25,857 bases of DNA from a virus. The DNA lies in IMG/VR virus record IMGVR_UViG_3300013285_000067, positions 1 to 25,857 of that record; one strand, given 5' to 3'. The notes under the pieces are model-generated. The model worked only from the letters and a program-made list of their open reading frames with translations. It was not told the DNA's origin and did no database searches. Positions 1 through 25,857 of the stretch are shown here, in pieces (position 1 is the stretch's first letter; every line of letters begins with the position of its first letter). Both the position numbers and the translations under genes were made by a program.

Positions 1-249
1 TAGTGCTAACACACAGATCCATATCATCTGAATATACTCTGTGTGGACTTCCTTGAAGTATAACGCACAAGGCAGACCTACTACAAGATAAATGAACGAA
101 CACCAGAACAAATAGTATCCGCCAGTACGTCCAAATATCTTCATATTACTTGCCGTTGGTAGTTTCATTTTAAATAATACCTTGTGAAAAAAGAAAAAAG
201 CAAACAACAAAACCCAAAACAAAATATAGTGGGCGAAGATAACGATCAT
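1..249 (-). CDS. Membrane protein, 3' end beyond window
   Basis: Open frame of 83 codons from ATG at 249 that runs off the left edge without a stop, so the C-terminus is missing. The start reads MIVIFAHYILFW and is followed by a very hydrophobic run rich in Leu and Phe. After a short basic stretch (KMKLPTASNMK) come a second hydrophobic segment (YYLFWCSFIYLVVG) and a third (YIQMIWICVLAL) at the edge, so two to three membrane helices are likely. The basic stretch after helix 1 suggests that loop faces the cytoplasm. AAGGA lies about 12 bases before the ATG. It is the last visible gene of the leftmost operon, just after another small membrane protein. No family recognised; function unknown. Confidence 0.7.
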   Translation of the reverse strand, partial: MIVIFAHYILFWVLLFAFFFFHKVLFKMKLPTASNMKIFGRTGGYYLFWCSFIYLVVGLPCALYFKEVHTEYIQMIWICVLAL

Positions 250-264
250 TTATCATACAAATCC

Positions 265-441
265 TTAGAATAAAATTACAATACCGACCATCACTAAAAC
301 AGCCAGTAATGCGACAATTATACTATACGTAATGGACTTTGTCAAGGCCCAACGTTCCTTGCCATCAAATTCTCTCACAGTGGTAATCACAAAGTGAATA
401 AGAACAGCAAGGATACCAAATACCAACCAAAGTCCGATCAT
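265..441 (-). CDS. Small two-helix membrane protein (58 aa)
   Basis: ATG at 441 overlaps the stop of the preceding gene by ATGA, so translational coupling is likely; the frame ends with TAA at 265. The protein starts MIGLWLVFGILAVLIHFVI, a clear membrane segment, then has a charged loop (TTVREFDGKERWALTK) and a second long hydrophobic segment to the C-terminus (SIIVALLAVLVMVGIVILF). This gives a hairpin topology with a loop of about 20 residues. It lies directly upstream of another membrane protein gene (1-249), so the two may act together in the host envelope. No catalytic motif is present and I do not recognise the family. Confidence 0.7.
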   Translation of the reverse strand: MIGLWLVFGILAVLIHFVITTVREFDGKERWALTKSITYSIIVALLAVLVMVGIVILF

Positions 442-875
442 TTTGTTACTTCATATGTTTGGGCAAAGATATCTTTTTTGACCACACCGTAATCCCCAGG
501 GCCATGACGAACTAATACATCTTCACCTGGGTTATACTGTAACTTTTCACCCCAGCTGGTGTCAACAGTTCCAGAGCGATCAGCCACCTTGGCCATCTTA
601 ATAATTTTTTTAGGAGTGCAAACACCGTTACCCAAATCATCTTTAAGTTTTTTAAATGTGTCTGGACTAATAGGGTATTGTTCACCTTTTGGGCCAGTCA
701 TGATATAAAATCCTGCTGGATAGTTCACAGGACCTTCAAGTGTTTGAATAGTGCCCGGCTCTTGGGCAATTTCGTACTTTTCTTGAGCTGGACGTTTGTA
801 GGCTTGGAAGCCATCATTAAACCAATCGTCATTAATACCTTCCATTGATTCAACAATGTTAATATATTCTTTCAT
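438..875 (-). CDS. Conserved phage hypothetical with two PGD-like repeats (145 aa)
   Basis: Soluble 145-residue protein from ATG at 875, overlapping the previous gene's stop by one base. Residues about 42-78 (TLEGPVNYPAGFYIMTGPKG, then EQYPISPDTFKK) and about 114-142 (YNPGEDVLVRHGPGDYGVVK, then KDIFAQTYE) look like two diverged copies of one small beta-rich module: a Gly-Pro/Pro-Gly turn, a hydrophobic strand, then an 'I/V..D.F' ending. Similar single modules (PGD..V.G..GE.YP..PEIF..TYE) occur in small phage and bacterial proteins of unknown function. No enzyme motif or transmembrane segment seen. Function unknown. Confidence 0.75.
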   Translation of the reverse strand: MKEYINIVESMEGINDDWFNDGFQAYKRPAQEKYEIAQEPGTIQTLEGPVNYPAGFYIMTGPKGEQYPISPDTFKKLKDDLGNGVCTPKKIIKMAKVADRSGTVDTSWGEKLQYNPGEDVLVRHGPGDYGVVKKDIFAQTYEVTK

Positions 876-1318
876 TAAAAATCATCCTTTAAAATTTTTT
901 CAGACTTGGCTAGACCGGCAATAATTTGAAATTGTTGCCATGCACGTTGTACAGCAGGATTACGTTCAAGTTCCTCAGCCGGCAGACTTGCTTCTAACCA
1001 GTAGTACGGCATCCTAGTTGGGTGTGAACCAAATTTGCGTGGTTGGTGCAGTTTCCCGTCATCATAAAGCATAATGCTTATGCTACGGAATTTGTCTTCA
1101 TTATGATAGCCCGCCCATTCGGGATTACTGTGGCTAAAGAATCCTCGAGTATGGCCATTATCAGTTCCACCGCCATAGCCAATCCAAATACCTTGCCACT
1201 GCTCGTCATTGTGAGGATCAAAGTCGGTACGGGCAATTAATACCAATACCTCATTGATATCTACTTTACCATCCACAATATCTCGAATACACCGACTATA
1301 ACTAAGTCCTATTTTCAT
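875..1318 (-). CDS. Conserved phage hypothetical (147 aa)
   Basis: Starts MKIGLSYSRCIRDIVDGKVD at ATG 1318; overlaps the upstream stop by 17 bases and the next start by one base. The N-terminal 35 residues (GLSYSRC..DIVDG......VLVLIARTDFDP) resemble a small protein family I associate with aquatic T4-like phages. The middle is rich in Gly, Trp and His (WQGIWIGYGGGTDNGHTRGF), and the C-terminus is helical. No Walker, metal-binding cluster or membrane segment is evident. It is part of the tightly coupled operon 265-5243. Family likeness is from memory; biochemical role unknown. Confidence 0.75.
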   Translation of the reverse strand: MKIGLSYSRCIRDIVDGKVDINEVLVLIARTDFDPHNDEQWQGIWIGYGGGTDNGHTRGFFSHSNPEWAGYHNEDKFRSISIMLYDDGKLHQPRKFGSHPTRMPYYWLEASLPAEELERNPAVQRAWQQFQIIAGLAKSEKILKDDF

Positions 1319-1496
1319 CTTTATTCTCCATTCTAAGCCTACGACATTCTTGCTTTACTTCAATAGGAATGTCTGGGCTAATTTCTGCAATATCGCAGTT
1401 ATACATGACGCCACGACGTGGCATGTTAATTGTAAAAAAAATACCAATAACTAAAAAAACTACAGCAATTATAATTTCTCTATGTATCTGTTTCAT
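1302..1496 (-). CDS. Single-pass membrane protein (64 aa)
   Basis: ATG at 1496. Residues about 8-24 (IIIAVVFLVIGIFFTIN) form one membrane helix with a short basic N-terminus (MKQIHRE), suggesting N-in insertion or an uncleaved signal anchor. The C-terminal 40 residues are polar and contain NCDIAEISPDIPIEVKQECR, with two cysteines that could form a disulfide in the periplasm. Small proteins with a similar NC-AEISPD-P-VK--CR tail are familiar to me from marine T4-like phages, always uncharacterised. Overlaps both neighbours by 17 bases, so it is co-translated with them. Role unknown; an envelope location is the main inference. Confidence 0.75.
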   Translation of the reverse strand: MKQIHREIIIAVVFLVIGIFFTINMPRRGVMYNCDIAEISPDIPIEVKQECRRLRMENKDENRT

Positions 1497-1749
1497 GATC
1501 TTTCGTTAAACCATATTCTTTAACCATTTTATAAAGAGGATCAAAAGGCTCCCCTTTACGCTCTATAATATCCGGACGACTATCTGCCAACATGCTTAGG
1601 TAGTATTCATCTGGAAAATGCCTTAATACACCAAGTGCTCTGCGTCTAATTTCTTTAGAAACCCTCGGAGTTTTCTTAGGATCCAACAAATCTTCACAAA
1701 AGCTCTTAGCATACATTATAGCACGATATCGTTCGTCGGGCAAGGTCAT
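1480..1749 (-). CDS. Small conserved phage protein (89 aa)
   Basis: ATG at 1749 forms an ATGA overlap with the stop of the 204-residue gene. The product is helical and charged: MTLPDERYRAIMYAKSFCED, then LLDPKKTPRVSKEIRRRALGVLRHFPDEYYL. The pattern 'P.ERYRA...A..FL.DL..P..TPRVP...R..A...LRHFP..Y' is one I associate with a small family in phages and some proteobacteria. There is no enzyme motif; the basic helical centre could bind nucleic acid, but nothing proves it. Confidence 0.75.
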   Translation of the reverse strand: MTLPDERYRAIMYAKSFCEDLLDPKKTPRVSKEIRRRALGVLRHFPDEYYLSMLADSRPDIIERKGEPFDPLYKMVKEYGLTKDHETDT

Positions 1750-2360
1750 TCTTCGAATCCTTCTTTCAAATGTTTTTTGTGTTCGTATTCTTCCATACGT
1801 TTAGCATATTCAGCCGCACGTTTGGTTTCGCATGGCTCACAAATAGTTTTAATCCAACCGCCACTAGTCTGCTTGCCTGGGTTGCCACATGATTCGCAAA
1901 TAACTCCACTCATGCTTTCTGCCATGGCAACCATACCACTGATGTAGTCATCACCACCTGTATAATAGAAACGTAGTGTACCAAACTTTTCTTTAACTTG
2001 GTCTAAAGTAACTTGTGGAAACTCTAGAGGAACCTTTCTAAAATCTCCGGCAACAATTTCAGCAAGACGTTTTTCTTTGTATTCTAAATTAGTTATATCT
2101 TTCATACTTTCTTCAAACATGTCAAAGTTGCCTGCCTTACATTGTGCGGCCATAGCATTGTGATCAATAGCCCATTGACGTTGTTTGTTTTTCCAATCAA
2201 TGTGATGTTGGATATTGCCCATGAGTTGATCTAGTAAATCAAACCAACCATTGCCACATTCAAATCCCCAGCACATACAAGTTTCCATCATGTCCTTGTT
2301 GCGGTTAACCATCATCTTTGGATAACGCTCGCACAACAATTTGTCTAGTTCTTGTTTCAT
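1746..2360 (-). CDS. Zinc-finger-containing conserved phage protein (204 aa)
   Basis: ATG at 2360. The N-terminal half is helical and contains a CMCWGFECGNGW stretch (about residues 28-39). Residues 122-133 carry VKEKFGTLRFYY, a hallmark of a widespread uncharacterised phage/bacterial family. It is followed by ESCGNPGK (C155, C158) and ICEPC (C174, C177), which together make a four-cysteine zinc-binding site. The C-terminus is a charged helix (AAEYAKRMEEYEHKKH). The zinc knuckle suggests a structural or nucleic-acid-binding role, but none is established. Coupled by ATGA to the next gene (1480-1749). Confidence 0.8.
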   Translation of the reverse strand: MKQELDKLLCERYPKMMVNRNKDMMETCMCWGFECGNGWFDLLDQLMGNIQHHIDWKNKQRQWAIDHNAMAAQCKAGNFDMFEESMKDITNLEYKEKRLAEIVAGDFRKVPLEFPQVTLDQVKEKFGTLRFYYTGGDDYISGMVAMAESMSGVICESCGNPGKQTSGGWIKTICEPCETKRAAEYAKRMEEYEHKKHLKEGFEE

Positions 2361-2369
2361 AATTTTTCC

Positions 2370-2585
2370 TTAATCGTAATCGACACCAGGCATTTGTTTC
2401 TTACCTTCCCAGTGCGCTTTAGTTACACACAGTCCTTTATGTGTTACACGCATTGGACTGTCTAATTGTACCAACTGTATCTTTACTGCTTCACAATCTT
2501 TTTTAGATTGGAAATCAATGGAAGTCTTGTTTATAAAATCTCCGCCAGGACTAAACATAGCAATGATCAAAACCCACGAGTTCAT
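2370..2585 (-). CDS. Small secreted/membrane-anchored protein (71 aa)
   Basis: Starts MNSWVLIIAMFSPGGDF at ATG 2585, overlapping the upstream stop as ATGA. The short hydrophobic N-terminus (WVLIIAMF) could be a signal peptide or weak anchor. The mature part has SKKDCEAVKIQLVQ and GLCVTKAHWE, two cysteines about 25 residues apart. This pattern (signal, then 'F.S...C...' and a second Cys) recalls small periplasmic phage proteins with one disulfide. No homolog can be named. Part of the continuous minus-strand operon. Confidence 0.65.
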   Translation of the reverse strand: MNSWVLIIAMFSPGGDFINKTSIDFQSKKDCEAVKIQLVQLDSPMRVTHKGLCVTKAHWEGKKQMPGVDYD

Positions 2586-2836
2586 TTTATTTCATCCGAA
2601 GTTTCTGGAAAATGGCTGATAATCAAATCCAAAGCCGCAATGGTTTGTATATTAAGACCTACGTCTTCTGGATGTAGCCAATATCCTTTAGGGTTAGCGT
2701 CACTCTTTGGATTCTTTTTCCACTGCTTTAATTCTTTTTTTAGGTACGCACGATAGTCTTTTAGATTAAGACTAGTGATTCGATCCGCAGTTTCTCCATC
2801 AATCCATTGATAGAGTTTGTGTTTACTTTTAGTCAT
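2582..2836 (-). CDS. Small phage hypothetical (84 aa)
   Basis: The frame is open up to 2878, but the ATG at 2836 (MTKSKHKLYQWIDGETADRI) is the better start: it overlaps the stop of the 190-residue gene by only 8 bases, in keeping with the operon's style, whereas the upstream TTG would overlap by 50. The protein is basic and helical in its first half (SLNLKDYRAYLKKELKQWKK), followed by GYWLHPEDVGLNIQTIAALD and a C-terminal helix. No recognised motif. Ends in an ATGA overlap with the next gene. Confidence 0.7.
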   Translation of the reverse strand: MTKSKHKLYQWIDGETADRITSLNLKDYRAYLKKELKQWKKNPKSDANPKGYWLHPEDVGLNIQTIAALDLIISHFPETSDEIK

Positions 2837-3401
2837 GTTCGTTAATTTCTTTCCATGCATCTGCTTGACGTTGAGCACCTTCTGGATCTCGTTTATAAAA
2901 TTCTAAAAATTCTACAAGTGCAGTTTCAACAAATTCATTAAATGTGACATTTTGTTCATGTGCTATTTTCATGTACTTTAGCAGTTCTTCATCTGTAAAA
3001 TCAACTGGGACACTGACACGAGTATCGTAAGTTATACCATCTTTGATAGCCAAACACTTTTGAATAAAGTCGTCATCAACTTCTAAATCAACGTAATCAA
3101 CATTATCCCATGCTTCGTTCAAATTAACATCACGGGCTTTTGCTTCTTTACGATGCTTGTCCAGTTTATTTTCAACAATAATACGATAAGCACGGTCATT
3201 GGTATAGTCGCATACTGTGACTTCATATACCTTGTGGCTCTTAGTTGAGAACACAATATTGAAACTGTAGCCACCTTTGCCGTGGATACCATTCCAACTA
3301 CTCAGTTGGTAAGCATTTGGGCCGTAACACTGCCACCCATAAGAATCACCTTCGGTGATCTTGTAGTCAACCAATTCCATCCATTCTTTCATTGTAATCA
3401 T
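2829..3401 (-). CDS. Conserved phage hypothetical (190 aa)
   Basis: ATG at 3401 with GGAG 7-10 bases upstream, overlapping the preceding stop as ATGA; a second ATG three codons on is possible. The N-terminal ~110 residues look like a mixed alpha/beta domain (GYSFNIVFSTKSHKVYEVTV, YRIIVENKLDKHR). Residues about 134-175 (FTDEELLKYMKIAHEQNVTF NEFVETALVEFLEFY) resemble the ribbon-helix-helix or ParD-like helical layout seen in small DNA-binding proteins: a V-P-V-D strand (VSVPVDF) followed by two helices. This hints at a C-terminal DNA-binding domain; it is inference. Otherwise unassigned. Confidence 0.75.
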   Translation of the reverse strand: MITMKEWMELVDYKITEGDSYGWQCYGPNAYQLSSWNGIHGKGGYSFNIVFSTKSHKVYEVTVCDYTNDRAYRIIVENKLDKHRKEAKARDVNLNEAWDNVDYVDLEVDDDFIQKCLAIKDGITYDTRVSVPVDFTDEELLKYMKIAHEQNVTFNEFVETALVEFLEFYKRDPEGAQRQADAWKEINEHD

Positions 3402-3754
3402 TTTACATCTCCAGTTACAAGTTTACCTTCTTTGATAGTACGCATTAGGTTTTTATTGCGTTCTTTTTGTTCAGCCTTAACACGTTTCTTATCGTCACTA
3501 AGGTGCAACATCATATCATACTCACGTGCCCAACGAACACCAGCCATCCAATCTTCCAGTCGTTCCAAACTGCCCACAAACAGTTCCGCATCACGGCTGT
3601 AAATTGGCAGAGCATCATGATCTTTTGGCACAAGACTGAGTGCGCCGTGATCCTCGGTCCAATCACTGTGCTTGCTCTTGCTGAACTTGAAGCCCAGTTT
3701 ATCAACTTGTTCTTCAATACGACGGATTCGTTCAATTGTATTCCAACCAGACAT
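3398..3754 (-). CDS. Conserved phage hypothetical (118 aa)
   Basis: ATG at 3754, two bases after the stop of the zinc-ribbon gene. The N-terminal helix (TIERIRRIEEQVDKLGF) is followed by a short beta region (ALSLVPKDHDALPIYSRDAE) and then LERLEDWMAGVRWAREYDMML. The W..G..WAR.YD..L motif is one I associate with a family found repeatedly in aquatic T4-like phages. The C-terminal helix is strongly basic (DDKKRVKAEQKERNKNLMR). Function unknown; the N-terminal heptads and C-terminal helix suggest oligomerisation. Coupled by ATGA to 2829-3401. Confidence 0.75.
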   Translation of the reverse strand: MSGWNTIERIRRIEEQVDKLGFKFSKSKHSDWTEDHGALSLVPKDHDALPIYSRDAELFVGSLERLEDWMAGVRWAREYDMMLHLSDDKKRVKAEQKERNKNLMRTIKEGKLVTGDVK

Positions 3755-3756
3755 AG

Positions 3757-4041
3757 TTAATCTCCTGAATCAATTTCAAAACGTTCATCACAGTGTACAC
3801 AAGTATACTCTGTCAAACAACGTCCCACTGTTTTACTTTGGTACACATGAGTACATGGTACACCTTCTTTGTTTAATCTAACTTCTCCTGTTGGGCGACC
3901 AAACATATACTGGCCACCACAGTTACGACATTCGAAAGTATCAGTTTCTTTGTCGTATCCTGCAACAACACTTTTGTATTTGCTGTCGCCTGCAGGAACT
4001 CTTTTTGACCCGTTACAAACTGGGCAAGTACCTTTGATCAT
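3757..4041 (-). CDS. Multi-CxxC zinc-ribbon protein (94 aa)
   Basis: Three CxxC knuckles are clear: CPVC (residues 6-9, DnaJ-like 'CPVCNGS'), CRNC (38-41, 'CRNCGG') and CVHC (81-84, 'CVHCDERFE'), with extra C63, H65 and C75. This is enough ligands for two, perhaps three, zinc sites. Such small ribbon proteins act as nucleic-acid or protein adaptors, but no specific role can be read here. ATG at 4041 overlaps the stop of the 401-codon gene as ATGA, so it is co-expressed from the promoter at 5278-5306. Confidence 0.8.
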   Translation of the reverse strand: MIKGTCPVCNGSKRVPAGDSKYKSVVAGYDKETDTFECRNCGGQYMFGRPTGEVRLNKEGVPCTHVYQSKTVGRCLTEYTCVHCDERFEIDSGD

Positions 4042-5243
4042 TTAAACACCTTCAGCAATACGATTTCTTCATTCAGACGACCATTCATAATAGTCTCTGT
4101 ACTCTTAATCTTACCAAACCAAGTCTCAACACGTTTTTGCGTATTTTGATCTTTAAACTCTTTGAGTTGTACATCTGGTTTACGCAAAGTCTTTTGAAAG
4201 CTCTTTTCAGTAAAATCAATAATAGTAGTACCCTTAACGCCAAGTCCTGCAGAGGTTTTGGCAGTGTACATACCAATCTTACGTGTCTTGGTATTGTAAA
4301 TTACAACACCCTGTGCTCCTACAATTTGTGCAGGAGGAACGCTAGTAATGCCTAGTTTGTCATCACCGGTTTTAAACTTGACCTTAGCTACCAACTTTTC
4401 AGCAGGTACTACTTTCTTAGCACGTGGCTTCTTAGTCAATTTAGCTTCCGCGGCAATTTGATCACACGCAACCATAATGCTGTCATAAAACTCAATTAGC
4501 TTTTTGACATTCTTACGTACCACATGGCTGTAGGCTTCACGCAACTGTTCGTCAGCGTTACCACTAGACAGTTCCAACAATTCTTCATGTCCACGTTTGA
4601 AGTAAGATTTGATAAAACGAGCATGAGCGGCTTTGGCGCCTTTACCACGCAATAGGTTGGTCATCTTAAATGCTTTGGGATCAAATGCATCGGGATCAGT
4701 AATCCAGCTGTCGATGGCATAGTCAATTTCTTCACTCATGTCGCCTGCGGCATCTTTCAAACGATCTTGGATAGTAATAACTGGAGCCACTGCCTTGATA
4801 GCTTTGACTTCTTCTACTTTTTCAATATCGTTTTTGCCAGCCTCAATTGCATCGTTAATACTTTTTGTTAAGTATTCGGCAAAGCTACGACCTTTGTTCC
4901 AATCTGGGTGACTGTCTGGCATGCCTTTAATCAAACATGCGGCAATTGCGCCCATTGTCGAATTACAACGCCAGTCTTGTGTTTTCTTAAATGCACTGAT
5001 GTCTGCCTTGTCTTTACCAACACGGCCCATCCAATCAATAACCTTTGGCTTGAGATCCTTTGCGGAACTTTCCAAACGGTACCATTTCATTGCGTCACGG
5101 TACTTAGTACCAAATTGCTCGCCGGTCAAGCCCGCAACATCGTCCCATTTCGGGCTGTGATCTTTACGGGCATTTTCTCGAATGCTTTGGGAAGTAATAC
5201 GTTTAGTTTTGGGTTTAATTTTAACCCCTGCGACTGTAGCCAA
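4038..5243 (-). CDS. Large conserved phage hypothetical, TTG start (401 aa)
   Basis: The frame is open to a TTG at 5270, but that codon lies at the predicted transcription start. The TTG at 5243 (product MATVAGVKIKPKTK...) is preceded by AAGGAG at 5250-5255 with a 6-base spacing, so I choose 5243. Residues ~20-110 are helical and Trp-rich; a lysine/proline-rich linker (KLTKKPRAKKVVPAEK) lies near residue 270. The C-terminal domain contains AQGVVIYNTKTRKIGMYTA and LGVKGTTIIDFTEKS and ends LNEEIVLLKVFK. No catalytic motif recognised; a basic two-domain layout could suit DNA or RNA binding. It leads an operon with its own strong sigma70 promoter, so early expression is likely. Confidence 0.8.
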   Translation of the reverse strand: MATVAGVKIKPKTKRITSQSIRENARKDHSPKWDDVAGLTGEQFGTKYRDAMKWYRLESSAKDLKPKVIDWMGRVGKDKADISAFKKTQDWRCNSTMGAIAACLIKGMPDSHPDWNKGRSFAEYLTKSINDAIEAGKNDIEKVEEVKAIKAVAPVITIQDRLKDAAGDMSEEIDYAIDSWITDPDAFDPKAFKMTNLLRGKGAKAAHARFIKSYFKRGHEELLELSSGNADEQLREAYSHVVRKNVKKLIEFYDSIMVACDQIAAEAKLTKKPRAKKVVPAEKLVAKVKFKTGDDKLGITSVPPAQIVGAQGVVIYNTKTRKIGMYTAKTSAGLGVKGTTIIDFTEKSFQKTLRKPDVQLKEFKDQNTQKRVETWFGKIKSTETIMNGRLNEEIVLLKVFK

Positions 5244-5277
5244 TTTGTGCTCCTTGATTGTGTTTAGCAATGTAGTT

Positions 5278-5306
5278 ATTATACAATAGATCTACTCTAA
5301 AGTCAA
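5278..5306 (-). promoter_or_regulatory. Strong sigma70 promoter for the 401-aa gene
   Basis: Minus strand: TTGACT at 5306-5301, exactly 17 bases, then TATAAT at 5283-5278. Transcription should begin near 5271, giving a leader of about 28 bases that holds AAGGAG before the TTG start at 5243. Five of six -35 bases and all -10 bases match consensus. Confidence 0.85.
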
Positions 5307-5363
5307 GTGGTTTTTGAACAATATCTGTTCTGAATAACCTGTGGATAACTCTGATGCCCTATA

Positions 5364-5436
5364 AGCCCCTACAAGCCCCTACACAATTCCTGGGACTCTA
5401 CGCTTAACTAGGGATTTTCAGTCTGCTGTAGGGGCT
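5364..5436. repeat. Tandem plus inverted 10-mer in a non-coding stretch
   Basis: The non-coding interval 5271-5452 contains AGCCCCTACA twice in direct tandem (5364-5373, 5374-5383) and its exact reverse complement at 5427-5436. Either direct copy could pair with the inverted one, giving two alternative 10-bp stems with a 43-53 base loop. A perfect DnaA-box-like 9-mer (TTATCCACA, minus strand) lies beside it at 5340-5348. Position suggests a terminator/attenuator for the upstream operon, an operator, or an origin-associated element; none is proven. Confidence 0.7.
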
Positions 5437-5452
5437 ATAATCGTCCCGTAGA

Positions 5453-6016
5453 TCACTCATCATCGTCCCAAGGAACTGGAAACCATCCCAGTTTTTTCAA
5501 ATCTTCTCGTATTTCATCAGTAACGTGCCCTTCTGGAACATAGTCTCGCCCGTCAGGATCGGGAGTAGGTTCATACCCATCTAATCCAAAACCTGCTTCG
5601 TGATTACCAATACCGCTACAGTACCAATCAATGTAATCGCCCTTTTCTAGCATGTCGGCAACAATACCGCCAGCACTACGCCAACTGGCACTCCATCTTT
5701 GATCTTTGAGAATTGGAAAAGGTTCTAGTTTGGTAAACTGCATATTGCACATGGCCGCATACAAGTTTTGAGCATAGTTATCACTAGCTTTGGCTTTATC
5801 ACAAATCCATTTGGTGCTACGGAGATCATACTCCATATTATCTTTTTGCCATGCTGGATCATGAATTTTGTTGGCATCATCAATCTTGATCTGTTCCCAC
5901 ATGTCAATGTAAGATTGATTAGGCTCTTCGCCCGCTTCTTCTGCCCGCTTAATCGCGCCTTCCTTTTGGAAGGTGTGGCGTTCAGGACTGCTGTTTACTT
6001 TGGAATCGGTACTCAC
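5453..6016 (-). CDS. Conserved acidic phage hypothetical (187 aa), GTG start
   Basis: Begins with GTG at 6016 (MSTDSKVNSSPERHTFQKEG), overlapping the upstream stop by 35 bases; the next in-frame ATG is 38 codons in and would remove a well-formed helix. Central features are DLRSTKWICDKAKASDNYAQ and WSASWRSAGGIVADMLEKGD, followed by DYIDWYCSGIGNHEAGFGLD. The W.CSGIG stretch is familiar from other aquatic T4-like phages in an uncharacterised protein. The C-terminus is very acidic (VPWDDDE). No membrane segment. It is the last gene before the repeat-rich gap 5271-5452. Confidence 0.75.
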   Translation of the reverse strand: MSTDSKVNSSPERHTFQKEGAIKRAEEAGEEPNQSYIDMWEQIKIDDANKIHDPAWQKDNMEYDLRSTKWICDKAKASDNYAQNLYAAMCNMQFTKLEPFPILKDQRWSASWRSAGGIVADMLEKGDYIDWYCSGIGNHEAGFGLDGYEPTPDPDGRDYVPEGHVTDEIREDLKKLGWFPVPWDDDE

Positions 6017-6167
6017 GTTTTAGCCACCATTTATACATATTAAAATATTCATTCATTGAATACGGTAGTTCACCGAGACTTGAATGCTCTTCAGAATTTT
6101 CAATCCAAATATTTTGGACCCACAGCCTAAATTTACTTATTTCTTTGGGATTTAAAGTTAGTGACAT
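5982..6167 (-). CDS. Small hypothetical protein (61 aa)
   Basis: ATG at 6167; overlaps the stop of the preceding gene and the start of the next by 35 bases each. That is longer than most junctions here but still consistent with coupled translation. The sequence is Trp/Tyr-rich (FRLWVQNIWIENSE, MNEYFNMYKWWLKREYRF), suggesting a compact helical protein with a basic C-terminus (FQSKQQS). No family recognised. The long overlaps mean the start codon is uncertain. Confidence 0.6.
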   Translation of the reverse strand: MSLTLNPKEISKFRLWVQNIWIENSEEHSSLGELPYSMNEYFNMYKWWLKREYRFQSKQQS

Positions 6168-6471
6168 CTTTGATTGCCTTTTTCAAAGTTTCTGTATAGT
6201 TTAATGCCTGTTGTTCGGTCATAATAATACTGCCTTCGTATTCTATATAACCTTTGGTTAACAATGTCCAAATCTTTTGCCAGCGATTCATGCTCCACCA
6301 TTTGGATTTTTGTTGTGTGTACGTGGTAACAGTAACACTATTATCATCAGCTTCGATCCAGATATTATGATCGTGATTGCTATCACCGCACTCGCAAACA
6401 ACTTGATAGGTCATTGCATCGCCCCAATCGTTACGTTTTAAAATACCCACAGCTGGTGTTTGCGCTTTCAT
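6133..6471 (-). CDS. Conserved phage hypothetical (112 aa)
   Basis: ATG at 6471 overlaps the preceding stop as ATGA. It has an N-terminal extended segment (MKAQTPAVGILKRNDWGDAM), then TYQVVCECGDSNHDHNIWIE, a CxCGxxxH pattern, then beta strands (NSVTVTTYTQQKS) and a C-terminal helix (TEQQALNYTETLKKAIKDV). The CECGDSNHDH cluster could bind a metal. I associate the overall pattern with a small uncharacterised phage family. No enzyme identity can be given. Confidence 0.75.
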   Translation of the reverse strand: MKAQTPAVGILKRNDWGDAMTYQVVCECGDSNHDHNIWIEADDNSVTVTTYTQQKSKWWSMNRWQKIWTLLTKGYIEYEGSIIMTEQQALNYTETLKKAIKDVTNFKSQRNK

Positions 6472-6710
6472 TGTAATTTACTCTTTGGTTGTTTGTTAAT
6501 TGATTTGAGTATGCTTTTTGCAAAGTCTGGATCTTCTTCAAATAGTTCGTCAAAGTCTACAGGTCGGCCTATGCTTTTAATTTCTTCATGAGACTTGCCT
6601 TCAAACATACTTTTAATTTCTGCAACCAATTCATCAAGTTCTTCTTGCGTACCTTCGAAGTCATCAAACGCACCAGGTGCAAATTCTATTTTCATTTTAT
6701 TTTCAGTCAT
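6468..6710 (-). CDS. Small acidic conserved phage protein (80 aa)
   Basis: ATG at 6710. The motif IEFAPGAFDDFEGTQEELDE followed by LVAEIKSMFEGKS is one I recognise from several aquatic T4-like phage genomes, always as a hypothetical. The protein is strongly acidic through residue ~65 and ends in a basic tail (KSINKQPKSKLQ). Acidic small phage proteins often act as DNA mimics or host-protein binders, but that is only a class-level possibility. ATGA overlap with 6133-6471. Confidence 0.75.
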   Translation of the reverse strand: MTENKMKIEFAPGAFDDFEGTQEELDELVAEIKSMFEGKSHEEIKSIGRPVDFDELFEEDPDFAKSILKSINKQPKSKLQ

Positions 6711-6711
6711 A

Positions 6712-7548
6712 TTAAGTCCAAAGAGATTGGCGAATTTTAATAAGACGAATCATCATCTCTTCATCTTCCTTTTCGTAGGCTGCTTCAATTTTTTGAAGTA
6801 GCTTGTGAGCTTTGTCGCTAGCCTTTTTAAGCGCAGGATTTTTTTCTGTACCAAAATGTAGCCGTCCACCGTTAGCTTCACGACTTGCCTCACACACAGC
6901 AGTCCAGCCACTTGCTTCGTATGGGTCAGGACGATTGCGGTATGTTACAGTCCACCAGGTATAAAGCTCAATAATTTCTTTTGCACTTTTAGCTTGCCAG
7001 GTAGGTTCGCCAAATCCTTTACTGCCTGGTTCTGCACCCATGTTTTCATCAACAACAAGCCCGCTAGCCCACTTCAAGTATTCCATACCTGCTTCTGGAC
7101 AGCTCCAAGTTCTCCAACGCAACCAACCACTACGATACCAAGGCACATCAAACTTAGTTTTAGCGTCATCGCTCCACATGCAGTGGTGCCACGCTTGTTC
7201 TATTTCAACAAAGTTAACGAGTTCGTTAAAAAGACATGGCAGGAATCTATTCCCAACATCGCTCCAGTTGCCAGGACGAATATCGCAAGCATGAGCAGTA
7301 AGACTATGACTACGGCTAACCCAGCGATTATTAATATAATATCGAACATCATTTAATTTATCCGGAATATAGTAAACAAACTTTTGAAGATAGTCTAAAC
7401 CTTCTTCTGCGATCCACCAGCGAATGGGATATGCGGCCTTGGCCTGATCTTCCCAAGCATGCCATTCTTCGCTAGTGCCGCACTTGAGCTTGGGCGTACC
7501 ACGAAGCCAATCTGCGAATTTTCCAATTGTCCAATAATGTGATCTCAT
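6712..7548 (-). CDS. Trp-rich conserved phage hypothetical (278 aa)
   Basis: ATG at 7548 overlapping the 45-codon gene's stop as ATGA. Exceptionally rich in Trp (WWIAEEGLDYLQ, WYRSGWLRWRTW, ELYTWWTVTYRNRPDP), with conserved-looking SRSHSLTAHACDIRPGNWSD and an EWHAWEDQAKAAYPIRWW stretch. The C-terminal 60 residues are helical and charged (ASDKAHKLLQKIEAAYEKED, EEMMIRLIKIRQSLW). This looks like a large uncharacterised phage family; the Trp-rich helical body does not match an enzyme class I know. Possible drivers are readthrough from upstream or the promoter-like element 7674-7702. Confidence 0.8.
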   Translation of the reverse strand: MRSHYWTIGKFADWLRGTPKLKCGTSEEWHAWEDQAKAAYPIRWWIAEEGLDYLQKFVYYIPDKLNDVRYYINNRWVSRSHSLTAHACDIRPGNWSDVGNRFLPCLFNELVNFVEIEQAWHHCMWSDDAKTKFDVPWYRSGWLRWRTWSCPEAGMEYLKWASGLVVDENMGAEPGSKGFGEPTWQAKSAKEIIELYTWWTVTYRNRPDPYEASGWTAVCEASREANGGRLHFGTEKNPALKKASDKAHKLLQKIEAAYEKEDEEMMIRLIKIRQSLWT

Positions 7549-7682
7549 TCTTCTACCTTATCTAATGTGTGAAAACTTTGAAAGGGAATATTGTAAACTG
7601 AATACAATAATGCTTCGCTTAATGTAGGAAATATTTTTGATATTAACCTTTGACCAGTTGACCAATATCGTAATTTATACAT
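7545..7682 (-). CDS. Small hypothetical protein (45 aa)
   Basis: ATG at 7682 lies 2 bases after the stop of the MazG-like gene; the frame ends in an ATGA overlap with the 278-residue gene. It reads MYKLRYWSTGQRLISKIFPT, then LSEALLYSVYNIPFQSFHTL, then DKVEE. This fills a 136-base gap that otherwise has no gene, and the tidy junctions at both ends support it. It is basic at the N-terminus with one amphipathic helix. A promoter-like TATAAA overlaps codons 2-3, an odd arrangement treated separately. Confidence 0.65.
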   Translation of the reverse strand: MYKLRYWSTGQRLISKIFPTLSEALLYSVYNIPFQSFHTLDKVEE

Positions 7683-7702
7683 TGCTAGATAAATCCTGTC
7701 AA
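7674..7702 (-). promoter_or_regulatory. Promoter-like element inside the MazG/45-aa junction
   Basis: Minus strand TTGACA at 7702-7697, 17 bases, then TATAAA at 7679-7674. The -35 matches consensus fully and the -10 five of six. It would start RNA near 7667, inside the 45-codon gene, serving the 278-residue gene with a leader of about 120 bases. Lower confidence because the -10 is part of a coding sequence. Confidence 0.5.
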
Positions 7703-8044
7703 ATTGGGCGGTGTCCATCCTATGGGTTTTAAGACTTTACCATCTTCACGCTTACGTACCTTGCCTGTTTCATGATCGATTTTAGCAAAGTTACTACGCA
7801 TTACTTCTTTCCATGCACCTTCTGCATCAAAGCCTGCACTATGAATAGCACCAATGGTAACAACTAGAATATCAATAAGGGCATCTAGTTCTTCAACATC
7901 GTTATTCATAGCTCTTGCTTCTTGCAATTCTTTGAATTCTTCTTCAATTAAATTGAGGTACATATCATATTGACCTGGATCAAAAGTTCCGACACTTTGA
8001 TCACATGCCTTCATAAATTTTTCTTGATCTCTAAACGGGTTCAT
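7685..8044 (-). CDS. MazG-like / PRA-PH nucleotide pyrophosphohydrolase (119 aa)
   Basis: All-alpha NTP pyrophosphatase fold, expected to hydrolyse (d)NTPs to NMPs plus pyrophosphate. Residues about 31-43 (LIEEEFKELQEAR) carry the Mg-binding EExxE-type motif, and residues 51-66 (LDALIDILVVTIGAIH) the second ExxD-like helix (here D..ID). The C-terminal SNFAKIDHETGKVRKREDGK then VLKPIGWTPPNL matches the tail usual in phage members of this superfamily. Length is typical. Phage MazG-like proteins are proposed to tune nucleotide pools or ppGpp during infection. ATG at 8044 follows the previous stop by one base. Confidence 0.85.
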   Translation of the reverse strand: MNPFRDQEKFMKACDQSVGTFDPGQYDMYLNLIEEEFKELQEARAMNNDVEELDALIDILVVTIGAIHSAGFDAEGAWKEVMRSNFAKIDHETGKVRKREDGKVLKPIGWTPPNLTGFI

Positions 8045-8045
8045 T

Positions 8046-8231
8046 TTAATTTACCAATGTTAACTGTTTTTCATTATAGATGTGTAATGCACCTGCCACT
8101 TCTGGAGTGGTACATTCTACAACAACTCTGCGTTCGCCTGCCAATGTATCAAATACTGCTACAACAATGCCAGGCCATTTATAACCACTAAATTTTTCTA
8201 CGTGGTCGCCAATTTTAAATTCGTAATCCAT
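8046..8231 (-). CDS. Small SH3-like conserved protein (61 aa)
   Basis: ATG at 8231 with AGAGG just upstream. The sequence FKIGDHVEKFSGYKWPGIVV AVFDTLAGERRVVVE, ending GALHIYNEKQLTLVN, has the KxGDxVxK..G..WPG.VV pattern of a small all-beta domain. I associate it with a family common in phages and alphaproteobacteria, with a KOW/SH3-like barrel feel. No function known. Flanked by equally small genes with 1-2 base gaps. Confidence 0.8.
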   Translation of the reverse strand: MDYEFKIGDHVEKFSGYKWPGIVVAVFDTLAGERRVVVECTTPEVAGALHIYNEKQLTLVN

Positions 8232-8232
8232 G

Positions 8233-8469
8233 TTAACCTCTAACTCCTGTTTTTGTTTTAGTTACTGCAGGTCCATCAGTTATGAAATCAATTCCAGCCA
8301 TTCGACCTTCATACGATCTTCCATTCCAGGTCATCATGAGCTTAACTGATTTATTTAACACTACAGTTAAATTTCGTCTCTCGTTAAAATTAAGAACTTC
8401 AGCTTCAACTGTTTTTGAACTTTTTTCTTGTTTAACGATACACTTGTCACTGACTCTAGTAACTTCCAT
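8233..8469 (-). CDS. Small beta-rich phage protein (78 aa)
   Basis: ATG at 8469; AAAGGA precedes it and overlaps the glycosyltransferase stop region. Residues 9-50 alternate in a beta pattern (CIVKQEKSSKTVEAEVLNFN, LTVVLNKSVKLMMTWNGRSY), ending EGRMAGIDFITDGP. This resembles small phage beta-barrel proteins of unknown function; the 'EVLNFNERRNLTVVLNKSVK' stretch is familiar to me as a conserved phage hypothetical. No motif for catalysis. Confidence 0.75.
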   Translation of the reverse strand: MEVTRVSDKCIVKQEKSSKTVEAEVLNFNERRNLTVVLNKSVKLMMTWNGRSYEGRMAGIDFITDGPAVTKTKTGVRG

Positions 8470-8470
8470 T

Positions 8471-9412
8471 TTAATCCTTTAGGAATACATCATTAAATTT
8501 TTGCATGACTGGACCAGGCCTAAATTGCGCCGCCCTCTGCAACCAATCTTCCTTACCCATAGTATAACGTATATTAGACATTTTGTCAAAGAAATTATTT
8601 TGGTTATACATCAATTCAGAGTCTTTGAGCATCAGCGTATGATTCAAATCATATCCACCTTCCCATGACATAACAGGTTTACCCAAACTCAATGCTTCCA
8701 ATACTGCTACCCCAAAACTTTCACCTTCGAGCCTAGCGTGAATCATTGCGTCCCACGTATTAATCAAATTACTTTTTGTTTGAGGATCTTGAACTTCCGG
8801 ATGAAATATAACATTAGGATGATCAATCCATTTGTTTGTACCTACAAACAGGAAAACATAGTCGTTACTTTGATTCAGCAAACGCATAATGTCTTGATAT
8901 ACAAATCCTAAGTTAAAAGTTTCCTTGGCACCGATTCTACCAAAAACAAATTTGTCTTTGGATATACCTAGCTGTGCTCTAAAATCACCTGTTGGTTCTG
9001 GCAAGTTGGCCATATGTGGAACCCACGGAGTGCCTGGGCTCATTTTTTGACTCAACCATTCGCTAACATATGCATATCTATCACCATGCGGTGCGTGGTG
9101 TTGGAATATAGCATGAACACCTGTTTTACAATTTGTAGGAACAAATTCTAAACCACCACCTCTGAGAAAATATGCAAAGTCTATTTTTTCTTGATCAATG
9201 ATAGTTTCTAAATCAGTAAATCCGTTATGTCCTATTAACCTAAATTGTTTACCAATACGTTCACGCATTTCTGCATTGGTATGTGGATTAGTTAGGTCAT
9301 AACTAAACACAACTTCATGTCCCAACAATTCTTGTGTGTATTTTACATAATCAATTGCCGCCACGGTTGAACCGCGAACGTCCAATTGATTATTATGTAT
9401 CATAATTTTCAT
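8471..9412 (-). CDS. GT-B family glycosyltransferase (group 1/GT4-like, 313 aa)
   Basis: Expected to transfer a sugar from a nucleotide-sugar donor to a glycan, protein or modified base. The C-terminal Rossmann half has FVFGRIGAKETFNLGF, YVFLFVGTNKW and the donor-binding block DAMIHARLEGESFGVAVLEA LSLGKPVMSWEGG, i.e. the E-x-FG-x3-LEAL (E-x7-E) motif of GT4-like enzymes (about residues 230-262). The N-terminal half starts MIHNNQLDVRGSTVAAIDY, an acceptor-side loop typical of GT-B proteins. Length is slightly short (usual ~350). ATG at 9412 overlaps the upstream stop as ATGA. Acceptor unknown; phage surface or DNA decoration are both possible. Confidence 0.85.
   Translation of the reverse strand: MKIMIHNNQLDVRGSTVAAIDYVKYTQELLGHEVVFSYDLTNPHTNAEMRERIGKQFRLIGHNGFTDLETIIDQEKIDFAYFLRGGGLEFVPTNCKTGVHAIFQHHAPHGDRYAYVSEWLSQKMSPGTPWVPHMANLPEPTGDFRAQLGISKDKFVFGRIGAKETFNLGFVYQDIMRLLNQSNDYVFLFVGTNKWIDHPNVIFHPEVQDPQTKSNLINTWDAMIHARLEGESFGVAVLEALSLGKPVMSWEGGYDLNHTLMLKDSELMYNQNNFFDKMSNIRYTMGKEDWLQRAAQFRPGPVMQKFNDVFLKD
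8561..8589 (-). promoter_or_regulatory. Possible promoter inside the GT-B gene
   Basis: Minus strand TTGACA at 8589-8584, 17 bases, TATACT at 8566-8561. The -35 is perfect and the -10 matches five of six. It would transcribe the end of the glycosyltransferase gene and the small genes 8046-8469. Being fully inside a coding sequence, it may be coincidental. Confidence 0.35.
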
Positions 9413-9705
9413 TCTGGTTTACCCCATCTTAGATAGTATTCTGATAATTTTTTAGAAGACATTTCGGCCACAATAGCATATTGGTGTCCGTAAGTCAATG
9501 GGTCTAAATGTCGATGCCATTCGTGGCTATTTGGAACGGCATGCTCCATCACGAACTTGCCTTGTTCAGTTTGTTGCCATTCCCAAATGGGTTGTGCTAC
9601 AAATAAATCTGGGTCTTCAACATCACCCATTCTAATTTTGTGAAATACTATTTTGTGAATTTCAGTTACTGTGTGATCATCAACAGTATATCTTACTGTG
9701 CCCAT
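9409..9705 (-). CDS. Conserved phage hypothetical (98 aa, start uncertain)
   Basis: The frame is open to a TTG at 9771 (120 residues), but the ATG at 9705 (MGTVRYTVDDHTVTEIHKIV) reduces the overlap with the upstream gene from 79 to 13 bases and starts at a sensible beta strand. Neither start has a good ribosome site. Core motif: DVEDPDLFVAQPIWEWQQTE QGKFVMEHA, then YGHQYAIVAEM and a C-terminal YYLRWG. I associate this E-DPD..A.P...W...E.G.WVMEH pattern with T4-like marine phage hypotheticals. It ends as ATGA into the GT-B gene. Function unknown. Confidence 0.75.
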   Translation of the reverse strand: MGTVRYTVDDHTVTEIHKIVFHKIRMGDVEDPDLFVAQPIWEWQQTEQGKFVMEHAVPNSHEWHRHLDPLTYGHQYAIVAEMSSKKLSEYYLRWGKPE

Positions 9706-10013
9706 ACCAGTGCGTGTAATGTAATAAATTTCTCGGCATCTGTTTTTTTCATAAACCGCCAATCTTGCCAACTTTGCCGGCTAACATTGGGCCAAGATTG
9801 CAGTTGCTCATCTGCCCACTTTACTCTATTATCTAACTCGCTAGTGTTATATCTAACACCTGCATCATCAGTTAAACCAAAATCTTCTTCAAATGTGATT
9901 TTCCAATATCTATTCCACGGAGTTAATTTAACTTTGATATCGGGCTTGTTCATCATTGACCAGGCAAGCACTGCTTTATCTAAACGATCAAAAGCCGCCG
10001 GGTCAACTCGCAT
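9693..10013 (-). CDS. Conserved phage hypothetical (106 aa)
   Basis: ATG at 10013, overlapping the upstream stop by 11 bases. MRVDPAAFDRLDKAVLAWSM is followed by beta strands (KPDIKVKLTPWNRYWKITFE) and a Trp-rich C-terminus (WADEQLQSWPNVSRQSWQDW). No enzyme motif. The alternation of strands in the middle suggests a small alpha/beta domain. Part of the run of small genes feeding into the glycosyltransferase. Confidence 0.65.
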   Translation of the reverse strand: MRVDPAAFDRLDKAVLAWSMMNKPDIKVKLTPWNRYWKITFEEDFGLTDDAGVRYNTSELDNRVKWADEQLQSWPNVSRQSWQDWRFMKKTDAEKFITLHALVWAQ

Positions 10014-10488
10014 TCGTTTTCTTCCGTCGATTATTATTAAATCGACGTTTTGGTTTGGCTGGATCTTTTAAATTTAACGGAGGCATCTTAGAACTATTAC
10101 TTGCACGTTCCATGGCCGCATGAATTTGTTCAGGAGTAACTTCATCTTCATCTAGAAAATGCTCTTCATGCCTATCGTATTCTTCAATGGTAAGTCCTAG
10201 TTGTGACAGTTTCTTGTCAACTGCTTCCATTTCTTCCTGTGGGACTTCATGTCTAAAGCAACCAATTGGACCGTTACCATCTTGGCTAATGTTATGCCAA
10301 GTTCGAACTTCTAACAGCGGCTCAATTTCGTTTGAGATTGCAATTACATAATGTGGCTCGTTGTTCCAGCCGGCATGTTCTAATGTAAACGAATGAACAA
10401 CTTCACCTTTGTGCAATTTATTGCTAGTTCGTGTGATGCCGTAAACCCAAACTGAGTCACCGTTCTTATATGATTTTTTTACTGTCAT
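10003..10488 (-). CDS. Conserved phage hypothetical with acidic middle and basic tail (161 aa)
   Basis: ATG at 10488, 5 bases after the previous stop. The N-terminal ~85 residues form a beta-rich domain: KNGDSVWVYGITRTSNKLHK, GEVVHSFTLE, HYVIAISNEIEPLLEVRTWH, NISQDGNGPIG. The last part has an acidic helix (EEYDRHEEHFLDEDEVTPEQ) and a proline/lysine/arginine-rich C-terminus (KPKRRFNNNRRKK) that could bind nucleic acid. The 'VWVYGIT....GEVVH...YVI.I...IEP.LEVRTW' pattern is one I associate with marine T4-like phages. Function unknown. Confidence 0.75.
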   Translation of the reverse strand: MTVKKSYKNGDSVWVYGITRTSNKLHKGEVVHSFTLEHAGWNNEPHYVIAISNEIEPLLEVRTWHNISQDGNGPIGCFRHEVPQEEMEAVDKKLSQLGLTIEEYDRHEEHFLDEDEVTPEQIHAAMERASNSSKMPPLNLKDPAKPKRRFNNNRRKKTNAS

Positions 10489-10493
10489 CGTTG

Positions 10494-10661
10494 TTAGGCC
10501 GAAGCCTTTTCCTTTTGTTTAGTCTCAAGAAGATCTTTAACAAACTTTATAGCTTTGCTATCTCGATCATAAACATATTCTTGATCCTCGTCTTCTTCAG
10601 ATCTAATTGTAACAATTACACCGTTGTTGACTTTGCGAATTTCTATACTATCGAACACCAT
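10494..10661 (-). CDS. Small acidic phage protein (55 aa)
   Basis: ATG at 10661 with AAGGA about 6 bases upstream and a clean TAA at 10494, 5 bases before the next start. It reads MVFDSIEIRKVNNGVIVTIR, then SEEDEDQEYVYDRDSKAIKF, then VKDLLETKQKEKASA: two or three beta strands followed by one helix. The 'I.I.KV.NGV.V.I......E.YVYD....A..FV.DLL' arrangement is reminiscent of a conserved small gene in T4-like marine phages. It fills the gap between two longer genes. Function unknown. Confidence 0.75.
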   Translation of the reverse strand: MVFDSIEIRKVNNGVIVTIRSEEDEDQEYVYDRDSKAIKFVKDLLETKQKEKASA

Positions 10662-10675
10662 AGGGTTCCTTTCAG

Positions 10676-11407
10676 TTATTTTGGAACTGATAAATTGTAG
10701 TTAAAGTGGAAAATACCAATGTGTGCTACTTCTCTACTCAGTTCTTGATCACACCAAATTTCATATCCAGCTTTTTGTGCTTGTTGGCAGAAGAAAATAT
10801 CTTCGCCAATTTCAAGATTCAAATGCGGAACATATTCTTGTAGATAATGAGGTTGTGGGATTTTTTCATAAACTTCGCGTTTACAAAGAACCATACCATG
10901 TGGCAACACATCAATCAATTCCATTGCTGGTGAATTGTCTGTGGTTTGGAACTCTGTAAATTTGCCTGCGGATCCCATCATACCTGTAAAGTTAGGATTT
11001 GGGAAACGTCGTCTGCGGTAGTTGGCGCCAACGATTGGCTTGTTACGGGCCAGCATTCGCATAGGTGCATCAATTGGGAATTTCATATCACTATCAACCC
11101 ACCAAATGTAATCAAAGTCTGACTTCAAAAAGATGTCAACTAAATTACGACGAGCAATAGTAATTACTGATCCAATATTGAACGCACAATTGATCTTAAC
11201 ACCGTTAGCGACCATATTAGCACAGGCCATGGCCAAATGCTGTGCAAATTCTGCATTGACCATTTCCATTGCTGGAACAGCTACCATAATGCTAGGGGGT
11301 CTACCACCTGGACCTGTTGGCATTTGTCCTTGCTGTTGCGCCATTGCTGGGGCACGTTGCGCCATTGGTTGTTGTCGGCTTGGAATATTCAGTTTACCTT
11401 TTTTCAT
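10676..11407 (-). CDS. GT-A glycosyltransferase with Gln/Pro-rich N-terminus (243 aa)
   Basis: The GT-A (family 2-like) fold is indicated by IMVAVPAMEMVNAEF (first strand, residues 40-54), NIGSVITIARRNLVDIFLKS (78-96) and FDYIWWVDSDMKFP (98-111) with a DSD metal/nucleotide-binding motif at 105-107. IVGANYRRR and MELIDVLPHGMVLCKREVYE then LEIGEDIFFCQQAQKAGYEI carry the acceptor-side and catalytic acidic residues (E..GED, an ED motif near the end). Residues 1-38 are an unusual low-complexity extension (QQPMAQRAPAMAQQQGQMPT) not part of the catalytic domain. ATG at 11407 with AAGG upstream. Substrate unknown. Confidence 0.85.
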   Translation of the reverse strand: MKKGKLNIPSRQQPMAQRAPAMAQQQGQMPTGPGGRPPSIMVAVPAMEMVNAEFAQHLAMACANMVANGVKINCAFNIGSVITIARRNLVDIFLKSDFDYIWWVDSDMKFPIDAPMRMLARNKPIVGANYRRRRFPNPNFTGMMGSAGKFTEFQTTDNSPAMELIDVLPHGMVLCKREVYEKIPQPHYLQEYVPHLNLEIGEDIFFCQQAQKAGYEIWCDQELSREVAHIGIFHFNYNLSVPK

Positions 11408-11427
11408 TTTTTACCTTATAGTTATTT

Positions 11428-12174
11428 TTATCGTGGTGCAAACTCTTGTTGCAGTTTGATATTGTCGAAAAACTCTTTTTTAGCACCTGGATCAGTTTTA
11501 AACGATCCTGTAAGTACTGTTGTTTGTGTTAGGCTACTATGTGCCATAATACCTCGATTCTCACAGCAACCATGTGTTGCCTGAATGTAGACAGCTACAT
11601 TTTCGGAGTCTGTTGCTTTACGGATCTCCCTAGCAATATCATTACAAAGTTCCTCCTGGAGAGTTCCTCGTCTAGCACACCACTGTGCGATACGGGTGTA
11701 CTTAGATAAGCCAATAAGTTTTTCTGCGGCGATGATGCCAATGTAAGCGACACCGCTAACGGGCTGATGATGATGACTGCACATAGAGCGCAACTCGCTA
11801 CGTACCACCAACATGCCTTCATATCTATCCTCACTATCATTTGGAAACGCCGTAGCGTCTGGTGCTGGTTCATATCTTCCTGCCATTACTTCGTTAAAGT
11901 ACATCTTAGCAAGACGTCTTGCGGTACCTCGGCTATTAGGATCGTTTTCACGATCAATAAGTAAACAGTCTAACACTTTTTCAAATGCTAGAGTTGTTTC
12001 GTCGATTAGTTGTTCTTTCATTTTGTCATCAATGTATTCACTGATGTTATCTCCAGCCCAGAATCTTTTACCATTTCGTTTCATTACAAAACCCAAATAG
12101 TTGTGTGCTGTACCTTCTTGATATCCGCTGTCGCCGTACATGGCGTCAAGTGCTGTTTCGTTTTTATTTGTCAT
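11428..12174 (-). CDS. folE: GTP cyclohydrolase I
   Basis: Converts GTP to 7,8-dihydroneopterin triphosphate, the first step towards folate and 7-deazaguanine (queuosine-type) compounds. The signature is clear: NDPNSRGTARRLAKMYFNEV (79-95), SMCSHHHQPVSG (130-141), LIGLSKYTRIAQWCARRGTL QEEL (153-176), AVYIQATHGCCENRGIM (194-210). By alignment to E. coli FolE from memory, zinc ligands are C132, H135 and C203, and catalytic H134 and H201 are kept; E111 of E. coli is replaced by S133. The N-terminal ~60 residues are longer than the catalytic core needs. ATG at 12174 with its own promoter (12195-12223). No queD, queE or queC gene lies in the window. Confidence 0.93.
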   Translation of the reverse strand: MTNKNETALDAMYGDSGYQEGTAHNYLGFVMKRNGKRFWAGDNISEYIDDKMKEQLIDETTLAFEKVLDCLLIDRENDPNSRGTARRLAKMYFNEVMAGRYEPAPDATAFPNDSEDRYEGMLVVRSELRSMCSHHHQPVSGVAYIGIIAAEKLIGLSKYTRIAQWCARRGTLQEELCNDIAREIRKATDSENVAVYIQATHGCCENRGIMAHSSLTQTTVLTGSFKTDPGAKKEFFDNIKLQQEFAPR

Positions 12175-12194
12175 TTAAGATTCTCATATAATAC

Positions 12195-12223
12195 ATAATA
12201 CAGGATTATTTAGGTTCTGTCAA
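12195..12223 (-). promoter_or_regulatory. Sigma70 promoter for folE
   Basis: Minus strand TTGACA at 12223-12218, 17 bases, TATTAT at 12200-12195. The -35 box lies within the last codons of the upstream dehydrogenase gene. Predicted start near 12188, giving a leader of about 14 bases before the folE ATG at 12174. Confidence 0.75.
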
Positions 12224-13171
12224 GCGTAATATGGTATTTTTCTTAACGGCTGCATCCAAAACATTTAATGGCACTCCTTGCTGTTCTGCAAATTTTAATA
12301 GCGCACTAGTGTCTTTGGGAAAACATGCTCCACCAAATCCAAACGAACCATCTGGTCCAGGTACTTGCATATGGCTAGAACCAATTCGTTTGTCTGCTTT
12401 GATCATGTGAGCAATCTTATTATAATCTAAGTTACACTTATCAGCCAACGATTTGAGTTCGTTCATAAAAACAACCTTGGTACTCATAAAACAATTGATG
12501 GCATATTTGGCTAAACTTGCTTCACCAATTGAACACATGGATATATTTTTTAAATTAGTCTGTCCTAATTTAATGATACGTTCTGCTTCACGTTTGTAGG
12601 CTGCAACCCGCCCGCCAATAATTACAAACTCTCCGCTAGCATAATCACGTACAGCATTGGCCGCAGTTAGAAATTCTGGAGCATGAATTAGGTTAGGGTA
12701 TTTTTCATTTAATTTTTCATACACATCTGGCGGAGCAGTGCATTTGCTAATAACCACCCCGTGATAATTCATACGTGACAATTTATCTAAAATATCTTCT
12801 AAAATACTGGTATCACAAGTTCCATCATCATCTTGTGGAGTTGGTACACAGATAAACACGCCATCGCATTCTTCTAAATCTTGGTATGTATGTTTACCTC
12901 TTTTTGGGTCGCTGTCAATTAATTTTAACAAGCAATTCGATTCCATTGACTCTTTAATAGCATTGCCCACAAATCCTAAACCAATGATGCCTACTGTGGA
13001 TTCGTGTAACATATTATTAAAAGTATAAGTTGCTCCGCCTGCGGTTCCAGGCATAGGCATTGTTATAGATTGACCCTGTGGGCCAGTTAATCCAGCTGTT
13101 AGTTGCCCAAGCTGTGCGGTGCTTAAAGCGCCGATGGTGACTTTGCCAGTTGGTAAATTATTTGTGCTCAT
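12206..13171 (-). CDS. UDP-glucose/GDP-mannose-type 6-dehydrogenase, C-terminally short (321 aa)
   Basis: Family members oxidise C6 of a nucleotide-sugar to the uronate using two NAD+. Rossmann motif GIIGLGFVGN (61-70), strand-end acid KLIDSD (83-88), VFICVPTPQDDDGTCD (105-120), SKCTAPP (142-148), HAPEFLTAANAVRDY (163-177), SLAKYAINCFMSTKVVFMNE (219-238) and the catalytic cysteine block GFGGACFPKD with C283. The usual C-terminal UDP-binding domain (about 100-120 residues) is absent: the protein stops after the central helical domain. Residues 1-57 are an extra Gly/Thr/Gln-rich segment (GALSTAQLGQLTAGLTGPQG). So it may be inactive alone, act on a different substrate, or need a partner. ATG at 13171; own promoter at 13194-13222. 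Confidence 0.85.
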   Translation of the reverse strand: MSTNNLPTGKVTIGALSTAQLGQLTAGLTGPQGQSITMPMPGTAGGATYTFNNMLHESTVGIIGLGFVGNAIKESMESNCLLKLIDSDPKRGKHTYQDLEECDGVFICVPTPQDDDGTCDTSILEDILDKLSRMNYHGVVISKCTAPPDVYEKLNEKYPNLIHAPEFLTAANAVRDYASGEFVIIGGRVAAYKREAERIIKLGQTNLKNISMCSIGEASLAKYAINCFMSTKVVFMNELKSLADKCNLDYNKIAHMIKADKRIGSSHMQVPGPDGSFGFGGACFPKDTSALLKFAEQQGVPLNVLDAAVKKNTILRLTEPK

Positions 13172-13193
13172 TAGATAATCCAGTTAAAATACT

Positions 13194-13222
13194 ATTTTAA
13201 TATAGTAGTATTTAACTGTCAA
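13194..13222 (-). promoter_or_regulatory. Sigma70 promoter with inverted repeat, before the dehydrogenase
   Basis: Minus strand TTGACA at 13222-13217, 17 bases, TAAAAT at 13199-13194, placed directly after the metallopeptidase stop (13223). An imperfect inverted repeat (13183-13194 with 13206-13216, one extra base in one arm) brackets the -10 box and could be an operator. Expected RNA start near 13187. Confidence 0.65.
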
Positions 13223-13954
13223 CTATCTTGTAATCCAATATCCTGGTTGAATGGGTTTTGAAATTTGACTGCGGCCCAGGTAGTGCATACACCGTTTTTT
13301 AAGTCGTCTAACGATTCGATGATCACCATCCCAATTGAACGCTTTGAGATACATACGCCATGTGTCATAATATCTACGTCTGCCCTGTTGTGGCTCATCA
13401 AAATAACTTACAATTCTCTTCATATCTCCTGCAAATTTTTCATTTAATTCACAGGCCATATTAAATGCGTAAGCATCAATTTCGTCATTATCGCCTAAGT
13501 ATTCTTGCTCTATACGCTGTTTGGTTGATTCGGCTGTACTGCTATAACCTGGAAGATTTTTAAAATTACGCTTACGGGCTTGATGCATATGGATAATTTC
13601 ATGCAGTAATACATCTGCTATTCTATTACATACTCGATTAAATCTTCTAGTGCTAAGATTAATCATTTTATCTGTTTTACGATAGCATAAATTTAGCTCA
13701 ATGCTTTTTTGACGATCTTTGTCGTAGTCTGTATAGTACATGCCTCCGACCCAAATTTGATTTTTCTCTATTTTTTCTTCGTAACTTTTTCGACTACGGA
13801 TTGGCATGTACTGTTTTATGTGTTTTGTAAGTCGTTTATCAAATTCAGCGGTGGTAATGAGTTGATTGGATACTTGGTCTCTAGCAGTAGAAACCATCTC
13901 TATGATAGCTTGTTTATCCCAAGCACTCCAATCGTGTGATGCAGGTTTTGACAT
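13223..13954 (-). CDS. Zinc metallopeptidase-like protein (HExxH, 243 aa)
   Basis: Residues 112-126 (IADVLLHEIIHMHQA) contain HEIIH at 118-122, the zincin zinc-binding and catalytic motif. The later NDEIDAYAFNMACEL (156-170) offers acidic residues that could supply the third ligand. Flanking strands (QIWVGGMYYTDYDKD, KSIELNLCYR) fit the beta sheet preceding the active helix in SprT- or minigluzincin-type proteins. The N-terminal helix and the basic Tyr/Arg-rich C-terminus (RRLKKRCMHYLGRSQ) suggest a nucleic-acid-bound target, as for SprT-like proteases, but that is conjecture. Host targets or virion maturation are alternatives. ATG at 13954 preceded by GGGGAA; a T4-late-type box lies upstream. 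Confidence 0.75.
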   Translation of the reverse strand: MSKPASHDWSAWDKQAIIEMVSTARDQVSNQLITTAEFDKRLTKHIKQYMPIRSRKSYEEKIEKNQIWVGGMYYTDYDKDRQKSIELNLCYRKTDKMINLSTRRFNRVCNRIADVLLHEIIHMHQARKRNFKNLPGYSSTAESTKQRIEQEYLGDNDEIDAYAFNMACELNEKFAGDMKRIVSYFDEPQQGRRRYYDTWRMYLKAFNWDGDHRIVRRLKKRCMHYLGRSQISKPIQPGYWITR

Positions 13955-13974
13955 TTCTATTCCCCGATATAATA

Positions 13975-13982
13975 TATTTATA
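13975..13982 (-). promoter_or_regulatory. T4-late-type promoter box before the metallopeptidase
   Basis: Perfect TATAAATA on the minus strand, the octamer recognised by the T4 late sigma (gp55) system. It lies 21 bases before the ATG at 13954, leaving a leader of about 15 bases with a GGGGAA ribosome site at 13960-13965. It sits in the 50-base gap after the carbamoyltransferase. Suggests late expression of the metallopeptidase. Confidence 0.6.
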
Positions 13983-14004
13983 TTGTACGGGAAAACTTGG
14001 AATC

Positions 14005-15459
14005 TTAAAACACTCTGATGTTCGTTTTATCCCGAAACCGCTTGGCATCTGCCCAAGAATTTACCAAAGGCTCTCCCTTTATGTTCAAACTAGTGTTCAT
14101 AAGCATAGGACATCCGGTCTTTTCATACCAAAGTTCTAAAATGGCCCGGAAGTTTGGGTTATCTGCGTAGTTAACTGTTTGAACTCTGCTGGTGTTATCC
14201 ACATGGCAAATCCCAGGAGTTAGTGCAGGCTGTCTACATCTTGCCACAAACTGCATATACGGGCTAGTTGCTACGGGCATTTCAAAATAGGTGTCAGCAT
14301 GTTCTTCCAGTATTGCTGGCGCAAATGGTCTAAATTCCTCACGCTTTTTAATACGATTCATTTTTTGTTTAGCATTGTTACCCCTTGGGTCACACAACAA
14401 ACTTCTATTACCTAAGGCCCGTGGACCAAACTCTGCACGACCGTTGGCTACTGCTACCACTTCTTTTTTAAGCAATCGATCCACAATACCCTTTACATCT
14501 AATGGACGATCTATATTGGTTCCCAAATAGGGACTGGTCCAATTTAATTGTTGTTCAGTATAAGCGGCCACCGCACCTATAGCACTACCAGCATCGCCTG
14601 GATTAGGCATAATCCAAACATTTTTAAAACCAGATTGTTTGGCAATAATGCTATTGGCAACGCAATTAAGAGCAACGCCGCCCATAAACACCAAGTTACG
14701 ACTGGGTAACTGACCCAGTATCCATTTGGTAGTGGCCAATAGGTATTCTTCCATTATGACCTGCACACTGGCCGCAATGTCAAATACTGTAGCATTGAGG
14801 GGCATTTCCCACCATCTACATCCATTATGCAAATTATGTTTCAGTTTGAAATTAGGAGCACCAAATTCTTTAAAAAAATCTTCTTTAATTCGATCCACAT
14901 GCACAGGCTTACCATATGCGGCCATGCCCATTAATATATATTCTTCTTCGTTGGGCTTTAGATCTAGATATTCAGTAAATGCTGTGTAAAACAAGCCCAT
15001 GCTGTTGGGATATTTTTTACTCCAATATTTGTTAAGTCCATTTGAGTCAGCATGCCATATACTAACAGTATCCCATTCACCAATTGCATCTACCACAAGG
15101 ATGCTGGCATCTGGAAACTTACTGGTATAAAACCCAGCAGCCGCATGACTTTGATGATGCCCGACATACTCTACTGAAAGATGACCTAGCCCCATTTGCT
15201 TTAGATGGTCACGTGGTGATAAAAACCAAGGACGCTGGCCAATGTATAGTTTACGTAGATTTTTTGTTAAGGGATTTTCAAACCACACAACTTCAGTAGG
15301 TGTACCATATTGATACATCTCGTCTATCATATGTGCATTTAAAAATTGGTCGTTTTTTACTCTGCTATATCTTTCAGAGTGAGCGGCCCATAAAATATCC
15401 GGCCCATCAATAAGGGCCATACTGGCATCGTGATTTTGAGCTGTAATTCCTAATATCAT
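14005..15459 (-). CDS. NodU/CmcH-type O-carbamoyltransferase (484 aa)
   Basis: Uses carbamoyl phosphate and ATP to carbamoylate a hydroxyl group, via a carbamoyl-adenylate. The Kae1-like N-terminal domain begins ILGITAQNHDASMALIDG. The metal site is GHHQSHAAAGF (100-110; H101 and H105) with VVDAIGEWDT (D124), and VFMGGVALNCVANSIIA lies at 257-273. The C-terminal carbamoyl-binding domain has GRAEFGPRALGNRSLL (340-355), REEFRPFAPAILEE (373-386), HVDNTSRVQTV and PMLMNTSLNIKGEPLV (451-466). At 484 residues it is shorter than typical NodU (~560-600) but all key blocks are present. Acceptors in known members include Nod factors and antibiotics; carbamoylated phage bases have also been reported for this family. 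ATG at 15459 follows the previous stop by one base. Confidence 0.92.
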   Translation of the reverse strand: MILGITAQNHDASMALIDGPDILWAAHSERYSRVKNDQFLNAHMIDEMYQYGTPTEVVWFENPLTKNLRKLYIGQRPWFLSPRDHLKQMGLGHLSVEYVGHHQSHAAAGFYTSKFPDASILVVDAIGEWDTVSIWHADSNGLNKYWSKKYPNSMGLFYTAFTEYLDLKPNEEEYILMGMAAYGKPVHVDRIKEDFFKEFGAPNFKLKHNLHNGCRWWEMPLNATVFDIAASVQVIMEEYLLATTKWILGQLPSRNLVFMGGVALNCVANSIIAKQSGFKNVWIMPNPGDAGSAIGAVAAYTEQQLNWTSPYLGTNIDRPLDVKGIVDRLLKKEVVAVANGRAEFGPRALGNRSLLCDPRGNNAKQKMNRIKKREEFRPFAPAILEEHADTYFEMPVATSPYMQFVARCRQPALTPGICHVDNTSRVQTVNYADNPNFRAILELWYEKTGCPMLMNTSLNIKGEPLVNSWADAKRFRDKTNIRVF

Positions 15460-15460
15460 C

Positions 15461-15568
15461 TTAATAGATGAATGGATCGCGTTTGCGTAGTTCTTTTAGT
15501 CGCTGGGCCAATGCACGACGGTTGCGCCAGTCATTAACAATTTTAATAAGTTGTTTAAATGGGTTCAT
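15461..15568 (-). CDS. Very small basic phage protein (35 aa)
   Basis: ATG at 15568 and TAA at 15461, one base before the carbamoyltransferase start. It reads MNPFKQLIKIVNDWRNRRAL then AQRLKELRKRDPFIY. The ending 'RLKELRKRDPFIY' closely recalls a tiny conserved gene in T4-like cyanophages and relatives. It is an amphipathic, Arg/Lys-rich single helix that could bind nucleic acid or a host protein. It fills the gap between two larger genes with tight junctions. Function unknown. Confidence 0.75.
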   Translation of the reverse strand: MNPFKQLIKIVNDWRNRRALAQRLKELRKRDPFIY

Positions 15569-15586
15569 GAAAATATTTAGTTGATA

Positions 15587-15979
15587 CTACTTTGCGGCAG
15601 ACAATTCTGCTTCTAGCAAGTCAACTCTGGATCTTAATTGCACCATTTCATCTTCACATTTTTTTAATTTTTTGATTTCTCGTTTTAGGTTGGCATTCTC
15701 ATATTGAGCCCAGCCTTCTTTTTCATTGGCTTTGCGTAGGGCCAATAACTCATCGGCTTTGATTATACGAAGATCTTCTTCAGGAAAGATCATCAGTTTA
15801 CCGTTATCCCAGTCAAACCCCGATTGAATGTTCTTGATATTAACACAAGGAGTTCCGCCAATCGATCCTACAGTCTTTACCACAATGCTAACATTAACTC
15901 CTTCTGGAGTAGGGTAGTTGTGTCGCAGTTGATTTTCATACATACAATCAACTAGTTCTTTAAGTTCTTTAAGATTCAT
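15587..15979 (-). CDS. Conserved phage protein with C-terminal coiled coil (130 aa)
   Basis: ATG at 15979. The N-terminal helix (LKELKELVDCMYENQLRHNY) and a beta stretch (NVSIVVKTVGSIGGTPCVNI, VNIKNIQSGFDWDNGKLMIF) form a small domain. From about residue 80, LLALRKANEKEGWAQYENAN then LKREIKKLKKCEDEMVQLRS RVDLLEAELSAAK is a continuous heptad repeat predicting a coiled coil and probably dimerisation. The last residues run to Lys at the stop. Role unknown. Confidence 0.7.
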   Translation of the reverse strand: MNLKELKELVDCMYENQLRHNYPTPEGVNVSIVVKTVGSIGGTPCVNIKNIQSGFDWDNGKLMIFPEEDLRIIKADELLALRKANEKEGWAQYENANLKREIKKLKKCEDEMVQLRSRVDLLEAELSAAK

Positions 15980-16035
15980 ACTGGTACCTCTACAAGTTGG
16001 AATATTTTATATTTGGCTTTTTCTGCTTTGGTCAT
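15976..16035 (-). CDS. Possible 19-codon ORF joined by ATGA at both ends
   Basis: ATG at 16035 overlaps the stop of the 65-residue gene as ATGA, and its own TGA overlaps the next gene's ATG as ATGA. It reads MTKAEKAKYKIFQLVEVPV. It fits the operon's junction style exactly and leaves no unexplained gap, but 19 codons is at the limit of what can be believed. It could serve only to carry ribosomes from one gene to the next. Confidence 0.4.
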   Translation of the reverse strand: MTKAEKAKYKIFQLVEVPV

Positions 16036-16229
16036 TTAGTAAACCTTGGCATGACATCATTACCTGAATATTGAAAGCTATCTAGCATAGGTAACAGGTC
16101 ACCTAACTTATCAGCAGGATGCCGCTGTATTGAAGGCATGCGATCACCATCAGTCAGCATAAAGTACAGTTTCTCTGTACCTTCCTCAATTTGATATTCA
16201 AAAATATATTGCAAGTCTTCTAAGGTCAT
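16032..16229 (-). CDS. Small phage hypothetical (65 aa)
   Basis: ATG at 16229 with an ATGA overlap of the preceding stop. Product: MTLEDLQYIFEYQIEEGTEK, then LYFMLTDGDRMPSIQRHPAD, KLGDLLPMLDSFQYSGND. Alternating short helices and strands with no known motif. It is in the same coupled chain as the MNERIR-type genes around it. Confidence 0.65.
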   Translation of the reverse strand: MTLEDLQYIFEYQIEEGTEKLYFMLTDGDRMPSIQRHPADKLGDLLPMLDSFQYSGNDVMPRFTK

Positions 16230-16426
16230 TCTTCAACTCCGAAATGTCGTAATATATTTTTATGGTCGTTTGCTTCCAAACATATCTCAGCACATTCTCG
16301 CACAATCAACTCAGCGAACTTTTCCAAATCTTTTTCCAAGAATGTATATTGTTTAGCACCAGTAATTAACTTGTGAATAAACACACCATCAGCCTCATCA
16401 GCAAGTAGTCTAATTCGTTCGTTCAT
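16226..16426 (-). CDS. MNERIR-family small protein, copy 1 (66 aa)
   Basis: The frame extends upstream, but the ATG at 16426 gives MNERIRLLADEADGVFIHKL, matching the N-terminus of copy 2 at 16682-16912, so it is the likely start. Shared blocks with copy 2 are MNERIR-LA, the central EKFAELIV-ECA and the C-terminal HFGV-E. Here the middle is ITGAKQYTFLEKDLEKFAEL IVRECAEICLEANDHK. Helical; family members occur in several copies per genome in aquatic phages as I recall. Overlaps the 91-residue gene by 17 bases and ends as ATGA. Function unknown. Confidence 0.75.
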   Translation of the reverse strand: MNERIRLLADEADGVFIHKLITGAKQYTFLEKDLEKFAELIVRECAEICLEANDHKNILRHFGVEE

Positions 16427-16685
16427 AGCAGTCATTTTTATAATCCCAGTGGCGGTTGTCATAGAAGTTAACGTGAACACAGAAGCCCCACACACCTGCT
16501 TCTAAGTCCAGGCCAGCATGGCTTTGACGTACAGTCCAGTTGAAGCAAAAAGATATTAGGGTGAAATCCTTTGTAACTTCTAGTTCAATGAACTTATGTT
16601 TGAATGGAGTATTGTAAGCACGACACCACAAGTTTTTAAATGTGTTACTCCAAGGATTGCGAATGTTGAAATTAACGCTGATCAT
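16410..16685 (-). CDS. Conserved phage hypothetical (91 aa)
   Basis: ATG at 16685 overlaps the stop of the second MNERIR gene as ATGA. The sequence VNFNIRNPWSNTFKNLWCRA YNTPFKHKFIELEVTKDFTL with SHAGLDLEAGVWGFCVHVNF YDNRHWDYKND matches a pattern I associate with a family conserved among phages: NPW, KHK-IELE, SHAGL, G-C-H-F-YD-RHW. Mostly beta strands. The aromatic and His-rich tail (NRHWDY) could bind a ligand or metal. It sits between the two MNERIR paralogs. Function unknown. Confidence 0.75.
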   Translation of the reverse strand: MISVNFNIRNPWSNTFKNLWCRAYNTPFKHKFIELEVTKDFTLISFCFNWTVRQSHAGLDLEAGVWGFCVHVNFYDNRHWDYKNDCYERTN

Positions 16686-16912
16686 TCTTTAACTCCGAAA
16701 TGTTTTGTAATCTTATTGAAGACCTCAAAGTTGCCAGTTGCTTGTCCATCAGTAAGTGCAATGTCAGCACATTCTTTTACAATCAACTCGGCGAACTTTT
16801 CTAACAGTTCGTGACATTCGCCTTCACCTACATTATCATTGGCAAATATCCACTTATGGTGTTCTGTTTCAAATCCAGCCTGTCCAGCAAGTTTTCGAAT
16901 TCGTTCGTTCAT
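16682..16912 (-). CDS. MNERIR-family small protein, copy 2 (76 aa)
   Basis: The ATG at 16912 gives MNERIRKLAGQAGFETEHHK; the longer reading is rejected because the upstream codons belong to the preceding 27-codon ORF, which overlaps here as ATGA. Shared motifs with copy 1: MNERIR-LA, LLEKFAELIVKECADIA, and HFGVKE at the C-terminus. It is ten residues longer in the middle (DNVGEGECHE). It is a diverged duplicate rather than a recent one, since the DNA has drifted. Function unknown. Confidence 0.8.
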   Translation of the reverse strand: MNERIRKLAGQAGFETEHHKWIFANDNVGEGECHELLEKFAELIVKECADIALTDGQATGNFEVFNKITKHFGVKE

Positions 16913-16992
16913 AATACTGCAAATATAAAAATTATAAAAGCCCACCCTGGGTTACCCAGGATGGTTCCATAAAATGCTTTATCGTTATCCAT
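16909..16992 (-). CDS. Possible 27-aa membrane peptide
   Basis: ATG at 16992 follows the metallophosphoesterase stop; the frame reads MDNDKAFYGTILGNPGWAFI then IFIFAVL and stops as ATGA with the MNERIR copy 2 start. The C-terminal half is strongly hydrophobic, enough for a short membrane segment. Good junctions support a gene. However the same DNA forms a strong GC hairpin (16942-16964), so it may instead be a terminator region with an accidental frame. Confidence 0.45.
   Translation of the reverse strand: MDNDKAFYGTILGNPGWAFIIFIFAVL
16942..16964 (-). terminator. GC-rich hairpin followed by T-rich tract
   Basis: On the minus strand a 10-bp stem (CCATCCTGGG pairing with CCCAGGGTGG, one G-T pair) with a 3-base loop (TAA) is followed by GCTTTTATAATTTTTAT. 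This has the shape of a Rho-independent terminator downstream of the metallophosphoesterase gene. The T-run is interrupted, so termination may be partial. It overlaps a 27-codon ORF. Confidence 0.55.
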
Positions 16993-16993
16993 A

Positions 16994-17599
16994 TTACATT
17001 GTAGGTCCGTTGCCGGACTTAAATCCAATTGAGCCGCCTTCTGCTTCAATTCGAGCAATTACGTCTTCAAATAAGATAGGTGCAAAGTCCGGAGTTTGTT
17101 CCACACAAACGCAATGATAGCGTGGATCAATTTCATCGCTGTATAAAACTTCGCCAGTTTTAGCATCAACTCCACGAGCCTTCTTAACACGATTTGCGTG
17201 TAAGTGTCCGTGAATGTTAACACCAAACCGACCTAAGCTGTCACTGTGTAACGGGATATGGCTTAAGATCATGCCGTTCATAACATGGTATGCCCGTAAT
17301 TCTCTAAAGTACTGCCTATACTCGTCATCACGGAAGATGTCGTGGTTACCGCGGATTAACACCTTGTCGCCGTTTAAGCGATTTAAGATCTTTAATGCCT
17401 TGCGGTTAATAACAACGTCACCTAAATGGTAGACCTTGTCAGTGGGCTTGACACGTTCGTTCCAAGCCTTGACCATAGCTTCGTCCATTTCTTCTGGACT
17501 ATCCCAAGGGCGTAACTTTGTGACACCATCGTTGCGAGTGAACTTACAGACGCCTGTATGTCCAAAATGCGTGTCGCTTACTAAAAATACACCAGGCAT
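16994..17599 (-). CDS. Calcineurin-like metallophosphoesterase (201 aa)
   Basis: All five metal-site blocks of the superfamily are present: SDTHFGH (8-14; D9, H11), LGDVV (59-63; D61), RGNHD (83-87; N85, H86), LSHIPLH (112-118; H114) and IHGHLH (129-134; H130, H132). It should hydrolyse phosphate mono- or diesters with two metal ions. The N-terminus VFLVSDTHFGHTGVCKFTRN is typical of the small phage/bacterial 'YfcE-like or Icc-like' enzymes. The frame opens earlier, but ATG at 17599 has AAAGGA 7-12 bases before it and follows the previous stop by one base, so I start there. Substrate not inferable. Confidence 0.88.
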   Translation of the reverse strand: MPGVFLVSDTHFGHTGVCKFTRNDGVTKLRPWDSPEEMDEAMVKAWNERVKPTDKVYHLGDVVINRKALKILNRLNGDKVLIRGNHDIFRDDEYRQYFRELRAYHVMNGMILSHIPLHSDSLGRFGVNIHGHLHANRVKKARGVDAKTGEVLYSDEIDPRYHCVCVEQTPDFAPILFEDVIARIEAEGGSIGFKSGNGPTM

Positions 17600-17600
17600 A

Positions 17601-17834
17601 TTAAATCCTTTCTTTCTTAACTCGACCAATGCGAGATGATTTATTCCAATCGTATGCTACACCATCAGGGCATAGACCGTTCTTTACAGAGTCAACCCCA
17701 AATATGCCGCAAACTTCAAAGTCCATGCCTTTGATAGTTACAAACATATCAACAGTTTTGGCAAATGCCATAGCACCATCCAGGGTAGGATAACTGTTGA
17801 GTGGGAGACCGTTTTTGCTTATTACTTTGTACAT
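17601..17834 (-). CDS. Small conserved phage protein, probably leaderless (77 aa)
   Basis: ATG at 17834 gives MYKVISKNGLPLNSYPTLDG AMAFAKTVDMFVTIKGMDFE, then VCGIFGVDSV and VAYDWNKSSRIGRVKK at the end. The frame is open for 5 more codons upstream, but those lie over the promoter's -10 box, so 17834 is preferred. The first base of this codon coincides with the predicted transcription start, so the mRNA would have no leader. The pattern YKV-SKNG-PL--YPTL--A--FAK----FV-I-G-DFEVCG is one I associate with a marine phage family of unknown function. A basic C-terminus may contact nucleic acid. Confidence 0.8.
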   Translation of the reverse strand: MYKVISKNGLPLNSYPTLDGAMAFAKTVDMFVTIKGMDFEVCGIFGVDSVKNGLCPDGVAYDWNKSSRIGRVKKERI

Positions 17835-17853
17835 GAGTGTATTATACACTCAT
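17833..17853. repeat. 21-bp perfect palindrome over -10 box and start codon
   Basis: Arms of 10 bases (ATGAGTGTAT and ATACACTCAT) about a single central base. It covers the -10 TATAAT of the promoter at 17841-17869 and, on the minus strand, ends with the ATG of the 77-residue gene. Position and symmetry are those of a repressor operator, or of an RNA hairpin at the 5' end of the mRNA. Confidence 0.8.
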
Positions 17854-17869
17854 TTTGCCAATTAGTCAA
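17841..17869 (-). promoter_or_regulatory. Strong sigma70 promoter for the 17601-17834 gene
   Basis: Minus strand TTGACT at 17869-17864, 17 bases, TATAAT at 17846-17841. The -35 overlaps the stop codon of the phosphatase gene (17862-17864). The expected start is about 17834, the first base of the ATG. Confidence 0.85.
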
Positions 17870-18374
17870 CCGGATTGTTTGGGGTAATAAATCCCCACTC
17901 GTTAGTACTTCCGTGTACATCGTAGGCCTTTTCTTCGCTGTCGTAAGTCCAACCTAGCACCCGCATCATTTTATGTTTGACCAACAAGTTAGGTGACCTG
18001 AACCGTTCGCAATCATCAAAGCCCATCATAACTCCAACTTCTGCTACTGCACCGCTACGACAAATACCTGCATGGCAATGCACGACCACATTCATGCGAT
18101 TTTCTTTTGCGTGGTGCAACAGGTGAACAAGCTGTTGTGCCTGCTCATCTGTAATGGCAAACTCACTCAAATCAATCATCTTGCCATCGCCAGTATTGGT
18201 CATACCATCTTCTTCAATATCCAAGAATGTAAATTGATGGACTTCTTTGAATTTGTGCTTAGGCGTAGGGAATGCCATATCGTGATCAGAAATTTGAATC
18301 AGCATACTATTTTCACCACATGCATGGTGCTGGCCCTTTGCCACATTTTCTAACGGAATATTTTCAATCCACAT
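17862..18374 (-). CDS. Cysteine-based (PTP/DSP-like) phosphatase (170 aa)
   Basis: Residues 97-108 (VVHCHAGICRSG) contain the HCx5R signature: nucleophile C100 and phosphate-binding R106, with S107. This marks the protein-tyrosine/dual-specificity phosphatase superfamily. An upstream TFLDIEEDGM segment offers D52 or nearby acids as general acid. Length (~170) fits a small single-domain DSP. Substrate could be a phosphoprotein, a sugar phosphate or an RNA 5' end (as in RNA triphosphatase-like DSPs). It overlaps the P-loop kinase by 11 bases, so the two are co-made. ATG at 18374. Confidence 0.8.
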   Translation of the reverse strand: MWIENIPLENVAKGQHHACGENSMLIQISDHDMAFPTPKHKFKEVHQFTFLDIEEDGMTNTGDGKMIDLSEFAITDEQAQQLVHLLHHAKENRMNVVVHCHAGICRSGAVAEVGVMMGFDDCERFRSPNLLVKHKMMRVLGWTYDSEEKAYDVHGSTNEWGFITPNNPVD

Positions 18375-18846
18375 ACCAAATCTCCTTAAATCCTTCTTCT
18401 AGGGTAGGCTCGTCCCAGCTAGCAATCATACTGGCAATAACATGCTCAGGAATAATCTTTCCAGACTCCCACCGACTCTCCAATCGACGCATAAGTTCTT
18501 TATGCTCAGGTGTACGAAACACCACAGCAATATGTTCATAGCCAGGTAGTGCGTTAAACTTACGAGCCCTGCTTGCGATAGTTGTACTAGTTTGATCCCA
18601 TACAATGTCTAACTGAAATGCACATGCCATATTAACATTAACCATCATTTGTTTGACAGCAGTGGGCATGTATTCTGTGAATACTTCACTGTAGGTCTTA
18701 CCCTGATCTTTTGCATATCCTTCAACATGGTCGTCGGTGGAAACATACTTGTGATCCTTTTTGTCTTCACCGAGCCATTCTTGGTTCTTGTACCAGGTAC
18801 TTTTACCTGCACCTGGTACTCCAATAAGTTGATAACACTTAGGCAT
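18364..18846 (-). CDS. P-loop kinase, polynucleotide-kinase-like (160 aa)
   Basis: Residues 9-17 (GVPGAGKST) form the Walker A loop; KYVSTDDHVEGYA (33-45) has the D38/D39 position matching the catalytic aspartate in T4 Pnk-type kinases. IVWDQTSTT (81-89) resembles the Walker-B-like D-T-N segment, and RRLESR (120-125) gives lid arginines. It should phosphorylate a nucleic-acid 5'-OH or a small molecule. Size is that of the kinase domain only; T4 Pnk's C-terminal phosphatase domain is absent, but a separate phosphatase gene follows. ATG at 18846 overlaps the upstream stop (TAATG). Confidence 0.85.
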   Translation of the reverse strand: MPKCYQLIGVPGAGKSTWYKNQEWLGEDKKDHKYVSTDDHVEGYAKDQGKTYSEVFTEYMPTAVKQMMVNVNMACAFQLDIVWDQTSTTIASRARKFNALPGYEHIAVVFRTPEHKELMRRLESRWESGKIIPEHVIASMIASWDEPTLEEGFKEIWYVD

Positions 18847-19013
18847 TAATGCACCGATTCTTTCACATCTACTTCACATTCAACAACCCAATTATCAAAT
18901 TGAGTGAACTTGTTTACTTCAACACCTAGGCCCACTGCTTCATTTACAAAATGCTGTAATAACGAATTGTACAGTTCGTCTGGCATGGTATTTTTGTCAA
19001 ATTTGATTTTCAT
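18846..19013 (-). CDS. Small acidic hypothetical protein (55 aa)
   Basis: ATG at 19013 as part of an ATGA with the previous stop; TAA at 18846 overlaps the kinase ATG. It reads MKIKFDKNTMPDELYNSLLQ, HFVNEAVGLGVEVNKFTQFD, NWVVECEVDVKESVH: helix then two strands. The tidy overlaps on both sides make it convincing despite its length. Acidic; no known family. Probably translated together with the kinase. Confidence 0.75.
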   Translation of the reverse strand: MKIKFDKNTMPDELYNSLLQHFVNEAVGLGVEVNKFTQFDNWVVECEVDVKESVH

Positions 19014-19264
19014 AATTCTTTCACATTACTGTAACAGTCAAAACCTTCTGCTTCCAATTCTTGGACAGCTTCGTTTATTAAACTTTCAATCAGTCGGGCC
19101 ATGTCAACAGTTTTAACTTCTTTATGCCGCTTACGGCGTGCAGTACCTTTTTGGTATACGACTCCGAAATGTTCTTCGCAATAATTCTTTCCAATAATTG
19201 CGTTACACGTACAACTGCCCACTGTTGAGGAAGGTCCAATATATTGACATTTATTCAGTTTCAT
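19010..19264 (-). CDS. Small Cys/His phage protein (84 aa)
   Basis: ATG at 19264 (MKLNKCQYIGPSSTVGSCTC), ending as ATGA. C6, C18, C20, C29 and H32 (in NYCEEHFGVVYQKGTARRKR) form a compact Cys/His cluster suited to one zinc ion. It is followed by a basic segment (KGTARRKRHKEVK) and a helix (ARLIESLINEAVQELEAEGF). I associate MKLNKCQYIG....C.CN...GKNYCEEH with T4-like marine phages, as an unassigned family. The zinc knuckle plus basic stretch suggests nucleic-acid binding (inference). Confidence 0.8.
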   Translation of the reverse strand: MKLNKCQYIGPSSTVGSCTCNAIIGKNYCEEHFGVVYQKGTARRKRHKEVKTVDMARLIESLINEAVQELEAEGFDCYSNVKEL

Positions 19265-19562
19265 CTTTGTCTTCTTTCTTAAGAACTTTATTCAAATCAA
19301 CCAGTGTTATGTTTTCACCGTTCGTGCTACGATCATAAAGATCTTTCAAGTGTAACAATTTAATCCTGTGCATGTCTAGTATATGCTCTGCACCAGCTTT
19401 TATTCCTGCTGAATGTGCTAACCATTCTATCAATAAAAGTAAAATTGCAATACACCACCACCTACTGTCATCCCAATGAAGATCCACAGTACTTAAGATT
19501 GCAAAGATAGTGGAAATGACCACTATCCGTTGCATCTTGGAACCAGTTAAGAATTCCCACAT
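19251..19562 (-). CDS. Membrane protein with two helices (103 aa)
   Basis: ATG at 19562. Segments IVVISTIFAILSTVDL (about 13-28) and WWCIAILLLLIEWLAH (about 35-50) are membrane helices linked by a short acidic loop. The C-terminal half is soluble, with a helix (AGAEHILDMHRIKLLHLKDL) and a charged tail (VLKKEDKDETE). It lies between the AAA ATPase gene and a zinc-binding gene with a 14-base overlap. Possibly anchors a partner at the inner membrane; no family recognised. Confidence 0.7.
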   Translation of the reverse strand: MWEFLTGSKMQRIVVISTIFAILSTVDLHWDDSRWWCIAILLLLIEWLAHSAGIKAGAEHILDMHRIKLLHLKDLYDRSTNGENITLVDLNKVLKKEDKDETE

Positions 19563-19565
19563 AAG

Positions 19566-20435
19566 TTATCCACGCTTCATACAAGTTGTACGAGCCATGC
19601 TTTGCCAATTAGTCGGGAAACTCTTACGCAAGTCTGCCAACTTAAGAACCATACGCAAACTCAATTCACGCAATTTACCTTTGTTAGCATCAATGAACTC
19701 AACTAATTCATGTTTGACAATATCAACATTATCAAAATCGTATTTGTCCAACATACCATCTGTGATGATCTGCTTGATTCGGAGGATCTTCTCACGCTCA
19801 GTATCCATCTGCAAATCAATATAGTGGCAACGTGACTCAAGTGCATCCAAGTGATCACGCAACTTTTTAGAACGAACGTGTTCAAACTTGATGTTGGTAA
19901 TAAAGATCGCCGCACCTTTAAATTCAAAACGATCCGGAATGCCTTCGCTACGCAAAATACGGCTGTCAGTATTCCAGCTAATAAATCGACGGTCGCTACT
20001 ATCCAACGCACCTTTCAAAATATTCAAGGAAAGGTCTTCCATCAAAATGCTATCGCAGTCATCAAATACAACTACGTTGCCTTTTTCAGAGAACTCGTAC
20101 AGTTTAGCATACAAACCAATAGCACTCATGGCACCTTTAACAACTTCAAACTTGGGTTTCTTTTCAGCCAGTGTATTGAACAAATCTGACTTTTGAAGCT
20201 GTGTTTCAACTCCAAAAGATTTACCAACCCCAGGAGGTCCACTAACGATCATAGCACGGACATTACCTTCTTTGACTGCACGGGTCATGCTATCAAGGAT
20301 TTCAAAACGTTCACGCAACCGTGACATAATTTCTTCGTCTGTTTCCTGAGCAACCTCAGCTTCACGTGCTTTGATAGCATCTGTATCAAACTCGAGAATA
20401 TTTGATCCAGTAGATGATTTTGCGGATTTAGCCAT
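19566..20435 (-). CDS. AAA+ ATPase (289 aa)
   Basis: ATP-driven remodeller of the AAA+ class. Walker A SGPPGVGKS (65-73), Walker B VVVFDDCDS (121-129), sensor-1-like IFITN (177-181), and an arginine-containing stretch ALESRCHYIDL (198-208). This order is typical of MoxR/RavA- or DnaC-like phage ATPases. A Ser/Lys-rich N-terminus and a basic C-terminal helix (LADLRKSFPTNWQ) flank the core. The partner is not apparent. ATG at 20435 with GGAG at 20444-20447 and a perfect promoter at 20468-20496 imply strong early expression. Confidence 0.88.
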   Translation of the reverse strand: MAKSAKSSTGSNILEFDTDAIKAREAEVAQETDEEIMSRLRERFEILDSMTRAVKEGNVRAMIVSGPPGVGKSFGVETQLQKSDLFNTLAEKKPKFEVVKGAMSAIGLYAKLYEFSEKGNVVVFDDCDSILMEDLSLNILKGALDSSDRRFISWNTDSRILRSEGIPDRFEFKGAAIFITNIKFEHVRSKKLRDHLDALESRCHYIDLQMDTEREKILRIKQIITDGMLDKYDFDNVDIVKHELVEFIDANKGKLRELSLRMVLKLADLRKSFPTNWQSMARTTCMKRG

Positions 20436-20467
20436 TTAAAAAACTCCAGTGTTGTTAATGTGTGTGT

Positions 20468-20496
20468 ATTATAGCATCAATTCAAATTGTTGTCAA
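20468..20496 (-). promoter_or_regulatory. Perfect consensus sigma70 promoter for the AAA+ gene
   Basis: Minus strand TTGACA at 20496-20491, exactly 17 bases, TATAAT at 20473-20468: a full match to both boxes. The predicted start is about 20461 and the leader about 26 bases with GGAG before the ATG. The -35 box overlaps the stop codon of the 57-residue gene. Confidence 0.9.
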
Positions 20497-20666
20497 TATG
20501 TTTCTTTGAAAATATCAAACTCTGTAGTAGGCCATTTGGCTTTGAACTCGTCCGATTTAACATATTCGTTATACCCTTTAGCATCAAAGAACATTCTGTG
20601 GAACTCTGTTTTCATTGAACCTTTTTTGGTTACCGTTAAGTAAACCGATTTTGCTTTGCCTGCCAC
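20493..20666 (-). CDS. Small protein with GTG start (57 aa)
   Basis: GTG at 20666 preceded by AAAGGA at 20673-20678 (6-base spacing) and by a perfect promoter at 20706-20734. The frame reads MAGKAKSVYLTVTKKGSMKT, EFHRMFFDAKGYNEYVKSDE, FKAKWPTTEFDIFKETY. It is basic, with strands then helices; no motif recognised. It has its own promoter, and the next gene's promoter starts within its stop codon, so it is an independently driven unit. It fills what otherwise would be a 300-base gap between the AAA gene and the radical SAM gene. Confidence 0.8.
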   Translation of the reverse strand: MAGKAKSVYLTVTKKGSMKTEFHRMFFDAKGYNEYVKSDEFKAKWPTTEFDIFKETY

Positions 20667-20705
20667 AGTGTGTCCTTTAAGTTAAATTGTTAACGCAACA
20701 GTATT

Positions 20706-20734
20706 ATTATAACATCAAAACAGCTAGGTGTCAA
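20706..20734 (-). promoter_or_regulatory. Perfect consensus sigma70 promoter for the 57-aa gene
   Basis: Minus strand TTGACA at 20734-20729, exactly 17 bases, TATAAT at 20711-20706. It matches both boxes fully and lies in the gap just after the radical SAM stop at 20740. Predicted start near 20699; leader about 33 bases including the AAAGGA site. Confidence 0.9.
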
Positions 20735-20739
20735 CCAAG

Positions 20740-22893
20740 TTACTTTGGTGCAAATTTAGTAAGAGGAATGTCTGCCGCACAGGTACAAAAGTTACGGTCA
20801 CATGTGATAGTAGCAGTTGGAACAACAAATGTGCCCAAATAGATATTGCCCAAACTACCTCCCACACGACACGTGGCACGATGCACATCACCGTCCCAGT
20901 TAATCATTAGGCTTTCGATGCCGGCGTTACATGACCACCCTTTGTATTGGTTTAAATGTAATTTGATAACATCGTTAGCATGATATTGTGTTGTATCGTC
21001 AATTAGTGTGTTTGGATGTACTGTGGCTTCACTACTTTTAATCCATGCCAAATCATTTGGTTCATATTTCATGTCATCAAATAAATCATGATCACCTTCA
21101 GTCCAACGTATTCGTCTAAGGATATAAGGTATACCTTCAAGCCCTAACAACCAAACTACATTTCTTACCAAATTTAAATGATTATGAATAGCCATAACAT
21201 GCACTAAGATTTCTTTATCAAATACCTTGTTAACTTTTTTAATAGTTTCAAAAACTCTAAAATAATCAAATTCAAAATGCAAACTAAAAATTATTTGATC
21301 AACTGGCAGGGCTGAATAAAAATCAGCAGGCATAGTTCCGTTAGTAGTCACGCTAATCCAACTCACGCCTTTAGCTCGGCAATAGGCAACCAGCTCTTTA
21401 AATTTAGGATGTACACATGGCTCCCCACCGGTAAAACTTAATCTTATAGGCTTATCCAATTTAACTAGTTGATCCACCGTGTGTTTTAATAATTCTATAT
21501 CTGTGTGAGGACTCGAGTTATCATGGATCTCTGTGGGGCAGTAGCTACAATCGTAGTTACAACGTTTGCCAAGATTCCATTCAATTTTAATGGCACCGGC
21601 CTCATCGGAGTTTAGGCTGGAAACTTTGTTTATGATATATGGTTTAAACTCTGGAGTGTTGTCTGTAAAACTTTGTTTTCGCGTTCTATCCAATCTACGG
21701 TTAAACTCTACACAATCCTTCCAGAGGTTAACATTGATGTTGGGCTTAAAGTAATTTATTACGCTGTATATTTGACTATTTGTGATATCTTTTAATTCAG
21801 GATGCTCCTTGACTAGTTTATAATTTGGCACCTTACCGAGGGCAATCTGTAATCGTTCAATGGCCAATCTTTTTAATTTGACTGGTAATACTTGTATGTT
21901 GAGTACTGAAGGGTAGTTGACTAGGTTGATATAAAATACGATTCCTAACTCATCCAAGAAGTATTCCATCATTTTATCGAGTATTAGTACATTACTAACT
22001 TGTACGGCCACTGCTCCGACAATACGACTAACATTGGGAATAGTCTGTATTTTTTTAATATTTTCAACCAGCTCGTCCCACTTGGCATTGCCTCGAATGT
22101 ACTCGTAACTATCACCCAATCCGTCTATACTTACATTGACTGCAATACTTTTAAATGCTGGCCAATAAGCAAACACATTACGCTTGCCTTTACCCAAACT
22201 GGTTAAATTGGTAGCGTACTTGATTTCAATTTGATGAGCGTAAGGCTGTAACATTTCAAGTATACGATAGTGTGTGGGGTCTGTTAAAGGTTCGCCACCC
22301 GCAAACTCCAATCGCCTAAAGTAGGGAATTAACCGTTCAAAATTTTCCCACCAAATTGGATCATCACTAAACGCATCCAAATAAGGAGTTCCACTGGCCT
22401 TGATTTCTTTAATAGGCTGAATCATGAAACTTTGTTCTTTAATATAGAATTCCTCGATTTCATCCCAGTCGTCCCAACTAGTGCTGTCCATAGGATGGCA
22501 CATTCTGCATTTTAAATTACACAGGTTGTTTAACTTTAATTCCATTGTAGGAAGCTCAAATGGCATCGAGTAGTCATCTCGCATTTTGGTCCATGCATTG
22601 GGATACAAATTAATTCGAGCTTCTGGAATTTGACCTTTTAAATGGCGTTGTCTAAGACTTTCTATGTTTTGGTCTTCTAATGTAAAGCAAGATATACATT
22701 CTGGAGGACGTTCATCATTCAGCACCTGTTTGCGTAGTCGCTTCATGTTGTCGTTGTTCCAAATTTCCTCTAGGCTTTGTTCTTTAATATTACCAATATT
22801 CCAACTGCGGCAACAAGGTTTGATGCCGCCGTCTTCTCTGGTTGCAAGGCCAGTAAACGGGTGCATACAAAATGTTTTACTTTTTGGGATCAT
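20740..22893 (-). CDS. Tandem double radical SAM enzyme (717 aa)
   Basis: Two complete radical SAM cores in one chain. Core 1: CNLKCRMC (C125, C129, C132) and the SAM-binding FAGGEPL (197-203). Core 2: CNYDCSYC (C445, C449, C452) and FTGGEPC (487-493). Both motifs bind a [4Fe-4S] cluster that cleaves SAM to a radical. Extra cysteines at C9, C27, C28, C66 and C69 (CISC) form a twitch/SPASM-like auxiliary site at the N-terminus; C655, C675, C698, C703 and C705 form another near the C-terminus, so 3-4 iron-sulfur clusters are plausible. Such enzymes commonly modify peptides or sugars. ATG at 22893, head-to-head with the 2OG-oxygenase gene. Related 'twitch-domain radical SAM' proteins occur in aquatic phages; substrate unknown. 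Confidence 0.88.
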   Translation of the reverse strand: MIPKSKTFCMHPFTGLATREDGGIKPCCRSWNIGNIKEQSLEEIWNNDNMKRLRKQVLNDERPPECISCFTLEDQNIESLRQRHLKGQIPEARINLYPNAWTKMRDDYSMPFELPTMELKLNNLCNLKCRMCHPMDSTSWDDWDEIEEFYIKEQSFMIQPIKEIKASGTPYLDAFSDDPIWWENFERLIPYFRRLEFAGGEPLTDPTHYRILEMLQPYAHQIEIKYATNLTSLGKGKRNVFAYWPAFKSIAVNVSIDGLGDSYEYIRGNAKWDELVENIKKIQTIPNVSRIVGAVAVQVSNVLILDKMMEYFLDELGIVFYINLVNYPSVLNIQVLPVKLKRLAIERLQIALGKVPNYKLVKEHPELKDITNSQIYSVINYFKPNINVNLWKDCVEFNRRLDRTRKQSFTDNTPEFKPYIINKVSSLNSDEAGAIKIEWNLGKRCNYDCSYCPTEIHDNSSPHTDIELLKHTVDQLVKLDKPIRLSFTGGEPCVHPKFKELVAYCRAKGVSWISVTTNGTMPADFYSALPVDQIIFSLHFEFDYFRVFETIKKVNKVFDKEILVHVMAIHNHLNLVRNVVWLLGLEGIPYILRRIRWTEGDHDLFDDMKYEPNDLAWIKSSEATVHPNTLIDDTTQYHANDVIKLHLNQYKGWSCNAGIESLMINWDGDVHRATCRVGGSLGNIYLGTFVVPTATITCDRNFCTCAADIPLTKFAPK

Positions 22894-22940
22894 GGTAATA
22901 TTTACCCTAGTTAAGTGGGCATATAAATATTACTATGATC
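22888..22940. repeat. Inverted repeat spanning both start codons of a divergent pair
   Basis: Arms 22888-22904 and 22924-22940 (17 bases each, one mismatch) are reverse complements, separated by a 19-base spacer that itself has CCC and GGG at its ends. Each arm contains TAAATATTAC immediately followed by one base and the ATG of its gene. The symmetry places the same control site before the radical SAM gene and the 2OG-oxygenase gene. Confidence 0.8.
22922..22929 (+). promoter_or_regulatory. T4-late-type box at the divergent junction
   Basis: Perfect TATAAATA on the plus strand, ending 5 bases before the ATG at 22935. Transcription from such a box would begin at or next to that start codon, giving a leaderless or nearly leaderless mRNA. 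The mirrored position for the radical SAM gene has GGTAAATA, a weaker match. Confidence 0.55.
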
Positions 22941-23606
22941 AAGCCAACCAACTATAAAATTGACCCCGGCATATTTAAAGAAGCATGTAATCAATTACCC
23001 AAAGGTCAAATGAAAACAACTATCAATCAACCTACTGGTGATTTTTTTTATGACTTGTGGATATTAAAAGATGAATATAAAAATACAGTTTGGCAAACCA
23101 TTTATGATTCACTGCCAGCAGTTAAGGGTGAAGCACGAATAATAATTTTAGATCCTGGACAGTGTTACCAAAGCCATGCTGACATAGATGATAGATATCA
23201 TTTAAACATTTTGGGTGATGAAAGTTTTTTAATCGACCTAGTGCGTGAGCGTATGCATAGGCTAGCGGCTGATGGTATATGGTACGATATGGATGCCGGA
23301 TGGCATCATACTGCCGCAAACTTTGGCAGGACTTGTAGGATACAACTAGTAGTTAGAAAATTACTCACTAGACAAAAATTAACTGACCCTATTCGAGTTA
23401 AACTTAGTCCAGTAACACCACATATTGATTCTAGATTTATTTTTGATCATACAATAAGTCCTTGGCTTAACCTTACAAATAAATCTAAACGTCTTTCAAA
23501 TTTTAAATTTGATGGTCAAACAGTATCAATGGATATAGACCAACAGTCTTTTGACACCTTAAAGGAAATTGTACCCGATGGATTCAAATTGGAATTACCT
23601 GTATAA
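22935..23606 (+). CDS. 2OG-Fe(II) oxygenase / Asp-Asn hydroxylase-like protein (223 aa)
   Basis: Residues 70-91 (IILDPGQCYQSHADIDDRYH and onward) and 116-139 (WYDMDAGWHHTAANFG then RTCRIQLVV) give a likely HxD (H81, D83) iron site, a distal His (H124 or H125) and a 2-oxoglutarate-binding Arg (R132 or R135). This order fits the double-stranded beta-helix oxygenases of the aspartyl/asparaginyl hydroxylase kind. The C-terminal 80 residues (SPVTPHIDSRFIFDHTISPW and on) are an extra domain. It heads the plus-strand trio and shares a control region with the radical SAM enzyme. Target (peptide, protein or small molecule) unknown. Confidence 0.7.
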   Translation: MIKPTNYKIDPGIFKEACNQLPKGQMKTTINQPTGDFFYDLWILKDEYKNTVWQTIYDSLPAVKGEARIIILDPGQCYQSHADIDDRYHLNILGDESFLIDLVRERMHRLAADGIWYDMDAGWHHTAANFGRTCRIQLVVRKLLTRQKLTDPIRVKLSPVTPHIDSRFIFDHTISPWLNLTNKSKRLSNFKFDGQTVSMDIDQQSFDTLKEIVPDGFKLELPV

Positions 23607-24249
23607 AATTGTAGATGGGAATCCGTTAGTAACTACTAATTTGCTTTATACTCCTACGGTAAATGATGAACAAACTGTCATGTGTATGTCATGGGATAGC
23701 AAGAGTGAATATCAAAAAGATCGAGCATTGACTGATGAGTTGGTTGAATTCTTTTTTGATAGAGAAGTACACTACCTAGAAAAGTTTCAAGGTTATGATT
23801 GGGCTCCAGAGATTTTAGATATTAATATGCTTACCAAGCGTATTTGTATTAGATGGAATGGTAGCAGTCTCAATCAAATCATCTATGGGGGCGGCAATTT
23901 AGATCAGGCATGCCCTTCTTGGAAATCACAACTCTATTCTATGTTATCTGATATAAAAAATGAGGGGTGTATTAAAAATGCGTTATACCCACATTGTTTT
24001 TACATAGGCAGTGACGGCAAGTTAAAGACTATTGATTTTTATTCTTGCATCGACGAATCTAATCCTTTCATAGACTACAAACAAATAGAAGGTATGATTG
24101 GAACACAGTCAGTTGACAGATTTACATTGTCTACTACCAATGGAAAGATTGATTTTAGAAAGTTTTTTAAAATTACCATGTTGGAACATTTAAACAAAAC
24201 TTGGCCAAATAATCCGTTTCCTGAATTTTACAAAAAATTATATGATTAA
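23578..24249 (+). CDS. Kinase-like (protein/LPS kinase fold?) protein (223 aa)
   Basis: ATG at 23578 (MDSNWNYLYKIVDGNPLVTT) has AAGGA 11 bases upstream; an earlier TTG at 23569 is less likely. The C-terminal half contains LDIKNEGCIKNALYPHCFYI then GSDGKLKTIDFYSC, resembling the catalytic loop and metal-binding IDF of kinase-like folds (H/D...N.l...G.lK.IDF). REVHYLEKFQGYDWAPEILD matches the helix-C to strand region of small-molecule kinases. No Gly-rich P-loop is clear, and the catalytic Asp appears replaced, so it may be a pseudokinase. Overlaps the oxygenase gene by 29 bases and the next gene by 8. Role uncertain. Confidence 0.6.
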   Translation: MDSNWNYLYKIVDGNPLVTTNLLYTPTVNDEQTVMCMSWDSKSEYQKDRALTDELVEFFFDREVHYLEKFQGYDWAPEILDINMLTKRICIRWNGSSLNQIIYGGGNLDQACPSWKSQLYSMLSDIKNEGCIKNALYPHCFYIGSDGKLKTIDFYSCIDESNPFIDYKQIEGMIGTQSVDRFTLSTTNGKIDFRKFFKITMLEHLNKTWPNNPFPEFYKKLYD

Positions 24250-24745
24250 TTGGAAAAACATTATAGCAACCCTTGATACTAATCGTAGTAGAGATATTAC
24301 GGTTGATCCGGCTGTTTGGGATTTGTCTAATCCTGAATATGAGAAAATATTGACATTATGGAAATCACATAATTTTAATACAGACAGTGTAAAATGGACC
24401 AACTATTATTTAGACTATAAGATACAAGAGTTGTTTGCAGAGCAAATGAATTGTGTACCCCTGCGCAGTTGGATCAGTAGAATTGATCCAGGATATATGA
24501 CTGGATGGCATTGGGACGTAGATGAAAATGAATCTCTTTACCGTAGTGCAGGAGACCTTGTTAGATATACTTGTTTTATAGATACCCCCAAATTGGGACA
24601 TATCTTTCTAGTTGATGACCAATATTACTTTAATATGCCACACGGTAAAATAATCAAGTGGAACAAGTACAACGATTGGCACTTGGGAACTAATGGCGGG
24701 TTAGAACCGTTTTATATGTTTCATCTAATAGGTATCAATCGGTAA
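24242..24745 (+). CDS. 2OG-oxygenase-like protein (167 aa)
   Basis: Residues 77-95 (WISRIDPGYMTGWHWDVDEN) carry HxD at H90/D92; the distal histidine is H147 in NKYNDWHLGTNGGLEPFYMF, and the final HLIGINR contains a possible co-substrate-binding Arg. The order strand-HxD-strand-strand-H is that of the cupin/JmjC-like iron enzymes, though the fit is looser than for 25335-25850. ATG at 24242 overlaps the kinase-like gene by 8 bases, and its stop converges on the sulfotransferase stop with an 11-base overlap. Possible peptide or glycan modifier (inference). Confidence 0.6.
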   Translation: MINWKNIIATLDTNRSRDITVDPAVWDLSNPEYEKILTLWKSHNFNTDSVKWTNYYLDYKIQELFAEQMNCVPLRSWISRIDPGYMTGWHWDVDENESLYRSAGDLVRYTCFIDTPKLGHIFLVDDQYYFNMPHGKIIKWNKYNDWHLGTNGGLEPFYMFHLIGINR

Positions 24746-25334
24746 ACGTATATTTGTAAAGATCTATATCTCGTTCAAATTGCTGTTCAACAAATTTCCT
24801 AGTTGTAGTATTATAATACGATTGATATTTGCTGTGCCCTGATACATATAAAAATGGCAAAGGTCTATCACATTTAAAAATGTTTTGAATTTGGGTGAAC
24901 CCGTCTGCTAATTTTTCGTAACGTATTAATAAATCGACTGGAACATCTAACCATTGATGCTGTTCAGTTAATCCAGTAAACCAGTACCCGTCTGGGTTTT
25001 TAAAGTTGTCCAGGTTTAAAAGCCAGTCATTGAACTTAGGAAAGTTTTCCGTGGTAATGTTGTTTAGGGTTAACCAACCACTGCCTTCACGCATGGCCAC
25101 TACCTTTAAATAGAAATACCAACTTACCATTCTATCCCACGGATTGCGTACAACCGCAAATGAAAAGTTATTACTGCGATTTTCTAAGACAGTAGAATGT
25201 TTTGGATGCTCTTCCCATTTTATCTGGTCACTGTTGCCTCGATTGTTTTCAAGCCAATGTAATATACTTGTACCAGCAGTCTTGGGTATGTGTACAAAGG
25301 TGATATTCTTTTCACCGGTTATATACAATGACAT
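24735..25334 (-). CDS. Sulfotransferase family 2-like protein (199 aa)
   Basis: Transfers sulfate from PAPS to a sugar or other hydroxyl. PAPS-binding 5'-PSB loop FVHIPKTAGTSILHWLE (13-29, with K18, T19 and T22), and the 3'-phosphate block FAVVRNPWDRMVSWYF (58-73; R62, S70). The expected acceptor-side helix follows. Length (~200) is short against typical 250-320, but both signature blocks are intact. ATG at 25334 follows the stop of the third oxygenase by no spacing. Its stop overlaps the stop of the plus-strand gene. Sulfated acceptor unknown; a cell-surface or virion glycan is plausible. Confidence 0.85.
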   Translation of the reverse strand: MSLYITGEKNITFVHIPKTAGTSILHWLENNRGNSDQIKWEEHPKHSTVLENRSNNFSFAVVRNPWDRMVSWYFYLKVVAMREGSGWLTLNNITTENFPKFNDWLLNLDNFKNPDGYWFTGLTEQHQWLDVPVDLLIRYEKLADGFTQIQNIFKCDRPLPFLYVSGHSKYQSYYNTTTRKFVEQQFERDIDLYKYTFTD

Positions 25335-25850
25335 TTAATCCACCGTGGTAATTTGCAAAGTATATCTAGTCCTGTATCCAATGTTAACTACTCCATGATA
25401 ACACATAGGGTCGCTCCACTTGTACATATCACCGGTTTGGTAGTTGGACAGCATTTGATCTCCCCAAGTAAAGATGTGGCCAGGTTGCCAATCTTGTAAG
25501 AACATTGTATAACGTTTGGGATTTTTTACTTCAATTAAATGCGGGTCAATATGCATGGACTGCATTTGACCTGGATACAATTTAATAAACCACCACAGTT
25601 GCCGTCTATCATCACCTGCAATAACTGGCAAGTCAAATTTAATCATTCCAGGCGTTTTAGAATTGAACTGTTGAAAATTATGATTACGATGTGCATATCC
25701 TTCTCTAGCTCGTTCCCTTGCTTCATCTAATGTAGGGTGACCTCTCCAACGATCTGGTTGCCATACTGGCACAGTATCACCATCGTTATCTTTTAGATAT
25801 TGCATGAGCTCTGGAGTAATCCAGTCAGCGTAATTTTTAACAAATTCCAT
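25335..25850 (-). CDS. 2OG-Fe(II) oxygenase (171 aa)
   Basis: The best 2OG oxygenase match of the window. IKLYPGQMQSMHIDPH (89-104) has the iron ligands H100 and D102; WSDPMCYHGVVNIGYRTRYT LQI (145-167) gives the distal H152 and the 2-oxoglutarate-binding R160 or R162. GHIFTWGDQMLSNYQTGDMY (124-143) is the usual strand pair between them. ATG at 25850 is preferred to the TTG at 25856 because it begins at the conserved hydrophobic start (MEFVKNYADW); the window edge prevents checking the ribosome site. I recall such genes from several T4-like marine phages. It is co-directional with the sulfotransferase. Confidence 0.85.
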   Translation of the reverse strand: MEFVKNYADWITPELMQYLKDNDGDTVPVWQPDRWRGHPTLDEARERAREGYAHRNHNFQQFNSKTPGMIKFDLPVIAGDDRRQLWWFIKLYPGQMQSMHIDPHLIEVKNPKRYTMFLQDWQPGHIFTWGDQMLSNYQTGDMYKWSDPMCYHGVVNIGYRTRYTLQITTVD

Positions 25851-25857
25851 TTTCAAA

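Follow-up and report, generated by a model that had tools for sequence, protein, structure and literature searches.

A radical SAM, oxygenase and sulfotransferase cassette at the rim of an island in T4-like phages: a possible late glycan-tailoring system

What would a phage make with two radical SAM cores in one chain, three 2OG-oxygenase-type proteins, a kinase-fold protein and a PAPS-type sulfotransferase? Genes for these proteins form a cassette of partly divergent layout (positions 20740-25850) in the window, i.e., the whole stretch of DNA that was analysed (25,857 bp), which is the entire IMG/VR record IMGVR_UViG_3300013285_000067; the right end of the contig truncates the cassette. A sequence-only reading had proposed a phage-borne modification of virion or host-surface molecules. 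The proposal is partly supported: a modification system, with a virion or host-surface molecule as its putative target, is still the leading reading, because the co-occurrence of the genes is conserved and oxygenase and kinase folds are predicted. The features are:

20740..22893, minus strand: fused double radical SAM protein, 717 aa, with an N-terminal twitch/SPASM domain, core 1 (R1), and core 2 plus a C-terminal Cys-rich auxiliary domain (R2)
21616..22893, minus strand: R1 half, residues about 1-426, NF033640 (N_Twi_rSAM); ortholog L002:5127-6431, 81% identity
20740..21615, minus strand: R2 half, residues about 427-717, PF04055 core and C-terminal Cys-rich domain; has lost the start codon it would need as a separate gene
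22894..22934: putative bidirectional T4-late-type promoter element between the radical SAM gene and F3
22922-22929, plus strand: TATAAATA, 13 nt before the ATG of F3
22906-22899, minus strand: mirrored GGTAAATA, 13 nt before the ATG of the radical SAM gene
22935..23606, plus strand: F3, putative Asp/Asn-hydroxylase-type 2OG oxygenase, H81xD83...H125...R135
23578..24249, plus strand: F4, protein-kinase-fold protein; alternative TTG start at 23569
24242..24745, plus strand: F1 copy 1, predicted 2OG-Fe(II) oxygenase fold, H90xD92...H147
24735..25334, minus strand: PAPS-type sulfotransferase, PF03567, motifs HIPKTAGTS and RNPWDRMVSWY
25335..25856, minus strand: F1 copy 2, a divergent member of the F1 family; extends to the end of the contig, with an uncertain start
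19566..20435, minus strand: AAA-type ATPase (phrog_1250), first gene beyond the island; L002 has the same flank order
14005..15459, minus strand: NodU/Nol-type carbamoyltransferase (context); the host recognition cluster of Mosig has this family too
12206..13171, minus strand: UDP-glucose/GDP-mannose dehydrogenase-like protein (context); islands of relatives are also flanked by this family, F16
11428-12174: GTP cyclohydrolase gene (context)

The two radical SAM cores in one chain, already claimed from the letters, are borne out. The NCBIfam model N_Twi_rSAM (NF033640, twitch domain-containing radical SAM) covers residues 5-419 with 350.5 bits versus a cut-off of 170, so that the R1 half matches this family over its full length with double the required score; it differs from the family in being fused to a second, complete radical SAM domain, whose PF04055 core lies at residues 440-539 (E 4.3e-21). 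A SPASM/twitch domain (PF13186) is found N-terminally at residues 9-69. The CxxxCxxC motifs of both cores are invariant across relatives (C125, C129 and C132 in core 1), as are CxxxCxxC and the GGEP motif of the R2 core in 15 R2 homologues. In 24 relatives R1 and R2 are adjacent separate genes overlapping by 8-59 nt, mostly by 8, and the one-chain protein is an exceptional local fusion of two genes. Because the genes overlap in relatives and are fused in the window, R1 and R2 probably interact and act as a complex. It should be noted that an alignment of the fused protein with both half-genes put R2 onto R1 and was thus misaligned, and that dS of the two halves is saturated, which makes their dN/dS unusable. 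The substrate class is left unfixed by sequence, since the matches of the R1 and R2 profiles to peptide maturases (SkfB, YydG), viperin-like enzymes, MoaA and a lipid synthase are all weak and of about the same strength. In the PDB the twitch domain is closest to BtrN, a sugar-alcohol dehydrogenase, the match being limited to the auxiliary domain.

The three proteins with an HxD...H-type motif also hold up, as F3 and two copies of F1. In F3 the metal triad and a downstream Arg (H81, D83, H125 and R135) are invariant in 20 diverged homologues, and judged by this HxD...H plus Arg signature F3 is a predicted 2OG-Fe(II) oxygenase. The window copy stays below the gathering score of PF05118 (Asp_Arg_Hydrox; 16.1 versus 22.6 bits), the family being matched by 13 of the 20 homologues (E <= 0.01); in the PDB, F3 matches the beta-hydroxylase 7v4f (E 5.7e-20). 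F1 is a family with two paralogues in the window, at 24242-24745(+) and at 25335-25856(-); its H90, D92 and H147 are invariant in 39 sequences. According to the AF2 model (pLDDT 95.6; VIA Z 12.4, 2.7 A over 123 residues to 3dkq), F1 is predicted to have the double-stranded beta-helix fold of 2OG oxygenases.

For the kinase-like protein seen by the sequence-only reading, the fold stands, but catalytic competence is doubtful. The AF2 model of F4 (pLDDT 93.6) superimposes on the IRAK3 pseudokinase (VIA Z 13.5, 3.4 A over 193 residues), and among its Foldseek matches WbdD, an O-antigen kinase-methyltransferase, comes first, narrowly ahead of many protein kinases. Structure prediction has thus yielded both expected architectures, oxygenase (F1) and kinase (F4). 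However, F4 has no conserved HRD-type catalytic Asp and is therefore probably a pseudokinase: only E63, K133 and P138 are invariant in the alignment, and the catalytic-loop stretch reads K-x-A/S-L/M-Y/H-P-x-x-F. Its dN/dS is 0.10, and its alignment is too poorly conserved to serve as scan query. The claimed PAPS sulfotransferase is confirmed by PF03567 (Sulfotransfer_2; 38.7 bits, cut-off 22), with its PAPS-binding motifs read directly from the sequence, and it matches a galactose-3-O-sulfotransferase PHROG (E 1e-17). The partly divergent layout was likewise described correctly, the radical SAM gene and F3 diverging from a gap of 41 bp.

In T4-like phages this cassette belongs to a much larger island, whose rim it forms. 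All 20 of 20 related IMG/VR contigs carry 6-15 PF04055 genes each; six orthologous radical SAM families and the methyltransferase-like F2 are shared by the relatives, in the conserved order R1, R2, R5, R3, R0, F2, R4 across diverged contigs. R3, R5, R0, R4 and F2 are absent from the window, where the contig is cut. Co-occurrence with radical SAM genes, on which the sequence-only reading had staked its proposal, is conserved: such genes were found in 67 of the 67 loci of at least 10 kb from a search started with F3, and in 33 of 33 from one started with F2. Two long relatives contain the T4 capsid gene gp23 (E 5e-81 and 8e-84). In one of them, contig G012, fibre-like genes adjoin the island, with genes for a 4637-aa protein, a gp6-like protein and gp25 also following it. 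The island also has genes for PLP-enzyme-like proteins, a PP-loop ATPase (F6), methyltransferase-like proteins, SDR, class-III aminotransferases, amidinotransferase-like proteins and carbamoyltransferases. The profiles of F5 and F2 found no PDB relative, so that these families owe their names (PLP-like and methyltransferase-like) to motifs recognised by eye. Gene content varies strongly among relatives, the sulfotransferase family occurring in few loci. In the marine contig L041, relatives of the core families are collinear in one operon; it was rejected as a bacterial locus, since it carries gp23 and is a phage binned into a MAG. Two further candidates (L042 and L043) look like generic radical SAM relatives only. 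On the window contig there is no capsid gene and no recognised structural gene; a DNA-level search of the cassette against named phages gave no match, nor did tblastn with the fused radical SAM protein and with F3. The search for the neck protein PF11649 gave no signal anywhere and is uninformative.

The 41-bp gap between the radical SAM gene and F3 appears to be a T4-late-type promoter acting in both directions. The motif TATAAATA stands exactly 12-13 nt ahead of an ATG at 44 of 79 island sites versus 0 of 15 outside. From this spacing leaderless late mRNAs are predicted, a kind of transcript for which no description in T4-like phages was found in the literature searched.

Radical SAM-rich islands in T4-like phages are already known, and so is the host recognition cluster. 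In pelagimyophages this cluster is a hypervariable island by the tail fibres, between VrlC and the neck genes; the cultured example is Pelagibacter phage Mosig EXVC030M, with the cluster between tail fibres and VrlC (PMC7029224). The island has in common with it the T4-like phage, the position beside tail-fibre genes (as seen in G012), the radical SAM cassettes and genes for Asp/Arg-hydroxylase, carbamoyltransferase, desaturase and methyltransferase, many of them homologous. Mosig genes between tail fibres and VrlC match the island HMMs R0, R5, F1, F2, F5, F9, F12, F15, F58, F65 and F94. The radical SAM matches are, however, of the R0 and R5 type only (R1, R2, R3 and R4 are not matched), no sulfotransferase or kinase-fold gene was recognised in Mosig, and its late-type motifs are mostly 16-59 nt from the ATG, unlike the 12-13 nt in the island. 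The T4-like environmental virus TARA_ERS488813_N000010, compared by description only, is like the relatives in having many radical SAM genes in one T4-like genome (12, reported as Fe-S users); the part of the account drawn on here gives no core, order, promoter or pathway (PMC5332604). In Campylobacter phage CP220 (Firehammervirus), R0, R5 and R6 homologues lie next to genes for an F19-type amidinotransferase and for sugar-transferase-like proteins, but the stretch searched has no R1-R2 pair and no match to F3, F4 or F1. The T4-like Vibrio phage KVP40 has R1-like genes and a QueC-like gene, but only three radical SAM genes (about 28% identity) and no recognised oxygenase or kinase-fold partners. 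New are R1 and R2 as separate overlapping genes in relatives and the bidirectional T4-late-type element with its fixed distance to the ATG. No description of the unusual promoters, or of the core of conserved enzymes, was found in the literature searched.

Our main reading, with a probability of roughly 0.45, is a late-expressed tailoring island of T4-like phages, related to the host recognition cluster, that would most likely build and decorate a carbohydrate-type structure governing adsorption, either on the envelope of the infected host or borne by the virion. T4-type late transcription would fire both ways from the 41-bp element late in infection. R1-R2, one chain here and two coupled genes elsewhere, would form a complex performing radical C-H chemistry on a substrate that the 2OG oxygenases (F3 and the two F1) would hydroxylate and the sulfotransferase would cap, and F4, without the catalytic Asp, may be a binding or scaffold subunit. 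The sugar genes of the phage somewhat favour a glycan over a peptide target: we lean to a glycan because of the sulfotransferase PHROG, the genes for UDP-sugar dehydrogenase, carbamoyltransferase and glycosyltransferases (the last likewise in the window), and the BtrN and WbdD matches. Several points speak against our reading: the glycan genes of the window sit 5-14 kb off the cassette, the window has neither the remaining core genes nor a capsid gene, the substrate class is not fixed by sequence, the BtrN and WbdD matches have the limits given above, and late expression would fit a modification of virion or debris better than early superinfection exclusion. Rather unlikely, in our view, is a RiPP-like tailoring in which radical SAM enzymes and oxygenases modify residues of virion proteins and the sulfotransferase sulfates them, the targets most likely being tail fibres or large adjacent structural proteins. 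SPASM/twitch radical SAM enzymes commonly mature peptides, the R1 profile matches SkfB and that of R2 YydG, the folds of F3 and F1 are those acting on peptidyl residues (AspH, PHD2, P4H), and the island adjoins fibre-like genes in G012 and has late-type promoters. Yet other enzymes are matched at least as well as peptide maturases, no precursor-peptide gene was recognised (without a dedicated search), and genes for PP-loop protein, carbamoyltransferase, UDP-sugar dehydrogenase and glycosyltransferases would be superfluous.

Synthesis of a hypermodified nucleotide or base by the island, comparable to the deazaguanine or thymidine hypermodification of phages, is improbable: a TET/JBP-type oxygenase, a thymidylate hydroxymethylase and a base-exchange enzyme were not seen in the cassette families scanned, the known routes have no place for many radical SAM paralogues or a sulfotransferase, and late timing would be odd for a nucleotide precursor. 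It would account for the GTP cyclohydrolase gene, weak QueE-like matches, the PP-loop ATPase of relatives, the QueC-like gene near the R1-like genes of KVP40 and a QueD-like gene near the radical SAM cluster of CP220, and for F3 being nearest to a hydroxylase from nucleoside antibiotic synthesis. Slightly less probable still is that the island yields a cofactor or a small molecule unrelated to surfaces, such as a signal, a toxin or a siderophore-like compound, to the benefit or detriment of the host. The composition (PLP-like, amidinotransferase-like, SDR, class-III aminotransferase, methyltransferase-like, radical SAM and 2OG enzymes) resembles that of secondary-metabolite clusters, but carrier-protein, NRPS/PKS and export genes were not recognised, and neither the fibre-side location nor the late-type promoters are called for. 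The lowest probability goes to a fortuitous accretion, in which accessory genes that share no pathway have gathered at a hypervariable hotspot; the variable gene content and the few loci with a sulfotransferase would suit it, and the shared promoter element could merely mark exchangeable cassettes, but the kept order of the six radical SAM families and F2, and the single operon of L041, argue against it.

There is also a bolder reading, which we think unlikely as it stands: T4-like phages might carry a dedicated multi-radical assembly line, six orthologous radical SAM enzymes plus oxygenases, that installs a complex novel modification on fibres or host glycans and is expressed late from bidirectional leaderless promoters doubling as borders of exchangeable cassettes.

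Earlier, marine T4-like phages rich in radical SAM genes had been noted without a pathway. The core of six radical SAM genes in fixed order, the probably interacting pair and the shared late-type promoter turn a loose accessory list into a defined system, and the cultured relatives Mosig and CP220 make the role of many phage radical enzymes testable. If the prediction is true, leaderless late mRNAs would be an added mode of expression for T4-like phages.

The window comprises one entire IMG/VR virus record (25,857 bp), and its final 5.1 kb carry six genes. The gene set that a sequence-only reading had claimed there, partly divergent and with a double-core radical SAM (rSAM) protein and a sulfotransferase, is confirmed.

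Genes and promoter-like element of the cassette
20740-22893, minus strand: fused double rSAM protein, 717 aa (SPASM/twitch, two rSAM cores, Cys-rich domain)
22894-22934, both directions: bidirectional TATAAATA element, start codons 12-13 nt away
22935-23606, plus strand: F3, 2OG-oxygenase-type, first of three overlapping genes, divergent from the rSAM gene
23578-24249, plus strand: F4, kinase-fold, second of the three
24242-24745, plus strand: F1, 2OG-oxygenase-type, third of the three
24735-25334, minus strand: sulfotransferase, opposite to F3-F4-F1
25335-25856, minus strand: second F1 paralogue, opposite to F3-F4-F1

The N-terminus of the 717-aa protein is the SPASM/twitch domain; the first core matches NCBIfam N_Twi_rSAM end to end, and the second is PF04055, followed by the Cys-rich domain. 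In 24 relatives the two halves, R1 and R2, are adjacent genes whose overlap (8 nt in most) lies around TATGTATAA, where the stop of one gene meets the ATG of the next. At this junction the window reads TATATCATAAACAAAGTT where relatives read TATGTATAAAGTT, a small insertion that brings both halves into one frame with loss of the second start. The difference is not of the single-base homopolymer kind; an assembly error is possible. Fusion and gene coupling together suggest that the R1 and R2 products work together. A search of 50,697 named phage records turned up nothing matching the R1-R2 protein. In loci L021, L022, L023 and L027-L030 an inserted gene of 267-311 aa (F24 or F114) separates R1 from R2.

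The three proteins noticed for their HxD...H motifs are F3 and the two F1 copies. H81xD83, H125 and R135 of F3 are kept in 20/20 diverged homologues, 13 of which match the Asp/Arg-hydroxylase family, and the F3 profile matches a beta-hydroxylase structure (E 5.7e-20). In F1, present in two copies, H90xD92 and H147 are kept in 39/39 sequences; in VIA comparison its model (pLDDT 95.6) pairs with 2OG oxygenases (Z 10.5-12.4), among them PHD2, prolyl 4-hydroxylase, AlkB and AspH, and Foldseek alone ranked cupin proteins and AspH together. By predicted structure, F1 has the 2OG-oxygenase fold and F4 that of a protein kinase (pLDDT 93.6; Z 13.5 against the IRAK3 pseudokinase; WbdD as top Foldseek match; profile match to a protein kinase, 7.6e-5). 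The kinase-like description of F4 stands for the fold; the catalytic-loop Asp, however, is not conserved. Elsewhere in the island, F7 (e.g., L027:16969-17772) is conserved with invariant H177-x-D179 and H233, and probably represents one more 2OG oxygenase.

Searching with the fused rSAM protein yielded 36 loci, and each of 20/20 longer relatives has 6-15 rSAM matches. These genes fall into six orthologous families that recur (R1, R2, R5, R3, R0, R4), accompanied by the methyltransferase-like F2; the usual arrangement is F5 F6 R1 R2 facing R5 R3 R0 F2 R4. Because these loci had been found via the rSAM gene, co-occurrence, for which a check had been proposed, was retested from two non-rSAM genes, F3 and F2: rSAM genes are present in 67/67 F3-found (mean 4.6) and 33/33 F2-found loci (mean 4.5) of at least 10 kb. 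Individual loci are not fully independent of one another, given common ancestry and a cap at the best 80. The F22 family (L030:3811-4026 and relatives) is phage translation initiation factor IF-1 (PF01176, E 3e-23); it occurs in 24 of the best 80 F2-anchored loci and in several adjoins R4 at the island edge.

Two long relatives carry gp23. Beyond the island, contig G012 encodes a UDP-sugar dehydrogenase, then F11 and fibre-like proteins, one protein of 4637 aa, a gp6-like protein and gp25 (gp6 and fibre identities were read by eye). The one good match among bacterial genome contigs, L041 (NZGL01000008.1, filed under a Gammaproteobacteria MAG), has relatives of the core as one rSAM operon; the gp23 capsid gene that it also bears marks it as belonging to a T4-like phage, not as a bacterial locus. 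Three contigs of the same MAG carry gp23.

The window plus strand has a single TATAAATA, at 22922, with the ATG of F3 13 nt on, and a mirrored variant, GGTAAATA, lies 13 nt ahead of the rSAM gene ATG. The F3 start codon is supported by a first Met invariant in 20 sequences. In relatives the element, often CATGAAATATTTA-N-TAGTAGCATATAAATATTTCATG, stands ahead of genes from at least nine families, across 39 contigs, and its bidirectional form recurs in L011, L017, L020, L068, L107, L193 and others. An ATG-started ORF begins exactly 12-13 nt on at 44/79 distinct TATAAATA sites in island loci, site counts being inflated by shared descent, against 4/305, 2/160 and 10/120 for control octamers (the last, TAAATATA, in part overlaps the element). 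The shifted octamer ATAAATAT (41/143) was rejected as a control, as it overlaps the element almost wholly. Outside the island, 360 kb of the same phages gave 0/15 sites with this spacing or, with a variant first base allowed, 10/60 versus 64/137 inside; the spacing is thus concentrated in the island but also occurs outside it. In T4, the TATA box of late promoters extends from -13, roughly a turn ahead of the start (PMC2988020), and transcription from the element is therefore predicted to start at the ATG, which would yield a leaderless late mRNA.

Other window genes include a UDP-sugar dehydrogenase-like protein (12206-13171) with about 55 extra N-terminal residues, including a collagen-like GPQGQS stretch, ahead of the Rossmann motif; a GTP cyclohydrolase-like gene (11428-12174; phrog_2197), for which no queuosine-pathway partners were recognised among the window genes scanned; and a dual-specificity-phosphatase-like gene adjoining a P-loop kinase-like gene (17862-18846), an order kept in L002.

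The proposal that the cassette is a modification system is partly supported. The late-type promoters, the fibre genes alongside and the relationship to the host recognition cluster speak for a role of the island in decorating surfaces or virions. The main rival is peptide tailoring. A glycan reading gains from the sugar-linked window genes, the match of the sulfotransferase to a sulfotransferase PHROG, BtrN being the closest relative of known structure for the twitch domain, and WbdD for F4, each weak alone.

This kind of island is already known. The cultured Pelagibacter phage Mosig (EXVC030M) has homologues of R0, R5, F1, F2, F5, F9, F12, F15, F58, F65 and F94 between its tail fibres and VrlC; in pelagimyophages this region is termed the host recognition cluster, for which rSAM cassettes are mentioned (PMC7029224); a T4-like environmental genome with 12 rSAM genes is on record (PMC5332604); and a smaller rSAM cluster is present in Campylobacter phage CP220. 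The most unexpected part is the predicted leaderless bidirectional late element.
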